Assembly: GCF_028994805.1 (NCBI RefSeq)
Contig: NZ_JAJQQP010000008.1
Location: 1-64,000 of the forward strand
Reading direction: 5' to 3'
Origin: Promicromonospora iranensis
GTDB taxonomy: Bacteria > Actinomycetota > Actinomycetes > Actinomycetales > Cellulomonadaceae
DNA length: 64,000 nucleotides
Positions 1-64,000 of the stretch are shown one piece after another. A program made the position numbers and the translations under genes. Position 1 is the stretch's first letter. Each line of letters opens with the position of its first letter. The notes under the pieces were generated by a model. That model was not told the DNA's origin, searched no databases, and worked only from the letters and a program-made list of their open reading frames with translations.

Positions 1-14
1 TGAGCGCTCACAAT
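1..14. promoter_or_regulatory. lac-type (LacI-family) operator, cut by window edge
   Basis: The first bases, TGAGCGCTCACAAT, match the right-hand part of the symmetric ideal lac operator. The core TGAGCGCTCA is a perfect palindrome; the outer left arm lies before the window. It is 43 bases upstream of the arabinanase start, so a LacI-family repressor sensing an arabinan-derived sugar is a reasonable inference. The repressor gene is not in view. Confidence 0.6.
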
Positions 15-56
15 CGGGTCCGTCGCGCTGCCGGCACGTTCCGGACGGAGGCAACG

Positions 57-1112
57 ATGCACCAGTTCCGAGCACTATCCGCCAGCAACACCCGACGCCG
101 ACAGGTGGCCGTCGCGCTGCTCGTCGCCGCAGGGCTCGCGATCAGCCCTGCGGCATCAGGCACCCCGACCGCGGCAGTCGGCTCGGCGGGCTCCGCGCCG
201 TCGGGCACGACGGCGGCTGCAGCCCTGGCGGCCTACCCCAACCCCGGGCCCGTCACCGGGAGCACGGACGTGCACGACCCCGAGGTCGTCAAGTCGCCCG
301 CCGGCAACTACCTGCTCGCTGCCACCGGCAACGGCATCGCCCTGAAGACCTCCACGGACCGCACGCGGTGGAACAACGCGGGGTCGGCGTTCCCGAACGG
401 CGTGCCGTGGGCGCACTCGTACACCAACAACAGCAACCACGTCTGGGCTCCGGACATCAGCTACGCCAACGGCCGCTACTACATGTACTACTCGGCCTCG
501 ACCTTCGGCTCGAACCGTTCGGCCATCTTCCTCGCCACCAGCACCACCGGCGCCCAGGGCTCGTGGACCAACCAGGGGCTCGTCATCGAGTCGCGGACGT
601 CGGACAACTTCAACGCCATCGACCCGAACCTGGTCATCGACCAGTCCGGTCGCTGGTACCTGAGCTTCGGCTCGTTCTGGTCGGGCCTCAAGATGATCCG
701 GCTCGACGCCTCGACGGGCAAGCGGTCCGGGACGGAGTTCCACAGCATCGCCGGCCGGAACGGCGGCGCCATCGAGGCGCCGACGGTCCACTACCGCAAC
801 GGCTACTACTACCTGTTCGTCTCGTTCGACACCTGCTGCCAGGGTGCGAACAGCACGTACCGCGTGATGGTGGGCCGCTCGACGTCGGTCACCGGTCCGT
901 ACGTGGACCGTGCGGGACGAGCCATGAACTCCGGTGGTGGCACCGAGATCCTGGCGAGCCACGGCAGCATCCACGGTCCCGGCCACCAGGCCGTGATCGC
1001 CGACAGCGACGCCGACGCGCTGTTCTACCACTACTACACGGACAGCGGCGCACCGCGGCTGGGCATCAACCTGCTGGCCTATGACTCCGCAGGCTGGCCG
1101 TACGTGTACTGA
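57..1112 (+). CDS. Secreted GH43 endo-alpha-1,5-L-arabinanase
   Basis: Glycoside hydrolase family 43 enzyme expected to cut alpha-1,5-linked arabinan outside the cell. A signal peptide covers about residues 1-35: arginines at 13-15 followed by a hydrophobic run at 17-30. An Ala/Gly/Ser-rich linker leads into a five-bladed propeller domain starting near residue 60. The catalytic triad of the family is visible as D74 (HDPEVV), D189 (NAIDPNLV) and E240 (AIEAPTV). The length (351 aa) is normal for a single-domain arabinanase, with no carbohydrate-binding module. GGAGG sits 6 bases before the ATG. The lac-type operator at position 1 suggests sugar-induced expression. The endo mode and arabinan specificity are inferred from similarity to the arabinanase subfamily. 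Confidence 0.88.
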   Translation: MHQFRALSASNTRRRQVAVALLVAAGLAISPAASGTPTAAVGSAGSAPSGTTAAAALAAYPNPGPVTGSTDVHDPEVVKSPAGNYLLAATGNGIALKTSTDRTRWNNAGSAFPNGVPWAHSYTNNSNHVWAPDISYANGRYYMYYSASTFGSNRSAIFLATSTTGAQGSWTNQGLVIESRTSDNFNAIDPNLVIDQSGRWYLSFGSFWSGLKMIRLDASTGKRSGTEFHSIAGRNGGAIEAPTVHYRNGYYYLFVSFDTCCQGANSTYRVMVGRSTSVTGPYVDRAGRAMNSGGGTEILASHGSIHGPGHQAVIADSDADALFYHYYTDSGAPRLGINLLAYDSAGWPYVY

Positions 1113-1132
1113 CCGACAGCACGGCCCTCGTT

Positions 1133-1194
1133 GAGTGCTGGGTACCTGCGGGTTCTGAGGTTCGGGACCCGCAGGTGCCCAGCACTCGCCTTTT
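1133..1194 (+). terminator. Rho-independent terminator after the arabinanase gene
   Basis: A 21-bp stem (1133-1153 with 1167-1187, one mismatch) closes a 13-base loop and is followed by TTTT at 1191-1194. It lies 20 bases after the arabinanase stop codon. Confidence 0.85.
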
Positions 1195-1326
1195 CCGGCC
1201 GAGGTCTTCCGGCCAAGGCGCTGGCACGTGCGGGTCATATTGTTCAACAACCTAGATACTTGTGTCGGACGCCGCTAGCCTGGTCGTGCAGCGATATCTG
1301 CCCGCGCACGCCGGAGGATGACCGCC

Positions 1327-1635
1327 ATGGCCGAACCGACAGTGCAGCAGCAGCCCGTGGGGCGCAGGCTCGGCCTGCTGGTCCGAGCGGTTCCGCGGAT
1401 CCGGTGCAAGGCGCACGTGCGTGCGGACCTGCACGAGACCGAGGCTCCGGGTCTGGCCCGGCCGGGGATCCTCTCCCTGCACCTGGACCTCGCGGTCACG
1501 GACGACGAGGACGCTGCGGCAACCCTCGAGCGCGTCCTCTGTGCCCTCCGCCCGGGTGATCGTGTCTCCGTGGTGGGCCCACCCGAGGGCGCGGAACCGC
1601 GTGTGGACGACCGGCCGTTCACCATCTGGGCCTGA
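1327..1635 (+). CDS. Hypothetical protein, 102 aa
   Basis: Small soluble protein not recognised from any family. It has no signal peptide or membrane segment; the C-terminal half is acidic with a VSVVGPPEG loop. I chose the second ATG (1327) because GGAGG at 1313-1317 is correctly spaced for it and abuts the first ATG at 1318. It ends 2 bases before the next gene, so the two are probably one operon. Coding status rests on the ribosome-binding site and the high-GC third-position pattern. Confidence 0.6.
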   Translation: MAEPTVQQQPVGRRLGLLVRAVPRIRCKAHVRADLHETEAPGLARPGILSLHLDLAVTDDEDAAATLERVLCALRPGDRVSVVGPPEGAEPRVDDRPFTIWA

Positions 1636-1637
1636 CC

Positions 1638-2240
1638 GTGCCGGGTCTGGGCTGGATGGTGGAGCGGCATGTGACTGTCGCGCGCGCCACGGTCGCAACG
1701 CTCACGTATGTCCTGCTGGCCACGGCGTTCGTGCTGGGTGTGCTGTGGTTCGCGCTCCCGGGCGAGCCGCGGTGGGAGCCGGCGGTCAACTCGCTGACGC
1801 TGGTGGCGGGCATGACCGGACTCGTCGTGGAGCGGCTGAGCAGCGAGGCGGAACGGCACGCCCAGGTGCTCGCGGCCATCCGCCGTGAGCTGGAGCGGAA
1901 CCGCGCGGTCCTCGCCGACAACGAGTTTGCCCGGGCCGCTGACGACCGGCCGCGAGCAGTCTTCGCGCGGTTGGCGGTCTCCGCCGTCGACGCGGCGCTC
2001 GTCTCGGGTGCGCTCGACCGGCGTCGGGACACCACCCTCGTGACCGGGCTCCACCGGTGGCGCGACACGGTCCAGGGGTTCAACCGCCGGTTGGACCTCA
2101 CCGAGAACATGAGCGTCCTGGAGCGGCAGACGGCGGGAGAGCGCGAGGTCTGGGACGCGGCGATGCGACTCCGTGGCGGGTACGTCGCGACCACGAGAGC
2201 GCAGCTGAACGAGTTGCTGGCGGTGCTGCCGGTGCGGTGA
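1638..2240 (+). CDS. Small membrane protein with coiled-coil tail, unknown function
   Basis: A 200-residue protein with two predicted membrane segments near residues 17-40 and 48-65. A charged helical region follows (about 66-100, many Glu/Arg/Ala), consistent with a cytoplasmic coiled coil. It starts with GTG 2 bases after the previous stop and has no ribosome-binding site of its own, so it probably depends on coupling to the upstream gene. No family is recognised. A later GTG at residue 12 is an alternative start that would trim the N-terminus without losing either membrane segment. Confidence 0.6.
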   Translation: MPGLGWMVERHVTVARATVATLTYVLLATAFVLGVLWFALPGEPRWEPAVNSLTLVAGMTGLVVERLSSEAERHAQVLAAIRRELERNRAVLADNEFARAADDRPRAVFARLAVSAVDAALVSGALDRRRDTTLVTGLHRWRDTVQGFNRRLDLTENMSVLERQTAGEREVWDAAMRLRGGYVATTRAQLNELLAVLPVR

Positions 2241-2261
2241 GCCCGGGTGATGTGCGCTGCG

Positions 2262-3002
2262 TCAGGCAGGGTCACCGGCTGTGCGGCGGGAGTACGCGGC
2301 CGCAACAGTCCGCTCCGACTGGACGAGGTACTCGTCGAGCTCCGCGGCGGCGGCCGCGCTGTCCCCGGCGAGGGTCATCTCCAGGATGCGCGCGTTGCGC
2401 GCCACGTACGGGGCATGCAGGTACTCCGGGTTCGCGAGGAGGCCGAAGGCGAGGCGCAGCTCCGCGGAGACGGTGGCATAGAGCCGGTCGAGGTGCTCGC
2501 TGTCGCAGAGCGCGACGATCCCGCGATGGAACTCCATGTTGGCCGTACCGGCCGCGCGCCAGTCCTTCTCGTCGCGGGCCCGTTCCGCGCTCTCGACGGC
2601 CTTGCGCATGATCTCGGTAGCCGGGTGACCGGGCAGCGCGCCGCGCAGAGCCTGCCCCTCGATCATGCGGCGCACGCGGTAGATGTCGAGGATCGAGGCA
2701 AGCGTCGGGACGGCCACCACCACGCCCGCATGCGGACGTCGGACGAGCAGGTTCTCGTGGGTCAGCACCCGGAAGGCCTCACGGAGGGTGTTGCGGGAGA
2801 CCGCGAGGGTCTCGGCGACCGCCTTCTCCGAGAGTCGCTCGCCCGGCCGCGACGTGCCCGTGATGATCCAGGAGCGGATGGACGCCGCCGTGCGCTCGAC
2901 GAGGTCGCCCGCCTTGGCATCCGAAGGGTCCGCCGCGGCAGGGTCCGCGGCATCGTCTGCCGCAGTGTCGGAAACGGGTTCTGCGTCAGCGGTCGTCGCC
3001 AT
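2262..3002 (-). CDS. GntR-family (FadR/FCD) transcriptional regulator
   Basis: Winged-helix DNA-binding domain at about residues 35-100, with the GntR recognition helix KAVAETLAVSRNTLREAFRVL, followed by an all-helical FCD ligand-binding domain (about 110-235). The FCD metal-site style residues are present around EFHRGIVAL and the RNARILEM helix. The Asp/Ala-rich first 33 residues are probably disordered. Expected role: a metabolite-responsive repressor or activator of an organic-acid or sugar-acid pathway; the ligand cannot be told. A TAGAGT box 6 bases before the ATG suggests a leaderless transcript starting at the ATG. No likely target gene is adjacent. Confidence 0.85.
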   Translation of the reverse strand: MATTADAEPVSDTAADDAADPAAADPSDAKAGDLVERTAASIRSWIITGTSRPGERLSEKAVAETLAVSRNTLREAFRVLTHENLLVRRPHAGVVVAVPTLASILDIYRVRRMIEGQALRGALPGHPATEIMRKAVESAERARDEKDWRAAGTANMEFHRGIVALCDSEHLDRLYATVSAELRLAFGLLANPEYLHAPYVARNARILEMTLAGDSAAAAAELDEYLVQSERTVAAAYSRRTAGDPA

Positions 3003-3196
3003 GGGCCCACTCTACGGTCGGGTTCGGGTCGCCGGATGATGCGGCACAGCCGGAGGATATGGCGGGTTCGGTCGCCGGACAGTCGCCGGCCGAGGGAGGC
3101 ACTGATCACTGTGTGCACCGGGCGTGGCGGCCGATTCGTGGAACCGGGCTCCGACCGGGTATCCTGCTACGGCCCGCTGCTGTTGTGGCGGGCAAA

Positions 3197-3283
3197 GGTA
3201 GCGTGTCCGAGCGGCCTAAGGAGCACGCCTCGAAAGCGTGTGTGGGTGAAAGTCCACCGTGGGTTCAAATCCCACCGCTACCG
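3197..3283 (+). tRNA. tRNA-Ser (anticodon CGA)
   Basis: An 87-base gene with acceptor stem GGTAGCG/CGCTACC and a G discriminator. The anticodon stem is CACGC/GCGTG with loop CTCGAAA (anticodon CGA). It has a long variable arm as expected for a class II serine tRNA and the T-loop GTTCAAA. The 3' CCA is not encoded. Its 3' end is the integration site of the genomic island that follows. Confidence 0.95.
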
Positions 3284-3340
3284 CACCCCGAAGGCCCTCA
3301 ACCGCAGAATCATGCGGATCTGGGGGCCTTCGTCATGCCG
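3268..3340. repeat. att repeat 1: tRNA-Ser 3' end plus hairpin
   Basis: The 3' end of the tRNA (21 bases at 3268-3288) recurs identically at 9056-9076. A longer 70-base version (3271-3340), including a hairpin with arms AAGGCCC and GGGGGCCTT, recurs at 10352-10420. This is the tRNA-proximal attachment site (attL) of the island; the hairpin also serves as terminator for the leftward integrase remnant. Confidence 0.8.
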
Positions 3341-3350
3341 CGCCGTCCAT

Positions 3351-3686
3351 TTACCGTCCGAATTGGCTTTCCGGGGCTTCGTCGGCCTCCGCCTGTTGGA
3401 CGAGCTGATCGATGACGATCCGGAGGTCCGGCGCGATGTGCGTCCGCCTCACATAGTGCCGCAGGGTAGTTCCCTCGTCAGCGTGACCGAGGAGCGCCGT
3501 CGCGTTCCCGACCGTGGTCTGATTCGCTACCTGCGTCGCGATCGTTCGACGGAAGTCGTGCGGTGTCACCGTGATGCCCGTTCCCTCGCGAGCATGGCGC
3601 AATTGCTCACGAACTCGACCGGGGGAGCGGGGCGTTGCCTCCGTCGACGGGAACACAAGTTGATCCGTCGCGTGAACATCACTGGC
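3351..3686 (-). pseudogene. Tyrosine integrase, C-terminal fragment (copy A)
   Basis: Only the last ~112 residues of a phage/ICE-type tyrosine recombinase remain. They hold the catalytic HDFRRT box (H-x-x-R), the LLGHADEGTT box and the nucleophile-bearing segment LRHYVRR. Homology runs from DVHATDQLVFPST and stops at about 3686, where it abuts the truncated GntR fragment on the other strand. The N-terminal arm-binding and core domains are missing, so it cannot work alone. Its position next to the tRNA-Ser att site is typical of an integrated element. The only in-frame start is a GTG inside the fragment (3656). Confidence 0.85.
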
Positions 3687-3693
3687 CCGGCGC

Positions 3694-4041
3694 GAGAACT
3701 GGTACTACGCCGACGAGGTCCCGATGCAGGTCGGCATCACGTACATCCCATGGTCGATCGCCAAGGGGACGGCCCTCGCGAAGGCCGAAAACCTCGGTGC
3801 GCGAAGCCTGTACGGGCGACTCGAAGACCTCGGTTACACCATCGACAACATCCGCGAAGAAATCACTGCGCGGCCGGCCACCCGGGAAGAAGCCGAAGGG
3901 CTCGACCTACCACCAGGCGTGCCCATGATCGACCTGTGGCACACCGGCATGACCTCCGACAAGCAGCCGTTCGAAGTCACGAACTTCTGCATGCGCGCCG
4001 ACTACTCAGCACTCGACTACGACATGCCCGTGGACTACTGA
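3694..4041 (+). pseudogene. GntR/HutC-type regulator, C-terminal UTRA fragment
   Basis: The reading frame from 3694 encodes ENWYYADEVPMQVGITYIPW and onward, matching the C-terminal part of the UTRA effector-binding domain of HutC-type GntR regulators. The DNA-binding winged helix and first part of UTRA are absent, because the sequence switches to the integrase remnant 8 bases upstream. An internal ATG (3724) could still give a 105-residue piece, but without DNA-binding capacity. Its TGA overlaps the ATG of the next gene (ATGA), so it was once translationally coupled to the acetyltransferase. Confidence 0.75.
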
Positions 4042-4565
4042 TGACCCACACAATCCGCCCACGCCACGACGAAGACCTGCCCGACCTCGCCGCCGTACTG
4101 GTCCGCGTGCACGCCCAGGACGGCTACCCCGTCGAAGGCGTGGCCGACCCCGAAGGCTGGCTACGCCACCCCAACGAGCTGCAGAGCTGGACCGCCGTCG
4201 AGGATGATCGACCCATCGGGCAGATCACCCTCACGCGTGCCGTGCCCGAGGACGACGCTGCCCGAGTCTGGCAGGAGCACACCGGCGGTGACATCGACCG
4301 CCTGGCTATTCCCGTGCGCCTGTTTGTCGACCCTGACTACCGGGGAAGCGGCGCCGGCCGGCTCTTGATGGAAGCTGCACTGGACTTGGCGCGGTCTCAA
4401 GGGCTCGCGATCGCGTTCGACGTCATGCTCAAGGACCGCACGGCGATCCGGCTCTATGAACGACTCGGAGCCGTCTACATTGCTGACCTCAACCACCGCT
4501 ACGGTGACGGACTCACCGAACCGGCCGCCGTCTACGTGGTCTCCCACAATGAGTCTTCCAACTGA
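4041..4565 (+). CDS. GNAT-family N-acetyltransferase
   Basis: A 174-residue acetyl-CoA-dependent acyltransferase. The GNAT fold is recognisable: motif A appears as VRLFVDPDYRGSGAGRLLMEAA (acetyl-CoA pyrophosphate loop R-G-x-G-x-G variant RGSGAGR, about residues 100-112) and motif B as FDVMLKDRTAIRLYERLGAV. The substrate is unknown. The start ATG overlaps the stop of the GntR fragment, the usual GntR-GNAT pairing seen in actinobacterial mobile elements. Since the partner is truncated, its original regulation is probably lost. It lies inside the tRNA-Ser island. Confidence 0.88.
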   Translation: MTHTIRPRHDEDLPDLAAVLVRVHAQDGYPVEGVADPEGWLRHPNELQSWTAVEDDRPIGQITLTRAVPEDDAARVWQEHTGGDIDRLAIPVRLFVDPDYRGSGAGRLLMEAALDLARSQGLAIAFDVMLKDRTAIRLYERLGAVYIADLNHRYGDGLTEPAAVYVVSHNESSN

Positions 4566-4639
4566 CAACTGACTCGCTGACGGCGTCAGGCCGGTCGCAA
4601 TACGGAGACGGCAGCGCGGTTCAATGTTCGCCTGGAGCG

Positions 4640-5329
4640 TCATGTCATCGTGTACGGCCCCGCACTGCTCAGAAGCGTTCGCATTCGTTTCCGAACAGTG
4701 CTACGTGCCTGCGGATCGAGCAATTGCGATCGCAGCCGACCGCCAACTTGGGTTGGATCGTCTAGCCATTGATCTACCCGGGTGAGGGCGGTGTCGGAGG
4801 GCCAGCCTTCCATGACGAGATGGTCAACGGCCTCCATCGTCAGGTCGGCTTCTTCATGCTGGGGTGCAACCTGCCGATGGATAGTGATCGTCGGCACGAC
4901 AACTCTGCTGTTGTGGTAGATCCATCGTTGCACAAGGAGATTGACGCCAATCTCGCTCAGTACCGCAATCCGTTGTGAGGACAGCAACTCGTCCCGATTG
5001 AGGACCAGCAGGTCGGTAAACTGAATTCCATAATTCTTGCCGTCCTCCAGGGTTGGAAGGTACGCCCTCTTGAAGTCTCCACTCGCCCAGTCAGTGCGAA
5101 TCTGGATCGGGCTAGGCGAGAGGCCGCAAGCGAGGACCCTTTCCACCAGCTGCGTTCCCTGCCGCATCGCGCATGGGTGCTGTACGAGGCATGCCTTGCT
5201 CCCGTCATCCAAACGGAAGACGTCACCAGTAAACAGCGGGCGATTGGCCATTAACTCGGCATCCTCTTCGCCGAGGGCTTCGTACACAGAATCCAGTGTT
5301 GTCGGAGTTTCTAGCCGATACTCCGTCAC
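4640..5329 (-). CDS. Unknown protein, third gene of island operon
   Basis: A 229-residue protein of unrecognised family with no signal peptide or membrane segment. The N-terminal half carries a GDVFRLDDGSKACLVQHPCAMR segment, which reads like a beta-barrel strand pair with conserved H, C and R. The C-terminal half is helical with WIYHNSRVVVP near the middle. Its ATG overlaps the stop of the HTH gene upstream by 4 bases, so it is the last cistron of a three-gene operon. Codon use is less G/C-biased than the chromosome around it, which points to recent transfer. A toxin or effector role is only an inference from operon architecture. Confidence 0.72.
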   Translation of the reverse strand: MTEYRLETPTTLDSVYEALGEEDAELMANRPLFTGDVFRLDDGSKACLVQHPCAMRQGTQLVERVLACGLSPSPIQIRTDWASGDFKRAYLPTLEDGKNYGIQFTDLLVLNRDELLSSQRIAVLSEIGVNLLVQRWIYHNSRVVVPTITIHRQVAPQHEEADLTMEAVDHLVMEGWPSDTALTRVDQWLDDPTQVGGRLRSQLLDPQARSTVRKRMRTLLSSAGPYTMT

Positions 5330-5973
5330 TGAGAAGCCTTCGGGCGAATTGACAAGATCCCATCAGCGTCAACGAAAGTCTCAAAGTTGTCATCGACGAG
5401 GATCTCCCGCCAGTTCTCATCGAACTTGTCGAGAATCGCGTCGACCCCCATCATGCCTTCATTTGCGACAGAAAGCATCACTAGGTCGTAACGCCCTGCG
5501 ATTAGCATGTCCATCCTGCTCAGCGACACGCCTTCCTTCAAGGGAATCTCTAGCCAGGATGCGATTTCCATTACGCTGTGGTCGCCAAGTATCTCCGTCA
5601 GGGCAACCACTTTCGCCAGAGCTGCGTGGTTCGTCGCGGCCACGCCAGACCCTCTGCGCCATTTTTGCACGGCGGGCACCGAGACGCCGGCGAGCCGCGC
5701 GATGTCGCGCCACGAAAATCCCAGATCGTTCAGATAGTCGAGAAGGTCACGTGGCGCCAGCTTCTGGCGTTGAGCCTGTCTGCGCTCGAGGTCATCGCTG
5801 AAGGCCCGACGCTGGATCTGATCGGTGCCGTCTACAAGCCAGCCCAGCTCATATCGCAACACGGATGCGTCCGAAGCGAGAACACTTGTAGTACGAGGAA
5901 TGTGAACAAGCTTGTCGACGACGCTATCTTGACCAGTTGACTCGATTGAAGGAACACGAGTATCAGTGACCAC
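5326..5973 (-). CDS. HTH protein with Xre/ParS-antitoxin-like tail
   Basis: A 215-residue protein. A helix-turn-helix lies at about residues 85-110 (FSWRDIARLAGVSVPAVQKW). It is followed by a helical segment with MEIASWLEIPLKEG and DMLIAGRYDLVM, which resembles the C-terminal toxin-binding region of Xre/MbcA/ParS (DUF2384-like) antitoxins. The first 80 residues are of unknown fold. Expected role: DNA-binding autoregulator of its operon and possibly the neutralising partner of a neighbour. It overlaps the upstream gene by 11 bases and the downstream gene by 4. A sampled 60-base stretch (5341-5400) is 50% G+C, far below the chromosome. Confidence 0.75.
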   Translation of the reverse strand: MVTDTRVPSIESTGQDSVVDKLVHIPRTTSVLASDASVLRYELGWLVDGTDQIQRRAFSDDLERRQAQRQKLAPRDLLDYLNDLGFSWRDIARLAGVSVPAVQKWRRGSGVAATNHAALAKVVALTEILGDHSVMEIASWLEIPLKEGVSLSRMDMLIAGRYDLVMLSVANEGMMGVDAILDKFDENWREILVDDNFETFVDADGILSIRPKASQ

Positions 5974-6772
5974 CGAACACCTCTCTTCTAACTTTGTCCG
6001 TGAGGGTGGACTCGAATAATGCCGTCACGTCTGTGTGAATCCTGTCCGCCGCCTTAAGTATCGTCGGACCATCGAACTCTGGTGTCCCGGTAGGCGTCCA
6101 TGCCGCATCCGTATCTAGCAAGAAGTAGTGTCCGGGAGCTGGTGGCTTAGGTCGCACATCGGCGGTGATAGAAGGCGGACCGTTGACCGCGCCATACCGC
6201 AACGTGAGTGTGTCATCGTCACGATCGGTCGAGTACTGGACGATGGCTTGTTGCTGCTCAACTTGAAGGCTCATCCCCCCAGGCATTGGCGCAATCACCT
6301 GAGGATCGAGGTACTTAGACCAGTTTGGCGTCTCCTGCTTGGAGGCCGGGAGGCGAATCTCATCGACATATCTCAGCCCCAAGCGATTCACTCCATCCGG
6401 TCGACCTGCTTCGATCCTTGCCTCGGTAACCCGCTCGAGCAGGGATCGGAACGAATCCCACCCGTCGTATGTCGCGGTCTCTAGAGAGTAGGACTCAGGC
6501 CCGGCTGTGAACAGGGTGAGACCGTCCCGGGAGCCAAAGGCGTCAACCCGCACCTTGTTTGTGGTTGCGATCGGCGTCGCCCCAGGGTTGTGGGGGTTGA
6601 CAGCGAAGCTGACGCTGCCGCGCTCGATCTGCCGATGCAGCGGCAACACGTCGGCGAGCTTGGTCTTAACTGCGGTGACCTGGTCGTCTGACAACGGAGG
6701 CACCTTGAGGTGCCGCACCTCCGCCAACACCACGACTAGGGGCGGCTTCGCGTACTTCATCGGAGGCGGCAT
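5963..6772 (-). CDS. TIGR04255-family protein, first gene of island operon
   Basis: About 269 residues from the chosen ATG. Features of the TIGR04255 family are the opening YAKPPLVVVLAEVRH strand, the central VNRLGLRYVDEIRLP strand and the late TDVTALFESTLTDKVRREVFG helix. Family members occur sporadically in bacteria and I know of no established function. The frame is open upstream to 6898, but similarity begins at MPPPMKYAKPP, so I start at 6772; 6760 is also possible and no clear ribosome-binding site decides. It overlaps the HTH gene downstream by 11 bases. It heads the three-gene operon and has the same lower-GC composition. Confidence 0.75.
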   Translation of the reverse strand: MPPPMKYAKPPLVVVLAEVRHLKVPPLSDDQVTAVKTKLADVLPLHRQIERGSVSFAVNPHNPGATPIATTNKVRVDAFGSRDGLTLFTAGPESYSLETATYDGWDSFRSLLERVTEARIEAGRPDGVNRLGLRYVDEIRLPASKQETPNWSKYLDPQVIAPMPGGMSLQVEQQQAIVQYSTDRDDDTLTLRYGAVNGPPSITADVRPKPPAPGHYFLLDTDAAWTPTGTPEFDGPTILKAADRIHTDVTALFESTLTDKVRREVFGGH

Positions 6773-6990
6773 GTTACTGATGATACTGAAACAGCAACCA
6801 GTGCAGATACCCCAACACGGAACAGTCTGGGGTGAGACTCGCTGGCAACGGATAGCGGATGCACCAAGAAGTAGCGGTTTGGTGAAACCTCCGGCCAACG
6901 CTCATCCGGTTCGAAGCAGCGGCGACCGGTCTGGGCCCCCACGTGGCGCACGGCGATCGCTGCCGAGTTGACCTCTATGAGATCAAGGCG

Positions 6991-7115
6991 CGCCTGACGG
7001 CGCGCGGCCGTGCGGCCGGCAGGGGGCCCGCGAGGTGGGGCCCCGCGCTCCGCTCGCTGACGCTCGCTGTGCGCACCCCACCCCGCACCCCTGACGGCCT
7101 ACCGGCCCAACCCTG
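6991..7115. repeat. GC-rich dispersed repeat, copy 1
   Basis: A 125-base segment related to 9273-9392. Shared blocks include CAAGGCGCG, GGGGCCCGCGA, TGGGGCCCCGCGCTCCG, GCGCACCCCACC and CGACGGCCTACCGG or close variants. It lies between the three-gene operon and the HEPN-like gene; the second copy adjoins integrase remnant B. This looks like a repeated non-coding element of the genome that marks recombination joints in the island. Confidence 0.6.
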
Positions 7116-7138
7116 ACGGCGCACCCTACGATGCGGCC

Positions 7139-7720
7139 ATGGCGTCCTCCGGAAAACCGACGAAGGCAATGCTGGCTGCAATCGGTCGCGTCGCAGCCGA
7201 GAGCGCAGCCGTCGAGGATCAACTGCGAGACCTGTTCTGCCACCTCATCGGCTCTCCTTACGGACGAGTGATCACCGCTGGTGAAGACCTCTCGAACATC
7301 ACCAAGTCCTGCCTGCGCATCGCGCGTTATCACCACGGACTCACCGATGAGCAGATCGAGCAGCTTGTCACCATCGTCAAGGCCATCGAGCGCCTCCGGC
7401 CCCACCGAAACTTCTTGGTCCATGCGACGTGGGTCAAGATGAGCGAACCAGGAAAGCACTTCGGCACCAGAAGCAGTAGGGCATCGTCATCGATGCGAAC
7501 CGAAGCCCAGGGCATGTATGACTCCCTGATCTGGCGGCCAGCGGACGCTGAGAAAATCGCGGACGCGTTCAGCAACGTCGCCGTGCGGATCGACGCCTTC
7601 ATCGAGCAGGCGTTCGACCGACCGGCATACGAGCCACCGATAGAACGGGAAGCCTGGGCGAAGTTCAACGCCATGCTCTCACCGGCGTTCGATGTTCTGG
7701 ACGCTCCGGTCGACTCGTAG
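7139..7720 (+). CDS. HEPN-like hypothetical protein
   Basis: A 193-residue, mostly helical protein with no membrane segment. The segment RPHRNFLVHATW (about residues 83-94) fits the R-N-x-x-x-H signature of HEPN domains, many of which are RNases in toxin-antitoxin and abortive-infection systems. Helices before it (AAVEDQLRDLFCHLIG and DEQIEQLVTIVKAIERL) suit the HEPN helical bundle. Non-catalytic HEPN-like proteins also carry this pattern, so activity is uncertain. It stands alone, without an adjacent nucleotidyltransferase partner. The ATG follows the GC-rich repeat and has no good ribosome-binding site. Confidence 0.65.
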   Translation: MASSGKPTKAMLAAIGRVAAESAAVEDQLRDLFCHLIGSPYGRVITAGEDLSNITKSCLRIARYHHGLTDEQIEQLVTIVKAIERLRPHRNFLVHATWVKMSEPGKHFGTRSSRASSSMRTEAQGMYDSLIWRPADAEKIADAFSNVAVRIDAFIEQAFDRPAYEPPIEREAWAKFNAMLSPAFDVLDAPVDS

Positions 7721-7739
7721 CCACATGCCTCGGTCTCAT

Positions 7740-7779
7740 GCCTCCGGCGGGCACCGCGGGAATCAAGAGGATCGAGGGA
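7740..7779. repeat. 40-base dispersed repeat, copy 1
   Basis: GCCTCCGGCGGGCACC followed by GGGAATCAAGAGGATCGAGGGA, differing from 9461-9499 by one inserted base. It abuts the nested-palindrome element on its right. Confidence 0.75.
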
Positions 7780-7787
7780 GCCGCGGT

Positions 7788-7975
7788 GTCCCTGATCCTC
7801 CGTCATCCATTGGCTTGACCGGGACCCTGACAGCGAACCCGCCGGCAGTGCAACAGGTCCCGCCGACCAGGAGCACCACCGCATCATGAGCTGGACGGGC
7901 GGGACCTGTTGCACTGCCAGCAGAACCGATGTCCGAGACGTGCCCCGCGCCAACGGATGACGGAGGATCAGGGAC
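7788..7975. mobile_element. Nested inverted-repeat element (MITE-like), 188 bp
   Basis: Two nested pairs of inverted repeats without a coding gene. The outer arms are 26 bp (7788-7813 with 7950-7975, one mismatch); the inner arms are 21 bp and perfect (7844-7864 with 7898-7918). The structure could be a miniature inverted-repeat transposable element or a large folded RNA. The sequence to its right (GAGGATCAGGGACCCCGAA) resembles the continuation of the 9461 repeat, so it may have inserted into an older copy of that repeat. No transposase is nearby. Confidence 0.55.
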
Positions 7976-8014
7976 CCCGAACCAGGCCTGTGGCTGGGAG
8001 CAAGACCCGCCGGG

Positions 8015-8464
8015 TTAGAGAGGCGGCCATGCACTGGTTCGCGTCCGCAACTGCTCCCTAGCTGCATCGAAATCCTCAAGTGCAAGGGCTAGTTCCCGGA
8101 CATCTCGAGGGTCCGTCCACTTCGAGTGCTTGTAGGAGATTGTTCCCTCATCTGCAAAAGAACCTGCCGGGGCGGGATGGTGCACCACATCAGCGTGGTG
8201 TGCCCAAACCTCCAGGCCGACACCGATTTTTGCGTTCTCCTTTAGGTGGTCCCACTCGACCTCGTCGCGCGGCTGATTCCCCAGCGCAGCCACAGCGACC
8301 GAGGGCGCTGAGTCCAGAAGCATCTGGTAGGCGACAACCATGGCGCCTTCGACGTAGGCCTTCTTCGGAACTAGTGCAAGAGGCGTTCCAATCTCGACGC
8401 CGTGCAAGATCCGAGGGGTGATGTGGTCCTGCCATGTGATGACCCACGCTGTGTATCGCTTCAC
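8015..8464 (-). CDS. Hypothetical protein, 149 aa
   Basis: Soluble protein of unrecognised family, rich in His and Trp (for example WITWQDHITPR and AHHADVVHHPAP). The frame is open upstream to 8566, but GGGAGGT sits 7 bases before the GTG at 8464, which decides the start. The region LENAKIG/VGLEVW to HHP may hold a metal site, but nothing proves it. It shares direction with the small gene 66 bases upstream (8530-8787), so they may be co-transcribed. It lies inside the tRNA-Ser island. Confidence 0.65.
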   Translation of the reverse strand: MKRYTAWVITWQDHITPRILHGVEIGTPLALVPKKAYVEGAMVVAYQMLLDSAPSVAVAALGNQPRDEVEWDHLKENAKIGVGLEVWAHHADVVHHPAPAGSFADEGTISYKHSKWTDPRDVRELALALEDFDAAREQLRTRTSAWPPL

Positions 8465-8529
8465 GGTTATACCTCCCGCTCGGTCGACGTCCGGCCCGAT
8501 CGTGCCGGCTACCTGCTCGTGTATGTGTG

Positions 8530-8787
8530 CTAGTCGTTCTCGAGGATGTCGGCGGCTCGCTTCCATGTCGTGATGACGCGCCGTGTGCGCAGTTCGATGA
8601 GCTGCCCAGGCTCCGGCGTCGGCCGGCCGTGCTCGACGTGTGCCCGTAGAACCATCAGCGCCGAAGCATCATCGGACGCTGCGGTCCGGTCGTGGGCCGT
8701 GAAAGTACTGCTCCGGCCGTCGTCGGGCGTAGGTGGGATCGGGGTGATTGCGTGGGTGGGCTCCATGCCCTCGACGCTAGGTCGCAT
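8530..8787 (-). CDS. Small hypothetical protein, 85 aa
   Basis: Short protein with a Pro/Thr/Asp-rich first half and a charged helical end (LRAHVEHG, then PGQLIELRTRRVITTWKRAADILE). No family is recognised. The start is uncertain: ATG at 8787, or the second ATG at 8766, which has a GAGGG only one base away. It precedes the 149-residue gene on the same strand. The 268 bases between it and att repeat 2 contain no gene that I can support. Confidence 0.45.
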   Translation of the reverse strand: MRPSVEGMEPTHAITPIPPTPDDGRSSTFTAHDRTAASDDASALMVLRAHVEHGRPTPEPGQLIELRTRRVITTWKRAADILEND

Positions 8788-9055
8788 GACGGCACCAGGC
8801 TCGCCGGAGAAGGGTGAACTGCCGTCGACGCAGCGAGGATGTCAGCGTTGGATACGGAGCCTTGATCGATCCGAGTAGCGTGGCAGGGACCGAACGAGCT
8901 GTACCCGAACGGACCAGGATGCCTCCGTTTTCGCTCCGGTTTGCTGTCGGTCCCGGTGCTAACTCATCCAAGCCGGTCGAGGTGCGGTGAGGGTATCTCC
9001 GCAGGTCATCCGGGTTGTGTCGTTCCACGTGCAACGCCGTACAAGTGCCCTCTCC

Positions 9056-9076
9056 AATCCCACCGCTACCGCACCC
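9056..9076. repeat. att repeat 2: tRNA-Ser 3' end copy
   Basis: AATCCCACCGCTACCGCACCC, 21 bases identical to 3268-3288 at the tRNA-Ser 3' end. It lies next to integrase remnant B, exactly as att repeat 1 lies next to remnant A, and marks the joint between two tandem island modules. Confidence 0.8.
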
Positions 9077-9088
9077 TGAGTGCAAGAC

Positions 9089-9126
9089 ACGGCCCCTGAC
9101 CTGCATGTTTGCTGGTCGGGGGCCGT
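9089..9126 (-). terminator. Hairpin beside att repeat 2
   Basis: A 13-bp stem with one mismatch (9089-9101 with 9114-9126). It is placed like the hairpins next to att repeats 1 and 3 and is oriented to end leftward transcription from the integrase remnant. Confidence 0.55.
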
Positions 9127-9127
9127 T

Positions 9128-9271
9128 GTCGTCCCCGGGATCCATCACTTCCATGACATTCGAGTCGGGGGAGTCGCTGGCGGGCTGGTTGACCAGCAGG
9201 TCCGGGACCACCCGGACATCGGGCGCAACGTGCGTCCGCTTCACGTAGTGCCGCAGGGTCGTGGCCTCCGT
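9128..9271 (-). pseudogene. Tyrosine integrase, C-terminal fragment (copy B)
   Basis: The minus-strand frame reads TEATTLRHYVKRTHVAPDVRVV and onward, clearly homologous to the end of integrase remnant A (EGTTLRHYVRRTHIAPDLRIV). Only the segment with the catalytic tyrosine (RHY) remains. It breaks off at 9271, where the GC-rich dispersed repeat begins, and the frame continues past the expected stop. It belonged to a second, related element that used the same tRNA-Ser att site. Confidence 0.75.
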
Positions 9272-9272
9272 C

Positions 9273-9392
9273 AAGGCGCGGCTCCGCCGCGCTGGGCCGT
9301 CCGGCCGGCGGGGGCCCGCGATGGGGCCCCGCGCTCCGGGCACTTCGCGCCCTGCGCGCACCCCACCGCACCCCGACGGCCTACCGGCTCCC
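9273..9392. repeat. GC-rich dispersed repeat, copy 2
   Basis: Counterpart of 6991-7115. It directly adjoins the broken end of integrase remnant B. The following bases (about 9399-9441) form an imperfect hairpin with arms GAAGACGGTC and GACCGTCT, a probable terminator. Confidence 0.6.
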
Positions 9393-9460
9393 AGGCATGA
9401 CGAAGACGGTCCCGACTCCAATAGTCGAGACCGTCTCTTCATGTTCAGCTCTCAGGCAGT

Positions 9461-9499
9461 GCCTCCGGCGGGCACCCGGGAATCAAGAGGATCGAGGGA
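9461..9499. repeat. 40-base dispersed repeat, copy 2
   Basis: Same sequence as 7740-7779 with one base less. It lies just upstream of the toxin-antitoxin control region. Confidence 0.75.
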
Positions 9500-9521
9500 C
9501 CCCGAAGCGGGAGAATGGTGG

Positions 9522-9560
9522 CAGAGGTACCCATACGGGGGCCAGAGGACCCATACGGGG
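9522..9560. promoter_or_regulatory. Tandem direct repeats upstream of toxin-antitoxin operon
   Basis: Two head-to-tail copies of CAGAGG(T)ACCCATACGGGG, at 9522-9540 and 9543-9560. Placed just before the antitoxin promoter, they look like a repeated operator. Confidence 0.5.
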
Positions 9561-9570
9561 TTCACAGGGG

Positions 9571-9600
9571 TCATGAAATCTGTCATTGTAGATGTCATGA
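9571..9600. promoter_or_regulatory. 30-bp imperfect palindrome over antitoxin start
   Basis: TCATGA at both ends with ATCT/AGAT inside; 11 of 15 base pairs match. It covers the antitoxin start codon and probable -10 region, as expected for a toxin-antitoxin autoregulatory operator. Confidence 0.55.
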
Positions 9601-9863
9601 GTGAGACAACTACCATCACCATTGCACGCGCCACGAGGCAGCGGCTCGCCCACGTCAAGTTCAACGGCAAGCCGCTCAAGACGGCGGACGAGACCGTGGC
9701 TGCCCTCATCGAGGAGCACGAGCGCCGCCAGTTCTGGGAAGCGATGGACGCCATCGACCCTGACGAGTACGAGGCCCAGACCCGTGAAGAGGGCGCCTGG
9801 CCGACCGAGGGTGAGTACGCCGCCGAAGAGCAGATGATCCGTGCCCAGGAGACCACCGCGTGA
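9597..9863 (+). CDS. Antitoxin of MazF-type toxin-antitoxin pair
   Basis: An 88-residue acidic protein. The N-terminal part (SETTTITIARATRQRLAHVKFNG) fits a short ribbon-helix-helix DNA-binding domain. The C-terminal part is strongly acidic and probably unfolded (EHERRQFWEAMDAIDPDEYEAQ), as in antitoxins that wrap around their toxin. The gene overlaps the MazF/PemK gene by 4 bases (GTGA). I start at 9597 (MSETTT), where similarity to antitoxins begins; an in-frame ATG at 9572 would add 8 residues. Two repeats and a palindrome upstream indicate autoregulation. Confidence 0.78.
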   Translation: MSETTTITIARATRQRLAHVKFNGKPLKTADETVAALIEEHERRQFWEAMDAIDPDEYEAQTREEGAWPTEGEYAAEEQMIRAQETTA

Positions 9864-10171
9864 TCGTTCAGCGCGGCGATGTGATCTGGCTGTCCATGGA
9901 CCCCACCGTTGGTCGCGAGCAGGCCCACCACCGGCCGCACCTGGTCTTGTCGAATACTCGTCAGCACCGGGCTATGCGGCTGGCGATCGTGGTTCCGATG
10001 ACCTCCACTGACAAGTCCTGGCCGACCCGCGTCGAGGTGGCACCCGGCTCCTACGCGATCTGCGAGCAGCCCCGCACCGTCTCCCTGGAACGCGTCACCC
10101 GACACGACCCCACAGGGCACGACACGACCGCCGTCGCCGCCATCCTCCACACTCTGATCGACCCCTCCTAG
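9860..10171 (+). CDS. MazF/PemK-family toxin (endoribonuclease)
   Basis: A 103-residue protein with the MazF/PemK barrel. It opens QRGDVIWLSMDPTVGREQAHHRPHLVLSN (family RGDI/V..v...P..G.E....RP.lVls), and the TSTDKSWPTRVEV strand carries the usual S/T-D residues. Expected activity: sequence-specific mRNA cleavage inhibiting growth unless bound by the upstream antitoxin. It starts with GTG overlapping the antitoxin stop. The pair is the only cargo of the second island module. The 180 bases after it up to att repeat 3 hold no gene that I can support. Confidence 0.88.
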   Translation: MIVQRGDVIWLSMDPTVGREQAHHRPHLVLSNTRQHRAMRLAIVVPMTSTDKSWPTRVEVAPGSYAICEQPRTVSLERVTRHDPTGHDTTAVAAILHTLIDPS

Positions 10172-10351
10172 CCCGAGCTGTCGACGCGAAACGCCTCGCG
10201 ATGATGGCCGGAATCCATGATTTACCCATCACTTTTAGATCGGGCACCGACCAACGAGGGCCGACGCCATACAACCGTTGTCGGGTGAACATGCAGGTCA
10301 ACGGGGTTGTGCTCCAACTGCACCTCACGTGGAACAAACGGTTGTGCTGAG

Positions 10352-10420
10352 CCCACCGCTACCGCACGCCGAATGCCCCAACCGCTGAATCATGCGGATC
10401 TGGGGGCCTTCGTCATGCCG
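10352..10420. repeat. att repeat 3: distal end of island
   Basis: 69 bases matching 3271-3340 with a few substitutions and one indel. It begins with the tRNA-Ser 3' end (CCCACCGCTACCGCAC) and includes the same hairpin (TGGGGGCCTTCGTCATGCCG). It marks the far boundary (attR) of the island next to the DUF402 gene. Confidence 0.8.
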
Positions 10421-10473
10421 GGCACTCCGTTTCTGCAGTGCTTCGACAGCTTGGTGGGGATCGACGAGAACCG

Positions 10474-10983
10474 CTAGGAGCGAAGCGACCGCAGCCATGC
10501 TCTCGCTGCTCCGCCGAAAGGTTCTGCCTCCATCTGCACGAGGGACAGCAACGATCGTGCGGCCTCGGTTGCGGCCGCTACCTGGCCGTCGGTGAGGTGC
10601 CCGGACAGAGCCAGCTCGTCGAACTCGTGCTGGTCGACGATGCCGGCGCAACCATCGGCGCTGCGAAACAGGTCCAGCTCCAGGTCGACGAAGGACCACA
10701 CGCCTCCATCGAGCCTCGGCGGTGTGCAGATATCGATAGTGAGGTCGGTCGTGTCGGTGAACCAGAAGGCGGGCAGGCACCATGCACCCGCCGCGACAAG
10801 CCAGACGGCATCGTGTGCTTGAGCTTCTTCGCGGCGGCCGTCGGGCTGGCGGACCGGGTTCCCGCGCCGCGCGCCCAGCCATGTGCCGTGCTCATCCTGG
10901 CCGAGCTGTTCGACCGGCCAGCTGAACCGCTCCGCGCAGGTCCCGTCGACCAGGGACATCTTTTCTTTAGACATCCTCAACAT
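10474..10983 (-). CDS. DUF402 domain protein
   Basis: A roughly 169-residue protein of the DUF402 family, whose barrel fold acts as a nucleoside di/triphosphate or nucleotidyl phosphohydrolase in characterised relatives. The family core is DLTIDICTPPRLDGGVWSFVDLELDLFRSADG with downstream acidic residues VDQHEFDEL; the clustered Asp/Glu probably bind divalent metal. The frame is open to 11091, but the upstream residues are Arg/Pro-rich and unlike the family, so I start at the ATG at 10983 (10974 is also possible). The substrate is not identifiable. It is the first chromosomal gene beyond the island boundary. Confidence 0.75.
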   Translation of the reverse strand: MLRMSKEKMSLVDGTCAERFSWPVEQLGQDEHGTWLGARRGNPVRQPDGRREEAQAHDAVWLVAAGAWCLPAFWFTDTTDLTIDICTPPRLDGGVWSFVDLELDLFRSADGCAGIVDQHEFDELALSGHLTDGQVAAATEAARSLLSLVQMEAEPFGGAARAWLRSLRS

Positions 10984-11081
10984 GGGATCAAGGCCTGGAT
11001 TCGCCGCGCATCCTGCCCGCCGGGCGCGGCCCCGCGGCGGGACCCGCCACCCGTGGGGCAGGAACAACGCACGACACGAGG

Positions 11082-11108
11082 GCGTCCGCACCTACTTGCC
11101 GCGGACGC
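11082..11108 (-). terminator. Hairpin terminator
   Basis: An 8-bp perfect stem, GCGTCCGC with GCGGACGC, around an 11-base loop immediately after the stop of the 151-residue gene on the minus strand. Confidence 0.5.
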
Positions 11109-11109
11109 T

Positions 11110-11565
11110 CTAACGGTTCCGGGGCCACATGAGCGCCGATCGCTGCTGCTGTGCCTCGGTGACCGACTCTGTGACGTCGCTGGCCTGGATCCAATGGAGT
11201 ACGCCGGGCAGCGTCTCACGCCAGCTCACGCCTTCCGGAAGCTGCTTCGGGAGGGGCACGTTCAATGTACGGGCACCGACGCGCGGGAACCGTCGCCCGT
11301 ATTCCTGGCTGCTCTGCGCGGCGAGTAGCACGTCGTACTGCCAGAGCTGGGTTTCGGGCACCGCAGCTACGTCGAGCGACCACTGCGAGCGGTCGACGAT
11401 GATCTGCACCACCGAATCGCCCTCGAAGAGGAACAAAGCGCCAAACGTGCTCGTGCCTTCTTGCGAGACGAGCACGTAGCCGCTCGACAACAGCCAAGCG
11501 ACGGTGTGCTGGACATCTGCGGGCGCGTTCGCACGGAAGAACTCGTCGACCTGCTGCTGGCTCAT
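11110..11565 (-). CDS. Hypothetical protein, 151 aa
   Basis: Soluble alpha/beta protein of unknown family without signal or membrane segments. Alternating strands are suggested by YVLVSQEGT, FGALFLFEG and SVVQIIVDRSQWSLDV, and the end is helical (WIQASDVTESVTEAQQQ). The composition resembles small immunity or chaperone-like proteins, but I make no functional claim. A hairpin follows the stop. The 243 bases upstream to the next gene show no recognisable element. Confidence 0.6.
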   Translation of the reverse strand: MSQQQVDEFFRANAPADVQHTVAWLLSSGYVLVSQEGTSTFGALFLFEGDSVVQIIVDRSQWSLDVAAVPETQLWQYDVLLAAQSSQEYGRRFPRVGARTLNVPLPKQLPEGVSWRETLPGVLHWIQASDVTESVTEAQQQRSALMWPRNR

Positions 11566-11808
11566 CGGTATGTTGATGGTTCACGCTCCACGGTAGGAGG
11601 GCTCGTTGACCACACAGGCTCTGCCAGCGATGTTACTGGTGGGTGGACTGGGGGGTGCGTCCCGTATGTCGCGGACGCCGTTCGGCGCCCCGTCCCGCTC
11701 AGGGACCGCTGCCGCCCCCCAGGACCACCCGGGCGACCTGCGCTCGGTACGTCCCGGGTGCGGCATCCTGACGGAGAGCGACCCCGATGCAGGAAGGCCG
11801 GATCTCGG

Positions 11809-12453
11809 ATGACCGACTACAGCGCGCTCTACGCCGACAACGACACCATGACCGACCACTGGTGGTGGCGTCCGGGCTGGCGGGTCGGGACCAGGTTCTA
11901 CGCCTGGCACATCACCCAGGACGACCAGCCCGAGGTGCGTGACCTCGCACAGCGGTACCGCGAGGCCGTGAGCGCGGTCGGCACCCTCGACCCGATCCCG
12001 GACGAGTGGCTGCACATGACCATGCAGGGTGTCGGCCACGTCGAGGACATCAACGTCGCAGCCCTCGACTACGTGACCCTCCGGGTGGCCGGCCGGCTGC
12101 GCGCGATGGCCCCGATCACGACGTCGTACCGCCGTGCCCACGTCACGAGCGAGGGCGTGATGCTGCCGCCGGCCGATCCCGAGGCATTCACCGAGGTGCG
12201 CCGAGCCATCCGAGCGGGCATCACCGATGCGCTGGGAGAGTGCCCGGAGCCCGAGGACGGGTTCGGAGCGCACGTGTCGGTGGCGTACAGCAATGCGGAC
12301 GCCGACGCCGCACCGATCCGGGCGGCTCTCGACCAGGCCGAGCCGGCAGCGCCGTCGACGGCGACGTACACGCAGGTCTCACTGATTCGCATGCACCGGG
12401 ACCACCGGATGTACGAGTGGGACGTCCTCCGTGCGGTCCCCCTCGGTGACTAG
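11809..12453 (+). CDS. 2H-family (LigT-like) phosphodiesterase
   Basis: A 214-residue member of the 2H phosphoesterase superfamily (2'-5' RNA ligase/cyclic phosphodiesterase). The two signature H-x-T/S motifs are HMTMQG (H69) and HVSVAY (H155), one in each half of the duplicated fold; together they form the active site. Likely substrates are 2'-5' or 2',3'-cyclic phosphate ends of RNA or nucleotides; the natural one is unknown. The ATG at 11809 has GGAAGG about 11 bases upstream. The frame is open further 5', but similarity begins here. Confidence 0.85.
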   Translation: MTDYSALYADNDTMTDHWWWRPGWRVGTRFYAWHITQDDQPEVRDLAQRYREAVSAVGTLDPIPDEWLHMTMQGVGHVEDINVAALDYVTLRVAGRLRAMAPITTSYRRAHVTSEGVMLPPADPEAFTEVRRAIRAGITDALGECPEPEDGFGAHVSVAYSNADADAAPIRAALDQAEPAAPSTATYTQVSLIRMHRDHRMYEWDVLRAVPLGD

Positions 12454-12511
12454 CTCTGCGGACCAACAGGCTCCCGGGCGAGTGTCCCTCCCGTGTCCTT
12501 ATGCAGCTGCG

Positions 12512-13012
12512 GTGAGGCGTCGCCTCCTGGTGGCGCTCCCTTGCCTCGCGATGGTCGTCGGTTGCGGACAGCTGGGCGCGGCCGAGGGCCTGGAATCGGT
12601 CGGTGCTGAAAGAGGAAGCGGTGAGATGTGCATGCCCGTCAGCGAGGACGGGCTCGCATCGTTCGCATCGGAGACGGTGGAGAACACCTCAGCGGACGAC
12701 GTCACCATCAGCGACATCGATGCAGTGACCGACGGGATCGACGTCGTCGAGTGGTTCTTGACTCGCGAGGACTGGCCAGACGCCACGGTGGGGACCGGTC
12801 CGCTACCCGCACCCGGGACGTCCGAGGTGGCCACCACCATCCCGGCGGGCCACCGCGCGCTGGTCGCGGTCACTCTGCGGGCAAGCGATCTCGAGGAGGC
12901 GCTGCGGACGAAGGTGACCGTCACCTATACCGATGAGCGCGCAACCGACTCCATGGAACTGAACTGGTCCGTGCTCCTCGTCCCGGCCGGAACTAGCTGC
13001 GGCGACTACTAG
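12512..13012 (+). CDS. Putative lipoprotein, unknown function
   Basis: A 166-residue exported protein. The N-terminus VRRRLLVALPCLAMVVGC has a positive start, a hydrophobic run and a lipobox ending in Cys18, so it should be lipid-anchored outside the membrane. The mature part resembles an Ig-like beta sandwich (EVATTIPAGHRALVAVTLRA, then TKVTVTYTDE), with cysteines at the CMPVS and TSCGDY positions that could pair. I start at the GTG at 12512, directly before the arginines. No family name can be given. Confidence 0.65.
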   Translation: MRRRLLVALPCLAMVVGCGQLGAAEGLESVGAERGSGEMCMPVSEDGLASFASETVENTSADDVTISDIDAVTDGIDVVEWFLTREDWPDATVGTGPLPAPGTSEVATTIPAGHRALVAVTLRASDLEEALRTKVTVTYTDERATDSMELNWSVLLVPAGTSCGDY

Positions 13013-13141
13013 ATGTTGCGGGTCATGACGTTGGTGACGAGGGAGCGGGAGGCTGCGGCACGTGAAGCCGGCCTGGAATCAGCGGCAGTCCATCCCCCTG
13101 TCGCCCGGCGTCGTGGCGACCGGTCTCGTAGGGTTCAGGCC

Positions 13142-13960
13142 ATGTCCGAAGAGGCCGATCGCACGAGCATCCGGGCGGCGTCACTCGCCGGGGGACCGAA
13201 CAACCAGGACCGCTATGTCGTCGGAGACGGTTTCGCCGCGGTGCTCGACGGCGCGACCTCGGTCGCCGGTGACCGGTCTCATGATCCCGGCTGGTACGCG
13301 GAACGGCTCGGCCAGGCACTCAGCGAGACAGTGCCTCGCGGAGAACCGCTCGCTGACGCCGTTGCCGGCGCGATCCGAACGGTTCGGGACGCTCACGGCC
13401 TGACTCCGGACACCAGCCCGACCAGCACGGTAGCCATCGCGCGCTGGTCCGACGACGTCGTGGAGACCTACACACTGGGCGACAGCTACGTCGTCGTGCT
13501 TCGTGCCGGCAGCGTCGAGACCGTCTACACCGACGACCGCCTGGATGCCGTGGGGGCGGACGAGCGTGCGGCCTACCGCGCACGCCTGGCGGCCGGCCAT
13601 GGATACGACGTCGGACACCGCGAGGTGCTCCTGGCGCTCCAGGCCGAGCAAGCCCGACGACGCAACCGGCCCGGCGGCTACTGGATCGCCGGAGCGGAGC
13701 CCGAGGCCGCGCACCACGGGCTGACCACTGCAGAGAGCCGGTCGGGTATCACCGGACTGCTGCTCGCCAGTGACGGCGTCGACCCACAGCGCCATCCGGT
13801 AGCGGCGACCTGGCGGGAGCTGGCCGAACACGCGAACGGGCACGGCGAAGCGCAGGTGCTCCAGGACGTCCACGATGCCGAAGCGTCCGACCAGGACGGG
13901 CAGCGCTGGCCGCGCGCAAAGCGTCACGACGACAAGACGCTCGTGACCATCAGGCTCTGA
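13142..13960 (+). CDS. PP2C-type serine/threonine phosphatase-like protein
   Basis: A 272-residue metal-dependent phosphatase-fold protein. Recognisable PP2C motifs are NQDRY (D23), AVLDGAT (D36-G37), TLGDSYVV (113-118), LLASDGV (D211) and the final RHDDKTLV (D263/D264). These are the metal-binding aspartates of motifs I, II, VIII and XI. It has no sensor domain, so it is a stand-alone cytosolic phosphatase or regulator. TAGGGT lies exactly 7 bases before the ATG at 13142, supporting a leaderless transcript and this start over the open frame to 13013. Confidence 0.78.
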   Translation: MSEEADRTSIRAASLAGGPNNQDRYVVGDGFAAVLDGATSVAGDRSHDPGWYAERLGQALSETVPRGEPLADAVAGAIRTVRDAHGLTPDTSPTSTVAIARWSDDVVETYTLGDSYVVVLRAGSVETVYTDDRLDAVGADERAAYRARLAAGHGYDVGHREVLLALQAEQARRRNRPGGYWIAGAEPEAAHHGLTTAESRSGITGLLLASDGVDPQRHPVAATWRELAEHANGHGEAQVLQDVHDAEASDQDGQRWPRAKRHDDKTLVTIRL

Positions 13961-13969
13961 CGAGCGAAC

Positions 13970-14827
13970 TCAGTCCGCGTCGCCCGGACGCCACAACCAC
14001 CGCAGCGCGTCCGGCAGCAGCACCCCCGCATGGTTCGGGTTGTGCCCGCCGTCGCCGAGCACGAGGCGGAAGTCGTAGTCGGCCTCGGCGAGGGCCGCGG
14101 CGACCCGCAGGTTCTCCGCGAGCCAGTTGTGGTCGGGCTGGTTCCAGCGCAGGTCACGGTGGCCCGTCTGCAGGAAGATCCGGAGGGGTTTGCGGGGTGT
14201 CATGTGGATGAGGGCGGGGTAGTTGTTGCCGCCCGGCAGCTGCGTGAAGCTCGACAGGAAGCCGGCGACCCGGCGGAACCGGTCGGGGTAGTGCCAGGCC
14301 ACGGTGAAGGCGCAGCTCCCGCCGCTGCCGCCGCCGACGATGGCCCAGCGTTCCGGGTCGTCGCTGATCACGAAGCGCCGTCGGACCTCCGGGATGATCT
14401 CCTCCAGCAGGAAGGCGCCGTACCGGCCGCCGAACGCGTCGTACTCGGCGTTGCGGTTCTTGCGCCGTACGGGATCCTCGATGTCCTCGAAGACACCCGG
14501 GTCGACGAACACGCCGATCGTGACGGGGATGTCGCCGCGGTGGACGAGGTTGTCCAGCACGATCCCGCCGCGGACCTCGCCCTCGGGGTCGAGATACCAC
14601 CAGCCGTCCTGGAAGACGAGGATCCCGGCGGGCTCCGCCGGGTTGTACGCGGCGGGCACGTGGACCCACACCTTCCGGGTGGTCCCGGGGTACGCGGTGC
14701 TCTCCCAGTGCAGCTCGACCGTGAAGCCGTGCGGCACGCCGGGCCTGCGGGACGAGTCGGGACCGTGCTCGTACCGGACGTCCTCCTGATCGAGCGGGAG
14801 GGGAACAAAGGGTACGTATGCGGTCAC
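13970..14827 (-). CDS. Alpha/beta-hydrolase esterase (enterochelin-esterase type)
   Basis: A 285-residue protein of the putative esterase (PF00756/Fes) group. An N-terminal beta-sandwich portion (about 1-60) leads to the hydrolase domain with VFQDGWWY, the nucleophile elbow AIVGGGSGGSCAF (Ser168 in G-x-S-x-G) and the terminal histidine segment GDGGHNPNHAG. No signal peptide is visible, so it is probably cytosolic. Substrates could be siderophore or carbohydrate esters; nothing nearby decides. It is convergent with the PP2C gene, 9 bases apart. The 246 bases upstream have no other gene. Confidence 0.82.
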   Translation of the reverse strand: MTAYVPFVPLPLDQEDVRYEHGPDSSRRPGVPHGFTVELHWESTAYPGTTRKVWVHVPAAYNPAEPAGILVFQDGWWYLDPEGEVRGGIVLDNLVHRGDIPVTIGVFVDPGVFEDIEDPVRRKNRNAEYDAFGGRYGAFLLEEIIPEVRRRFVISDDPERWAIVGGGSGGSCAFTVAWHYPDRFRRVAGFLSSFTQLPGGNNYPALIHMTPRKPLRIFLQTGHRDLRWNQPDHNWLAENLRVAAALAEADYDFRLVLGDGGHNPNHAGVLLPDALRWLWRPGDAD

Positions 14828-15073
14828 ACAGCAAGGCTAGGGCGAGGCTGGACACCTGCCACTCGTCGCCCGCCCCGGGCTGCGGCGGAAGCGAAGGCGG
14901 AGACCGTGCGGCCGGCGGCGAAAAATGGCAGATGACCTGCATGTATATGGATGAAAGGTATTGCGCCGCCCGCCGGTCATCGGTTGAACTTGGTCCACGC
15001 TCCACGGCGCATGCCCCTGGCGATCGATCGAGCGCCACACCACCCCTGTCGGCAGCTCAGAAGGAGAAGGACC

Positions 15074-15481
15074 ATGACGGAGAACGACGCGGTGCGCGCG
15101 GAACGATTCGCGTCCGGCAAGCAGGTCCTCGACTCCATCCACGACGACCCCGGCCACAACGTCATCGACTCGTTGGCCGACATCGCCCCCGAGCTCGGGC
15201 ACCAGATCGTCGCGTGGGGCTACGGGGACATCTACTCCCGGCCCGGCCTGGAGCCCCAGCAGCGCCAGCTGGTGACGCTGGGGATGCTCACGGCCCTCGG
15301 CGGCAGCGAGGCCCAGCTCGAGGTGCACGTGGGTGCGTCGCTCAACGTCGGCCTGACCCCGCAGCAGATCATCGAGGTCTTCCTGCACAGCTCCGTCTAC
15401 TGCGGGTTCCCGCGCGCGCTGAACGCCGTCGGCGTCGCCAGGAAGGTGTTCGCCGAGCGCGGGCTGCTGCCGCTGGAGTGA
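15074..15481 (+). CDS. Carboxymuconolactone decarboxylase (CMD) family protein
   Basis: A 135-residue single-domain protein of the CMD/AhpD fold. Family signatures are LVTLGMLTALGGSEAQLEVHVGASLNVGLTP and the helix with YCGFPRALNAV near the C-terminus. Only one cysteine is present (VYCGF), so the AhpD-type CxxC redox centre is absent; a lactone decarboxylase or dehydratase-like activity is more likely than peroxidase reduction. The strong AAGGAGAAGG ribosome-binding site decides the start. It lies beside the HxlR regulator and two imine-reductase-like genes. Confidence 0.85.
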   Translation: MTENDAVRAERFASGKQVLDSIHDDPGHNVIDSLADIAPELGHQIVAWGYGDIYSRPGLEPQQRQLVTLGMLTALGGSEAQLEVHVGASLNVGLTPQQIIEVFLHSSVYCGFPRALNAVGVARKVFAERGLLPLE

Positions 15482-15533
15482 CCGCGTCCAGGGATGCCAG
15501 CTCGACCGGCTGGAGCCCTGGGTGCAAGGAGGG

Positions 15534-15914
15534 TCAAGGGCGGGGCAGCGCCGCCGCGTCCCTGTGCTCGACCAGGTCCGACCGCTCCCGCCGGATCCGC
15601 TCGACGCCCCAGGCCCCGAGCGGTGCCAGGGCCTCGTTGAGCGCCCGGCCGTGCTCCGTCAGGGAGTACTCCACGCGCGGCGGCACCTCCGCGTAGACCT
15701 GACGGCGGACCAGCCCGTCCGCCTCCATCTCGCGGAGGTGCTGGGTCAGCATCTTCTCGCTGACGCCCGGCAGACCGCGCCGCAGCTCTGCGAACCGGCG
15801 CACGCCGTGCTCGTCGAGCTCCCAGAGGATCAGGCCCTTCCACTTGCCGCTGACGACGTCGAGCGCAGCGTCGATGCCGCAGATATAGGGGCCGTTGCGT
15901 GGTGCCTTCGCCAT
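15534..15914 (-). CDS. HxlR-family transcriptional regulator
   Basis: A 126-residue winged-helix regulator. The HxlR signature is complete: GKWKGLILWELDEHGVRRFAELRRGLPGVSEKMLTQHLREMEADGLV, then the wing YAEVPPRVEYSLTEHGRAL. ICGIDAALDV at the N-terminus carries the conserved HxlR cysteine, often used in redox or aldehyde sensing. TAGGAGG 8-9 bases upstream fixes the start at 15914. It is divergent from the two oxidoreductase genes and shares an intergenic palindrome with them, so it probably regulates both sides. Confidence 0.9.
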   Translation of the reverse strand: MAKAPRNGPYICGIDAALDVVSGKWKGLILWELDEHGVRRFAELRRGLPGVSEKMLTQHLREMEADGLVRRQVYAEVPPRVEYSLTEHGRALNEALAPLGAWGVERIRRERSDLVEHRDAAALPRP

Positions 15915-15940
15915 CGGGTTCCTCCTACGTACCAACAGGT

Positions 15941-15967
15941 AAGTACCCCAGTAATTAGTGGGTACTT
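15941..15967. promoter_or_regulatory. 27-bp near-palindrome, probable HxlR operator
   Basis: AAGTACCC and GGGTACTT arms around a central TAATTA. It lies between the divergent HxlR gene and the oxidoreductase genes; GTACC/GGTAC half-sites repeat on both sides (15928-15934, 16001-16007). Confidence 0.65.
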
Positions 15968-16027
15968 CCACGATCGTACGTCGCACGCCGAGCATGGGGA
16001 GGTACCCACCTACCGAGGAGATTCTTG

Positions 16028-16963
16028 ATGACCGATCCCCAAGGCGCCGGCGTCACGGTGCTGGGCCTGGGCGCTATGGGTAGCGCCCTCGCCACCACCC
16101 TGCTCGACGCCGGTCATGCCGTGACCGTCTGGAACCGCACCTCGGCCCGGGCAGTCGACCTGAGCGCGCGGGGCGCCCAGGCGGCGTCGTCCATCGGTGC
16201 CGCCGTGGCGGCAAACCCCCTGATCGTCGCCTGCCTCCTGGACCACGCGTCCGTGCACGAGACCCTCGACCCGGTCATCGCCGGGATGCGCGGGAGCACG
16301 CTGGTGAACCTGACGACCACCACGCCGAACGAGGCGCGCGAGCTGGCCACGTGGGCGGCCGGCCACGGCGTCGACCATCTCGACGGCGCCATCATGGCGA
16401 CCCCGCCGATGATCGGCACCCCGGAGGCGTCGATCCTGTACAGCGGGTCCCGCGACGTCTTCGACGCGAGCCGGCCGGTGCTCGACCGCTGGGCGACCAG
16501 CACCTACGACGGCGCGGACGCGGGCCTCGCCTCGCTCGTCGACCTGGCGATGCTCTCGGGCATGTACTCCATGTTCGCCGGGTTCCTGCACGGGGCAGCG
16601 ATGGCCGGTTCGGTCGGGATCAGCGCCACCGAGTTCGCCGCGCGGGCCACACCGTTCCTCAGCGCGATGACCGACGGGTTCGAGCACTTCGCCGGCGTGA
16701 TCGACGGCGGCGACTACGCCGTCCCCGGTCAGCAGAGCCTGGACTTCTCCGACCTCAGCCACATCGTGCGCGCGAGCGAGGAACAGGGCGTGCGGCCCAC
16801 GACGATCGCCGCGGTGCAGGAGCTGATCAGCGAACAGATCGCCGACGGACACGGCGCCGAGGGCTTCGCCAGGATCTACGAGAGCCTCCGCGCCGAACGC
16901 ACCGCCAAGACCGGCCAGACCCACCAGGACGACAACAGCGACGAGCTGGAGGTAGCCCGATGA
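16028..16963 (+). CDS. NAD(P)-dependent oxidoreductase, imine-reductase type (1)
   Basis: A 311-residue member of the beta-hydroxyacid dehydrogenase/imine reductase superfamily. The NADPH-binding Rossmann motif is VLGLGAMGSALATTLLDAGHAVTVWNRT (residues ~10-37), with R and T after the second strand typical of NADPH use. The C-terminal helical dimerisation domain contains ASLVDLAMLSGMYSMF, with an Asp at the position usually acidic in one imine-reductase group. The canonical Lys of hydroxyisobutyrate dehydrogenases is missing, supporting imine or iminium reduction. GAGGAGA precedes the ATG. It overlaps the second enzyme by ATGA. Confidence 0.83.
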   Translation: MTDPQGAGVTVLGLGAMGSALATTLLDAGHAVTVWNRTSARAVDLSARGAQAASSIGAAVAANPLIVACLLDHASVHETLDPVIAGMRGSTLVNLTTTTPNEARELATWAAGHGVDHLDGAIMATPPMIGTPEASILYSGSRDVFDASRPVLDRWATSTYDGADAGLASLVDLAMLSGMYSMFAGFLHGAAMAGSVGISATEFAARATPFLSAMTDGFEHFAGVIDGGDYAVPGQQSLDFSDLSHIVRASEEQGVRPTTIAAVQELISEQIADGHGAEGFARIYESLRAERTAKTGQTHQDDNSDELEVAR

Positions 16964-17844
16964 GCACACCCGTCACCGTCATCGGACTCGGCCCCATGGG
17001 CCAGGCGATGGTTCACACCCTGCTGCGCGAGGGCCACCAGGTCACCGTCTGGAACCGGACGGCCGGCCGCGCGGCCGACGTCGCCGCCGCCGGGGCGACG
17101 GTCGCCGCCACACCGGCGGCCGCCGTAGCGGCGAGCAAGCTCGTGATCCTGAGCCTGACCGACTACCAGGCGATGTACGACATCCTCGGCTCCGCGACGG
17201 AGGCGCTCGCGGGCCGCACGCTCGTGAACCTCAGCTCCGACTCGCCGGACGTCACCCGCGAGGGCGCCGCGTGGGCCGAACAGCACGGCGCGCGGTTCCT
17301 GACCGGTGGCGTCATGACACCCGCGCCGATGGTGGGCACCGAGGCCGCGTACGTCTACTACAGCGGCCCGGCCGAGGTGTTCGAGGCCGACCGTGAGACT
17401 CTGGCGAAGCTCGGCGCCCCCCGCTACCTCGGCGAAGACCTGGGGCTGGCACAGCTCATGTATCTGGCCCACCTCGACGTGTTCCTGACCTCGCTCGCGT
17501 CACTCATGCACGCCACCGCGCTGCTGGAGTCCGGCGGGGTCACCGCCTCGGCCGCGTTCCCCGAGCTGATGCTCACCGTGACCGGCATCGGGGAGATGCT
17601 GGCGGTGGGCGAGGGCGAGAATCCCGGCGCACAGATCGACGCGGGTGAGCATCCTGGCGACCTGAGCACGGCGGCGATGATGGGCGCGACAGCGGACCAC
17701 ATCGTCGCCGCGAGCAAGGCGGTGGGCGTCGACACCGGCCTGCCCGCGGCGGTCCAGGCGTACTACGCCTGGGTCCGCGACAACGGCTACGGGAACGACA
17801 ACTGGACCCGGATCATCGACGCGATGCGGCCGCAGGGCCGTTGA
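16960..17844 (+). CDS. NAD(P)-dependent oxidoreductase, imine-reductase type (2)
   Basis: A 294-residue paralogue of the preceding enzyme. It has the same Rossmann start (VTVIGLGPMGQAMVHTLLREGHQVTVWNRT) and the same GGVMTPAPMVGT loop matching GAIMATPPMIGT. At the position where enzyme 1 has Asp (LVDLAML), this one has Tyr (LMYLAHL), a difference that separates imine-reductase groups of different stereopreference. The two subunits could form a heterodimer or act on different substrates. It is translationally coupled to gene 1 (ATGA overlap, GGAGGTAG upstream) and is convergent with the SGNH hydrolase gene. Confidence 0.83.
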   Translation: MSTPVTVIGLGPMGQAMVHTLLREGHQVTVWNRTAGRAADVAAAGATVAATPAAAVAASKLVILSLTDYQAMYDILGSATEALAGRTLVNLSSDSPDVTREGAAWAEQHGARFLTGGVMTPAPMVGTEAAYVYYSGPAEVFEADRETLAKLGAPRYLGEDLGLAQLMYLAHLDVFLTSLASLMHATALLESGGVTASAAFPELMLTVTGIGEMLAVGEGENPGAQIDAGEHPGDLSTAAMMGATADHIVAASKAVGVDTGLPAAVQAYYAWVRDNGYGNDNWTRIIDAMRPQGR

Positions 17845-17847
17845 CCG

Positions 17848-18819
17848 TCACCCCCTGCGGATGCGGCGGCGGGGGTCCAGGCCCGAGTCGGCGAGGCTCG
17901 TGACCATGCTGCCGGGCGCGAGCACCCGTTCCGCCCGCAGGTCGTGCACGACGGCCCGGAGCAGGCCTGGCAGAAAGTCCCGGCCCCTGCGCACGCACCA
18001 GGGCAGGCCTGCTCTCACCAGCCAGCCCAGGCGTTGCCGCACCGACGGAGGGTCGGGTGCCTCGGGCAGCCGTGCGGCGAGAGCCCGCACCCACTCCTGG
18101 TCCGAGCCCCGGACCGGGGGCGGGGCGTACTCCGGGTCCATGTCGGCCAGCGCGGTCGTGGCGGCCAACGCCAGCTGCCGGTGTCCGGCGGGTGACGGGT
18201 GCACACGATCGACATGCCAGGCCTTGGCAACGGCAGGGGCGATCGCCCGCGTCGCGTCCACGACGACGACCCTCCCGTGCCGCGAGATCGGCGTCGGCTC
18301 GTCACCACTGACGGGTTGCGCCGCCGGCCCGTCCGTCGCAAGTCCGTGCGCCGACGCCGCCACCTCCTGGACCGCCGCGTTGATCGACGCCACCCGGCGC
18401 CGCATCACGCGCCGCACCAGGCGTGGGCCGAGCTCGAACAAGCCGATCACGGGCAGCAGCACGAGCACGACGTCGGTGCCGGCACCGGTCAGCTCGCTGA
18501 CGCAGCGGCGCAGGTCCATCAGCGTGAGCCGGGCGTCGAAGTCGCTGCGGAGCACGTCGTTGCCGCCCACGAGCACCGTGGCGAGGTGCGGGCGGAGCGT
18601 CAGGGCGGCCTCGAGCTGCGGGCCGGCGACGTCGCGGGAGCGGGAACCGTTGGTCGCGAGGTTGGTGAACGCCTCCGCACCGAGCACGGCGGCGAGATGT
18701 GCCGCCCAGCCGGGGCCGTGGGCGGCGTCGGGACCGACGGTGTCGCCGACGCCCACCGTGATCGAGTCGCCGAGGGCGACAAGTCGGAAGCAGCGCTCGC
18801 GTCCCGCCGGCGGCGTCAT
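17848..18819 (-). CDS. SGNH/GDSL-family hydrolase
   Basis: A 323-residue esterase/lipase-type enzyme. Block I is VALGDSITVG (catalytic Ser19), block II NGSRSRD, block III VLVGGNDVL (oxyanion Asn) and block V DRVHPSPAGH (catalytic Asp-x-x-His). A helical C-terminal extension of about 100 residues (from VRGSDQEW to RIRRG) is not part of the usual ~210-residue core. There is no signal peptide from this start. The ATG follows the TGA of the upstream glycosyltransferase by one base, so it is the third gene of the GT operon; deacylation of a glycan or lipid made by that pathway is an inference. Confidence 0.85.
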   Translation of the reverse strand: MTPPAGRERCFRLVALGDSITVGVGDTVGPDAAHGPGWAAHLAAVLGAEAFTNLATNGSRSRDVAGPQLEAALTLRPHLATVLVGGNDVLRSDFDARLTLMDLRRCVSELTGAGTDVVLVLLPVIGLFELGPRLVRRVMRRRVASINAAVQEVAASAHGLATDGPAAQPVSGDEPTPISRHGRVVVVDATRAIAPAVAKAWHVDRVHPSPAGHRQLALAATTALADMDPEYAPPPVRGSDQEWVRALAARLPEAPDPPSVRQRLGWLVRAGLPWCVRRGRDFLPGLLRAVVHDLRAERVLAPGSMVTSLADSGLDPRRRIRRG

Positions 18820-18820
18820 C

Positions 18821-20104
18821 TCACCGATGCCCCACAGGCCCCGTGTGGATCGGGTTCGTCGGGGCGGCGACGACCGGCGCGTGGGCACGCTCCAGGCGGG
18901 CCAGCTCGGGGAGCACGGGGTCCGGCGTCAGGTCGAAGGCCTTGCGGGAGTGCAGCTCGATCATCGCGTCACCCGTGGCGCTCCACGGGAAGAGCTCGGC
19001 GCGGGCGCGGGCCGCCTTGCGGCGTTGCGGCACGTCGCGGTCCAGCACCTCGTGCAGCGCGAGGGCGAGCGCCGCGGCGTCCGGCGGGGCGGCGGCTCCT
19101 GCGGTGCCGACCACCTCGGGCAGGGCGCTCGACGAGCTGCAGACCACCGGCGTACCGGACGCCAGCGCCTCGAGCGCCGCGAGCCCGAACGTCTCGATGG
19201 GGCCCGGGGCGATGACGACGTCGGCGCAGGTCAGCAAGGTGGCCAGTCGGTCGCGGTCCGGGATGAACGACAGGAACCGGTGCGGCAGGCCCGCGGCCTC
19301 GGCGCGCCGCCGCATCTTCGGCAGGAGCGGTCCGGCACCGGCGACGACGAGCCGCACGGGGCGGCCGTCGCGCACGAGCTGCGCGGCGGCGTCGATGGCG
19401 AGGTCCGGCCGCTTCTCGGTGGACTGGCGGCTCGCGAGCACGATCAGCGCGGTGCCGGGCGGCGCGTACAGCGCGCGGGCCTCGTCCGAGTACCGGTCGG
19501 GCCGGAACCGCTCCAGGTCGACGCCCAGCGGTACCCGGTAGAGCGGCGGGAGCGCCGCCGCCCGGTTGCGCTCGGCGAGGCGTTCCACCTCGCCCGCCGC
19601 GAACTGGGTGGTGGCCACCAGGCGGTCGAACCGGGGCAGGGTCGCGAGGTTGTAGCGGTCGGCCAGGGCGGGCGTCGCCGCCGCGCCGAACGCGGCCGCC
19701 GGCCCGCCCTCGGCCCCACCCGGAATCCAGGAGCGCAGCACCCCGTCGACGCGCTCGTGCAGCATCATCAGCGAGGGGATGCCGGACTCGCGGGCCCAGT
19801 CGCCCAGCCCGGCGAGAGTGGTGCGGTCGCTCACCTCGAGCCGGTCGGGCGAGAGGGTCTCCAGGAGGTTGCGCATCTTGCCGGGCTGCACCACCGCGCG
19901 GTACCCGCCGGAGAACGGCACGCGCGGTGCCGCCAGGGTGACGACCCGGACGCCGTCCACGAGCGATACCCCGTCCCGTCTGCCCGGCACGACGAGCACA
20001 GGTTCGTGCCCCCGGGACAGGTACTGCCCGGCCATGGCGTGCATCGCAGTTCGGATTCCCCCGGAACGAGGGCTGTAGAAGTTCGCGACGTGGACGATTC
20101 GCAA
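18821..20104 (-). CDS. GT4-family glycosyltransferase (2)
   Basis: A 427-residue retaining glycosyltransferase with a GT-B fold. The N-terminal acceptor domain opens LRIVHVANFYSPRSGGIRTAM. The C-terminal nucleotide-sugar domain holds SRQSTEKRPDLAIDA, VVAGAGPLLPKM and the EX7E region GPIETFGLAALEALASGTPVV. The start is TTG at 20104, because GGAGG lies 7 bases upstream and similarity begins at LRIVHV; the ATG at 20109 is in another frame. It is coupled to the GT4 gene upstream (one base between stop and start). A PimB/lipoglycan-type mannosyltransferase role is plausible but unproven. Confidence 0.87.
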   Translation of the reverse strand: MRIVHVANFYSPRSGGIRTAMHAMAGQYLSRGHEPVLVVPGRRDGVSLVDGVRVVTLAAPRVPFSGGYRAVVQPGKMRNLLETLSPDRLEVSDRTTLAGLGDWARESGIPSLMMLHERVDGVLRSWIPGGAEGGPAAAFGAAATPALADRYNLATLPRFDRLVATTQFAAGEVERLAERNRAAALPPLYRVPLGVDLERFRPDRYSDEARALYAPPGTALIVLASRQSTEKRPDLAIDAAAQLVRDGRPVRLVVAGAGPLLPKMRRRAEAAGLPHRFLSFIPDRDRLATLLTCADVVIAPGPIETFGLAALEALASGTPVVCSSSSALPEVVGTAGAAAPPDAAALALALHEVLDRDVPQRRKAARARAELFPWSATGDAMIELHSRKAFDLTPDPVLPELARLERAHAPVVAAPTNPIHTGPVGHR

Positions 20105-20105
20105 G

Positions 20106-21251
20106 TCATACCTCCGCTGAGCCGGCTCGCGCGTGCACCCGGATCGCGTCGTCGTAGTGCCCCATGAGCTCGGAGCAGATGTCGTGCCACGTGCGTCCCT
20201 CGGCGCGTTCGCGCGCCGCGGTGCCGAAGGCGCGCCGCTTGCGTTCGTCGCCCACCAGGTCGGCGACACGGGCACGGAGCGCCGCGTGGTCACCTGGAGG
20301 GTACAGCCAGCCGTCGTGGGAGTGCCTGACGATGTCCAGCGGCCCGCCCGCGGCGGGGGCCACCACCGGGACACCGCTGGCGTGCGCCTCCTGCAGCGTC
20401 TGGCCGAAGGTCTCGAGCTCGCCCGGGTGCACGAACACGTCGAGGCTGGCCATCGCGCGCGACAGCTCGGCGCCCCGCAGCAGCCCCGTGAAGTGGGCCG
20501 CCGGAAGGATCTGCCGCAGGTCGTCCCGCTCGGGACCGTCGCCCACGATGACGAGGCGAACGCCCGGCAGGTCCTGCAGCACGCGCAGCGCCTCGACCTG
20601 CTTCTCGGCGGCCAGCCGGCCCACGTAGCCCACGAGGGTCTCGCGGCCGGCGCCGACCCTGCGGCGCCATGCCTCGTCCCGGAACTGCGGGTGGAACGCC
20701 TGCGTGTCGACGCCCCGGCCCCACAGGCGCAGGTTCGGGATGCCGTGGTTCTCCAGCTGCCGCATGGTCGCCGTGGACGGCGCGAGGGTCATCGTCGCGC
20801 GCTCGTGGATGTCCTTGACCCGCTTCCACAGCAGCGGCTCGAAGCCGCCCAGGCCGTAGCGCGCCGCATAGCCGGGCACCTCGGTCTGGTAGACGGCGAC
20901 GCTGGGCAGCCGCAGCCGCTCGGCGGCCAGGATGCCGCGCCAGCCCAGGATGAACGGCGACGCCAGGTGGATGACGTCGGGCGCGAACGTCGCCAGCGTG
21001 CGCTCGGTGCGCCACTTCTTGCCGACGACGAGCCGCACGTCCGGGTACCCGGGAAATCCGATCGAGCCGAGCTCGACGACGGGGGCGCCGCTGACGAAGG
21101 GCGGGACATGACCGATCGAGGCGTCGGCATCGGGCGCGAGGACCATGGCCTGGTCCCCCCGCTCGTGCAGGTGCTCGAGAACCCGCAGGACGGAATTCGT
21201 GACCCCGTTGACCTGCGGGAGGAAACTCTCCGCAACGATGGCTACTCGCAC
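20106..21251 (-). CDS. GT4-family glycosyltransferase (1), MgtA/PimC-like
   Basis: A 381-residue GT-B enzyme, probably a GDP-mannose-dependent alpha-mannosyltransferase acting on lipid or lipoglycan acceptors at the inner membrane face. It opens MRVAIVAESFLPQVNGVTNSVLRVLEHL, the G-V-T-N-S acceptor loop typical of the MgtA/SqdX group. Then come VGYVGRLAAEKQVEAL, IVGDGPERDDL and the EX7E motif GELETFGQTLQEAHASG. First gene of a three-gene operon; the 160 bases between it and the GT87 gene contain only non-coding sequence. Confidence 0.87.
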   Translation of the reverse strand: MRVAIVAESFLPQVNGVTNSVLRVLEHLHERGDQAMVLAPDADASIGHVPPFVSGAPVVELGSIGFPGYPDVRLVVGKKWRTERTLATFAPDVIHLASPFILGWRGILAAERLRLPSVAVYQTEVPGYAARYGLGGFEPLLWKRVKDIHERATMTLAPSTATMRQLENHGIPNLRLWGRGVDTQAFHPQFRDEAWRRRVGAGRETLVGYVGRLAAEKQVEALRVLQDLPGVRLVIVGDGPERDDLRQILPAAHFTGLLRGAELSRAMASLDVFVHPGELETFGQTLQEAHASGVPVVAPAAGGPLDIVRHSHDGWLYPPGDHAALRARVADLVGDERKRRAFGTAARERAEGRTWHDICSELMGHYDDAIRVHARAGSAEV

Positions 21252-21411
21252 GCTACGAACCTGCCGGTCGTCGATGTCCGGACGAAGTCTTTCGAGCGGC
21301 GAGCCGGGGAACGGGTGGCGTCGAGACGGTTACCGCTACACACGATGTCACGATCCTGACCGTATCGGAGCCACCATGCCCCTGGCATGACGAACACCCC
21401 TGAACAGACCC

Positions 21412-22719
21412 TCAACCTGCTCTGGAAACCGTCTGGCGGGCCCATGCGATCTGGACCAGGCGGACGATCGCGCCGACCAGCAGCGCCACGAGGAGCGCGT
21501 TGCGCAGGGCGCCGATGCTCGTGGCCAGCGGCCAGCCGCCGAGGAACTCGCCGTACCGGAGCGGGTAGATCTCCATGGTGAGCCGTGCGACCACGAGGGT
21601 GCCGAGGGCGGGTAGGAACCAGGTGCGGCGCGTGCCCTGGGAGCGGGTGCCGAGCGCGATGGCGGCGGCGACGGGTGGCCCGATCCACGCGATGAACTGC
21701 GGGGACCCCACCTTGTTGAAGACGATGAGGGCCAGCAGCTCCGCGGCGGCACCGATCAGCAGGATGTCGCCGACGCGCTCGGGGCGGCGCCGCGCGGCCC
21801 ACCACATGAGCGCCGCGATCAGGACGGCGGCGACGGGCAGGGCGACGTCCAGGGCCTGCGCGACGGCGTCGGCCCCGGCGCCCTGCACCTCGTAGGTGTA
21901 GATGACCTTGTCGTACTCGACCTGGATCGACGGGTCCCAGAGCCGCGCCACCGTGAACGGCGTCGCGCCGACGGCCTCGACCTGCAGCTGACGGTCGCCC
22001 TGCTCGCCGAACACGTCCAGCACGTTGTCCTGGCCGCCGCCCGCGAAGGCGACACCGACGACCACCGCGGACACCGCCGCACCCGGCAGCACCACGTTCC
22101 GGAGGAACGCCTTGGCACCCGACGTCGTCGCGGCCAGGGCGAGCGCCACCGCGCCCGGGGCGATCTTGATCCACGCGCCGATCGTGGCCAGGGTCATGGC
22201 GAGCGCGGGCCGCTTGGCCGCGACGACCAGCGCGACGAGGATGAGCGGCGCGAGCAGACCGTCGAGCCGGCCGATCCAGATGGGACCGAGCGCCACGAGG
22301 AAGGCGAGCCAGAACCAGACCGCGACCCGGCCGCGCGGTCGGGCCCGGCCGAGCACCAGCACCGCGACGGCGTTCGAGACCGTCACGAGCCCCATCCACA
22401 CCCAGGAGTAGCCGTCCGTGGACTCGGTCAGCAGCGCCGGGACCGCCATCGGCGCCAGGGCGCCGAGCGGGTACACCCAGTCGTAACCGAAGACCGGCCA
22501 CCACCCGACGGCCATGCCGTTGCGGACCCACCACTCGTACAGGCCCACGTCGCCGAGGATCTGCTGGCCGAAGACCCAGGCCTGCAGGATGATCCAGGCG
22601 TGGGCCAGGACGAAGCCGATCCACAGGGCCGGCCAGGACAGGAGCACACGGGTGGCGGACCGCAGGATGTCCTTGCCCACGGCCTTGGGCGTTGTCGACA
22701 TGTCTGACGCGCTCGGCAC
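21412..22719 (-). CDS. GT87-family polyprenol-phosphate mannosyltransferase
   Basis: A 435-residue polytopic membrane protein with about ten hydrophobic segments, of the DUF2029/GT87 group (PimE- or MptC-like, GT-C fold). Such enzymes move mannose from polyprenyl-phosphomannose to PIMs or lipomannan on the outer face of the membrane. The conserved acidic stretch after the first segment appears as LGDVGLYEWW and the following lumenal loop as FGYDWVYPLGAL. I take GTG at 22719 because AAGGA lies 7 bases before it; GTG at 22725 and ATG at 22701 are alternatives. Its neighbours are the two GT4 enzymes, fitting one lipoglycan pathway. Confidence 0.82.
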   Translation of the reverse strand: MPSASDMSTTPKAVGKDILRSATRVLLSWPALWIGFVLAHAWIILQAWVFGQQILGDVGLYEWWVRNGMAVGWWPVFGYDWVYPLGALAPMAVPALLTESTDGYSWVWMGLVTVSNAVAVLVLGRARPRGRVAVWFWLAFLVALGPIWIGRLDGLLAPLILVALVVAAKRPALAMTLATIGAWIKIAPGAVALALAATTSGAKAFLRNVVLPGAAVSAVVVGVAFAGGGQDNVLDVFGEQGDRQLQVEAVGATPFTVARLWDPSIQVEYDKVIYTYEVQGAGADAVAQALDVALPVAAVLIAALMWWAARRRPERVGDILLIGAAAELLALIVFNKVGSPQFIAWIGPPVAAAIALGTRSQGTRRTWFLPALGTLVVARLTMEIYPLRYGEFLGGWPLATSIGALRNALLVALLVGAIVRLVQIAWARQTVSRAG

Positions 22720-22816
22720 GGCCACATCCTTGCACTGATCGGCGGTGTCGTCGGCGCCCGACGGATACCGGTACGGATACGGGTGCCCGCGATCTGCCGG
22801 GCGAGTGCGGCAACGC

Positions 22817-22850
22817 CGTGACCACCCAGGTGCTGGCCTGGGTGGTCACG
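22817..22850 (-). terminator. Hairpin terminator after DUF4097 gene
   Basis: A perfect 13-bp stem, CGTGACCACCCAG with CTGGGTGGTCACG, and an 8-base loop. It lies 22 bases past the stop codon of the DUF4097 gene; no U-run follows, as is usual in high-GC genomes. Confidence 0.7.
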
Positions 22851-22871
22851 GGCGTGATCGTGGTGGAACGC

Positions 22872-23840
22872 CTACTCGTCGAGGTAGGACACGTCGCCGT
22901 TCGAGCTGCGGAGATCGACCGTGCGCTCGGCGGCCGGGTCGACCGCACCCTGGACGATCTCGTCGCCGTTCGACGTGGACATCGTCAGGGCCACGGGCTC
23001 GCCGTCACCGACCATCGTGACGTCACCGTTGCTGGACTCGGCGTACACGTCGCCGCCGGCCGCCGTGACCTGCACCTCGCCGTTGCCCGTCGTCGCCGAG
23101 GCGTCGCCGGTCACCGAACCGATGGTGATGTCGCCGTTGCTGCTGTCGGCGGTGACGGTGCCGTCCACGTCGGCGACGTCGGTCTCGCCGTTCGAGGTGA
23201 AGGTCCTGACGTCGGCATCGACGTCCGCGACGTCGATGTCACCGTTGCTGGAGCTCACGGTGAGCGGGCCGCTGATCTCGGTGGCCTCGATCTGGCCGTT
23301 GCTGCTGTCCAGGGACACGTCCCCGGCCAGGCCGTTGGCGACGACGTCCCCGCTCGCCGTGCGGACCGTCACCTCCGTGCCGGCCGGCAGCGTCACGTCG
23401 AGCGCACCGGAGCAGCGCGGGCCGATGGACCAACCGCACTCGTGCGTGAGCTCCAGGCGGTTCGCCGACTCCTCCGCCGAGTACGTGGGCTCCCGCAGGC
23501 CGCTGTGCGCGATGACGTCGACCTCGATGTCGCCCTCCGCGGCGTTGACGGTGACGTCGCCGTCGGCCACGAGGACCACCGAGTCCACGGCGTCGTAGGA
23601 CCGGTGGGTGGTGCTGGTCTCCGACATGGTCAGGTCGACGAGGTACAGCGCACCGAAGGCGACCGCCACGAGGGCGACGATGATGCCCACGGCACCGAGA
23701 ACACGTCCGGTGACGCCGCGTCGCGGCGGTTCGGGCGCGTACGCGCCCTGCTCGGCGTACGTCCCGGGCTGGGCGTACGGCCCGGGCGGCCCGACGGCGT
23801 CTTCGGGAACCGCGGCGTTCTGGGGATGTGGCTGGTTCAT
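22872..23840 (-). CDS. Membrane-anchored DUF4097 beta-repeat protein
   Basis: A 322-residue protein. A Pro/Gly/Tyr-rich cytoplasmic start (1-42) is followed by one membrane segment (about 47-70). The extracytoplasmic part has regular repeats centred on SSNGD: SSNGQIEA, SSNGDIDV, TSNGETDV, SSNGDITI, TGNGEVQV, SSNGDVTM, TSNGDEIV, SSNGDVSY. They occur every 18-24 residues and predict a beta-helix (DUF4097). Two cysteines (HECGWSIGPRCSG) may form a disulfide. The gene shares one base with the response-regulator stop (TGATG), so it is the output or sensing partner of the two-component system, probably for envelope stress. Confidence 0.85.
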   Translation of the reverse strand: MNQPHPQNAAVPEDAVGPPGPYAQPGTYAEQGAYAPEPPRRGVTGRVLGAVGIIVALVAVAFGALYLVDLTMSETSTTHRSYDAVDSVVLVADGDVTVNAAEGDIEVDVIAHSGLREPTYSAEESANRLELTHECGWSIGPRCSGALDVTLPAGTEVTVRTASGDVVANGLAGDVSLDSSNGQIEATEISGPLTVSSSNGDIDVADVDADVRTFTSNGETDVADVDGTVTADSSNGDITIGSVTGDASATTGNGEVQVTAAGGDVYAESSNGDVTMVGDGEPVALTMSTSNGDEIVQGAVDPAAERTVDLRSSNGDVSYLDE

Positions 23841-24499
23841 CAGTGAGATCCGTTCTGGTCGAGCCAGCGCAGCACGGCGAGCACCCGGCGGTGGTCGTCG
23901 GTGGCGGGCGGGAGGCCGAGCTTGTTGAGGATGTTGGTGACGTGCTTCTCCACGGCGGCCAGCCCCACGACGAGGCGGTCCGCGATGGCGGCGTTGGAAC
24001 GACCTTCGGCCATGAGCGCGAGCACCTCGCGCTCGCGCCGGGTCAGGACGTCGAGATCGGAGCCGTGGTGCCGGGCGATGATCTGGGTGACCACCTCGGG
24101 GTCCACGACGGTGCCGCCCCCGGACACCCGGGCGACGGCGTCGAGGAACTCGTCGACGTCGGCCACGCGGTCCTTGAGCACGTAGCCGAGGCCACGGGCA
24201 CCTCGGGCGAACAGCTCGCTCGCGTAGCTCTGCTCCACGTACTGCGACAGCACGAGGACCGGCAGGTTCGGGTGCAGGCTGCGCAGGTGCACGGCGGCCC
24301 GCAGCCCTTCGTCGGTGTGCGACGGCGGCATCCGGACGTCCGTGACGAGCAGGTCGGGCAGCTCGGTGTCGGCCGTCGAGAGCGCCCGGACGAGCTCGTC
24401 CGCCGTCCCGTAGCCGGTCACGGTGTGGCCCTCTGCGGCGAGCAGCCGGGTGAGGCCGTCCAGAAGGAGGACGGAGTCCTCAGCGATCACGATGCGCAC
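23840..24499 (-). CDS. NarL/FixJ-type response regulator
   Basis: A 219-residue regulator. The receiver domain (1-120) has the acidic pocket AEDS and phospho-acceptor Asp in LLVTDVRMPP, plus the conserved Lys in VLKDRV. The C-terminal LuxR domain (about 150-212) has LTRREREVLALMAEGRSNAAIADRLV and VEKHVTNILNKLGL. It overlaps the kinase gene by 13 bases and touches the DUF4097 gene. It most likely controls its own operon and envelope genes. Confidence 0.93.
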   Translation of the reverse strand: MRIVIAEDSVLLLDGLTRLLAAEGHTVTGYGTADELVRALSTADTELPDLLVTDVRMPPSHTDEGLRAAVHLRSLHPNLPVLVLSQYVEQSYASELFARGARGLGYVLKDRVADVDEFLDAVARVSGGGTVVDPEVVTQIIARHHGSDLDVLTRREREVLALMAEGRSNAAIADRLVVGLAAVEKHVTNILNKLGLPPATDDHRRVLAVLRWLDQNGSH

Positions 24500-25887
24500 G
24501 GGACCTCCACGGTCAGGCGGGTGCCCTTACCGGGCGGGCTGTCGAGCTCGAACGTGCCGTCCAGGGCGGCGACCCGGCCGCGCAGGCCCTCGAGCCCGCT
24601 GCCGGGCGACGGTTCGGCGCCGCCCCGGCCGTCGTCGTGCACGATGACACGCAGGCGTGTCTGCTCGTCCTCGGGCACCAGGCTCGCGTGCACCCGTACC
24701 GACTCCGCCCCGGCGTGCTTGGCGACGTTGGTCAGGGCCTCGGCGACCACGAAGTACGCGGCGGCCTGCGCGGCGGCGCTCGCGGGCGCGAGATCACCGG
24801 TGACCTCCACGCGGACCGGTACCGGGCTGCGGCCCGCGAGGGCGGAGAGCGCGGCGTCGAGCCCGCGGTCAGCCAGGACGGCCGGGTGGATGCCGCGCAC
24901 CAGGTCGCGCAGCTCGGCGAGCGTCTCCTTGATCTCGCGGTGCGCGAGCTCCAGGGCGGCGACGGCGTGCTCGGGGTCCTTGTCGGCCAGCCGGCGGGCC
25001 ACACCGAGCTCGACGCCGAGGGCGACCAGGCGCTGCTGCGCGCCGTCGTGCAGGTCACGCTCGATGCGGCGCCGCTCGGTGTCGGCGGCCGACACGGCTG
25101 CCGTACGTGACTCGGTGAGGACCACCGCCCGTTCGCGGGCGGTGTGCGCCGCGGCCTCGGCGAGGCGCGTCTCCTGCTCGGCGACGGCGGCGCGGGCGCG
25201 GGCGACGTCGGCGGCGGACGGCCCCAGCAGGTAGGTCGCGAGACGCACCATGAGGTACGAGCCGTACTGGGCGAGCGCGGCGCCCGCCCACACCAGGACG
25301 ACGGCGCCGGCGAGCGCGCCGACCACCGTGGCCGGCCACGACAGGCCGGACCACTGGGCGAGGGCGGTGCCCTGGCCGAGCGGCACGAACGCGACCGCCG
25401 CGACGGCGCCGGCGAGCAGGGCCGCGGTGAGCGGGAAGAACACCGTGCTGATCAGCATCGCGAGGAAGGCGTAGAGCGCGGCGGCCCACGCCCGGTTGTC
25501 GCGCACCGGCGACCACAGCCCCGACCAGAAGCCGCGCCGGGCCCGCACCCGGGGCAGCGGGGCGAGGATCAGCACGCCGGTCTGTGCGGCGATGCGGGCG
25601 CGCTCCGCCCCGCCGAACCACCGGGCGGCGACGAGGGAGGCGGCGAGCAGGGGTACCCCGACGCCGAGCGCCGGGACCAGGCCCGCGGACACCACGACGA
25701 GGATCCACAGGACCAGCCCGCCCGTCAGGTGCCACATCCAGCCGGTCCCGAGGGCGGCGACGGCGCGCCAGGTGGCGGCGTCGTACGGTGCCCGGAAGAA
25801 CGCGGGGGCCGAGACGAGTGCGGGCGCGACGCGGTCCTCGGGGGTGCGGGGCTGGGGCGGCGGCGTCGGGCCGTCATCGCTGGTCAT
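24487..25887 (-). CDS. Sensor histidine kinase (HisKA_3 type)
   Basis: A 466-residue membrane kinase. About four to six hydrophobic segments (roughly residues 45-215) form a small sensor. Then come a coiled coil, the H-box ERRRIERDLHDGAQQRLVAL (phospho-accepting His) and an HATPase domain with VAEALTNVAKHA (N-box), HDDGRGG and GSGLEGLRGRV. A TAGTGT box 7 bases before the ATG at 25887 suggests a leaderless transcript and decides between close ATGs (25893 is the other). Partner of the NarL-type regulator. The signal is unknown; LiaS/DesK-like intramembrane sensing is the usual analogy. Confidence 0.92.
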   Translation of the reverse strand: MTSDDGPTPPPQPRTPEDRVAPALVSAPAFFRAPYDAATWRAVAALGTGWMWHLTGGLVLWILVVVSAGLVPALGVGVPLLAASLVAARWFGGAERARIAAQTGVLILAPLPRVRARRGFWSGLWSPVRDNRAWAAALYAFLAMLISTVFFPLTAALLAGAVAAVAFVPLGQGTALAQWSGLSWPATVVGALAGAVVLVWAGAALAQYGSYLMVRLATYLLGPSAADVARARAAVAEQETRLAEAAAHTARERAVVLTESRTAAVSAADTERRRIERDLHDGAQQRLVALGVELGVARRLADKDPEHAVAALELAHREIKETLAELRDLVRGIHPAVLADRGLDAALSALAGRSPVPVRVEVTGDLAPASAAAQAAAYFVVAEALTNVAKHAGAESVRVHASLVPEDEQTRLRVIVHDDGRGGAEPSPGSGLEGLRGRVAALDGTFELDSPPGKGTRLTVEVPCAS

Positions 25888-25984
25888 GGACATGACACTA
25901 GGCCGACGCATGCTGCCGCGACATGCTGTCGCCCCACGACGTGAGCGTCGGGTTACCCCTACCCCGACCTGCCGAGGTAGTCGT

Positions 25985-26030
25985 CTGGCGAGGTAGTCAC
26001 CCAGCGCGAACCGGATGACTACCTCGCCAG
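25985..26030 (-). terminator. Hairpin terminator after acyl-CoA dehydrogenase gene
   Basis: A perfect 15-bp stem, CTGGCGAGGTAGTCA (25985-25999) with TGACTACCTCGCCAG (26016-26030), located 17 bases past the stop of the dehydrogenase gene. A partial extra copy of GAGGTAGTC lies just to the left (25974-25982). Confidence 0.75.
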
Positions 26031-26047
26031 GTGACTAGGCGGGTGGG

Positions 26048-27268
26048 TCAGGCGAACGCGCTGGTGCCCGTGATCTCGCGTCCGATGATCAGGGCCTGCA
26101 TGCTCTCGGTGCCCTCGTAGGTGTGCAGGGCCTCGATGTCGGCGAAGTGCCGCGCCACGCGGTTCTCCAGCAGGATGCCGTTGCCGCCGAGCAGGTCGCG
26201 GGCGATCGCCGCGATCTCGCGCGCACCCCGGGTGCACGTGTACTTGGCGAGCGAGGCCTGCGGGCCGCTGAGCTGGTCGGCCTCGTCGAGCCGCGTCAGC
26301 TGCTTCACGAGGAGCTGCATCTGCGTGAGGATCGACAGCATCTTGGTGAGGCGCTCCTGCACCATCTGGCTCGCCGCGAGCGGCCGGCCGAACTGCGTGC
26401 GCTGCTTCGAGTACGCGACGGCGGCCTCGTAGCAGGCGATCGCCTGGCCGACGGCGCCCCAGGCGACGCCGAGGCGGGTGGCGAACAGGACGCGGCCGGT
26501 GTCCTTGAACGAGCGGGCCTTCGGCAGGAGGTTCTCGGCCGGGACGAACACGTCGTTCAGCACGATGTGCGCCTGGTGGATGGCGCGCAGCGAGATCTTG
26601 CCCTCGATCGTCCTCGCGTCGTAGCCGGGGGTGTCCTGCGGCACGATGTAGCCGTGCACCTGGCCGTCCTCGCCGCGTGCCCAGACGACGGAGATGTCGC
26701 CGATCGAGCCGAAGCCGATCCACTTCTTCTCACCGTTGACGACGTAGCCCTCGACGCCGTCGCGGGTCTCCTTCACCGCGGAGGTCTCCAGGGCCACCGA
26801 GTCCGAGCCGTGCGTGGGCTCGGTCAGCGCGAACGCGCCGAGGATCTCGCCCCGGGCCATGGGACCCGCGTACTTCTCGATCTGCTCGTCCGAGCCGAGC
26901 ATCACGATGGAGCGCAGCGCCAGGCCACCCTGCACGCCGCAGATGGTCGTGACCGAGCCGTCGCCGCGCGACATCTCCATCGCGGCCAGGCCCTCCGCCA
27001 TCTTGGAGATCTTGGGGTAGCCGGGCACGTCCACGCCGTCGCGCAGGAAGTCCAGCTCGGCCATGCGCTTGACCAGGTCCATCGGGACCTCGTACCGCTC
27101 CCAGTAGCCGTCGATGACGGGCAGGACCTCGTCCTGCACGAACTGGCGTACGGCGAGCTGGTGCGCGCGCTCCTCCTCCGTGATGTCGGCGAACGCGCCG
27201 GCGAAGTCGATGTCGAGCGGTTGCGAGACGTCGTAGTCGGGCGCCGTCACTCCTGGGGTCTGAGTCAT
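26048..27268 (-). CDS. Acyl-CoA dehydrogenase family protein (glutaryl-CoA type)
   Basis: A 406-residue FAD enzyme oxidising an acyl-CoA to the 2,3-enoyl-CoA. Family signatures are GAFALTEPTHGSDS (FAD-binding loop), YVVNGEKKWIGFGSIGD, the helix YSKQRTQFGRPLAASQMVQERL and the catalytic-base segment HTYEGTESMQALIIGR. The YEGT glutamate and overall pattern are closest to glutaryl-CoA dehydrogenases, but the substrate is not certain. It is monocistronic with a strong hairpin downstream. The ATG at 27268 matches the family N-terminus. Confidence 0.9.
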   Translation of the reverse strand: MTQTPGVTAPDYDVSQPLDIDFAGAFADITEEERAHQLAVRQFVQDEVLPVIDGYWERYEVPMDLVKRMAELDFLRDGVDVPGYPKISKMAEGLAAMEMSRGDGSVTTICGVQGGLALRSIVMLGSDEQIEKYAGPMARGEILGAFALTEPTHGSDSVALETSAVKETRDGVEGYVVNGEKKWIGFGSIGDISVVWARGEDGQVHGYIVPQDTPGYDARTIEGKISLRAIHQAHIVLNDVFVPAENLLPKARSFKDTGRVLFATRLGVAWGAVGQAIACYEAAVAYSKQRTQFGRPLAASQMVQERLTKMLSILTQMQLLVKQLTRLDEADQLSGPQASLAKYTCTRGAREIAAIARDLLGGNGILLENRVARHFADIEALHTYEGTESMQALIIGREITGTSAFA

Positions 27269-27317
27269 GCGTCCATGGTGCGCCGGTACCGGATCTCAGG
27301 TCAAGCGATACTACGTC

Positions 27318-28469
27318 TCACGCGCGGCCGTCCCCGGTGTGGCGGCAGGCATGCCCCTGGGCCCAGGGCTGCGGTCGCGTCCGCACCCGTTCGCCCGACG
27401 CCGCGGCACGCCGCACCTCGAGCTGGAGGTACTGGTCCTGGGCGGCCTCCGCCACGGAGTAGGGCGCCGGCGCCCCGTGCAGCACGTGGTCGGCCATGCC
27501 GGCGACGAGGCGGGCGATCGACAGCTCGTCGTCGGGCAGGCGGGCCGGGCGGAACGCGTTGCGGTACAGCCACTCGCCGTCGAGCGTGTAGCCGCGCAGG
27601 AACATGCCCTCGTGGCTGCCGGCGCCACCCGCGGCCACCCGCGCCAGCGTGGACCGCCGCGGGAGCCCGTCGGCACCGACCCGGCGCACGACGTCGTCGC
27701 GCAGCTCGCCGCGCTCGCCGCGGACCAGCAGCGCGGGGGAGCGCACCCAGGAGCGGTACTGGACGTCGTCGAACTCGTAGGTGCCGAGCCGGCCACCGAA
27801 GTCCAGCCATGCCGTCGCGTGCACCGTGTCGACGGGGGTCAGGTCCTCGGGGTCACCCTCGCGGCTCGGGCTGGGCAGCACGCAGCGAATGTCCCGCCGG
27901 GCGGTGATCTCCGCGTCCTCGAACGTGACGCCCAGCGCCCGGCGCAGCACGCTGAGGCCGTGGTAGTCGTGCGCGACGGCGACGTGCGCGTCCGTCACCT
28001 CGCCCAGCAGCCCCGACCGTGCGACCGCGAGCTGCGCCCCGACCAGCGGCTCCAGGTGGTACTGCTCGGCGACGTGCACGCAGGCGCCGTCGTCCACGAG
28101 CTGCTGCAGCGCCGCCAGCTCCTCGACGGCGCCCGCCGCGGGCGTCTCCGTGAGGACGGGGACGCCCGCGGTGGCGAGGTCGCGGATCACCGGCTGCGCG
28201 GCGCCGGCGGGCAGGGTCAGCAGGACGACGTCGGGACGGCCGCCGGCGAGCAGCTCCGGGACCGAGGCGTAGGCAGGTGCGGGAACCCCCGGCAGCCCGG
28301 CCGCCGACAGGCCACGGGTCGCCAGCTCCGCACGGTCCGCCGCGTTCCGCGTGGCGACGCCCGTCACCTCGAAACGGTCGGGCAGCGCCTGCAGCACGCG
28401 CAGCATGGTGCGGGCCCGGAAGCCCGAGCCGACGATCCCGATCCGAGCGGTGCGGTCCTGTGACGTCAC
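27318..28469 (-). CDS. Gfo/Idh/MocA-family oxidoreductase
   Basis: A 383-residue NAD(P)-dependent oxidoreductase acting on sugar-type substrates. The Rossmann domain begins RIGIVGSGFRARTML (residues 9-23), with the strand VLTETPAAGAVEE at the position of the family EKP motif; here Lys is replaced (TETPAA), which is unusual and may change activity. The C-terminal alpha/beta domain follows from about 140. There is no sugar transporter nearby, so the substrate is unknown. It is followed at 19 bases by the pnuX stop on the same strand. Confidence 0.82.
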   Translation of the reverse strand: MTSQDRTARIGIVGSGFRARTMLRVLQALPDRFEVTGVATRNAADRAELATRGLSAAGLPGVPAPAYASVPELLAGGRPDVVLLTLPAGAAQPVIRDLATAGVPVLTETPAAGAVEELAALQQLVDDGACVHVAEQYHLEPLVGAQLAVARSGLLGEVTDAHVAVAHDYHGLSVLRRALGVTFEDAEITARRDIRCVLPSPSREGDPEDLTPVDTVHATAWLDFGGRLGTYEFDDVQYRSWVRSPALLVRGERGELRDDVVRRVGADGLPRRSTLARVAAGGAGSHEGMFLRGYTLDGEWLYRNAFRPARLPDDELSIARLVAGMADHVLHGAPAPYSVAEAAQDQYLQLEVRRAAASGERVRTRPQPWAQGHACRHTGDGRA

Positions 28470-28488
28470 GTGCGCCGACGGTACGCGA

Positions 28489-29172
28489 TCAGGCCGTGGC
28501 CACCACCTCGTCCTCGGCCGCGGTCTCGCGGTTGCTGATGCGCCACCACGCGAAGAACCCGAACAGGGTGAACAGACCGTAGAACAGGTACATCAGGGCG
28601 GTCGCCCAGTATCCGGCCGAGAACAGCAAGGGCACCCCGACGAGGTCGACGGCCACCCAGATCAGCCAGAACTCGACCCAGCCCTTGGCCATGCCGTAGG
28701 TGGCGAGCACGGAACCCACGAAGATCCACGCGTCGGCCCAGACCGGCTCGTACGAACCGAGGGTCCGGAAGAGCGGGGTGAGGAGGAGCGTGCCGGCGAG
28801 CATCCCGGTCACGAGACCGACGCGGCCCCGCCACGAGGCCCAGCGAGGGTGCACCGCCACGGTGCCGACGCCGCCCAGCCGCCGGGTCTGGCGCCAGCGG
28901 TACCAGCCGTAGACCGAGACGGCGATGAACATGATCTGGCGACCCGCCTGACCCAGCATGTCGGCACGCGTCGTCTCGCCGAACCAGGAGCCCATGAAGA
29001 CGGTGAAGAGCAGGACGTTCCCGACGATACCCACGGGCCACGCCCACACCTTGCGCCGCAGCCCGCCCAGGGCGGACGCCAGCCCGAACAGGTTGCCGAT
29101 GACCTCACGCCAGTAGATCTGCTGGTCGGCGACCAGGAACGTCGCGTCGTAGACGGCGCGGAACCAGTCCAT
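28489..29172 (-). CDS. pnuX: PnuC-family riboflavin transporter (PnuX/RibM type)
   Basis: A 227-residue membrane protein of the PnuC vitamin transporter family with about seven to eight membrane helices. Family features are NLFGLASALGGLRRKVWAWPVGIVGN, the helix with RADMLGQAGRQIMFIAVSVYGWYRW and WVEFWLIWVAVDLVGVPL. PnuC itself carries nicotinamide riboside, but the FMN riboswitch directly upstream identifies this one as a riboflavin uptake protein of the PnuX/RibM type. GGAGAGGG about 9 bases upstream decides the ATG at 29172; the open frame to 29232 is leader. When FMN is abundant the riboswitch should switch the gene off. Confidence 0.9.
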   Translation of the reverse strand: MDWFRAVYDATFLVADQQIYWREVIGNLFGLASALGGLRRKVWAWPVGIVGNVLLFTVFMGSWFGETTRADMLGQAGRQIMFIAVSVYGWYRWRQTRRLGGVGTVAVHPRWASWRGRVGLVTGMLAGTLLLTPLFRTLGSYEPVWADAWIFVGSVLATYGMAKGWVEFWLIWVAVDLVGVPLLFSAGYWATALMYLFYGLFTLFGFFAWWRISNRETAAEDEVVATA

Positions 29173-29288
29173 GTCTCTATCCCTCTCCGAAGTCCGCACA
29201 CGGGGACTCCGGGGTGAGGGCCGACGCGCCACGAGGGCGCCGACGACGGCGCGGAGCCGTGGCCCCGAAGGGGCGACGGCGCGCGCCG

Positions 29289-29424
29289 CACGTGCTTCCT
29301 CCCATCCGGACTTTCACCGTCGGTCCCGGAGTTTCACCAGGTCAACCGAGCCCCTCCCGAAGGAGCGACCCGGGTCGCGGACTATCACCGCCGGCTCGGA
29401 ATTTCACCGACCCCGGAGCACGTG
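29289..29424 (-). promoter_or_regulatory. FMN riboswitch (RFN element)
   Basis: Read on the minus strand, the conserved RFN blocks appear in order: GGGGTCGGTGAAATTCCGA, GGCGGTGATAGTCCGCGACCC, GACCTGGTGAAACTCCGG, GACGGTGAAAGTCCGGATGG and GGAGGAAG. The closing P1 helix is CACGTGCT (29424-29417) with AGCACGTG (29296-29289). Between the aptamer and pnuX (29173-29288) are GC-rich hairpins such as GCCCC-TTC-GGGGC, the likely expression platform. The element binds flavin mononucleotide. Confidence 0.95.
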
Positions 29425-29490
29425 TGCATCTGCTGCACATTGACTAGCGGAACACAGGATGCCATGACGGCATTCCCCGGGGCGAGGGCG

Positions 29491-30240
29491 TCAGGCGAGC
29501 GCTTCCCGGACCGCGCGCGCCACCTCGTCGGGCCCGGCACCGCCCTCGACGACCGTGACGACCACGCGGCGGCCCGCCGGGGCTCCGCCGTCGGCCGGTG
29601 CGTGCGCGGCCGTGCCGAGCACGGCGGCCCGCCGCAGGTCGGCGAACGCCTCCTCGAGCTCGGGCCGCAGCTCCAGCGACGGCGTGCGCAGCCAGCGGCG
29701 CAGTATCGCGTTGTGGACGGCGACGACGGAGGCGGCGAACGCTATCGACGCCGTGGACGTCGACCGCTCCGGCGGCAGCGTGTCGCGCAGGTAGTGGGTG
29801 AACGCCCGCTCGTAGCGGTGCGTGGTGATGAGCTCGCGGTCGCGCAGGGCAGGGACCTGCTGCAGCAGGGCATACCGGGCGAGCGAGGTCTCGCGCTGGC
29901 CGACGTGGTGGTCGAACACCATGCGTGCCGCGCGGCACACCTCGAGGTACGGGTCGACATCGGGGTCCCAGGCGCGACCGAGGTCGTGCCCGGCCTCCTC
30001 GCTGGTACGGGCGTCGGGGCGGGTGGCGGCCAGCATCACCACCACCTCCTCGAGCAGGAGCTCGTGGTCGGCGAAGACCACGTCCTCCTTCGAGCGGTAC
30101 CGGCGGAAGAACGTGGCCCGGCTGACCTTGGCGGCGTCGGCGATCTCCTCGACGGTGGTCCCCTCGTACCCCTGCCGGGTGAACAGGTCCACCGCGACGT
30201 CTACTGCCTGCGCATGCGTGTGGGTACGGACGGCGGTCAT
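29491..30240 (-). CDS. TetR-family transcriptional regulator
   Basis: A 249-residue regulator. The DNA-binding domain (about 8-55) has the TetR signature VDLFTRQGYEGTTVEEIADAAKVSRATFFRRYRSKEDVV, and a helical ligand domain follows. I start at ATG 30240 (MTAVRTHTHAQ), where family similarity begins, rather than the open frame to 30306. Targets are not obvious; the neighbours are the riboswitch region and a small membrane protein. An Ala/Gly-rich C-terminal tail (VLGTAAHAPADGGAPAG) is probably disordered. Confidence 0.88.
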   Translation of the reverse strand: MTAVRTHTHAQAVDVAVDLFTRQGYEGTTVEEIADAAKVSRATFFRRYRSKEDVVFADHELLLEEVVVMLAATRPDARTSEEAGHDLGRAWDPDVDPYLEVCRAARMVFDHHVGQRETSLARYALLQQVPALRDRELITTHRYERAFTHYLRDTLPPERSTSTASIAFAASVVAVHNAILRRWLRTPSLELRPELEEAFADLRRAAVLGTAAHAPADGGAPAGRRVVVTVVEGGAGPDEVARAVREALA

Positions 30241-30310
30241 GCCAGGCAGGCTACCGCGTGCCCGTCCGGCCGCGTGAAGCATTCTTGAACGCTGCAGGGT
30301 GCTCACGGTG

Positions 30311-30505
30311 CTAATTTTCCCGCCTCGGGATCTTGCCGGACCGCAGTCTGCGCAGGTAGCGCACCTCGCGCACGGCCGTCAGGAGGCCGAGCCCGCCGGG
30401 CACGGCCGACCACGGATGGCCGAGCGCGACGCCCACGAGGCACACCAGAAAGATCACCCCGCCGCCGACGACGGTGGCCAGACTCGCCCAACGGATCCCG
30501 GTCAC
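30311..30505 (-). CDS. Small membrane protein, 64 aa
   Basis: Two hydrophobic segments (about 9-29 and a shorter one at 32-45), then a basic end REVRYLRRLRSGKIPRREN, which should stay in the cytoplasm. It has a GTG start and is divergent from the DsbA-like gene 23 bases away. No family is recognised. It is accepted because the composition is plausible and nothing else fills the interval. Confidence 0.5.
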   Translation of the reverse strand: MTGIRWASLATVVGGGVIFLVCLVGVALGHPWSAVPGGLGLLTAVREVRYLRRLRSGKIPRREN

Positions 30506-30528
30506 GCACTGAGCGTAGTCTGCTGGAC

Positions 30529-31146
30529 GTGACCGAGACCGCAGCCAAGCCCGTCGTCGACGTCTACGTCGACCCCATGTGCCCGTACGCCTGGATCACG
30601 TCGCGCTGGGCCCTCGAGGTGGCCCGGATCCGCGACGTCGAGCTCACCTTCAAGCTCATGAGCCTGTACCTGCTGAACAAGGACAGGGACATCGACGACG
30701 ACTACCGGGCGCGCATCGAGCGGTCGCGCGGCATCGGCCGCATCGCCGCGGCGGTCCAGACGGACCACGGCCCCGAGGCGTTCTCCGCGTTCTACACCGC
30801 GGCCGGCACCCGGATCCACGACCAGCAGAACAAGGACTTCGACGCCGTGGCCGTCGAGGCCCTCGCCGAGGCGGGGCTGCCCGCCGCCCTCGCCGAGGTG
30901 GCCACGTCCACCGACCACGACGCGGCGCTCGCGGCCTCCCACAAGTCCGGCATGAAGCCCGTCGGCGACGACGTCGGCACGCCCACGATCCACGTCGACG
31001 GCGTCGCGTTCTTCGGCCCCGTGCTCACGCGCATCCCGCGCGGCGAGGAGGCGGGTGCGCTGTTCGACGCCTCCGTGACGCTCGCGCGCTACCCGTACTT
31101 CTACGAGATCAAGCGCTCGCGCACCACGGATCCTGTCTTCGACTGA
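30529..31146 (+). CDS. DsbA-fold, mycothiol-dependent nitroreductase-like protein
   Basis: A 205-residue thioredoxin-superfamily protein of the DsbA/FrnE type. The active-site region is VDPMCPYAWITSRW, a single-cysteine CPYA motif; a helical insertion follows, then the cis-Pro strand GTPTIHVDGVAFFGP. This arrangement matches actinobacterial Rv2466c-type proteins, which reduce nitro compounds with mycothiol. TAGTCT lies 7 bases before the GTG, a leaderless promoter, which decides the start. It stands just upstream of the LLM oxidoreductase gene but has its own promoter. Confidence 0.82.
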   Translation: MTETAAKPVVDVYVDPMCPYAWITSRWALEVARIRDVELTFKLMSLYLLNKDRDIDDDYRARIERSRGIGRIAAAVQTDHGPEAFSAFYTAAGTRIHDQQNKDFDAVAVEALAEAGLPAALAEVATSTDHDAALAASHKSGMKPVGDDVGTPTIHVDGVAFFGPVLTRIPRGEEAGALFDASVTLARYPYFYEIKRSRTTDPVFD

Positions 31147-31186
31147 GCCGACGCCCGACGTCGGTGGGTCGTGGCAAGGTGAGGGC

Positions 31187-32116
31187 ATGACTCTCGACCT
31201 GCGTATCTTCACCGAGCCCCAGCAGGGCGCGACCTACGACGACCAGCTCGCCGTCGCCCGGACGACCGAGCAGCTCGGGTTCAGCGCGTTCTTCCGCTCC
31301 GACCACTACCTGGCCATGGGTGGCGGCGACGGTCTGCCCGGCCCCACCGACTCCTGGGTCACGCTCGCCGGCCTCGCCCGCGACACGTCCACGGTGCGCC
31401 TGGGCACCCTGGTGTCCTCGGCGACGTTCCGGCACCCCGGCGTCCTCGCGATCCAGGTGGCGCAGGTGGACCAGATGTCCGGCGGGCGGGTGGAGCTCGG
31501 CCTCGGCACCGGGTGGTTCGAGGCCGAGCACAAGGCCTACGGCATCCCGTTCCCGGACAAGCGGTTCGGCATCCTCGAGGAGCAGCTCGCGATCGTCACC
31601 GGCCTGTGGGGCACCCCGGTCGGCGAGACGTTCTCCTTCTCCGGCGAGCACTACGAGCTCGTCGACTCCCCGGCGCTGCCGAAGCCCGCCCAGTCCAGGA
31701 TCCCGGTGCTCGTCGGCGGTGGCGGCCCGCGCCGGACACCCGCCCTCGCGGCGAGGTACGGCGACGAGTACAACCAGGCCTTCCCGGAGATCGACACGAT
31801 CGGCCCACGGATCGAGGTCATCAACAAGGCCCTGGCCGACGCCGGTCGCGCGCCCGGGTCGATCGTCCAGTCGGTCGCGCTGGTCGCCGCCGTCGGCCAG
31901 GACGAGGCCGAGTTCACCCGGCGTGCCGCGGCGATCGGGCGTGAGCCCGCCGAGCTGCGCGAGCACGGCATCGCCGGCACCGTGGCCGAGGTCGTGGACC
32001 GGCTCAAGGCCCTGGAGGCTGTGGGCGTCGAGCGGGTCTACCTGCAGGTCCTCGACCTGGCAGACCTGGACCACCTCGACCTGGTCGCGCGCGAGGTGCG
32101 TCCGCAGCTCGGCTGA
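31187..32116 (+). CDS. LLM-class (luciferase-like, F420-dependent) oxidoreductase
   Basis: A 309-residue TIM-barrel oxidoreductase that probably uses F420H2. Motifs are the start LRIFTEPQQGATYDDQL, FRSDHYL, GTLVSSATFRHPGVLA, QMSGGRVELGLGTGWFEAEH (a hallmark of the LLM family) and the late IPVLVGGGGPR. F420 rather than FMN is inferred from similarity to actinobacterial LLM proteins. GGTGAGGGC precedes the ATG. It is 40 bases after the DsbA-like gene, so limited co-transcription is possible. Confidence 0.88.
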   Translation: MTLDLRIFTEPQQGATYDDQLAVARTTEQLGFSAFFRSDHYLAMGGGDGLPGPTDSWVTLAGLARDTSTVRLGTLVSSATFRHPGVLAIQVAQVDQMSGGRVELGLGTGWFEAEHKAYGIPFPDKRFGILEEQLAIVTGLWGTPVGETFSFSGEHYELVDSPALPKPAQSRIPVLVGGGGPRRTPALAARYGDEYNQAFPEIDTIGPRIEVINKALADAGRAPGSIVQSVALVAAVGQDEAEFTRRAAAIGREPAELREHGIAGTVAEVVDRLKALEAVGVERVYLQVLDLADLDHLDLVAREVRPQLG

Positions 32117-32200
32117 GCCACAGCCAGCGCAGGCCGTGTGGAGAAATCTTTCCTATGGTCGTCCCGGCCGTCCTTGCCGCGACACACATCGGAGAACTCC

Positions 32201-33064
32201 ATGCAGAGCTTTTCTCGTGCCGTCCGAGCCGCTCTGGCGGCGACCGCGCTCGTCGCCGGAACCTTGGTGGCGGTCCCCGCCGCTGCCGCCGACGACGGCT
32301 ACCAGCGCGGGCCCGACCCGACGGTGGAGAGCATCACGGCTCCCCGGGGAACGTTCGAGATCCGCGCGGCCGTCGTCACGCGTGCCGCCGCCGAGGGATA
32401 CGGCGGCGGCACCGTGTACTACCCGACCGACACCTCCGAGGGCACCTTCGGAGCGGTGGCGATCTCCCCCGGCTACCGCTCCTCGCAGGCGGCGATCGCG
32501 TGGCTCGGCCCGCGACTGGCCTCCCAGGGCTTCGTCGTCCTCACCATCGACACCCTCCGACCCGCCGACTCGCCCACCCGGCGTGGCGCACAGCTCCTCG
32601 CCGCCCTGGAGCAGCTGCAGGAGAGCACCCTGGCGGATCGCATCGATCCCGACCGGCTCGCCGTGATGGGGCACTCGATGGGCGGAGGCGGCAGCCTGGA
32701 GGCCGCCAAGGACGATCCTGCGCTGCGAGCGGTCATCCCGATGACCCCGTGGAGCCCGGACAGGACCTTCCCCGAGGTCACTGCCCCGACCCTGGTCATC
32801 GGCGCCGAGGACGACGCCGTCGCCCGGGTCCGGTCGTACGCCGAGCCGATCTACGAGTCGCTGCCCGCCGACGGGGACAAGGCGTACCTGGAGCTGCGGG
32901 ATGCCTCACACTCCGCGCCGAGCAGCCCCAGCACGACGATCGCCAGGTACAGCCTGTCCTGGCTGAAGCGCTACGTCGACGACGACGAGCGGTACACGCA
33001 GTTCCTCTGCCCGGCGCCGGTCGGCGACCCCGAGCTCAGCGAGGTCCGCAGTACCTGCGACTAA
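32201..33064 (+). CDS. Secreted polyester hydrolase (cutinase/PET-hydrolase family)
   Basis: A 287-residue secreted alpha/beta hydrolase. The signal peptide is residues 1-30 (VRAALAATALVAGTLVAVPAAAA). The mature part follows the Thermobifida cutinase/PET-hydrolase pattern throughout: GPDPTVESI, GYGGGTVYYPTD, AVAISPGY (oxyanion Y92), VMGHSMGGGG (nucleophile S159, oxyanion M160), TPW (W184), GAEDDAVA (D205), DASHSAP (H237), and the C-terminal disulfide C270-C286. The residue after the catalytic His is Ser (Phe in typical cutinases, Ser in Ideonella PETase), and I217 matches the PETase Ile at that site, while H158 is cutinase-like. GGAGAA upstream fixes the ATG. Natural substrate: cutin or similar polyesters. 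Confidence 0.92.
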   Translation: MQSFSRAVRAALAATALVAGTLVAVPAAAADDGYQRGPDPTVESITAPRGTFEIRAAVVTRAAAEGYGGGTVYYPTDTSEGTFGAVAISPGYRSSQAAIAWLGPRLASQGFVVLTIDTLRPADSPTRRGAQLLAALEQLQESTLADRIDPDRLAVMGHSMGGGGSLEAAKDDPALRAVIPMTPWSPDRTFPEVTAPTLVIGAEDDAVARVRSYAEPIYESLPADGDKAYLELRDASHSAPSSPSTTIARYSLSWLKRYVDDDERYTQFLCPAPVGDPELSEVRSTCD

Positions 33065-33105
33065 GATCCGCGCGACACCCCCGTTGCGAGATCAAGGACA
33101 GGTAC

Positions 33106-34392
33106 ATGCGAATCGGCTGGCAGCTGCACGGTGACGGCACACGCATCACCCCCGGTGAGGTCGTCGCCCCCGACGAGCGGCTCAGCTGGCCGCGCACCAT
33201 CGGGATCGGCCTGCAGCACATCGTCGCGATGTTCGGTGCCACGTTCCTGGTGCCGACCATCACGGAGTTCGACCCGGGAACCACGCTGTTCTTCTCGGCG
33301 GTCGGCACGATCACCTTCCTGCTCGTCACGGGCAACAAGCTGCCGAGCTACCTGGGCTCGAGCTTCGCCTTCATCGCGCCGATCCTGGCGGCCACGGCGT
33401 CGAGCGGGCAGTCGGCCGCGATCGGCGGCATCCTTGCCAGCGGCCTGCTCCTGGCGCTCGTCGGCGTGGTGGTGCACTTCGCCGGGCCGCGCTGGATCCA
33501 GGTGGCGATGCCGCCCGTCGTCACGGGCGTGATCGTGGCACTGATCGGCCTGAACCTCGCGCCGGTCGCCTGGGGAACGTGCGACGAGGAGGGGTGCTCG
33601 GGCTTCCAGGCCTCCCCGGTGACGGCCGTGATCACCCTGGCCTCGATCATCCTGATCCAGGTTCTGTTCCGCGGCCTCGTCGGCCGGCTCTCGATCCTGC
33701 TCGGCGTCGTCATCGGGTACGCCGTCGCCACGCTGCGCGGCGAGGTCGACTTCTCGAAGGTCGGTCAGGCGGACTGGGTGGGCCTGCCGCAGTTCGTGGC
33801 GCCGTCGTTCGACCCGGGCGTGCTCGGCCTGTTCCTGCCGGTCGTGCTCGTGCTCGTCGCGGAGAACGTCGGACACGTGAAGTCGGTGGCCGCGATGACC
33901 GGCCGCAACTACGACCCGCTGACCGGCCGGGCGCTCCTGGCCGACGGCATCGCCACGACCCTCGCAGGCCTCGGCGGCGGCTCCGGCACCACGACGTACG
34001 CCGAGAACATCGGTGTCATGGCGGCGTCCCGGGTGTACTCGACGGCGGCGTACTGGGTGGCCGCGTTCGGTGCGCTGGTGCTCAGCCTGTCGCCCAAGTT
34101 CGGCGCGCTGATCGCCAGCGTCCCCGACGGTGTGCTCGGCGGTGTCACGACCATGCTCTACGGCATGATCGGCATCCTGGGCGCCCGCATCTGGGTGCAG
34201 GGCAAGGTCAACTTCTCGGACCCGGTCAACCTGACGACGGCGGCCGTGCCGCTCGTGATCGGCATCGCCGACTTCACCTGGACCGCCGGTGACCTGCAGT
34301 TCGGCGGTATCGCCCTCGGTACCGCCGCCGCCCTCGTGATCTACCACGTGATGGGGGCCATCGGCCGCTGGCGCGGCACCGCCGAGGGCTGA
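33106..34392 (+). CDS. NCS2-family uracil/xanthine permease
   Basis: A 428-residue membrane transporter of the NCS2 (SLC23) family with about 12-14 hydrophobic segments, importing uracil or xanthine with protons. Signatures are LQHIVAMFGATFLVP in TM1, GSSFAFIAPI in TM3, PVVLVLVAENVGHVKSV in TM8 (the substrate-contacting Glu) and the TM10 loop GGGSGTTTYAENIGVMA. The NIGV form and the loop are closest to UraA-type uracil permeases. AAGGACAGG precedes the ATG. A hairpin follows the stop. Confidence 0.92.
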   Translation: MRIGWQLHGDGTRITPGEVVAPDERLSWPRTIGIGLQHIVAMFGATFLVPTITEFDPGTTLFFSAVGTITFLLVTGNKLPSYLGSSFAFIAPILAATASSGQSAAIGGILASGLLLALVGVVVHFAGPRWIQVAMPPVVTGVIVALIGLNLAPVAWGTCDEEGCSGFQASPVTAVITLASIILIQVLFRGLVGRLSILLGVVIGYAVATLRGEVDFSKVGQADWVGLPQFVAPSFDPGVLGLFLPVVLVLVAENVGHVKSVAAMTGRNYDPLTGRALLADGIATTLAGLGGGSGTTTYAENIGVMAASRVYSTAAYWVAAFGALVLSLSPKFGALIASVPDGVLGGVTTMLYGMIGILGARIWVQGKVNFSDPVNLTTAAVPLVIGIADFTWTAGDLQFGGIALGTAAALVIYHVMGAIGRWRGTAEG

Positions 34393-34403
34393 ACCACCTC
34401 CGT

Positions 34404-34440
34404 GCCGGACGGGTAGGACGCGAGCGGCCTACCCGCCGGC
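34404..34440 (+). terminator. Hairpin terminator after permease gene
   Basis: Arms GCCGGACGGGTAGG (34404-34417) and CCTACCCGCCGGC (34428-34440), with one bulged base, 12 bases after the permease stop. Confidence 0.65.
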
Positions 34441-34458
34441 ATCGGTCTGGACACCGGA

Positions 34459-34494
34459 CTGAACGCGTGGTTAGCATGCTGAACATGCGTTCAG
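34459..34494. promoter_or_regulatory. TetR operator and leaderless promoter
   Basis: Inverted repeat CTGAACGC (34459-34466) and GCGTTCAG (34487-34494), enclosing a second palindrome GTTAGCATGCTGAAC. The -10 box TAGCAT (34472-34477) lies 7 bases before the ATG at 34485, so repressor binding would cover the promoter and the start codon. Confidence 0.65.
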
Positions 34495-35219
34495 CGCGCG
34501 GTGACGAAGGGCGCGGGGGGACCACCCCGCCGTCGGACAGCGGTGTGCCCGCCGACGCCGACCTCACCGCCCGTGCCCGGATCCGCGATGCCGCGATCAA
34601 CCGGTTCGCGGTGGACGGCTTCGGCGCGTCGGTCCGGGCCATCGCGTCCGACGTGGGGGTCAGCGCCGGCCTCGTGATGCACCACTTCGGGTCCAAGGAC
34701 AAGCTCCGGGCCGAGTGCGACGCGTACCTGCTCGCCACGGTCCGCCGGCTCAAGCGGGAGAACGTCGCCGACGCCGCGGCGGACCAGAGCTTCTTCCACA
34801 AGTTCGCCGCCGCCGAGCAGAACGCGACGCTCGTCGGGTACGTGCTGCGCTCCATGCAGGACGGCAGCCCGCTCGCCCGAGAGTTCATCGGCCACATGGT
34901 CGACGACGCGGTCGACTACACCCAGGAGGGCGTCACCGCGGGCGTCATCGTGCCCAGCAGGGACGAGGCCGCACGGGCGCGCTACCTCACGCTGTCCTCG
35001 CTCGGTGCGCTGCTGCTGGAGGTCACGCTCAACCCGCCGTCGGACCCGGGCGATCTCGTCGGGATCGTCCGTGGCTACTTCTCCAAGAGCTACCTGCCGA
35101 TGATGGAGCTGTTCACCGAGGGCTTCCTCACCTCCCGTCGGATGCTCGACGACTACCTCATGTACGTGTCCGACCCGCCGTCGGACGACGAGGTAGCGCC
35201 CACGCCTGCCAAAGGCTGA
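34485..35219 (+). CDS. TetR-family regulator of ABC export cassette
   Basis: A 244-residue repressor. After a flexible Gly/Asp-rich stretch, the HTH domain reads RIRDAAINRFAVDGFGASVRAIASDVGVSAGLVMHHFGSKDKL (about residues 30-75), followed by a helical ligand-binding domain. The start at 34485 is chosen from the leaderless -10 box; the open frame begins at 34467. It precedes the ABC ATPase and permease genes on the same strand (69-base gap), the usual layout of self-regulated drug-export cassettes. The ligand is unknown, possibly a hydrophobic antibiotic. Confidence 0.9.
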   Translation: MRSARGDEGRGGTTPPSDSGVPADADLTARARIRDAAINRFAVDGFGASVRAIASDVGVSAGLVMHHFGSKDKLRAECDAYLLATVRRLKRENVADAAADQSFFHKFAAAEQNATLVGYVLRSMQDGSPLAREFIGHMVDDAVDYTQEGVTAGVIVPSRDEAARARYLTLSSLGALLLEVTLNPPSDPGDLVGIVRGYFSKSYLPMMELFTEGFLTSRRMLDDYLMYVSDPPSDDEVAPTPAKG

Positions 35220-35287
35220 CCGGTACCCGCCGGTCGAGAGCGCGCTGCCCTGCCACGTCCCCTCCGACGTCAGAGAGCGAGCGAGTC

Positions 35288-36268
35288 ATGACCGCGACAC
35301 CAGCGATAGAGATCCACGACCTGCGCAAGTCCTTCGGCCGGGTCCAGGCCCTCGACGGCCTGGACCTGACCGTCCAGCCCGGCGAGGTCGCCGGGTTCCT
35401 CGGCCCCAACGGGGCCGGCAAGTCCACCGCCATCCGCGTCCTGCTCGGGCTGCTGCGCGCGGACTCCGGCACGGCCCGCCTGTTCGGCGGTGACGCGTGG
35501 CGCGACGCCGTCGAGCTGCACCGACGACTCGCCTACGTCCCGGGCGACGTCAGCCTGTGGCCCAACCTGACCGGCGGCGAAGCCATCGACTTCCTGGGCC
35601 GTCTGCGCGGCACGGTCGACAAGAGGCGCAAGGCCGACCTGCTCGAGCGCTTCGAGCTCGATCCCACCAAGAAGGCCCGCACCTACTCCAAGGGCAACCG
35701 GCAGAAGGTCGCACTCGTGGCGGCGTTCTCCATGGACGTGGACCTGCTGATCCTCGACGAGCCGACGTCGGGTCTCGACCCCCTCATGGAGGCGGTGTTC
35801 ACCGAGTACGTGCGCGAGGCCGCCGCGGCGGGCACGTCCGTCCTGCTCAGCAGCCACATCCTGCACGAGGTCGAGAAGGTCTGCGACACCGTGACGATCA
35901 TCCGTAACGGGACGTCGGTCGAGTCCGGCACGCTCGACGAGCTCCGGCACCTGACCCGGTCGAACGTCACGGCAGTGGTCTCGGACGACCCCTCCGGCGT
36001 CCGCGGCCTCGCCGGGGTGCACAACTTCGCCACCGCTCCGGCCGACGGCGGCACGCGCGTCACCTTCGACATCGACAACGCCCAGGTCGGCCCCGCGATG
36101 TCGCAGCTGACGGCGCTCGGGCTGCACAGCCTCACCGCCGCACCGCCCTCGCTGGAAGAGCTCTTCATGCGGCACTACGGCGACGTGCTGCCGGGTGCGG
36201 AGAGCGCGGACGACGGCGCGGACGACACCGCCTCCGCGGCGGCGCAGGGCACGGCAGGTGCCCGGTGA
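35288..36268 (+). CDS. ABC exporter, ATP-binding subunit
   Basis: A 326-residue ATPase. Walker A is FLGPNGAGKST (residues ~37-47), the Q-loop region VPGDVSLWPNLTG, the signature motif TYSKGNRQKVAL (degenerate LSGGQ), Walker B LLILDEPTSGLD and the switch SSHILHEV. The C-terminal ~100 residues form the extra domain seen in drug and polyketide exporters, ending with a disordered acidic/Ala tail. It overlaps the permease gene by 4 bases (GTGA). Partner of the 553-residue permease. Confidence 0.92.
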   Translation: MTATPAIEIHDLRKSFGRVQALDGLDLTVQPGEVAGFLGPNGAGKSTAIRVLLGLLRADSGTARLFGGDAWRDAVELHRRLAYVPGDVSLWPNLTGGEAIDFLGRLRGTVDKRRKADLLERFELDPTKKARTYSKGNRQKVALVAAFSMDVDLLILDEPTSGLDPLMEAVFTEYVREAAAAGTSVLLSSHILHEVEKVCDTVTIIRNGTSVESGTLDELRHLTRSNVTAVVSDDPSGVRGLAGVHNFATAPADGGTRVTFDIDNAQVGPAMSQLTALGLHSLTAAPPSLEELFMRHYGDVLPGAESADDGADDTASAAAQGTAGAR

Positions 36269-37926
36269 CCGCCGTCGCGCTGGCGCCCGCGGTCCCGCGG
36301 CCGTCGTTCGGATCCACGCTGTCCGGGACCGGACGCCTGGTCCGGTTCATGCTGCGTCGCGACCGGGTGCGGCTCAGTGTCTGGACGCTGTCCGTGGTGG
36401 CCTTCTACGCCTACTTCGCCGTGGCGCTCGACGCGATGGGCCCCGAGGCGCTCGCCGGACGGGCGCTCGTCATGGAGACGCCGGCCGGCATCGTCATGGG
36501 CGGTCCCGGCTACGGCATCGACAACTACACGGTCGGCGTGGCCATCGCCAACGAAGGGATCACCTGGGTGGTCCTGGCGCTCGGGATCATGAGCGTCCTG
36601 CACGTCGTGCGGCACACGCGTGCCGAGGAGGAGAGCAGCCGGTCCGAGCTGGTGCGAGCCGCCCCGGTCGGGCGGCACGCCCCGGCAGTGGCCGCCGTCA
36701 TCACGCTGTTCGTCGTCAACGCGGTCATCGCCGTCGTCTCGGCGCTCGCCCTGTACGGCGCGAGCGGGGAGGCCATGCCTCTCGCGGACTCGTTCGGCCT
36801 CACGGTCGGGTCCGGCCTGGCCGCCATGGTGTTCGGGGCCGTCGCCGTGGTGGCGTGCCAGATCACCGAGCACGGCCGGGGTGCCACGGGTATCGGCCTT
36901 GCCGCGTACGGCCTGGCGCTCGTGCTGCGGTCCGCCGGGGACATCCAGGAGCGGCACGGCAGCCTGCTGTCGTGGTTCTCGCCCATCGGGTGGGCCCAGC
37001 AGATGCGAGCCTTCGTCGACCTGCGCTGGTGGCCCACCGCCCTCTCGGTGGTGGCGATCCTGGTGCTGCTCGTGCTCGGGGCGTTCCTCGCCTCGCGCCG
37101 CGACTTCGGTGGCGGCCTCGTCGCGACCCGCGGTGGACGCGCGGACGCCCCGGCAAGCCTGCGCAGCCCGCTCGCACTGGCCTGGCGGCAGCAGCGGTCG
37201 GCCTTCGGGTGGACGGCTCTCGGGATGGCGCTCATGTGGTACGCGTCCGGCACCCTCCTGCCGGAGATCCTGGAGATGGGCGTCTCCGGCGCGGAGGACA
37301 ACGAGATGTTCCAGGCGGTGTTCGGGGGGACGGACCCGGCAGTGTTCCGTGACGGGTTCCTGAGCGCCATGATGTTGTTCGCCGCCCTGGCCTGCGCGGC
37401 GTACGCGATCGTCATGTCCGGCCGCGCCAAGGCCGAGGAGACGGCGGGCCGTGCCGAGGTGCTGCTCGCGCTGGCGGTGTCACGCTCGCGATGGTTCGGC
37501 GCGCACCTCGTGGTCGTCGGGCTGAGCACGGTGGTGCTCATGGCGGTGAGCGTCTACGCGATGTGGGCCGGCGCCGTCCAGGTCGGTATGGACGAGCCAG
37601 GGCTCGCCGCCTACACCGACGTGTTCTGGACCTACTCCGTGGCGCTCCTCGTCTACCTGGGCCTTGCCGCGGCCCTCTACGCCTGGGTCCCGCGGTTCGC
37701 CTCCGCCGTGTGGCTGCTGCTCGTGTACTCGTTCGTGGTCGGCATGTTCGGAGCGGTCTTCGACCTGCCCGAGGGTGCGGAGGCGATCTCGCCGCTGAAC
37801 TGGCTCCCGGCGGGGTTCGGTGAGGCGCCCGAGACCGCGAGCATGGTGGGCCTCGGCGCGGTGGCGGCCGTGCTGCTCGGCCTGGCGCTCCTCGGGTTCC
37901 GGTGGCGAGACCTGCAGAGCAGCTGA
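36265..37926 (+). CDS. ABC exporter, large permease subunit
   Basis: A 553-residue membrane protein with about twelve hydrophobic segments in two homologous halves (residues ~1-290 and 300-553), as in exporters of polyketide antibiotics in actinobacteria. A long loop with charged residues (HTRAEEESSRSELVRAAPVGRHAP) recurs in the second half as GRAKAEETAGRAEVLLALAVSR, showing the internal duplication. One ATPase dimer with one fused permease would form the pump. GTG start overlapping the ATPase stop. Followed by a strong hairpin. Confidence 0.9.
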   Translation: MTAVALAPAVPRPSFGSTLSGTGRLVRFMLRRDRVRLSVWTLSVVAFYAYFAVALDAMGPEALAGRALVMETPAGIVMGGPGYGIDNYTVGVAIANEGITWVVLALGIMSVLHVVRHTRAEEESSRSELVRAAPVGRHAPAVAAVITLFVVNAVIAVVSALALYGASGEAMPLADSFGLTVGSGLAAMVFGAVAVVACQITEHGRGATGIGLAAYGLALVLRSAGDIQERHGSLLSWFSPIGWAQQMRAFVDLRWWPTALSVVAILVLLVLGAFLASRRDFGGGLVATRGGRADAPASLRSPLALAWRQQRSAFGWTALGMALMWYASGTLLPEILEMGVSGAEDNEMFQAVFGGTDPAVFRDGFLSAMMLFAALACAAYAIVMSGRAKAEETAGRAEVLLALAVSRSRWFGAHLVVVGLSTVVLMAVSVYAMWAGAVQVGMDEPGLAAYTDVFWTYSVALLVYLGLAAALYAWVPRFASAVWLLLVYSFVVGMFGAVFDLPEGAEAISPLNWLPAGFGEAPETASMVGLGAVAAVLLGLALLGFRWRDLQSS

Positions 37927-37930
37927 GTGC

Positions 37931-37971
37931 CCGGACGGAGAGTGTGGCTGTTGTCCGCACTCTCCGTCCGG
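37931..37971 (+). terminator. Hairpin terminator after ABC export cassette
   Basis: A perfect 14-bp stem, CCGGACGGAGAGTG with CACTCTCCGTCCGG, 13-base loop, 4 bases after the permease stop codon. Confidence 0.8.
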
Positions 37972-38060
37972 TAGGGTGCGGGACGCCGTTCCGTGTCAGC
38001 AGGCAGGGTCTCACCGCCGCTCCCGGACCGTGCCCCGCCGAGTCCAGTGAGGATGGACCG

Positions 38061-38357
38061 ATGATCTTCAAGGCCGTAGGAGACGGCCGCCCGTACCCCG
38101 AGCACGGGCGCTCACGCACGCGCGACTGGGTCGACGTGCCCCCGCGTCAGGTGCGCCTCGACGAGCTCGTCACCACGAAGCGCACACTCGACCTCGACAC
38201 GCTCCTGGCAGAGGACTCCACTTTTTATGGTGACCTGTTCGCACACGTCGTCGAGTACGAGGGCACCCTCTACCTCGAGGACGGGCTGCACCGCGCGGTG
38301 CGCGCCGCCCTGCAACAACGTCCAGTCCTGCACGCTCGCGTGCTCACCATCCGCTGA
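38061..38357 (+). CDS. Small conserved protein (annotated VapB-like in relatives)
   Basis: A 98-residue protein conserved next to LytR_C genes in actinobacteria; as far as I recall, relatives are auto-annotated as VapB-family antitoxin. The segment TKRTLDLDTLLAEDSTFYGDLFAHVVEYEGTLYLEDGLHRAVRAAL resembles a compact ParB/Srx-like fold, with DGLHRA in the place of the ParB DGxHR motif. There is no VapC toxin gene beside it, so a toxin-antitoxin role is doubtful. GAGGA sits before the ATG. TAGGGT at 37972-37977 could be a -10 box for it. Confidence 0.78.
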   Translation: MIFKAVGDGRPYPEHGRSRTRDWVDVPPRQVRLDELVTTKRTLDLDTLLAEDSTFYGDLFAHVVEYEGTLYLEDGLHRAVRAALQQRPVLHARVLTIR

Positions 38358-38376
38358 CCTCAGGTAGGTTCCAAGA

Positions 38377-39048
38377 GTGACATCTCCCGGGTACGACCAG
38401 GCGCGCGTGGAGCGCCGTCGTCGAGAGCACGAGCGCCAGGCCGTGGTCTTCGGCGTGCTCATCGCGTTCCTGGCGGTCTGCGGCATCTTCGCGCTCGCGG
38501 TGTACTCGGGCGCCATCAGCTCTCCGTTCGACCGGCCGTTCACCACGGTCGGCGTCTCGGAGCAGAAGTCCTATCCGGTGCCCTGCCTCCCGGCGGTGAA
38601 GGGGCAGCCCGACGGCGCCCTTCCGACCGCGTACACCGATACCCGGGTACGCCTGCTCAACGCATCCGGCGAGCAGGGCCTGGCCAGCGCGCACGAGACC
38701 GTCCTGGCGGACCGCGGGTTCGTCATCGAGGGGACCCCCGGCAACGTGCCGATGCTGCTCCAGGAGTCGGAGCTCCGGTTCGGCACGAAGGGCATCGTCC
38801 AGGCGTACACGCTCGCTGCGCAGTTCCCCAAGATGCGGATGGTTCTGGACGACCGGCGCGACCGCGTGATCGACCTGCTCATCGGCGAGAACTTCGATCC
38901 TCCGCTCGGCGTGGAAGACGTCGAGCTGGCCGCGGACCAGCCGCTGCGGAACGCGGAGGGCTGCGTGCCCGCCGACGAGATCACCCCGGAGAAGCGCATC
39001 AAGCCGGCCAAGGAAGGCGAGCCGGACGAGGTTCAGCCGGCCAAGTAA
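38377..39048 (+). CDS. LytR C-terminal domain protein, membrane-anchored
   Basis: A 223-residue protein. A basic N-terminus (RVERRRREHER) precedes one membrane segment (about 23-45), then an extracytoplasmic LytR_C domain: TRVRLLNASGEQGLASAHETVLADRGFVIEG to VIDLLIGENF. The family is linked to cell-wall glycopolymer attachment but is not itself the LCP catalytic domain. The charged C-terminal tail (EKRIKPAKEGEPDEVQPAK) is disordered. TAGGTT lies 6 bases before the GTG (leaderless). Neighbour of the 98-residue conserved protein. Confidence 0.85.
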   Translation: MTSPGYDQARVERRRREHERQAVVFGVLIAFLAVCGIFALAVYSGAISSPFDRPFTTVGVSEQKSYPVPCLPAVKGQPDGALPTAYTDTRVRLLNASGEQGLASAHETVLADRGFVIEGTPGNVPMLLQESELRFGTKGIVQAYTLAAQFPKMRMVLDDRRDRVIDLLIGENFDPPLGVEDVELAADQPLRNAEGCVPADEITPEKRIKPAKEGEPDEVQPAK

Positions 39049-39067
39049 CGGGGCTAGGGTCGGTGCT

Positions 39068-39691
39068 GTGCTGAACCCGTCCTCAGGTGCCGTGGGCTTC
39101 GGCCGCGCGCTCCTGTGGGCCGTGGTCGTCCTCGCCCTCGCGCTGACCGGGCACTTCGAGGCGGGCGGCCACCTTCCGCCCCTCGAGGTCGTCGCCCTGC
39201 TCGGCGCGCTGCTGCTGGTCGTGACGATGGTGGCCGTGCGGCGGCGCATCCGCTGGCCGGGCGGGCTCGCCCTCGCGGGGCTCGGGCAGTACGCCCTGCA
39301 TCACGTCTTCTCGTTCCTCGGCGGCGCCTGCGCGCCGTCCGCGCTGCCCGACGCCGGAGCGCACGCCCACCTGGCCGGCTCCCTCGGCGGGACGTTCGTG
39401 CACGGGACGTGCGTCGGGACCGGCTCCGCGGTGATGGGTCCGGGGATGCTCGCCTGGCACGCCCTGGCGACCGTCGTGTCCGTCGGGCTGCTCGTGGGAG
39501 TCGAGCGCGGCGTCTGGCTGCTCGCGTCGTGGCTGGTCCGGCCGCTGGTGGTGGCGCCGCTGTGGCTGCCGGTGGTCCGGCGCGTCCCCGTGCTGGTGGC
39601 CCTCGATGCGCCGCGCGCGGCCGTGGACGTGCACGTGGCGCCGGAGCGCGGGCCGCCGTCGTCGGCCCTGGTGATGCGCCTCGCGGCCTGA
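39068..39691 (+). CDS. Histidine-rich polytopic membrane protein
   Basis: A 207-residue protein with about four hydrophobic segments (near 12-30, 38-57, 68-85, 125-150). Between segments lie histidines and cysteines in a form that could bind copper: YALHHVFSFLGGACAP, AHAHLAG, FVHGTCVG. It directly precedes the YcnI-type copper protein, supporting a metal-related role, though no named family is certain. TAGGGT lies 7 bases before the GTG start (leaderless promoter). Confidence 0.7.
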   Translation: MLNPSSGAVGFGRALLWAVVVLALALTGHFEAGGHLPPLEVVALLGALLLVVTMVAVRRRIRWPGGLALAGLGQYALHHVFSFLGGACAPSALPDAGAHAHLAGSLGGTFVHGTCVGTGSAVMGPGMLAWHALATVVSVGLLVGVERGVWLLASWLVRPLVVAPLWLPVVRRVPVLVALDAPRAAVDVHVAPERGPPSSALVMRLAA

Positions 39692-39757
39692 CGGTGTCGG
39701 GCGGGAGGTGCGTCGCCGCACCCCCTCCGCACACCCTCAGACCGAAGGACCGAGCAC

Positions 39758-40489
39758 ATGACTCGCTTCAGCATGCCCGCCCGCCGCGCCCTCGCGGCAG
39801 TCCCTGCAACCGCCGTCCTGGTGCTGCTGCCCACCGTGGCCTATGCCCACGTGACGGTGAACCCCGACTCGACCGCCGCGGACAGCTACTCCAGCCTCAC
39901 GTTCCGTGTGCCGACGGAGTCGGACACCGAGTCGACGGAGAAGCTGGTGGTGGACCTGCCCACCGACACCCCGTTTCTCAGCGTGACCCCGCGCTCGCTG
40001 CCCGGCTGGGACGTGGAGGTCGAGGTCGAGACGCTCGACGAGCCGTTCGAGGTCGAGGGCGCGACCGTCGACGAGGCGCCTGCGCGGATCACCTGGACGG
40101 CGGAGAAGGGCAACGAGGTTCCGCCGCACGAGTACCAGGAGTTCGCCGTCCGGGTCGGGGCGCTGCCCGAGGAGGGCACCGAGATCGTGCTCCCCGCCCA
40201 CCAGACGTACACCGACGGCACCGTCGTCGACTGGGACGACCTCGTCGCCGACGACGGCAAGGAGCCGGAGGCTCCCGCACCCGTGTTCACGACCACCGCC
40301 GCCGAGGCGGAGGGTGGGCACCACGGTGCCGCGGCCTCGGATGATGCCTCGGACGATGCGTCGGGCGAGACCGCGGCCGCGGACGACGCTCCGGCCGTCG
40401 ACCCGGTGGGCCGCTGGCTCGGTGCGGCCGGCATCGTGGTGGGCGCCGTGGGCATCGGCGCGGCGGTGTTCACGCGCCGCCGGGCCTGA
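39758..40489 (+). CDS. YcnI/DUF1775 copper-binding membrane protein
   Basis: A 243-residue protein. The signal peptide (1-30) ends with VAYA, so the mature protein begins AHVTVNPDS; this N-terminal His is the copper ligand in YcnI proteins. The DUF1775 beta-sandwich domain covers about 31-160 (LTFRVPTESDTESTEKLVVDLP, then PGWDVEVEVETL and ARITWTAEKGNEVPPHEYQEFAVRVGALP). An Ala/Asp-rich linker with HH follows, then a C-terminal membrane anchor (about 216-236) and RRR. It should sit on the outer face of the membrane and handle Cu(II). The preceding His-rich membrane protein is a likely partner. Confidence 0.92.
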   Translation: MTRFSMPARRALAAVPATAVLVLLPTVAYAHVTVNPDSTAADSYSSLTFRVPTESDTESTEKLVVDLPTDTPFLSVTPRSLPGWDVEVEVETLDEPFEVEGATVDEAPARITWTAEKGNEVPPHEYQEFAVRVGALPEEGTEIVLPAHQTYTDGTVVDWDDLVADDGKEPEAPAPVFTTTAAEAEGGHHGAAASDDASDDASGETAAADDAPAVDPVGRWLGAAGIVVGAVGIGAAVFTRRRA

Positions 40490-40510
40490 CGGCCGGATGG
40501 CTCGATGACG

Positions 40511-40557
40511 GAGGCCAGGCTCGACCACCGGTGATGCCGGTGGTCGAGCCTGGCCTC
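40511..40557. terminator. Bidirectional hairpin terminator
   Basis: A perfect 21-bp stem (40511-40531 with 40537-40557), 5-base loop, between the convergent YcnI gene and the EEP hydrolase gene. Confidence 0.88.
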
Positions 40558-40579
40558 GCCGGTCGAGCCTGTCGGGACC

Positions 40580-41524
40580 TCAGATCTTCAGCAGCGCCTG
40601 GACCGGGGTGTGGTCGCTCGGGTAGCGGCCGTCGCGGGTCCATGTGTTGATCGCCGCCGCGCGGACCTCGACACCGGGCGTCGTGAGGATCCAGTCGATG
40701 CGCGTGCCGTCCGGGTTCGGCGTCCCGTAGTTGGGGAAGGTGCCCGCGTACGGGGTGAGCTGCCGGTCCGCGTCGAGCCAGGTGTCCCGGAGCCCGCCGT
40801 CGGTGACCAGGATGTCGTACGGCGCGGAGCTCCCGGCCGTGGCGTTGCAGTCGGCGGTGAAGACGACCGGGAGGCCGGCCGCGGCCACCTGGTCGCGGAC
40901 CACCCGGGCGCTGCGCACCCGTGCGTTCTCCGCCTGGTGGTCGAAGTGCGAGTTGATGTGCAGGAAGTCCCGTCCCGTCACGCTGTCGTGCAGCTCGGCC
41001 CAGGTGACGATCCGCGTCACCGTGTTGCCCCAGGTGGCGGAGCCGATGACCTGCGGGGTGTCGGACAGCCAGAACTGGTCCCACCACTTCACGGTCAGGC
41101 GGCGCGCGTCGTAGAAGATGCCGGAGTACTCGCCGCCCGCACCCCCGTCGCGCCCGAAGCCCACCATCTTGTAGTGCCGCCCCAGACCTTCCTCGACGGC
41201 AGCGAGCTGGTGGAACAGAACCTCCTGGACACCCAGGACGGTCGGCTGCTCCAGCCGGAGGAACTCGGTGGTGAGCGGGGCGCGCTCCGGCCAGTAGTCC
41301 GGCTCGCCGGGCTGCGTCTGCCCGACCCGGTCGTAGCGGATGTTGAAGCTCATGGCGTGCAGCAGCTCGCCTCGTGCGCGGCCGATCACCGGCCGGCCGG
41401 CCCCTGCGGTCCGGGCGGAGGCTGGGCCGGCCAGTGCGGCCGAGGCGCCGAGGGCGCCCACGGCGCCTGCGGCCGTCAGCAGGGTGCGACGCGAGATTCC
41501 GGCGACGCCGGGGGCGGTGGACAT
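40580..41524 (-). CDS. Tat-exported endonuclease/exonuclease/phosphatase-fold hydrolase
   Basis: A 314-residue secreted metal-dependent hydrolase. A twin-arginine signal (ISRRTLLTAAGAVGALGASAALAG) covers residues 10-33. The EEP/DNase I-like core shows MSFNIRYD, GVQEVLFHQ (metal-binding Glu), HINSHFDH, VFTADCNA, RIDWILTT and the terminal YPSDHTPV (catalytic His). The pattern is closest to secreted EEP proteins that may cleave phosphodiesters or phosphate esters. It is monocistronic. The perfect hairpin downstream is shared with the YcnI gene. Confidence 0.9.
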   Translation of the reverse strand: MSTAPGVAGISRRTLLTAAGAVGALGASAALAGPASARTAGAGRPVIGRARGELLHAMSFNIRYDRVGQTQPGEPDYWPERAPLTTEFLRLEQPTVLGVQEVLFHQLAAVEEGLGRHYKMVGFGRDGGAGGEYSGIFYDARRLTVKWWDQFWLSDTPQVIGSATWGNTVTRIVTWAELHDSVTGRDFLHINSHFDHQAENARVRSARVVRDQVAAAGLPVVFTADCNATAGSSAPYDILVTDGGLRDTWLDADRQLTPYAGTFPNYGTPNPDGTRIDWILTTPGVEVRAAAINTWTRDGRYPSDHTPVQALLKI

Positions 41525-41623
41525 GGGCTCTCCTCCAGGTCAGGGGACGGGTGCCCGTTCACCCGACCAGACGGAGGTGAGCACGTCCATAACGTCATGT
41601 GACGGATGGACGAATTGCCCGGC

Positions 41624-42067
41624 TCAGGCCGCCGACGTCGTCCCTGCGCGCCGGGCCGTGACGGCGCGCCCGACCAGGTGGTCCACGCTCCAGGCACCGG
41701 GTCCGGTGGCCGCGAGGAGGAGCGCGCCGGCGCCGAGCGCGGCGACGAGCTCGAAGCCGCCCTGGTCGACGAACACGCCGTTGCCGAGATGTACGAGCAC
41801 GAGCGCCCCGAGCATGTTCAGCACGACCAGGATCCCGGCGATGGACGTCGCGGCGCCGAGGATCAGCGCGGCACCGCCGACGAGCTCGACGACTGCCGCG
41901 AACAGGGCGGCCACCTGGGGCAGGGGGATGCCCATGCCGGCGAAGGAGTCGACGGTCCCGGGGATCCCGAAGGTGAAGAACTTCTGGGCGCCGTGCGCGA
42001 TGAGCACCACCCCGATGGCTACGCGGGCGACGAGTGCTGCGAGGTCCTTGGTCCACTGAGACTTCAT
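41624..42067 (-). CDS. DoxX-family membrane protein
   Basis: A 147-residue protein with four membrane helices. Family features are LVARVAIGVVLIAHGAQKFFTFGIPGTVDSFAGMGIPLP and VVELVGGAALILGAATSIAGILVVLNM. DoxX proteins in actinobacteria take part in membrane thiol or oxidative-stress complexes; others are quinone-linked. GGGAGAA before the ATG at 42067 decides the start (open frame to 42121). It is divergent from a MarR gene with two shared palindromes, so it is probably the repressed target. Confidence 0.9.
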   Translation of the reverse strand: MKSQWTKDLAALVARVAIGVVLIAHGAQKFFTFGIPGTVDSFAGMGIPLPQVAALFAAVVELVGGAALILGAATSIAGILVVLNMLGALVLVHLGNGVFVDQGGFELVAALGAGALLLAATGPGAWSVDHLVGRAVTARRAGTTSAA

Positions 42068-42120
42068 GGGGTTCTCCCTGTGTCGTTCTGCTGGTGAGGG
42101 CGGCGCTGAGGGGTGAATCA

Positions 42121-42175
42121 AGTTGTCGCTTCAACTTTCGCGGCACGCTAGCACGGGGTGAATTGAAGCTTCAAC
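42121..42175. promoter_or_regulatory. Two MarR-type operators in the doxX/marR intergenic region
   Basis: AAGTTG-6-CAACTT at 42121-42138 and the perfect 12-bp palindrome TTGAAGCTTCAA at 42164-42175. Both are built from TTGAAG/CTTCAA-like half-sites and flank the promoters of the divergent DoxX and MarR genes. Confidence 0.65.
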
Positions 42176-42194
42176 CGTCCCGTGACAACCTGGC

Positions 42195-42710
42195 GTGGTG
42201 AACGACACTCCGTGGCTCGACCGCAGTCAGATGGCGGCGTGGGTCCGCTTCGTCGCGGTGCTCGAGCTGCTCCCCGGGGTCCTCGACAGCCAGCTGCGCC
42301 ACGACTCCGGCGTCACGCACTTCGAGTACTTCGTCATGGCGGTGCTGGCCGAGACGCCCGGCGGGACCATGCGGATGACCGAGCTGGCCGGCGCCACGAA
42401 CGCGACACCGTCGCGGCTCTCGCACGTCGTGGCGCGCTTGGAAGACCGGGGTCTCGTCGAGCGTTCGCCCTGCCCCGAGAACGGCAGGGCCACCAACGCG
42501 CGGCTCACGGAGGGCGGGCGCGCGAAGATGCGTGCCGCCGCGCCCGGCCACGTGGCTGCGGTCCGGCGGCACGTCGTCGACGTGCTCAGCCCGGAGCAGG
42601 TGACGCAGCTCGCCGCGATCAGCGACGCCATCCTCGGGAGCATCGCCCCGGCCGGGCCGATGGCGGAGGGCTACCGGCGTTACGACGGGCCGGCGGGGGA
42701 GTCGTCCTGA
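42195..42710 (+). CDS. MarR-family transcriptional regulator
   Basis: A 171-residue winged-helix regulator: FEYFVMAVLAETPGGTMRMTELAGATNATPSRLSHVVARLEDRGLVERSPCPENGRATNARLTEGGR, the full MarR core including recognition helix and wing. A cysteine in the wing (SPCPENG) could sense oxidants. Two adjacent GTG codons (42195, 42198) are possible starts. Divergent from doxX; the two palindromes between them are its likely sites. Confidence 0.9.
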   Translation: MVNDTPWLDRSQMAAWVRFVAVLELLPGVLDSQLRHDSGVTHFEYFVMAVLAETPGGTMRMTELAGATNATPSRLSHVVARLEDRGLVERSPCPENGRATNARLTEGGRAKMRAAAPGHVAAVRRHVVDVLSPEQVTQLAAISDAILGSIAPAGPMAEGYRRYDGPAGESS

Positions 42711-42815
42711 AACGCGTCCACCCGGGCTCGCAGACGACGCGCACGGCGGTGGGGTGGACCACTCCCGCTCCCGCCGGTAACCTCGGTTCACGGCCTCGTC
42801 CAGGGAGGGTGGCCC

Positions 42816-44141
42816 ATGGGGCAACACGTGAGCGTCGACGCCGGGTTCGGCCCATACCTCCGTCGCCTGCGCGAGGGCCGTACATGGTCTCTGCGGCGAC
42901 TTGCCGAGGTCGTGCACATCTCGCACGGCCATCTGTGGGACCTTGAGAAAGGCCGGAAGCAGCCGAGCGTGGCCGTGGCTGCACTGCTCGACAACGCCCT
43001 CGCCGCCGACGGCCGGCTGGCCGCTATGGTGCGTGTCCAGTCACCGGCCGACGGCGGGCTCGTTGCCGTGGTGACCACTGCCGAGACGGACAGCCTGCAC
43101 GGCACGCTCGAGCTGTGGGCCCTGGACGCCCAGCGCCAGGACTTCCTCACCGCCGCGGCGTTCAACGCGTCCGCGTTCCTCACTCCCGCGCTGCGTTGGC
43201 TCACCACACCCAGCACGTCCAGTGCTCCAGTCGGCGGCCCGCGGGTCGTCGGAGTTCCTGACGTCGAGATGATCCGTCAGATGCTCGGCGTCTTCCGCAC
43301 CGTCGACAACCAGTACGGAGGCGGGCAGATCCGCGAGCGGATCGTGCGGTTCCTGCACCACGACGTGGCCGAGCTCCTGCGGGGGCGGTACGACGCGGTA
43401 ACGGGGGCGGCGCTGCTGTCCGCTGCGGCGGAAGCGACCCAGCTCGCCGGATGGGCGACGTACGACGTGGGACGGCACGCGCTGGCCCAGCGGTACATGG
43501 TGCACGCCCTGCAGCTGGCTGGTGCCGCCGAGGACCGGCCGCTCGGCGCGGAGATCCTGGCGGCCATGTCGCACCAGGCGGCCTACCTCCGCGCCGGCGG
43601 CGAGGCGGTCGACCTGGCCCGCGCCGCGGCGCGGGCAGCGCAGGACGCCGGCGTCGGTGCCATCGCTGCGGAGGCCGCCGTGCTGGAAGCGCAGGGGCAC
43701 GCCGTGGACGGTGACCACGCGGCGACGGCGGGGGCGCTCGACCGCGCGGAGCGGCTGTTCGACCAGGCGGAGCGGGCGACCGACCCGCAGTGGCTCGGGT
43801 ACTTCGACGAGGCCTATCTCGCGGCGAAGTTCGGGCAGACGTTCACCGCGCTCGGGCGTGGTGACCTGGCGCTGCGGTTCGCGCGCCGGTCCCTGGACAT
43901 GGACGAGCGGTACGCACGCGGACGAGCCTTCAACCTCGCGCTGGTCGCGCGAGCTCACGCCCAGGCGGGCGACGTCGAGGAGGCGGCTGCGGCGGGTCAC
44001 CAGGCCGCCGACGCCGCAGAGGGCATCGACTCCGCGCGGTCGCGGGACTACCTCGCCGAGATCGCCGACCGCCTGGCACCGCACGCCGGACTGGAACCCG
44101 TCGCCTCCTACCGCGCCCGGGCCGCGGAGCTCGTCGGCTAG
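42816..44141 (+). CDS. XRE-family HTH regulator with TPR-like domain
   Basis: A 441-residue protein. The N-terminal XRE HTH (about 12-65: YLRRLREGRTWSLRRLAEVVHISHGHLWDLEKGRKQPS) is followed by a helical repeat region to the C-terminus (for example DVGRHALAQRYMVHALQLAGAAEDRPLGAEI and DLALRFARRSLDMDERYARGRAFNLA), typical of streptomycete-type XRE-TPR regulators. GGGAGGG precedes the ATG. Its end overlaps the end of the convergent NUDIX gene by 4 bases; this XRE/NUDIX neighbourhood recurs in actinobacteria, so a functional link is possible. Confidence 0.88.
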   Translation: MGQHVSVDAGFGPYLRRLREGRTWSLRRLAEVVHISHGHLWDLEKGRKQPSVAVAALLDNALAADGRLAAMVRVQSPADGGLVAVVTTAETDSLHGTLELWALDAQRQDFLTAAAFNASAFLTPALRWLTTPSTSSAPVGGPRVVGVPDVEMIRQMLGVFRTVDNQYGGGQIRERIVRFLHHDVAELLRGRYDAVTGAALLSAAAEATQLAGWATYDVGRHALAQRYMVHALQLAGAAEDRPLGAEILAAMSHQAAYLRAGGEAVDLARAAARAAQDAGVGAIAAEAAVLEAQGHAVDGDHAATAGALDRAERLFDQAERATDPQWLGYFDEAYLAAKFGQTFTALGRGDLALRFARRSLDMDERYARGRAFNLALVARAHAQAGDVEEAAAAGHQAADAAEGIDSARSRDYLAEIADRLAPHAGLEPVASYRARAAELVG

Positions 44142-44701
44142 AGGCGGCCCTTCGCGGCGTCCAGCTGCAGCTTGAGGACCGCGGCCACGGTCGCGGCGCC
44201 GACGATCTTGCCGGACCCGATCATCGCCTCGGCCTCGTCGAGCGAGAACCACGCCAGCTCCTCGGCCTCGTTCACGTCCGGGGCGGCGCCCGTGTCGTGT
44301 GCGCCGCGGGCCAGGTAGACCGTGTTCGGCTGCTCAAGCGACGCGACCGACGGCTGGAACCGCAGGTAGGCATCGACCGAGCGGGGGCGCCACCCAGTCT
44401 CCTCCTCGGCCTCCCGGAACGCTGCGGCCTCGACATTCTCGCCGTCGTCGAGGTACCCGCCGGGCAGCTCCCACACCCACTGGTCGATCACGAACCGGTG
44501 GCGGTACATCAGCAACACCCGCAGGTCGTCGTCCACCATCGCGACCATGACCGCCGGCTGGAGGCGCAGCACCCACTGCTCGAACTCGACGCCGTCGGGC
44601 AGCCGCACCTTGGCGATAGATGCCCGCGCGCGGCGGGTGTCGTCCTGCAGCCGTTCCTCGAGGATCGTCCATTGCGTCGCGGGGCGCTGGTCCGTGGTCA
44701 C
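44138..44701 (-). CDS. NUDIX hydrolase (ADP-ribose pyrophosphatase-like)
   Basis: A 187-residue NUDIX enzyme that hydrolyses a nucleoside diphosphate linked to another moiety. The NUDIX box is complete: GYLDDGENVEAAAFREAEEETGW (G-x5-E-x7-REUxEExGU). The N-terminal beta-strand region resembles ADP-ribose pyrophosphatases, but the substrate is not proved. The ATG at 44701 lies 37 bases from the 26-bp palindrome at 44738. It is convergent, with a 4-base overlap, to the XRE-TPR gene. Confidence 0.9.
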   Translation of the reverse strand: MTTDQRPATQWTILEERLQDDTRRARASIAKVRLPDGVEFEQWVLRLQPAVMVAMVDDDLRVLLMYRHRFVIDQWVWELPGGYLDDGENVEAAAFREAEEETGWRPRSVDAYLRFQPSVASLEQPNTVYLARGAHDTGAAPDVNEAEELAWFSLDEAEAMIGSGKIVGAATVAAVLKLQLDAAKGRL

Positions 44702-44737
44702 GGCGCGAGCGTACGGCGGACTACACGCTGTACGCCA

Positions 44738-44763
44738 CGGGTGTACGCCGCGGCGTACACCCG
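44738..44763. promoter_or_regulatory. Perfect 26-bp palindrome between NUDIX and HAD genes
   Basis: CGGGTGTACGCCG followed by its exact reverse complement. Further half-sites TGTACGCC (44729-44736) and GTACGGCG (44711-44718) lie on the NUDIX side. It is placed to control the NUDIX gene, the HAD gene or both; the binding protein is unknown, and the adjacent XRE regulator is one candidate. Confidence 0.65.
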
Positions 44764-44862
44764 TCAGCCGACACGGGCTGACGCGCTGGACCTGCCAGCG
44801 GACGGGCGAGCACGCCAGGCTCGGGAGAGAAATAGCACTCCCCGCCCGCCGGAAGGCAAATC

Positions 44863-45687
44863 GTGACCACCACCAGCCGCAACCCGCAGCGCACCAGCCG
44901 CCGTCTTGATCTCTCCATGCCGGCGCTCGTCACCTGTGACATCGACGGCACCCTCCTGAACACCGGTGAGCCCGTCAGCCCCGCCGTGCGTGCCGCGGTC
45001 GCCGAGGTGCTCGCGGCCGGCCACCACGTCGCTCTCGCGACGGGTCGGTCGCTCGTCGGCGCACTGCCGGTCGCCGCCGAGCTCGGCCTCGACGATGCGT
45101 GGATCGTCGCGAGCAACGGTGCCGTGACCGCGCACGTCATGGGGGACGACTACGAGATCTCCGACCTGCACGTCATCGAGCCCGAGCCTGTCGTGCGCGT
45201 GGCCGTGGAGGCGATGCCCGGCATCCGGGTCGCGGCGGAGCTCGTCGGCGTCGGGTACCGCGTGAACATCCCGTTCCCCGACGGCGAGCTGAACGGCGAC
45301 CAGCACAGCGTGGCCGCGCTCGAGGAGCTGTGGGCGGATGCGACGCCGCGGCTGGCCCTGTACAGGCCCGGAGCGTTCGGGCTCGCGCCGATCCTGCGGG
45401 CCATGAGCCTGACGGTGATCGAGACGCGCCCCGACTGGCTCGACGTCACCCCGCCTGCCCTGTCGAAGGCGACCGCGCTGGACAAGGTCCGCCGCCACCT
45501 CGGGATCGAGTTCCACGCGACGGCGGCGATCGGTGATGGCGAGAACGACCTGGAGATGCTGCGGTGGGCCACGCGGTCGATCGCCATGGGTCACGCGCCC
45601 GCGCACGTCCGGGCCGTGGCCGACCGGGAGACCGGCACCATCGACGAGGACGGCGCCGCGGAGGCCCTGCTCTCCCTGCTGGGCTAG
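44863..45687 (+). CDS. HAD-superfamily (Cof-type) phosphatase
   Basis: A 274-residue hydrolase of the HAD IIB (Cof) type acting on small phosphorylated metabolites. Motif I is VTCDIDGTLL (nucleophile Asp and general-acid Asp), motif II LATGRS, motif III the Lys in PPALSKATALDKV and motif IV IGDGENDLEML. The cap domain lies between about residues 100 and 195. GTG start with GGAAGG 7 bases upstream. It is divergent from the NUDIX gene across the 26-bp palindrome. Confidence 0.92.
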   Translation: MTTTSRNPQRTSRRLDLSMPALVTCDIDGTLLNTGEPVSPAVRAAVAEVLAAGHHVALATGRSLVGALPVAAELGLDDAWIVASNGAVTAHVMGDDYEISDLHVIEPEPVVRVAVEAMPGIRVAAELVGVGYRVNIPFPDGELNGDQHSVAALEELWADATPRLALYRPGAFGLAPILRAMSLTVIETRPDWLDVTPPALSKATALDKVRRHLGIEFHATAAIGDGENDLEMLRWATRSIAMGHAPAHVRAVADRETGTIDEDGAAEALLSLLG

Positions 45688-45816
45688 CGCCGGCCTGGTG
45701 AGGCCGTGGGTGAAGCGGGGTTCGGTACAAATGGCGACGGCGCGGTTCGCCGACGCCCTCGTCGTCGTTGTGAGGCGCGAGAGTCGGGTCCTGGTCCGCG
45801 TGGAAGGATCGGTGGT

Positions 45817-46188
45817 ATGACCATCACCGAGTTTCTGACCGCACGGCTGGACGAGGACGAGTCGACCGCGCGTATGGCTGACAGCGCCTCGTCACGCCCC
45901 GGCGAGGTTGACGGCGAGCCCTCAGCGGCCGCCCCGTTCCTTCCGCAACAGCAGCAACACATCGACCGCTGGAGCCCCGCTCGGGTCCTCGTTGACATCG
46001 CGGCCAAGCGGACAATCGTAGAGACGTACGAGGAACTTGGGCGGGTCCTGAGCAAGGCGTCGGACAGCGGGCATGAGGACGAAGCCACCGTCACCCGGAA
46101 CCTGTTCGCTGGACTCCAGGTCGCGGTCCTGGCCCACGCCCTGACGTTCGCCGATCACCCGGACTACCGCGCGGAGTGGCAGTTGTGA
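45817..46188 (+). CDS. DUF6221-family protein
   Basis: A 123-residue protein of an actinobacterial family of unknown function. It begins MTITEFLTARLDEDESTAR, with the central RWSPARVLVDIAAKRTIVETYEEL and the end LTFADHPDYRAEWQL, all matching DUF6221; these are common in prophage-like and accessory regions. The usual family segment with H-x-H residues before the DPARVL element is shortened here. GGAAGGATC lies before the ATG at 45817, which decides the start. Confidence 0.75.
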   Translation: MTITEFLTARLDEDESTARMADSASSRPGEVDGEPSAAAPFLPQQQQHIDRWSPARVLVDIAAKRTIVETYEELGRVLSKASDSGHEDEATVTRNLFAGLQVAVLAHALTFADHPDYRAEWQL

Positions 46189-46240
46189 CCTGGTCGGGGT
46201 GTGCCCATGCTGTGCCCACGGGCATGGTCTGGTGAACGAC

Positions 46241-46284
46241 AAGAGGCCCGGAACCGTTGATATTCCAACGGTTCCGGGCCTCTT
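46241..46284. terminator. Hairpin terminator downstream of tRNA-Ser
   Basis: A perfect 19-bp stem, AAGAGGCCCGGAACCGTTG (46241-46259) with its complement at 46266-46284. It lies 7 bases beyond the 3' end of the minus-strand tRNA-Ser and also ends plus-strand transcription from DUF6221. Confidence 0.9.
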
Positions 46285-46291
46285 GCCACTG

Positions 46292-46376
46292 CGGAGGATG
46301 GGGGATTCGAACCCCCGAGGGCGTTAACCCAACACGCTTTCCAAGCGTGCGCCATAGGCCACTAGGCGAATCCTCC
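46292..46376 (-). tRNA. tRNA-Ser (anticodon GGA)
   Basis: 85 bases. Acceptor GGAGGAT/ATCCTCC with discriminator G; anticodon stem CACGC/GCGTG with loop TTGGAAA (anticodon GGA); long variable arm; T-loop GTTCGAA. The 3' CCA is not encoded. Confidence 0.96.
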
Positions 46377-46550
46377 TCGCGCTTCGCCGAGGCGGCGCGC
46401 GGCCACAGGACCGAAGTCTGGCGCGGCCTGACGAGGATACCGGACGCCGTGCTCGGACAACGAATCGGAGCGTGGAGCGGGGCTGTGAGGTGGCGTACAG
46501 CGCGTTCCACGTGGTTGGGCCGTGGTGCCCGGATCGGTTAGGCTTGGTGC

Positions 46551-46641
46551 AGACCCCTCGTGCGGCATCACCTCGCCGAACTCCCCCAGGGCCGGAAGGC
46601 AGCAAGGGTAAGTGAGCTCTGGTGGGTGTGCGGGGGGTCCT
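46551..46641 (+). ncRNA. ffs: Signal recognition particle RNA, small bacterial type (4.5S)
   Basis: The universally conserved SRP core is present: CCCAGGGCCGGAAGGCAGCA (asymmetric loop and GGAA tetraloop for Ffh binding), then AGGGTAAGTGAGC. The long stem is closed by GACCCC at the start with GGGGGGTC at the end. TAGGCT at 46539-46544 is a good -10 box 7 bases before the start. The ends are estimated from pairing. Closeness to tRNA-Ser and dnaX is usual in actinobacteria. Confidence 0.93.
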
Positions 46642-47023
46642 TGAGCGCCCGGAATCTGGCGCCTCGTCCAACATGTGGATGGCATTCCGTCCACATCATG
46701 GGATTTACCCCGAGGCGATTCGCTTCGACGTCGTGCAGTGGCGCACGATGTCCGCATGACCCGCACCTGGACCGCAGCCACGACGTCGCGCACCCGCCGC
46801 GACGCCATGTGCGGCGGCCGTGTGCGCGGCGGGCGAATGTGCGTGCGCTGAGAGCGCCGCACCTCGCCGCAGCCCGCTGAGGGCCGCACAGTCCCGCGAG
46901 CTCGCCACGTTGCTGATGGCCGTGGCCCGCCCCGTCACACCCCGGCCTGCGCCCGACGCAGACCCCACCACGCATCCTGCGCACCGGCACACCCGCGCCC
47001 GTGCGCCTCTGAGAGGACCACCC
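46642..47023. other. Intergenic region before metQ, no gene found
   Basis: 382 bases, very GC-rich. It contains a short inverted repeat (CGTCGTGC/GCGCACGA around 46731-46750) and several GCGGC runs, but no S-box, SAM or TPP aptamer that I can recognise and no supportable reading frame. It should hold the metQNI promoter. Confidence 0.4.
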
Positions 47024-47908
47024 ATGTCTCGCTTCACCCCTGTCCTGGCCACCGGCCTCGCTGCCGTCACCGCCCTCGCCCTGAGCGCCTGCGGTTCCGG
47101 TGAGGCCACGGCCGCCGCGGGTACCGCCGAGGACCCGGTACGCATCGGCGTCGTCAACTCCGGTGAGGACTACTGGAACACCTTCACCGGCCTGGCCGAG
47201 GAGGAGGGCATCACCGTCGAGCTGGTGAACTTCAGCGACTACCAGCTGCCCAACCAGGGCCTGACCGACGGTGACCTCGACCTCAACCAGTTCCAGCACC
47301 TGCAGTTCCTCGCGACCTACAACACCGCTTCCGAGCAGGACCTGACGCCGATCGCGGCCACCGCGGTCTACCCGCTGGGCCTGTACTCCCTGAAGCACGG
47401 CAGCGTCGAGGACATCCCCGAGGGCGGCGAGGTCGCCGTCCCCAACGACGACAGCAACCAGGCCCGTGCTCTGCTCGTGCTCCAGGAGGCGGGGCTCGTC
47501 GCCCTGCGCGACGGCGGTAGCGCGTTCTCCACGCCGGCCGACATCCTGGAGGACGAGTCGCGGGTGTCGGTGACCCCGGTCGACGCCGCCCAGACGGCGC
47601 TCGCGCTGCAGGACGTCGACGCCTCGATCATCAACAACGACTACGTGGGTGACGCCGACCTGGCCGCCGAGGACGCCATCTTCACCGACGACCCGGACTC
47701 GGACACCGCCGCGCCGTACATCAACGTCTGGGTCGCCCGCGCGGACGACGCGGACAACGAGGTGTTCCAGCAGCTCATCGAGATCTACCACTCCCCGGAG
47801 GTCGAGGAGGGTGTGCTCGAGGCCTCGGGTGGTACCGGCGTCATCAAGGACAACCCGGCCGCGGAGCTGCAGGAGATCCTGGCCGGCATCGAGGCGGACG
47901 CGTCCTGA
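47024..47908 (+). CDS. metQ: Methionine ABC transporter substrate-binding lipoprotein
   Basis: A 294-residue NlpA/MetQ-family lipoprotein that captures methionine outside the membrane. The signal with lipobox LALSAC (Cys24) is followed by the binding domain: IGVVNSGEDYW, LVNFSDYQLPNQGLTDGDLDLNQFQHLQFL (family hallmark) and DASIINNDYV. GAGAGGACC precedes the ATG. Its stop shares one base with the metN start (TGATG). First gene of the metQNI operon; D- or L-methionine specificity is inferred from the family. Confidence 0.93.
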   Translation: MSRFTPVLATGLAAVTALALSACGSGEATAAAGTAEDPVRIGVVNSGEDYWNTFTGLAEEEGITVELVNFSDYQLPNQGLTDGDLDLNQFQHLQFLATYNTASEQDLTPIAATAVYPLGLYSLKHGSVEDIPEGGEVAVPNDDSNQARALLVLQEAGLVALRDGGSAFSTPADILEDESRVSVTPVDAAQTALALQDVDASIINNDYVGDADLAAEDAIFTDDPDSDTAAPYINVWVARADDADNEVFQQLIEIYHSPEVEEGVLEASGGTGVIKDNPAAELQEILAGIEADAS

Positions 47909-48972
47909 TGCCTGCCGCGACCGGAGCTGCCGCCGGCAGCATCGTGCGGTTCGAGGGCGCCTCCAAGGTGTTCCCCGGCCGCGGGCGCAGGACGGAGGTG
48001 CGCGCCGTCGACGAGGTCACCCTCGACATCCGCGAGGGCGAGATCTTCGGCGTCATCGGCCAGTCGGGTGCCGGCAAGTCCACCCTGGTCCGCCTGATCA
48101 ACGCCCTGGAACGCACCACCGGGGGCGACGTCGTGGTCGACGGCGTCGCCCTCGGGGCCCTGAACGAGGCGCGCCTGCGTCCCGTGCGTGCCGGGATCGG
48201 GATGGTGTTCCAGCAGTTCAACCTGCTCGCCTCCCGGACGGTCGCCGGGAACGTCGCCTACCCGCTGGAGGTGGCGGGCTGGTCGCGCTCGCGGCGCGAG
48301 GCGCGCGTGGCCGAGCTGCTCGACTTCGTCGGCCTGGCGGAGAAGGCGGGGGTGCACCCCGCCGCGTTGTCCGGTGGACAGAAGCAGCGCGTCGGCATCG
48401 CGCGGGCACTCGCCACGAACCCGCGCATCCTGCTGGCGGACGAGGCGACGTCGGCCCTCGACCCCGAGACGACGCGCGACGTGCTGAACCTGCTCCAGCG
48501 CGTCAACCGCGAGCTCGGGGTCACCGTCGTCGTGATCACGCACGAGATGGACGTCGTGCGCTCGATCTGTCACCGCGTCGCGGTGATGGACCGGGGGCGC
48601 GTCGTCGAGGTGGGCGAGGCGTACCAGGTGTTCAGCGCGCCGACCCACGACATCACCCGCCGGTTCGTCGCCACCGCGCTGCGCGACCGGCCCTCGCCCG
48701 AGGTGCTGGAGCGCCTGCGCGCCCGGCACACGGGACACATCGTGACCGTGGGTGTGGACGAGGTCGCGGGTTCGTCGGCGGTACTCACCCGCACCCTGCG
48801 CGAGCACGGCGTCGACGGGACGGTCGTCTTCGGCGGCATCACCGAGGTCGCGGAGCGGCCGTACGGGTCGCTGACCGTCGAGCTCGTCGGTGACCCGGCC
48901 GCTGTGGAGGCCGCCGTGGTGGCGCTGCGCGCGGTCACCTGGGTGGACGACCACGGGAGGGCAGCCTCATGA
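47908..48972 (+). CDS. metN: Methionine ABC transporter ATP-binding protein
   Basis: A 354-residue ATPase. Walker A is VIGQSGAGKST, Q-loop MVFQQFNLL, signature LSGGQKQRVGIARAL, Walker B ILLADEATSALD and switch VVITHEMDVV. The C-terminal NIL/ACT-like domain (about 265-350), where MetN proteins bind methionine to inhibit transport, is present. The MetN family N-terminal insertion FPGRGRRTEVRAVDEV is seen. It overlaps metI by 4 bases (ATGA). Confidence 0.95.
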   Translation: MPAATGAAAGSIVRFEGASKVFPGRGRRTEVRAVDEVTLDIREGEIFGVIGQSGAGKSTLVRLINALERTTGGDVVVDGVALGALNEARLRPVRAGIGMVFQQFNLLASRTVAGNVAYPLEVAGWSRSRREARVAELLDFVGLAEKAGVHPAALSGGQKQRVGIARALATNPRILLADEATSALDPETTRDVLNLLQRVNRELGVTVVVITHEMDVVRSICHRVAVMDRGRVVEVGEAYQVFSAPTHDITRRFVATALRDRPSPEVLERLRARHTGHIVTVGVDEVAGSSAVLTRTLREHGVDGTVVFGGITEVAERPYGSLTVELVGDPAAVEAAVVALRAVTWVDDHGRAAS

Positions 48973-49625
48973 GCTGGGACCAGCTGACACCACTGCTCTG
49001 GCAGGCCGCCGGCGAGACGGCGTTCATGGTGCTGATCACCTTGCTGGTGGGCGGCTTCCTCGGGCTCGCCCTCGGCCTCGGGCTGTACCTGACGCGGCCG
49101 GGCAACCTGCTCGGCAACCGGTTCGTGTTCGCCGTGCTGAACCTGGCCGTCAACGTGGTGCGGCCCGTACCGTTCATCATCTTCCTGGTGGCGCTCGGCC
49201 CGTTGACCCGTGCGGTCATCGGTTCGACGATCGGCATCGAGGCGTTCACCTTCGCCATGTGCTTCATGGCGACCTTCGTCTTCGCGCGGCTCGTCGAGCA
49301 GAACCTCGTCTCCATCGACCCCGGCGTGGTCGAGGCTGCCCGGGCCATGGGCGCCTCGCCCTTCCGGATCGTGCGGACCGTGCTGGTCCCCGAGGCGCTC
49401 GCGCCCCTGATCCTCGGCTACACGTTCCTGTTCGTCGGCGTGCTCGACATGTCCGCGATCGGTGGCTACCTGGGCGCCGGCGGCCTCGGCGACTTCGCGA
49501 TCGTCCAGGGCTACCGGCAGTACGACTGGGTGGTGACCGCCGTCGTCGTGGTGATCATCGTGCTGATCGTCCAGGCCGTGCAGTGGCTGGGGAACATCCT
49601 GGCGCGCCGCGCACTGCGGCGGTGA
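48969..49625 (+). CDS. metI: Methionine ABC transporter permease
   Basis: A 218-residue membrane protein with five hydrophobic helices. The coupling (EAA) loop reads VVEAARAMGASPFRIVRTVLVPEALAPLI, and the MetI pattern VVRPVPFIIFLVALGPLTRAVIG is typical. With MetN and MetQ it forms the importer. Its end faces a convergent ABC permease gene across a shared hairpin. Confidence 0.95.
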   Translation: MSWDQLTPLLWQAAGETAFMVLITLLVGGFLGLALGLGLYLTRPGNLLGNRFVFAVLNLAVNVVRPVPFIIFLVALGPLTRAVIGSTIGIEAFTFAMCFMATFVFARLVEQNLVSIDPGVVEAARAMGASPFRIVRTVLVPEALAPLILGYTFLFVGVLDMSAIGGYLGAGGLGDFAIVQGYRQYDWVVTAVVVVIIVLIVQAVQWLGNILARRALRR

Positions 49626-49630
49626 CTCGC

Positions 49631-49662
49631 GGCGGCGCCTCACACGTCGGTGAGGCGCCGCC
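49631..49662. terminator. Bidirectional hairpin between metI and ABC permease
   Basis: A perfect 13-bp stem, GGCGGCGCCTCAC with GTGAGGCGCCGCC, 6-base loop. It starts 6 bases after metI and overlaps the last codons of the convergent permease gene. Confidence 0.8.
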
Positions 49663-50434
49663 AGGTCTGCACGACGGCGGCGAGGGCGACCGGGGCGACC
49701 GCCGCAGCGAGCAGCAGATGGGGCAGGCCGACGGCGGCTGCTGCTGCGGCGCCACCCATGCCGGTCCACAGTGACGGCGCGGCGTAGGGGAACCATGACC
49801 CGCCCCCGAGCAGGACGACGATCTGGGTGAGCGCCACCATGCCGACCAGCCCGCCCACGGTGCCGAGCTGGCTGCGCGTCACCGTCGCGAGCCAGGCGAA
49901 CGGCAGGGCCAGGCCACCACCGAGGAGCCCGGCGACGAGTGCGGTGCGCGCACCGGCCCAGGCTCCGACGAAGGATGCGCCCGACCCTGCCGTCACCACG
50001 GCCGAAGCGGTGACGGTCACGGCGACCGCCACCACGACGCACACGGCGATCCAGGCCAGCGCGACCAGGCACTTGGCCAGGGCGATCGTGCCGCGCGGCA
50101 CGGCGAGGCCGAACAGTGCGCCCGCTGTGCCGCTCTCCAGCTCCCGGCCGAACGACCACGCGAGGAAGAACCCGCCCGCGACCAGCGCCGCGACGGAGAG
50201 GATCTGGGCACACGCCAGCAGGTGGGTCGTGGCGAGATCGCCCGTCGCGTAGTCGGCCAGCTTGGCCGCGGTCGCGCCCACGGCCCGCGGCGACCGGGCC
50301 AGCGCCACGACGCCCACGCTGCCGAGCGGCACCAGCAGGACGAGCAGCAGCGTGGCCACGCGTGCGACGACCGAGCGGCGCAGCTTGAGCGCCTCGACGG
50401 AGAACGCGGCGCCGAGGTTGGCGACGGCAGTCAT
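49640..50434 (-). CDS. ABC-2 type permease (DUF3533/YhgE-like small permease)
   Basis: A 264-residue membrane protein with six hydrophobic segments. Typical of ABC-2 permeases that act with a stand-alone ATPase: an N-terminal cytoplasmic helix (FSVEALKLRRSVVAR), a large loop with SFGRELESGTAGALFGLAVPRGTIALAK (the E-x-x-x-G-T coupling region) and Ala/Gly-rich helices. Overlaps the ATPase gene by 4 bases. Third gene of the TetR-ATPase-permease operon. The substrate is unknown. Confidence 0.82.
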   Translation of the reverse strand: MTAVANLGAAFSVEALKLRRSVVARVATLLLVLLVPLGSVGVVALARSPRAVGATAAKLADYATGDLATTHLLACAQILSVAALVAGGFFLAWSFGRELESGTAGALFGLAVPRGTIALAKCLVALAWIAVCVVVAVAVTVTASAVVTAGSGASFVGAWAGARTALVAGLLGGGLALPFAWLATVTRSQLGTVGGLVGMVALTQIVVLLGGGSWFPYAAPSLWTGMGGAAAAAAVGLPHLLLAAAVAPVALAAVVQTWRRLTDV

Positions 50435-51186
50435 GCCCGGCCTCCGGGGGTCGTGGTGTGGGCGTCGGCCGCAGCCCGCGTATCGGCGTCGAGCACCATG
50501 GCGAAGAACCGCTGTTCCAGGTCGGTGCCGCCCGGCTCGAGGCGCCCGACGTCGCGCCCGGCGTGCAGCACCACTATCTCGTCGGCGATGCGCGCCACCT
50601 CGTCGAGGTGATGGCTCGAGACGAGCACCGCCGCGCCGTCGTCGGCCAGGCCGCGGACCAGCTCGCGCACGAGGACGACGCCCTGCGGGTCGAGGGCGCT
50701 CGTCGGCTCGTCAAGGATCACGGCGGAAGGCCGGTGGAAGGTCGCGCAGGCGATGCCCAGGCGCTGCCGGTTGCCCATCGAGAGCGTCCTGGCGCGCGCG
50801 TGCCGCCAGGCCTCCAGGCCCATCCGGTCGACGGCGGCGCTCGCCGCCGGTATCGCTGCGCGCCGTGACCGTCCGTGCAGCCGGGCCGCGCAGCGGAGGT
50901 TCTCCGTGACCGTCAGGTCGGGGTAGACCAGGGGTGTGTCGACGACGTGACCGAACCGCGCGGCGACGTCGAAGGGCAGGTCAGCAGGGTCGTGTCCCAG
51001 GATCGTCGCCTCCCCGTCCGTGGGATGCAGACGGCCGGACAACGCGCGCAGCGCCGTCGTCTTGCCGGCGCCGTTGAGGCCGATCAGGGCGGTGACCTGT
51101 CCGGGCCGGACGGTCAGCGTGAGGCGGTCGAGGGCTGAGCGCTCGCCGAAGGTGTGCGTGACGTTGTCGAGCCGGAGCGCCGTCAC
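50431..51186 (-). CDS. ABC transporter ATP-binding protein
   Basis: A 251-residue ATPase. Walker A is LIGLNGAGKTT, Q-loop VDTPLVYPDLTV, signature LSMGNRQRLGIA (variant of LSGGQ), Walker B AVILDEPTSALD and switch SSHHLDEV. The length and degenerate signature fit drug or lipid exporters. It overlaps the TetR gene upstream and the permease downstream by 4 bases each, so all three are one transcript. Confidence 0.92.
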   Translation of the reverse strand: MTALRLDNVTHTFGERSALDRLTLTVRPGQVTALIGLNGAGKTTALRALSGRLHPTDGEATILGHDPADLPFDVAARFGHVVDTPLVYPDLTVTENLRCAARLHGRSRRAAIPAASAAVDRMGLEAWRHARARTLSMGNRQRLGIACATFHRPSAVILDEPTSALDPQGVVLVRELVRGLADDGAAVLVSSHHLDEVARIADEIVVLHAGRDVGRLEPGGTDLEQRFFAMVLDADTRAAADAHTTTPGGRA

Positions 51187-51749
51187 GACGTGGCTCCTGC
51201 CGGGGCGAGCTGCGCGAGGGCGCGGCGGACGAGGTCGGTGAGGGTGACGTCGCTGGGCGCCGAGCCCCAGGCCAGGAGGGCCGCGGTGGTCGCGGCGAGA
51301 CAGGCAGAGGCGGCGATGGCGGCGTCGAGGGGATCGGTGCCGTCGGCCACCAGCCGGTCTGTTATCGCCTGCTGGGTGGCATCGGTGCCCACCGAGACGG
51401 CCGCACGGAGCGAGGGGGACTGCGCGACCAGGGCCACCCGGCGCCTGGCGGTCGTGTCCTCGGTGGGGGTGATGTCGCCGAGCGCGGTGAGCAGGCCCAG
51501 GCGGGTGCGTTCCAGGGGCGAGAGGTCGGCCGGCTGGGCGCCGACGGCGTCCGCGATGAGCGGGTCGTACGGGTCCGTGACGAGTACGGCATCCTTCGTG
51601 GGGAAGTGCCGGAAGAACGTCATCGGCGTGATGCCCGCCGCGTCGGCGATCTGGTTCACCGTGGTGGCGTCGTAGCCCTGGCGCTCGAAGAGGTCGAGCG
51701 CGGCATCGAGGATGCGGGCCCGGGTGCGGAGGGTACGGGGTGTGACCAC
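51183..51749 (-). CDS. TetR-family regulator of ABC operon
   Basis: A 188-residue repressor. The HTH domain reads RARILDAALDLFERQGYDATTVNQIADAAGITPMTFFRHFPTKDAVL (residues ~8-54). First gene of the operon; a perfect 23-bp palindrome starts 4 bases before its start codon and is the probable autoregulatory site. GTG start at 51749. The inducer is unknown. Confidence 0.92.
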   Translation of the reverse strand: MVTPRTLRTRARILDAALDLFERQGYDATTVNQIADAAGITPMTFFRHFPTKDAVLVTDPYDPLIADAVGAQPADLSPLERTRLGLLTALGDITPTEDTTARRRVALVAQSPSLRAAVSVGTDATQQAITDRLVADGTDPLDAAIAASACLAATTAALLAWGSAPSDVTLTDLVRRALAQLAPAGATS

Positions 51750-51752
51750 AGT

Positions 51753-51775
51753 TAAATGTTAGTCACTAACATTTA
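51753..51775. promoter_or_regulatory. 23-bp perfect palindrome, probable TetR operator
   Basis: TAAATGTTAGT-C-ACTAACATTTA, a perfect AT-rich palindrome in GC-rich surroundings, immediately upstream of the TetR-ABC operon start. Confidence 0.85.
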
Positions 51776-51910
51776 GCGGTGGCGAGGCTGGGGTCGAACC
51801 CGGTCACGCGACGTGCCGCTCGGGTCGGAGGAACGCCGCGCTTCGGGTCGAATCCGGACCTGTGGACGGCTGTCCTCCGAGTGTCGGTGAGGCCGTCTAT
51901 CGTTGCGGGG

Positions 51911-54601
51911 GTGAGCACCGCCCTATACCGCCGCTACAGGCCCGAGACGTTCGCCGAGGTGATCGGCCAGGACCACGTCACGGGCCCCCTCATGCAGGCC
52001 CTGCGCAGCGGGAGGGTCAACCACGCCTATCTCTTCAGCGGTCCACGAGGCTGCGGAAAGACCACGTCGGCACGCATCCTCGCCCGCACGCTCAACTGCG
52101 CGAAGAACACGCCCGAGACGCCGATCGACACCCCGTGCGGCGAGTGCCCCTCGTGCGTCGAGCTGGCGCGCGGCGGCTCCGGCTCGCTCGACGTGGTGGA
52201 GATCGACGCGGCGTCGCACAACGGTGTGGACGACGCGCGTGACCTGCGCGAACGGGCCACGTTCGCCCCGGCTCGCGACCGGTACAAGATCTTCATCCTC
52301 GACGAGGCGCACATGGTGACGCCGCAGGGCTTCAACGCGCTGCTGAAGATCGTCGAGGAGCCGCCGCCCCACATCAAGTTCATCTTCGCGACCACGGAGC
52401 CGGACAAGGTGATCGGCACCATCCGGTCGCGCACCCACCACTACCCGTTCCGGCTCGTGCCGCCGGACGTGCTGTCCCCGTACCTCGAGCAGCTCTGCGG
52501 TGCCGAGGGAGTCGAGGTGGGTGGCGGAGTGCTCCCGCTGGTCACCCGTGCGGGCGGCGGTTCGGTGCGTGACTCCCTGTCCGTGATGGACCAGCTCATC
52601 GCCGGGGCCACGGGCGGCGTCGTCGACTACGACCTCGCGGTCGGCCTGCTCGGCTTCACGCACGCGACGCTGCTGGACGACGTCGTGGACGCGCTCGCCG
52701 CACGCGACGGGGGATCGATCTTCCGGGTCGTCGACCAGATCATCGCGACGGGGCACGAGCCGCGCCGGTTCGTCGAGGACGTGCTGGAGCGCCTGCGTGA
52801 CCTCATCGTCATCGGTGTCTCGGGTGACGCTGCCAGTGCCGTGCTGCGAGGCATACCCACCGATCAGCTCGAGCGCATGCGGACCCAGGCGGGACGGCTG
52901 GGGGTGGCGGAGCTCTCCCGGGCCGCGGACCTCGTGAACGCCGCCCTCACCGAGATGACGGGCGCCACGTCTCCGCGCCTGCACCTGGAGCTGCTGTGCG
53001 CTCGCCTGCTCCTGCCCGGGGCCGACGACGGCACAGCGGGTCTCGCGGCGCGCATCGACCGGCTGGAACGTGGCGGCATCGTGGCGTCCGGGGCGCCGGC
53101 CGCGCCCGGGCCGGGCCGCGACGCGGCGCCGGACGGTGCGCCGGCTCCGGAGCCGACGACGGGCGGGCTCGCCGGGGCCGCCGCCGCACGTGCGGTGCTC
53201 GACGCACGCAAGAAGCGGGGCGAGCCGGGCCAGCCTGCTGCGCCGGAACCTGCTCGGCCCGAGGCGAAGGCCGCCCCCGCGGCACCTGTCGCCGCGGCAG
53301 AGCCCTCGTCCGCAGGCGAAGGCGCTTCCGGGCCCACCGCACGGGCAGAGCCCGAGCCGGAACCCGCGGTTCAGGAGTCCCCAGCGCAGGAGTCCCCAGC
53401 ACCAGAGTCTCCGGTGCAGCAGGCTCCCGCACGGCCCGTACCGGAGCCGGCCGACGCGTCCGCGTCGGCTGCGCCGTCGGCTGCGCCGGCCTCCGGGTCC
53501 CCGGGCGCGGAGCCGGGCGTCACGACGGAGACGGTCCGACGGCGCTGGCCCGAGGTGCTCGGTGCGCTCGCCGCTGCGCGTGTCACGTGGTCGCTCGTCG
53601 GGCCGAACGCGCAGGTCGTCGCCCTGGAGGGCAACACGCTGAAGCTGGGCTTCGCTGCCCCTGGCCTGGCGCGTACGTTCTCGAACGCACGGCACACCAG
53701 CGCTGTGGAGGAAGCGGTCTACCAGACGCTGGGCATCCGGGTCCGGGTCGAGGCGACTCTCGACGAGGGGCCGGCCGGTGGCGGTGAGGCGAGCGGCGGT
53801 GGAACCTCCGGCGGCGGGCCGTCGGGTGGGGCCTCGTCGGGTGGTGGTCCTTCGGGCGGTGGCGCCGGTCCGGCGTCGGGCGAGCCTCGACGCGAGGCCC
53901 CGGCACCCACCGCCGCCGCGGCACCCGAGTGGCCCGACGTGCCGCCGCCCGGCGGGCGTGCGGCCACGGTGTCCGCGCCGTCGGCCTCGGCCGATGCGCT
54001 GCCCGTCGCCGGCGCTGCCGCGACGGCAGCAGCAGGCGCCGCGGGCGGCGGTCTCTCCGGAAGATCGGCGGCACTGGCGCCGGTGTCGGCCCAGGGGAGT
54101 GTCGCGGTCGCCGAACGCCCAGAGCCCTCCCGGCCCGAGCCGTCTGGTCCCGAGCCCGGTCGTCCGGAGCCTGCTCGGCCCGCGGCCAGACCTCCGTCGG
54201 CGGCGAGCGCAGCGGACGAGGCATGGCTCTCGGGCGCCAGCGCGACCGAGCCTCCCGCCGACTACGACATGCCGGAGCCCGAGCCCGTCTACGAGGACCA
54301 GGCCCCGGCGCCCGCGCGAGCCCCGATGTCGGGGGCGGGCGGAGCGCGCGAGGCGCTACGCCAGGCGAACGAACGCCGGGCGAGAGCGGCGAGCGGTGCT
54401 GATGCCGAGCCGCGTCGAGGGACCGCCGCGGGCGCGGCGGCGAGCACGTCCCGGGCGGCGGCCCCGGCCGACGAGCCCGACTTCTACGACGAGCCGTCCG
54501 CCGACGACCCGGACATCGCGTCGGCCGGCATGGTCGGGGTGCCGCTCGTGGTGCAGGTCCTGGGCGGCACGGTGATCGACGAGATCGTGGAGCAGCCGTG
54601 A
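51911..54601 (+). CDS. dnaX: DNA polymerase III subunit gamma/tau
   Basis: An 896-residue clamp-loader subunit. The AAA+ core occupies about residues 1-365: YRRYRPETFAEVIGQ, Walker A FSGPRGCGKTT, a four-cysteine zinc module (NCAKN to CGECPSC), Walker B FILDEAHM and sensor I FIFATTEPDKV. A Pro/Ala/Glu-rich repeat stretch (QESPAQESPAPESP) follows, then a tau-like domain (VRRRWPEVLGALAAARVTWSLVG, ~525-620) and a long Gly/Ser then Pro/Ala-rich tail. TATCGT lies 7 bases before the GTG at 51911, a leaderless promoter, which decides the start over the open frame at 51779. It overlaps the NUDIX gene by GTGA. No frameshift site was found. Confidence 0.95.
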   Translation: MSTALYRRYRPETFAEVIGQDHVTGPLMQALRSGRVNHAYLFSGPRGCGKTTSARILARTLNCAKNTPETPIDTPCGECPSCVELARGGSGSLDVVEIDAASHNGVDDARDLRERATFAPARDRYKIFILDEAHMVTPQGFNALLKIVEEPPPHIKFIFATTEPDKVIGTIRSRTHHYPFRLVPPDVLSPYLEQLCGAEGVEVGGGVLPLVTRAGGGSVRDSLSVMDQLIAGATGGVVDYDLAVGLLGFTHATLLDDVVDALAARDGGSIFRVVDQIIATGHEPRRFVEDVLERLRDLIVIGVSGDAASAVLRGIPTDQLERMRTQAGRLGVAELSRAADLVNAALTEMTGATSPRLHLELLCARLLLPGADDGTAGLAARIDRLERGGIVASGAPAAPGPGRDAAPDGAPAPEPTTGGLAGAAAARAVLDARKKRGEPGQPAAPEPARPEAKAAPAAPVAAAEPSSAGEGASGPTARAEPEPEPAVQESPAQESPAPESPVQQAPARPVPEPADASASAAPSAAPASGSPGAEPGVTTETVRRRWPEVLGALAAARVTWSLVGPNAQVVALEGNTLKLGFAAPGLARTFSNARHTSAVEEAVYQTLGIRVRVEATLDEGPAGGGEASGGGTSGGGPSGGASSGGGPSGGGAGPASGEPRREAPAPTAAAAPEWPDVPPPGGRAATVSAPSASADALPVAGAAATAAAGAAGGGLSGRSAALAPVSAQGSVAVAERPEPSRPEPSGPEPGRPEPARPAARPPSAASAADEAWLSGASATEPPADYDMPEPEPVYEDQAPAPARAPMSGAGGAREALRQANERRARAASGADAEPRRGTAAGAAASTSRAAAPADEPDFYDEPSADDPDIASAGMVGVPLVVQVLGGTVIDEIVEQP

Positions 54602-55023
54602 GCGGGGACGGCGCCATCGGTCCGATCACGACGCTTCGGATCGTCGCGGCCGTCGTGGAGCGTGCCGACGGGCGGCATCTGCTGGTCCGCAAGCGCGGTA
54701 CGCAGTCATTCATGCAGGTGGGCGGCAAGATCGAGCCGGGCGAAGCGCCCCTGGCGGCCCTGCTGCGGGAGTTCGAGGAGGAGGTCGGCGTGCGGCTCGA
54801 ACCGGCCGACATCGAGATCCTCGGCCGGTTCGGTGCGCCGGCCGCCAACGAGCCGGACCACATCGTCGATGCGCACGCCTACCGGGTGCGCCTGCGGCCC
54901 GGCACCGAGATCGCGGTGCAGGCCGAGCTCGAGGAGCTGGTGTGGATCGATCCTGCCGACCCGGTCGCGAGCTATCCGCTCGCGCCGTTGTCCCGGGACC
55001 TGCTGGTCGCTGCCGGGCACTGA
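54598..55023 (+). CDS. NUDIX domain protein
   Basis: A 141-residue hydrolase. NUDIX box GGKIEPGEAPLAALLREFEEEVGV is complete. The short form and the FMQVGGKIEPGE wording resemble MutT-like enzymes that clean nucleotide pools; the exact substrate is unknown. GTG start overlaps the dnaX stop by 4 bases, so it is co-translated with dnaX. Confidence 0.9.
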   Translation: MSGDGAIGPITTLRIVAAVVERADGRHLLVRKRGTQSFMQVGGKIEPGEAPLAALLREFEEEVGVRLEPADIEILGRFGAPAANEPDHIVDAHAYRVRLRPGTEIAVQAELEELVWIDPADPVASYPLAPLSRDLLVAAGH

Positions 55024-55028
55024 ACGTC

Positions 55029-55205
55029 TCAGCTTTTGCCCTGCTCCGCCCGGTACCGCGCCACGCGCGCGGCCCGCTCGCGCTCCATCCGACGCCGGGG
55101 GTCGGTGTCGTCAGCCTGCTCGGCGGGACCGGCGACGTGCAGCAGCAACCAGTTGAGCCGCCACGTGAAGCGGTACCCCAGGGTCAGACCGTCGCGGTTG
55201 CGCAT
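55029..55205 (-). CDS. Small basic protein, 58 aa, divergent from marR
   Basis: Begins MRNRDGLTLGYRFTWRLNWLLLHVAGPAEQ and ends with a charged helix (RRRMERERAARVARYRAEQGK). No family is recognised. An excellent ribosome-binding site (GGAGGAA 6 bases upstream) supports translation. It is divergent from the MarR gene, with the 22-bp palindrome at 55233 between them, so it is a likely regulated target. The central LNWLLLHVAG is too short for a typical membrane helix. Confidence 0.7.
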   Translation of the reverse strand: MRNRDGLTLGYRFTWRLNWLLLHVAGPAEQADDTDPRRRMERERAARVARYRAEQGKS

Positions 55206-55232
55206 GCCGTTCCTCCGTTTAATTGGTGTACA

Positions 55233-55254
55233 AACAGTTTGCACACAAACTGTT
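55233..55254. promoter_or_regulatory. 22-bp palindrome, probable MarR operator
   Basis: AACAGTTTG-CACA-CAAACTGTT, perfect 9-bp arms in an AT-rich patch, between the divergent small gene and the MarR gene. Confidence 0.8.
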
Positions 55255-55282
55255 ACGCTGGTCAATGTCCGAGAGGAGCCGC

Positions 55283-55816
55283 ATGAACGCCATGTCTCGC
55301 GCGGGTGCCGCGTCGCTGTCCGACCTGGAAGGGTCGTCCGGCCTCGACGTCCCTGCGGCAGACCCTGCCGACGGAGGCCAGACCACCCCCGACGACCTCC
55401 TGGCCCTCGATCGCCAGGTGTGCTTCGCACTCGCCGTCGCCTCGCGCAGCGTCATCGCGCTGTACCGGCCGCTCCTCGAGCCGATGGGTATCACCCACCC
55501 GCAGTACCTGGTCATGCTCGCCCTGTGGGAACGGTCGCCGCTCTCGGTCAAGCAGCTCAGCGGGCTGCTGCAGCTCGACCCCGGCACCTTGTCCCCGCTG
55601 CTCAAGCGCCTCGAAGCGATCGGCTACGTCACGCGGCGGCGCGATCCTCGTGACGAACGGGCGCTCGCCGTCGAGCTCACGGAGGAAGGGCGCGCACTGC
55701 GGGAGCAGGCGCTCCTCGTACCGCCGGCCATCATGGCGCGCCTGGGGATGTCCGCCGAGGAGCTCACGGCGCTGCACCGCAGCCTCACCCGGGTCATCGC
55801 GGCGGCCGCACCATGA
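55283..55816 (+). CDS. MarR-family transcriptional regulator (OhrR-like)
   Basis: A 177-residue regulator. After a disordered N-terminus comes LALDRQVCFALAVASRSVIALYRPLLEPMGITHPQYLVMLALWERSPLSVKQLSGLLQLDPGTLSPLLKRLEAIGYVTRRRDPRDERALAVELT, close to OhrR proteins. The Cys in DRQVCFAL is at the place of the reactive OhrR cysteine that senses organic peroxides. GAGAGGAG precedes the ATG at 55283; ATG 55265 is another option. It overlaps the VOC gene by 4 bases. Confidence 0.9.
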   Translation: MNAMSRAGAASLSDLEGSSGLDVPAADPADGGQTTPDDLLALDRQVCFALAVASRSVIALYRPLLEPMGITHPQYLVMLALWERSPLSVKQLSGLLQLDPGTLSPLLKRLEAIGYVTRRRDPRDERALAVELTEEGRALREQALLVPPAIMARLGMSAEELTALHRSLTRVIAAAAP

Positions 55817-56205
55817 GTCGCGGCCGCCTGCACCATGTCGAGCTGTGGGTCCCGTCGCTCGTCCGGGCGGAGCGGTCGTGGGGCTGGCTCCTCGCCAGCC
55901 TCGGCTACGTCGAGCACCAGCGCTGGAGCGTCGGGGTGAGCTGGATCCTCGACGGCACCTATGTCGTCGTCGAGCAGAGCCCGGCGCTCGCCGCGGACGC
56001 CCACGACCGGCTCGCCCCGGGGATCAACCACGTCGCGTTCCAGGGCGGCACGCGTGACGAGGTGGATCAGCTCGTCGAGGCGGCGCCCGCCCACGGCTGG
56101 GCGCTGCTGTTTCCCGACAAGCATCCGCACGCCGGCGGGGCGGACCACTACGCCGCCTATCTGGAGAACGAGGACGGCTACGAGGTCGAGGTCGTCGCGG
56201 CCTGA
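55813..56205 (+). CDS. VOC-family (glyoxalase-fold) protein
   Basis: A 130-residue vicinal-oxygen-chelate protein with two beta-alpha-beta-beta-beta modules: LHHVELWVPSLVRAERSWGWLLASLGY and INHVAFQGGTRDEVDQL. Candidate metal ligands are His (HHVEL, NHVAF) and Glu (YEVEVV). It is ATGA-coupled to the MarR regulator, so it may process or bind the regulator's inducer. The substrate is unknown. Confidence 0.88.
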   Translation: MSRGRLHHVELWVPSLVRAERSWGWLLASLGYVEHQRWSVGVSWILDGTYVVVEQSPALAADAHDRLAPGINHVAFQGGTRDEVDQLVEAAPAHGWALLFPDKHPHAGGADHYAAYLENEDGYEVEVVAA

Positions 56206-56242
56206 GCGTTCGATGTCAGTCGCTCCTGGAACACTGCGTCGC

Positions 56243-56821
56243 ATGTCCAACAACGTCGTGCTCCGACCTGCACTCGCCCGCTCGGTGGACGAGCTCCGGC
56301 TGTTGATCGAGGCCGGAGCCGCAGTCAAGTACCTGCACTTCTGGGGACACCAGCCCGAGACCGATGGCACCGCTGGCAAGGGGAGCTTGAGCCAGTGGTT
56401 CGTTGCTCCGTTCGAGGTGGCCGGCGAACGCTACGCCACCGCTGAGCACTGGATGATGGCGGAGAAGGCGCGGCTGTTCCGGGACCCGGATGCCGAGCGG
56501 GCGGCGATCGATGCCCCGAACCCGGCTCTGGCCAAGGCCGCCGGGCGGGCCGTCCGCGACTTCGACGGAGACGTCTGGGCGCGCGAGCGGTTCGAGGTCG
56601 TGGTGCGGGGCAACGTCCACAAGTTCGCGGCCCACCCGGACCTGCAGGAGTTCCTGCTGCGCACCGGCTCGCGGGTGCTCGTCGAAGCGAGCCCGCGAGA
56701 CCGGGTCTGGGGGATCGGGATGGGCGCGAAGAACGAGAACGCCGAGAACCCGGCAGCCTGGCGCGGACTCAACGTGCTGGGGTTCGCTCTGATGGAGGCT
56801 CGGGAGCGGCTTCGCGCCTGA
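56243..56821 (+). CDS. NADAR-family (YbiA-like) protein
   Basis: A 192-residue protein of the NADAR (YbiA/DUF1768) family, which in characterised members acts on N-glycosidic bonds of ADP-ribose or riboflavin-pathway intermediates. Motifs are LHFWGHQ, SLSQWFVAPFEVAGERYATAEHWMMAEKARLF and DRVWGIGMGAKNENAENPAAWRGLNVLGFALM. An earlier ATG (56213) is in frame, but similarity starts after MSNNVV, so I use 56243. It stands apart from known NAD-processing genes. Confidence 0.87.
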   Translation: MSNNVVLRPALARSVDELRLLIEAGAAVKYLHFWGHQPETDGTAGKGSLSQWFVAPFEVAGERYATAEHWMMAEKARLFRDPDAERAAIDAPNPALAKAAGRAVRDFDGDVWARERFEVVVRGNVHKFAAHPDLQEFLLRTGSRVLVEASPRDRVWGIGMGAKNENAENPAAWRGLNVLGFALMEARERLRA

Positions 56822-56866
56822 CCGCCCGGCCTTGCCGTGTCAGTGGCTCGTGGAAGAGTCAGGTCC

Positions 56867-57316
56867 ATGGCCAACCTGCAGCTCGCGGAGCTCACTCCCG
56901 ACAACCTCTTCGGAGCCCTTCGGTTGCCCCCTCAGGCAGCCGACGAGGAGCCGGTGGCGCCGGTCGCCTGGTCGGTCGCGGAGGCCTACGTCAATCCCAC
57001 CGCCTGGCCCAGGGTCGTTCTCGACGGCGACGAGGTGGTCGGCTTCGTGATGGCGAACTGGAACCCGGACGAGGAGATCCCGGAGTTCCGCGCCGGGATC
57101 TGGCGCCTCAACGTGGCACGCGAGGCGCGGATGCGCGGGGTGGGCAGATTTGCCGTCGATCAGGTGGCCGAGGAGGCCCGGCGCCGTGGGCTCGACCGCA
57201 TCACCGTCCTGTGGGTCCCGGGCCCGGACGGGCCTGAGGAGTTCTACCTGCGCTGCGGCTTCCGGAAGACGGGGAACCATCTGTTCGGGGAGGTGGTGGG
57301 GGAGCTGCTGCTCTGA
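56867..57316 (+). CDS. GNAT-family N-acetyltransferase
   Basis: A 149-residue acetyltransferase. Motif A reads GIWRLNVAREARMRGVGRFAVDQVAEEARRRGLDRITVLW, with acetyl-CoA loop R-M-R-G-V-G-R, and motif B is FYLRCGFRKTG. The acceptor is unknown. TGGAAGAG lies upstream of the ATG at 56867. The 147 bases after it up to the nucleotidyltransferase gene show no gene. Confidence 0.88.
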   Translation: MANLQLAELTPDNLFGALRLPPQAADEEPVAPVAWSVAEAYVNPTAWPRVVLDGDEVVGFVMANWNPDEEIPEFRAGIWRLNVAREARMRGVGRFAVDQVAEEARRRGLDRITVLWVPGPDGPEEFYLRCGFRKTGNHLFGEVVGELLL

Positions 57317-57463
57317 CGCTCCCAGGAGCCGAGCCAGTCCTGGATCCCGTCGAGCAGCCGACGCCGCAGCCGGCCGGCGCATGAGAGCTGCCGCACCGCC
57401 GGGCACCGGCCCGGCCAGGAAAAGACCGCGACGACACCGTCTTCCGGCCGCTACGTTCCGGAG

Positions 57464-58279
57464 ATGCGCAACATCCCCGCCTCGATGGACCCGGACGTCG
57501 TCCGTGCCATCGACGCGCGCCTGGACGGTGTCGAGGAGGAGCAGGGCGTCAGCGTGGTGTGGGCCATCGAGAGCGGAAGCCGCGCATGGGGCTTCCCCTC
57601 TCCGGACTCGGACTACGACTGCCGCTTCCTGTACACGCGCCCGGTGGCGGACTACCTGGGACTCCGATCGCGGCGTGACGTGATCGAGACGCCGCTGGAC
57701 AAGGTCTTCGACGTCAACGGCTGGGACGTGCGCAAGGCCTTCGGGCTGATGGTCAAGGGAAACGCGACGGTGGGGGAGTGGCTGCGCTCGCCGATCGTGT
57801 ACCGCGGTGACGCGGTCCTTCGCGACGAGCTCGTGGCGCTTGCCCATGACGTGACCGACCGGCATGCGCTGCGGAAGCACTACGTGCACGTGGCCAGGAA
57901 CAACCTGGCGCTGCTGGCCTCGAGCGGTGTGGCGAAGAAGTTCTTCTACGCCCTGCGTCCGGCGGCCACACTGCGCTGGATGCGCGTGCGAGCGGACTCG
58001 GCGCTGCCCCCGATGGACCTGCCGACTCTCGTGGCCGGTGCCGCCGTGCCCGACGACGTCCGGACCGCTGTCGACGAGCTGATCGACCGCAAGTCGCTGA
58101 CACGGGAGCTGGGCGCCCTGATGGTGCCCGACGTCCTCCTGGACTTCGTCGAGACGGAGCTGCGGCACGCCGAGGCGGAGCCACCGCAGCCGAGGTCGCC
58201 AGGAGCGGACGACGCCCGCGCGCGAGCGTGGACGCTGGCCGAGGACGGGTTCCGACGGCTGGTCGGCGTGCCGTCCTGA
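57464..58279 (+). CDS. Nucleotidyltransferase (RlaP/YcgL-type, PF10127)
   Basis: A 271-residue protein of the DNA polymerase-beta superfamily related to RNA-repair RlaP. The active-site motif is IESGSRAWGFPSPDSDYDCRFLYTR (G-S-x-A then D-x-D metal ligands), and the C-terminal helical region has RKHYVHVARN and KKFFYALRPAATLRWM. The substrate (RNA or nucleotide) is unknown. A TACGTT box lies 6 bases before the ATG (leaderless). Confidence 0.88.
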   Translation: MRNIPASMDPDVVRAIDARLDGVEEEQGVSVVWAIESGSRAWGFPSPDSDYDCRFLYTRPVADYLGLRSRRDVIETPLDKVFDVNGWDVRKAFGLMVKGNATVGEWLRSPIVYRGDAVLRDELVALAHDVTDRHALRKHYVHVARNNLALLASSGVAKKFFYALRPAATLRWMRVRADSALPPMDLPTLVAGAAVPDDVRTAVDELIDRKSLTRELGALMVPDVLLDFVETELRHAEAEPPQPRSPGADDARARAWTLAEDGFRRLVGVPS

Positions 58280-58359
58280 CCGCATGGCGGTCTCCCGCTC
58301 CCTGCGTCGTGCCGGGTGCGGAACAATGCCGCGTCGCCGAGCGAAAGGACATGCCCAGC

Positions 58360-59832
58360 ATGTCGCGGATCCTGCCCCGCTCCACCCCAGCGGCCGAGGG
58401 GGTCGACCCTGCCGCGGTGCGGCGCCTCGTCGACCGCCTCGACCGCCTCGAGGACGTGCACAGCGTGATGGTGGTGCGGCACGGGCGCGTGCTCGCCGAG
58501 GGCTGGTGGCACCCCCACACCGCCGAACGCCCGCACACCATGTTCTCGGTGAGCAAGAGCTTCACGTCGACGGCGGTCGGGACCGCGGTCCACGAGGGGC
58601 TGCTGACGCTGGACGACAGGGTGATCGACCTCCTGCCGGACGATGCCCCCGCCGACCCCAGCGAGCTCCTCCGGGCGATGCGTGTGCGCGACCTGCTGAC
58701 CATGACGACGGGCCACGACGCCTCCACCATGGAGGGCATCGACCGGACCATCTCCCTGCCGGGAGCCCGCTGGGCCCGTACGATCCTGGCGCAGCCGGTG
58801 GTGCACGAGCCGGGCACGCACTTCGTGTACAACACGGGTGCCACCTACCTGCTGTCGGCCATCCTGCACCGGCTCACGGGGGAGCGCCTGCTCGACTACC
58901 TGACGCCGCGTCTCCTGGCGCCGCTCGGCATCACGCACGCCGCATGGGAGCAGGACCCGGACGGTATCGACACCGGCGGGTTCGGGCTGTCGATCACCAC
59001 CGAGGAGATGGCGGCGTTCGGCCAGCTCTACCTGCAGGGCGGCGTCTGGGAGGGCAAGCAGCTCGTCCCCGCGGAGTGGGTGTCGGCCGCGACGGCGCGG
59101 CAGGTGCCGAACGGTCCGCACGACTGGCCCGAGTGGAGCCAGGGCTACGGCTACCAGTTCTGGCAGTGCCGGCACGGCGCCTACCGGGCCGACGGCGCGT
59201 TCGGGCAGTACGTCGTGGTCTGGCCGGAGAAGGACCTGGTGATCGTCATGACGTCGGGCCTCGCGGACCTGCAGTCGGTGCTCGACGTGGTCTGGGAGAC
59301 GTTGCTGCCCGACTATGTCTGGGTCACGCCCACGGCCGCCGAGACGCGGGCGCTCGAGGACGCGGACGTCGCCGCCCCGCTGGAGCTTGCGCTGCGCACG
59401 CCCGTGGGGGCGGAGTCGTCCCCGGTGGAGGAGTCGCTCCTGGGCGTGACCTACGACCTCGAACCGAACCCGCGGGGCTTCACCGCTCTCACGCTGGGCC
59501 GCGACGCCGACGGTCGCACCGAGATCGCCCTCACGGTCGACGGATCGGACCTCGTGGTGCGGTTCGGTCACGAGGAGTGGAGTCCGGGAACCTGTTCGCT
59601 CCAGGGCGCACCGGCCGACGTCGCGACCGCGGCGGCCTGGACCGACGAGCTCACGCTGCACGGCCGGATGGTGTTCGTCGGCACCCCGTTCGAGCTGCGC
59701 CTGGAGCTGCGGTTCGCCGGTGAGGACGTGGCCGTGCGGATCGACCAGAACGTGGCCTTCGGCGAGTGCGGCGTGCTGAACGTGCTCGGGAGGGCGCGTC
59801 GGGACCGACAGCAGGTTCATCCCACGGGCTGA
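58360..59832 (+). CDS. Serine hydrolase, class C beta-lactamase/D-aminopeptidase fold
   Basis: A 490-residue protein of the beta-lactamase (PF00144) family. The catalytic S-x-x-K is FSVSKSFTS, the Y-x-N equivalent is FVYNTGATY and the third motif region is HGAYRADGAFGQY. The N-terminal 340 residues form the hydrolase; the C-terminal ~150 residues form a beta-rich domain of the type found in esterase EstB or D-aminopeptidase relatives. No signal peptide. GAAAGGA supports the ATG at 58360 (10-base spacing); ATG 58351 is only 1 base from it. Penicillin resistance should not be assumed. Confidence 0.88.
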   Translation: MSRILPRSTPAAEGVDPAAVRRLVDRLDRLEDVHSVMVVRHGRVLAEGWWHPHTAERPHTMFSVSKSFTSTAVGTAVHEGLLTLDDRVIDLLPDDAPADPSELLRAMRVRDLLTMTTGHDASTMEGIDRTISLPGARWARTILAQPVVHEPGTHFVYNTGATYLLSAILHRLTGERLLDYLTPRLLAPLGITHAAWEQDPDGIDTGGFGLSITTEEMAAFGQLYLQGGVWEGKQLVPAEWVSAATARQVPNGPHDWPEWSQGYGYQFWQCRHGAYRADGAFGQYVVVWPEKDLVIVMTSGLADLQSVLDVVWETLLPDYVWVTPTAAETRALEDADVAAPLELALRTPVGAESSPVEESLLGVTYDLEPNPRGFTALTLGRDADGRTEIALTVDGSDLVVRFGHEEWSPGTCSLQGAPADVATAAAWTDELTLHGRMVFVGTPFELRLELRFAGEDVAVRIDQNVAFGECGVLNVLGRARRDRQQVHPTG

Positions 59833-59867
59833 CGGCCCGGGGGCCCGAGCCACGCTAGTGTCCCGGC

Positions 59868-60788
59868 ATGACCCCAGACGGTGGTATCCGCGCGCAGGGC
59901 GTGCGGCGTTCTTTCGGCCCGGTGCACGCGGTGGCTGATGTCGACCTGGTCGCCGCACCTGGTCGGGTCACCGCGCTCATCGGCCCCAACGGGTCGGGCA
60001 AGACGACCCTTCTCCTCATGCTCGCCGGCCTCCTGGCGCCGGACGCGGGCAGCATCCGCATCGCCGGCGCGGACCCGGTCGCCGAGAGCTACGTGGCGCG
60101 TTCGCGGACCGGCTGGATGCCCGACGTCTTCGGCACGTGGGACTCCCTCACGGCGCGCGAGGTGCTGACCACCGTCGCGGCGGCGTACCGGATCGACGCC
60201 GCCGCCGGCCGGGACCGCGCGAGCGAGCTGCTGGAGCTGGTGCACCTGTCGGAGCTGGCCGACCAGCCCGCGCACGTCCTGTCCCGCGGCCAGAAGCAGC
60301 GGCTCGGCCTGGCCCGTGCGCTGGTGCACGACCCCGACGTCCTGCTCCTCGACGAGCCCGCCTCGGGCCTGGACCCGCGCTCCCGTGTGGACCTGCGCGT
60401 GCTCCTCCGTCACCTCGCGGCCGAGGGCAAGACGATCCTGGTCTCCTCGCACGTGCTCACCGAGCTCGACGAGATGGCCGACGACGCGGTGTTCATCTCG
60501 GGCGGCCGCACCGTCGACACCCGGTCCGTCGCCGACGGCGACCGCCCGCGGACGTGGCGCCTGACCGGCCTGGACCCCGCGGCGCTCGCGGCCTGGCTGG
60601 ACGAGAACGGTCCCGCCTACCACCAGGAGGCCGACGGGACCGGGCTGCTCGTCGAGCTGTCGGGGGACGCGGCGGCCGCGGCGCTGCTGCGGTCGGCGGT
60701 CGAGGGCGGCGTCGCCGTCTCGAGCCTGGCCCCCGCGGGTGGCGTGCTGGAACAGGCCTACCTGGCACTCGAGGAGGAGCGACGATGA
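59868..60788 (+). CDS. ABC transporter ATP-binding protein
   Basis: A 306-residue ATPase. Walker A is LIGPNGSGKTT, Q-loop region MPDVFGTWDSLT, signature LSRGQKQRLGLARAL, Walker B VLLLDEPASGLD and switch SSHVLTEL. TAGTGT lies 6 bases before the ATG, indicating a leaderless transcript. ATGA overlap with the permease gene. Exporter of unknown substrate; the C-terminal 80 residues form a degenerate extra domain. Confidence 0.93.
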   Translation: MTPDGGIRAQGVRRSFGPVHAVADVDLVAAPGRVTALIGPNGSGKTTLLLMLAGLLAPDAGSIRIAGADPVAESYVARSRTGWMPDVFGTWDSLTAREVLTTVAAAYRIDAAAGRDRASELLELVHLSELADQPAHVLSRGQKQRLGLARALVHDPDVLLLDEPASGLDPRSRVDLRVLLRHLAAEGKTILVSSHVLTELDEMADDAVFISGGRTVDTRSVADGDRPRTWRLTGLDPAALAAWLDENGPAYHQEADGTGLLVELSGDAAAAALLRSAVEGGVAVSSLAPAGGVLEQAYLALEEERR

Positions 60789-61945
60789 GCGTTGACGTGG
60801 AGGTCGTCGGGTCCGCACCGGCCGACGGCGGAGCAGCCCGCGGTCGCGGCACCTGGTCCCTGTCCTGGCACGGTCTGCGCACCGTGACCGTGCTGGAGCT
60901 GCGCCAGCGGGTGCGCTCGACACGATGGAAGACCGCACTGATCGTCTGGTTCGCGGTGGTCGGCCTGATCACCCTGCTGACCACTGGCGCGTTCCAGATG
61001 CTCTCGGACGACTCCGGCCTGGGCGGCGGCGAATCGTTCGGCGGGACGGTCTACAGCATCGTCGTCGGGTTCGTGCTGTTCCTGGGGCTGCTGGTGGCGC
61101 CGACCCTGTCGTCGGGGGCGATCAACGGCGACCGGAACGCCGGCACGCTCGCGACGTTGCAGGTCACCCTGCTCTCGCCGGCCGAGATCGTGCTGGGCAA
61201 GCTCGCCGCGTCCTGGATCGCGGCGCTCGCGTTCCTCGTGGCGAGCATCCCGTTCCTCGTGTGGGCGCTGGTCGGGGGCGGGGTGCACTGGCTCGCGCTG
61301 CTGACCACGGTGCTCATGCTGGCGCTGGTGCTCGGCGTCGTCTGTGCCATCGGGCTGGGCTTCTCGGCCCTGGTGAGCAAGACGTCGGGGTCGGCGGTGC
61401 TGACCTACCTGACCATCGGGGCCGTCACGGTGGCGCTGCCGATCCTGTTCGGCCTGCTCGTGCCCGTCACCAGCACCACGGAGAAGGTCGAGGTGTGGGA
61501 CGTCGAGACCGGGTACACCTGGGAGGAGACCACCGCACCCGAGTGCGAGTGGCGCACGCACGAGCTGCCCGTGTGGCACAGCGAGCGCACCTGGTGGCTG
61601 CTGGCCCCGAACCCGTTCGTCGTGGTCGCTGACGCACAGCCTCTCAACGGCAACGTCGAGGCCCTGGCCAACGACGGCAACATGCTCGCGATGCTGCAGT
61701 ACGGCGTCCGGTACGCGCGGACCGGCGACACAGGACCGCAGGACTGGTGCAGCGACTACGTGTACGAGAACGGCCGGGAGGTCCAGCCCGACTCCCCGGT
61801 GGAACCGGTCCAGGTCACCGACCAGCTCGTCTGGCCGTGGGGCCTCGGTTTCGACCTGCTGCTCGGCGCGGCGGGCGTGTTCGTGGCGGTGAACCGCCTG
61901 CGGATCCCGACGGCCGAGCTGCCGCAGGGCACCAGGGTCGCCTGA
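60785..61945 (+). CDS. ABC-2 type permease
   Basis: A 386-residue membrane protein with about seven hydrophobic segments. After a long cytoplasmic start (VTVLELRQRVRSTRWKTALIVW), the ABC-2 loop APTLSSGAINGDRNAGTLATLQVTLLSPAEIVLGK (E/D-R-x-x-G-T-L coupling motif) is clear. A large extracytoplasmic loop (about 205-345) has several Trp and a Cys pair (ECEWRTHE, DWCSDY) and could hold a disulfide. Partner of the upstream ATPase. Its end is convergent with the DUF5063 gene. Confidence 0.88.
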   Translation: MSVDVEVVGSAPADGGAARGRGTWSLSWHGLRTVTVLELRQRVRSTRWKTALIVWFAVVGLITLLTTGAFQMLSDDSGLGGGESFGGTVYSIVVGFVLFLGLLVAPTLSSGAINGDRNAGTLATLQVTLLSPAEIVLGKLAASWIAALAFLVASIPFLVWALVGGGVHWLALLTTVLMLALVLGVVCAIGLGFSALVSKTSGSAVLTYLTIGAVTVALPILFGLLVPVTSTTEKVEVWDVETGYTWEETTAPECEWRTHELPVWHSERTWWLLAPNPFVVVADAQPLNGNVEALANDGNMLAMLQYGVRYARTGDTGPQDWCSDYVYENGREVQPDSPVEPVQVTDQLVWPWGLGFDLLLGAAGVFVAVNRLRIPTAELPQGTRVA

Positions 61946-61947
61946 GC

Positions 61948-62517
61948 TCAGGAGTGGAGGGCGTCGTACTCCGCCTCGGCGGCTACGTCGTCCTCCACGT
62001 CGAGGCGTACGTGCGCCAGCAGGCCCTGCAGCACTCGCAGGGCGGACGCCGCGCGCTCGCCCCACAGCGAGAAGTAGGAGAACTGCCACCACCACAGCGC
62101 CTCGAGCTCGTGGCCGCTGTCGAAGTGCTGCAGGCCCTTGGCCAGCGCCTCGGCGACGCACGCGAGGTCGCCGGACAGCGACGCGGAACCGGTCTCCTCG
62201 CCCAGCACCGGGTCCACGACCTCGGTGTAGTCGTCGAACCCGTCGAACATCTTGGACAGCGCCTCACGGAGCGGGTCGAGGTCGGTGTCAGGGCCGGCGT
62301 CCGGCTCGTACCGCTCCTTGGGCACCACGTCCACGATCGCCGCGAGCCGGGCACCGGCCGCGAGCAGATCGGACGTCGCGAGAGTGAGTAGCGAGAGCTC
62401 CGCCCCCGGCATGCCTCCGGACGCGACCTGGGTCACCGTCGACAGGAACGTCCGTGCCTGTGCGGACACCTGGTCTGCGACCTCGCGGAGGTCCGACCCA
62501 GGGGTTATCTCACTCAT
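61948..62517 (-). CDS. DUF5063 domain protein
   Basis: A 189-residue helical protein conserved next to recR in actinobacteria. Motifs are LRDVADQ-type start LREVADQVSAQARTFLSTV, DDYTEVVDPV and HELEALWWWQFSYFSLWGERAASALRVLQGLLAHV. No activity is known. The stop-to-start gap from recR is 11 bases, so they share a transcript. The position next to recR is the strongest identity evidence. Confidence 0.82.
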   Translation of the reverse strand: MSEITPGSDLREVADQVSAQARTFLSTVTQVASGGMPGAELSLLTLATSDLLAAGARLAAIVDVVPKERYEPDAGPDTDLDPLREALSKMFDGFDDYTEVVDPVLGEETGSASLSGDLACVAEALAKGLQHFDSGHELEALWWWQFSYFSLWGERAASALRVLQGLLAHVRLDVEDDVAAEAEYDALHS

Positions 62518-62528
62518 CGTGATCCCAC

Positions 62529-63134
62529 CTACTTGTCGTTGCCGATGACACGGCGGCCTTCGAACGCGCGACCGAGCGTCACCTCGTCCGCGTACTCCAA
62601 GTCTCCACCCACGGGGAGACCCGAGGCCAGCCGCGAGACAGTGATACCCATGTGGGCCATCAGTCGGGAAAGATAGGTCGCCGTGGCCTCACCCTCGACG
62701 TTCGGGTCGGTGGCGAGGATGACCTCCTGCACCGTCCCGTCCGCGAGCCGGGCCAGGAGCTCGCTGATGCGCAGGTCGTCCGGACCGACGTTCTCGATCG
62801 GGTTGATGGCACCGCCGAGCACGTGATAGCGACCACGGAACTCGCGCGTGCGCTCGATGGCGACCACGTCCTTGGGCTCCTCGACGACGCAGATCACGTC
62901 GTCGCTGCGCCGCGGGTCGAGGCAGACACGGCAGCGCTCGGCCTCGGCCACGTTGCCGCACAGCTCGCAGAACTGGACGCGGAGCTTCACCTCGGTGAGT
63001 GCGTCGACCAGCCGCTTGACCTCCTGGTTGTCGGTCGCGAGCAGGTGGAACGCGATGCGTTGCGCGCTCTTGGGCCCGACGCCGGGAAGCCGGCCGAGCT
63101 CGTCGATCAGGTCTTGGACCGCGCCTTCGTACAC
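62529..63134 (-). CDS. recR: Recombination protein RecR
   Basis: A 201-residue RecFOR-pathway protein that acts with RecO in gap repair. The helix-hairpin-helix [19 protein letters not shown], the zinc finger [16 protein letters not shown] (four Cys), and the Toprim domain [41 protein letters not shown] are complete. Plus-strand dnaX lies 8 kb away with no ybaB between them, although dnaX-ybaB-recR is the usual bacterial order. DUF5063 follows. GTG start. Confidence 0.96.
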
Positions 63135-63195
63135 AAGAGGTCAGCCTACGGGTCGCCACCCACATCCGGACTGCCGGGACTGGTACGTTCCCCGC

Positions 63196-63939
63196 GTGAC
63201 AGGACCCGAGGTGCGTACCGGGAAGTTCCTCACCGCGCAGTGGCGGCGGCTGGTGATGCTCAGCTACGAGACCGATCCCGCGGTCCTGCGGCCGCTCGTG
63301 CCGCACGGTGTCGAGCTCGACACGTGGGACGGCAGGCACTTCGTGAGCGCCGTCGGGTTCCAGTTCCTCGACACCCGCCTGCTCGGCGTGCCGGTCCCCT
63401 TCCACCGGCACTTCGACGAGATCAACCTGCGGTTCTACGTCCGCCGCCGCGCGGACGACGGATGGCGGCGCGGTGTCGTCTTCGTCAAGGAGATCGTGCC
63501 CCGCCCCGCGCTGGCCGCTGTCGCGCGCGCCGTCTACGGCGAGAAGTACGTGGCCCGGCCGATGCGGCACCGGATCGACCTGCACGACGGCGAGGTCGCG
63601 TCCGGCGGCCTGGTCGAGTACTCCTGGCGTGACGCCGGGGCCTGGCACCACGTCCGCGCCACCACCGAGGGCGCCGCGCGCCAGCCCGTCGAGGGGTCCC
63701 AGGAGGAGTTCATCACCGAGCACTACTGGGGCTACGCCGCACAGCGCGGCGGCGGTTCCGTCGAGTACCGGGTCGAGCACCCGAGCTGGAGCGTCTGGCA
63801 GGCCCGCGAGCCGTCGTTCGAGTGCGACGTCGAGCAGGTCTACGGCCGTCGGTTCGTCGAGAGCCTCGCCGCCGAACCGACGTCGGCGTTCATCGCCGAC
63901 GGCTCCCTGGTCACCGTCCGCCGCGGCAGCGCCTTCTAG
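63196..63939 (+). CDS. DUF2071 domain protein
   Basis: A 247-residue protein of the DUF2071 family (acetoacetate-decarboxylase-like fold), function unknown. Signatures are FLTAQWRRLVMLSYETDPAVLRPLVPHGVELDTWDGRHFVSAVGFQF and HRHFDEINLRFYVRR, with EIVPRPALAAVARAVYGEKYVARPM. TACGTT lies 6 bases before the GTG start (leaderless). It is divergent from recR. Confidence 0.88.
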   Translation: MTGPEVRTGKFLTAQWRRLVMLSYETDPAVLRPLVPHGVELDTWDGRHFVSAVGFQFLDTRLLGVPVPFHRHFDEINLRFYVRRRADDGWRRGVVFVKEIVPRPALAAVARAVYGEKYVARPMRHRIDLHDGEVASGGLVEYSWRDAGAWHHVRATTEGAARQPVEGSQEEFITEHYWGYAAQRGGGSVEYRVEHPSWSVWQAREPSFECDVEQVYGRRFVESLAAEPTSAFIADGSLVTVRRGSAF

Positions 63940-63952
63940 GCACAATGCACCC

Positions 63953-64000
63953 GTGCCCGAACTCGATCTCCTCACCATCGTCCTCCTCCTGCTCGCCGGC
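63953..64000 (+). CDS. Start of probable TauE/SafE-family permease (partial)
   Basis: Only 16 codons are in the window: VPELDLLTIVLLLLAG. This resembles the N-terminus of TauE/SafE sulfite-exporter family proteins, which begin with a hydrophobic helix leading to a G-x-x-D motif not yet reached. A CACAAT box lies 6 bases before the GTG. The identification is tentative because the rest is outside the window. Confidence 0.45.
   Translation, partial: MPELDLLTIVLLLLAG

What the first reader, a model, noticed from the sequence alone, without database searches (positions are those of the whole stretch)
32201..33064. PET-hydrolase-family secreted esterase with mixed cutinase/PETase active-site residues
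The protein follows the type I polyester hydrolase pattern along its whole length (GHSMGGGG, TPW, GAEDDAVA, DASHSAP, terminal disulfide). Position 238, after the catalytic His, is Ser as in Ideonella PETase rather than the Phe of Thermobifida cutinases, and Ile217 matches PETase, while His158 is cutinase-like. Tyr213 stands at the PETase Ser214/cutinase His184 site, an unusual choice. The second PETase disulfide is absent. The combination may give a distinct binding cleft.
Basis: partly seen in the sequence, partly recalled or inferred. Interest (0 to 1): 0.72.

Follow-up and report, generated by a model that had tools for sequence, protein, structure and literature searches.

The report
Polyester hydrolase with remodelled binding cleft
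A soil-type actinobacterium carries a probably secreted enzyme of the plastic-degrading PET-hydrolase family whose binding groove has naturally changed at several of the positions that engineers change to improve such enzymes; the family is well known, but this combination was seen only in this strain and one close relative among those surveyed, and what the enzyme digests is untested.

Summary
The gene is real: 32201-33064 (+), 287 aa, intact Ser159-Asp205-His237 triad, Pfam PETase (PF12740) 350 bits, AlphaFold2 model 0.7 A from PHL7. It is a type I (cutinase-like) enzyme with a type IIb-like Ser238. Ser238 alone is not rare (14 of 209 surveyed sequences). Tyr213 nearly is: 2 of 164 relatives at 50% identity or more, this gene and its Promicromonospora iranensis orthologue, the only ones of 209 with Tyr/Ile/Ser. 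The gene belongs to a Promicromonospora-specific syntenic paralogue (10 of 13 genus genomes); a canonical copy (64% identical) lies elsewhere in the genome. Departures from conserved residues concentrate in the substrate subsites (9 of 16 columns against 19 of 141 others, p=0.0003); the canonical copy shows no such excess. Also changed: Ser124, Arg93, Ala98, Ser241. dN/dS of 0.20-0.41 indicates a maintained enzyme. Best reading: a mesophilic secreted carboxylesterase with an opened, more polar cleft. Natural substrate and PET activity are untested.

The parts
32201..33064 (+). PETase-family (PF12740) alpha/beta-hydrolase, 287 aa, probably secreted
32201..32290 (+). probable Sec signal peptide, residues 1-30 (basic start, hydrophobic core, Ala-rich end)
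   Evidence: read from the sequence; residues 1-31 have pLDDT under 50; cleavage site not computed
32191..32194 (+). GGAG, likely ribosome-binding site for the ATG at 32201
   Evidence: read by eye
32474..32494 (+). Tyr92 (clamp/oxyanion), Arg93, Ser94 to Ala98: edge of subsite II; Thr->Arg at 93 and Ser->Ala at 98 are unusual
32564..32575 (+). Ala122-Asp123-Ser124-Pro125: Ser124 at IsPETase Gln119 / LCC Tyr127
32672..32680 (+). His158-Ser159-Met160: type I His, nucleophile Ser, oxyanion Met
32750..32752 (+). Trp184, aromatic clamp (IsPETase Trp185)
32813..32815 (+). Asp205, catalytic
32837..32839 (+). Tyr213 (IsPETase Ser214, TfCut2 His184, LCC His218)
32849..32851 (+). Ile217 (IsPETase Ile218, TfCut2 Phe188, LCC Phe222)
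32909..32914 (+). His237 catalytic and Ser238 (IsPETase Ser238, TfCut2 Phe209, LCC Phe243)
33008..33058 (+). Cys270 to Cys286, terminal disulfide
31187..32116 (+). upstream syntenic neighbour, F420-type LLM oxidoreductase
33106..34392 (+). downstream syntenic neighbour, xanthine/uracil permease family (PF00860)

Best explanation
It is a secreted serine carboxylester hydrolase of the PETase/type I cutinase family. Ser159, activated by His237 and Asp205, attacks an ester carbonyl held at the Tyr92/Met160 oxyanion hole and between the Tyr92/Trp184 aromatic clamp (inferred from alignment and model). It is a genus-specific paralogue whose binding subsites, not its catalytic machinery, have been remodelled. 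Ser238, Ile217, Ser124, Ala98 and Ala122 replace larger or conserved residues and should open the cleft and loosen the packing behind the clamp Trp; Tyr213 replaces the His beside that Trp; Arg93 makes subsite II more polar. I infer a mesophilic enzyme for aliphatic plant or microbial polyesters or their oligomers (cutin- or suberin-like) or lipids, with a different preference from the canonical copy and at most incidental PET activity. Shown: family, intact triad, equivalences, rarity in the survey, synteny, concentration of changes in subsites, purifying selection. Inferred: secretion, open cleft, substrate.
For: Pfam PETase 350 bits; model pLDDT 90.4, rmsd 0.7 A to PHL7, 0.8 A to S. exfoliatus lipase, 1.1 A to TfCut2 4cg1. 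The ten Promicromonospora sequences form one clade (SH-aLRT 99), at the same place between the LLM oxidoreductase and the permease in the 10 of 13 genus genomes that have it, absent there in 3. Subsite concentration: 9 of 16 conserved subsite columns changed against 19 of 141 others, p=2.6e-4 (near-relative background); 9 of 15 against 16 of 132, p=7.6e-5 (all non-clade background); canonical paralogue 1 of 16 and 1 of 141. At least 3 of the 4 hot spots (119, 214, 218, 238) changed in 7 of 164 near relatives, all 7 in this clade. dN/dS 0.20-0.41 in seven pairs within the clade. The canonical copy of the same genome scores 423 bits on the same Pfam model.
Against: No activity data. dN/dS in the clade (0.20-0.41) overlaps the canonical pairs (0.15-0.29 in three pairs within the genus, 0.38 for one pair across genera), so neither adaptation nor relaxation is shown. 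16-19 conserved columns outside the subsites changed too. With columns at least 90% conserved the excess was 2 of 6 against 4 of 76, p=0.06, and for clade-wide changes 0 of 6 against 1 of 76. In the whole survey 22 of 209 sequences change at least 3 of the 4 hot spots; 15 of these are distant paralogues, so remodelling here is not unique to this lineage. No neighbouring gene points to a substrate.
Confidence: 0.72

Rival explanations
1. Relaxed constraint: this copy is losing the specialised cleft by drift and keeps only a generic esterase function.
For: Across six other named genus loci the target is 67-84% identical while the LLM neighbour is 88-91%; position 238 is Ser or Asp and 218 is Ile, Met or Phe within the clade, and one member (L011) has Phe at the clamp Trp; absent at the locus in 3 of 13 genomes.
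Against: All ten copies keep the triad, Met160 and the terminal cysteines; no stop inside the matched frames; dN/dS 0.20-0.41; changes are concentrated in subsites; in 8 of the 10 genomes that have it no second copy was found at E 1e-30, so it is not simply redundant there.
Confidence: 0.2
2. Natural PET hydrolase of the improved type: the Tyr/Ile/Ser set gives appreciable PET depolymerisation, as in engineered LCC-A2 (H218Y) or TurboPETase (H218S/F222I/F243T).
For: Passages: Tyr at this site helps LCC-ICCG (H218Y) and PHL7 R4M10 (H185Y, 17-35% more activity); Ser/Ile raised TfCut2 and LCC activity up to 60 C, and L210T at the 238 site raised PHL7 activity.
Against: The effects depend on context: H185S lowered PHL7 stability and activity, and F189I lowered stability with no gain at 50 C (passages). 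The query also has Arg93, Ser124 and Ser241, not part of those designs; the genus is recalled as mesophilic soil bacteria, and PET is not a natural substrate.
Confidence: 0.12
3. Neutral variation: an ordinary type I cutinase with no changed specificity.
For: Fold, clamp and triad are canonical; single changes such as Ser238 occur elsewhere (14 of 209); at 90% conservation the subsite excess is not significant.
Against: Four hot spots plus Arg93, Ala98 and Ser241 changed together, while the canonical copy keeps nearly all conserved residues.
Confidence: 0.2

Closest known systems
PHL7 / PES-H1 (type I polyester hydrolase)
   Same: fold (0.7 A), 58.6% identity, His158, one disulfide, short loop, a residue other than Phe at the 238 site (Leu in PHL7)
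   Different: PHL7 has His185/Phe189/Leu210/Gln95/Thr64; the query has Tyr213/Ile217/Ser238/Ser124/Arg93
Thermobifida fusca cutinase TfCut2 and LCC (type I)
   Same: type I layout; 53.3% and 48.8% identity
   Different: both have His/Phe/Phe at the three sites
Ideonella sakaiensis PETase (type IIb)
   Same: Ile at 218, Ser at 238
   Different: 43.8% identity; Trp159, Ser214, second disulfide and extended loop are absent in the query; on the tree the two lie far apart, so the shared residues look convergent
Canonical Promicromonospora paralogue (own genome G000:C2:83972-84826, minus strand, L002)
   Same: 64% identity, same genome, beside the clade in the tree
   Different: keeps His/Phe/Phe, Gln119, Thr88 and Asn241 equivalents; 423 bits against 350 on PF12740
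Engineered LCC-A2, TurboPETase, PHL7 R4M10-H185Y
   Same: Tyr (or Ser) at the His site; Ile at the Phe222 site and Thr at Phe243 in TurboPETase (passages)
   Different: engineered, thermostable backgrounds; the query is natural and differs at many other sites

Membership tests
PETase family PF12740 | profile score over curated cut-off (28 bits), full length | tested here: met
   350.3 bits, residues 29-286, profile 2-262 of 263
PETase family PF12740 | Ser-Asp-His triad and oxyanion Tyr/Met with clamp Trp | tested here: met
   Ser159, Asp205, His237, Tyr92, Met160, Trp184
Type I PET hydrolase (Joo et al. scheme as given in PMC11219463, passages) | one disulfide, no extended beta8-alpha6 loop | tested here: met
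   C270/C286 only, A202/A239; loop as short as in TfCut2
Type I PET hydrolase (Joo et al. scheme as given in PMC11219463, passages) | His and Phe in subsite II (LCC His164, Phe243) | tested here: not met
   His158 present, but Ser238 in place of Phe; the review records PHL7 (Leu) as an exception within type I
Type IIb PET hydrolase (IsPETase type) | Trp and Ser/Thr in subsite II, second disulfide, extended loop | tested here: not met
   Ser238 only; no Trp, disulfide or loop
NCBIfam NF051441 BdeA (BHET hydrolase) | score over equivalog cut-off 520 bits | tested here: not met
   419.9 bits
PET hydrolase (function) | measured PET depolymerisation | not testable with these tools
   needs expression and assay

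The most novel reading that the evidence does not exclude
A Promicromonospora paralogue lineage has been remodelled by selection at the same subsite positions that PET-hydrolase engineers target (LCC 127, 218, 222, 243), stepwise (238 first, then 218, then 214), giving an active enzyme with an open, Arg-lined cleft and a substrate preference not described for the family.
Probability: 0.3. Interest if true: 0.6.

Novelty: new variant of a known kind. Interest (0 to 1): 0.42.

Why it matters
The His/Phe pair behind the clamp Trp is described as strictly conserved outside IsPETase (PMC10080609, passages), and replacing it is a main handle in PET-hydrolase engineering. A natural lineage that departs from it in steps, with a canonical copy in the same genome as control, lets one test what these positions do in evolution rather than in design: which step changes stability, which changes substrate, and whether Tyr is tolerated without a thermostable background.

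Tried and rejected
Rejected: an IsPETase-like origin (43.8% identity; the clade lies beside the canonical Promicromonospora copies, in a fork of support 89 that also holds one Sciscionella sequence). Rejected: Ser238 as a PETase signature (14 of 209). Rejected: Tyr at 214 as unique in the whole family; it is in 15 of 209, the other 13 being below 50% identity, and 11 of those 13 have the clamp Trp replaced by Gly, Tyr or Phe. A test whether both genus paralogues form one clade did not reject it (p-AU 0.749; the held tree was 29 lnL units better than the quick free tree, so the quick tree is not optimal). Rooting and deep branches are unsure; long-branch rows were flagged. Fewest changes on that tree: 5 for Tyr214, 5 for Ile218, 6 for Ser238. 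The promoter/terminator scan gave no site at the gene. The phylum search matched 9 of 396 genomes, all met in earlier searches. 'Faster-evolving than its neighbours' holds for the LLM oxidoreductase and the permease only: the downstream TetR and ABC genes are as variable or more so in several species. Literature: 'Promicromonospora' with 'PETase' 0 papers, with 'cutinase' 1, with 'polyester' 7; no listed title or abstract start concerns such an enzyme (listings only, open-access library only).

The structure alignment used the query and 39 of the 79 loci. The first subsite test used a background filtered for His at 214 and an aromatic at 185, which makes those columns conserved by construction, and 17 of the review's 20 positions; it was repeated without the filter and with all 20. 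dN/dS was taken over reading frames that include the signal peptide and a few codons before the ATG. Clade members are not independent of each other.

Full report
The observation. The reading frame 32201-33064 on the plus strand encodes 287 residues, starts with a Sec-type leader read by eye, and is preceded by GGAG at 32191-32194. Pfam PETase (PF12740) covers residues 29-286 with 350 bits. 175 distinct PDB sequences match at E up to 1e-10, of which the best 60 were listed; ancestral PETases and PHL7 lead. The NCBIfam BHET-hydrolase model scores 419.9 bits, under its cut-off of 520.

Equivalent positions. Aligned with IsPETase, TfCut2, LCC and PHL7/PES-H1, the triad is Ser159/Asp205/His237, with Tyr92, Met160 and Trp184 at the oxyanion hole and clamp. 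His158 is cutinase-like. Tyr213 stands at IsPETase Ser214 = TfCut2 His184 = LCC His218; Ile217 at Ile218 = Phe188 = Phe222; Ser238 at Ser238 = Phe209 = Phe243. The second disulfide (Cys203-Cys239) is Ala202/Ala239 and the extended loop is missing. Further unusual residues: Arg93 for Thr, Ser94 for Ala, Ala98 for Ser, Ala122 (Tyr, Leu, Ser or Phe in most), Ser124 for Gln (Tyr127 in LCC), Ser241 for Asn. The three near relatives with Arg at 93, all in this clade, have Ala at 98. The Glu203/Arg233 pair (IsPETase 204/233), like the salt bridge engineered into PHL7 (passage), is common (31 of 164 near relatives) and so not special.

Where it comes from. The nearest named relatives are Promicromonospora iranensis (94%) and P. 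panici (84%). The window's genome has 5.84 Mb in 31 contigs and holds a second, canonical family member at C2:83972-84826, 64% identical, which scores higher on PF12740 (423 against 350 bits). In the genus 11 of 13 genomes have a family member at E 1e-30. Ten have the divergent copy, in all ten between the F420-type LLM oxidoreductase and the xanthine/uracil permease; G002 has LLM and permease side by side without it, and G003 and G004 have LLM without it. In each of six named loci other than P. iranensis the target is less conserved than the LLM gene and the permease (67-84% against 88-91% and 85-89%), though the TetR and ABC genes further downstream are as variable or more so in several. Between this genome and the P. 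iranensis-like G012, the divergent copies are 94.2% and the canonical copies 97.0% identical. The ten divergent copies form one clade (SH-aLRT 99). Reading the tree, Phe238 was lost on the stem (Ser, later Asp in four), Ile217 is shared with P. panici, and Tyr213 is confined to this strain and P. iranensis; this order is my reading, not a computed reconstruction.

How unusual. Among 209 distinct natural sequences, drawn, Tyr at 214 occurs in 15; of the 164 with at least 50% identity to the query (query included) 2 have it. The other 13 are distant paralogues, 11 of which have also lost the clamp Trp. Tyr214 with Ile218 occurs in 4 of 209, with Ser238 as well in 2 of 209; His159 with Ser238 in 14 of 209. 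Phe at 218 is itself not strictly kept: 139 of 164 near relatives. Of positions 119, 214, 218 and 238, at least three depart from Gln/His/Phe/Phe in 7 of 164 near relatives, all in this clade, and in 22 of 209 overall, the other 15 being distant.

Is the change focused on the cleft? Using the subsite list in the table of PMC11219463 (passages), columns conserved at 70% or more in near relatives outside the clade are changed in the query at 9 of 16 subsite and 19 of 141 other positions (p=2.6e-4); with all non-clade sequences as background, 9 of 15 and 16 of 132 (p=7.6e-5). The four other clade members tested show the same tendency (p 0.008-0.052 in the near background at 70%); the canonical paralogue does not (1 of 16, 1 of 141), nor do the four other controls. 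In an earlier form of the test at 90% conservation the excess was not significant (2 of 6 against 4 of 76, p=0.06), and changes shared by at least 8 of the 10 clade members gave p=0.04 at 70%, p=0.008 at 80% and no excess at 90%. dN/dS is 0.20-0.41 in seven divergent pairs, 0.15-0.29 in three canonical pairs within the genus and 0.38 in one canonical pair across genera: purifying selection throughout, so the protein is maintained; a burst of adaptation is not proven.

Structure. AlphaFold2 on a 40-row alignment gives pLDDT 90.4 and pTM 0.86, with only residues 1-31 listed as a disordered segment. Foldseek finds PHL7 at 0.7 A, Streptomyces exfoliatus lipase at 0.8 A and TfCut2 (4cg1) at 1.1 A; IsPETase was not among the 50 rows shown. 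The model's coordinates were not among the files open to scripts, so side-chain geometry was not measured.

How it probably works. The chemistry is that of the family. Published work (passages only) says that His and Phe at 214/218 restrain the clamp Trp and support thermal stability and that Ser/Ile frees it (PMC10080609; PMC10076380), that Tyr there helps LCC-ICCG and PHL7 R4M10 (PMC11219463, PMC13179365, PMC12371127), and that L210T at the 238 site raises PHL7 activity (PMC10076380). The query combines a Tyr, an Ile and a Ser with a small Ser124 and a charged Arg93. I expect an open, polar cleft and modest stability. A cutin- or suberin-like polyester, its oligomers or lipids are the likely substrates; this is inference from the family and from a soil habit that is recalled, not shown.

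Verdict. It remains a variant inside a very well studied enzyme family, with no activity data.

Noticed in passing
window 3197-10150: Stretch of lower G+C (59.6-64.4% at 4001-10000) beside tRNA-Ser(cga) at 3197-3284; of nine minus-strand ORFs scanned there, eight have no Pfam match and one has weak helix-turn-helix hits below cut-off: perhaps an integrated element.
   Followed up: partly
L229-L232, L234, L236 (other actinobacterial genomes): Six distant PETase-family paralogues with Met161->Ala and Trp185->Gly (HSAGGAG motif) and Tyr at 214: the aromatic clamp appears lost while the triad is kept.
   Followed up: no
genomes G739 and G647: At least six family members each (six candidates per genome were scored), strongly diverged from one another.
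   Followed up: no
L076, PKRH01000083.1: A MAG titled Thermoanaerobacterales holds a gene almost identical to PHL7/PES-H1 among mostly actinobacterial sequences; its binning or name may be wrong.
   Followed up: no
window 30529-31146: Rv2466c-like mycothiol-dependent nitroreductase (PF22234) just before the LLM oxidoreductase, same place in 12 of 13 genus genomes; no match in the P. panici-like G008 locus.
   Followed up: partly
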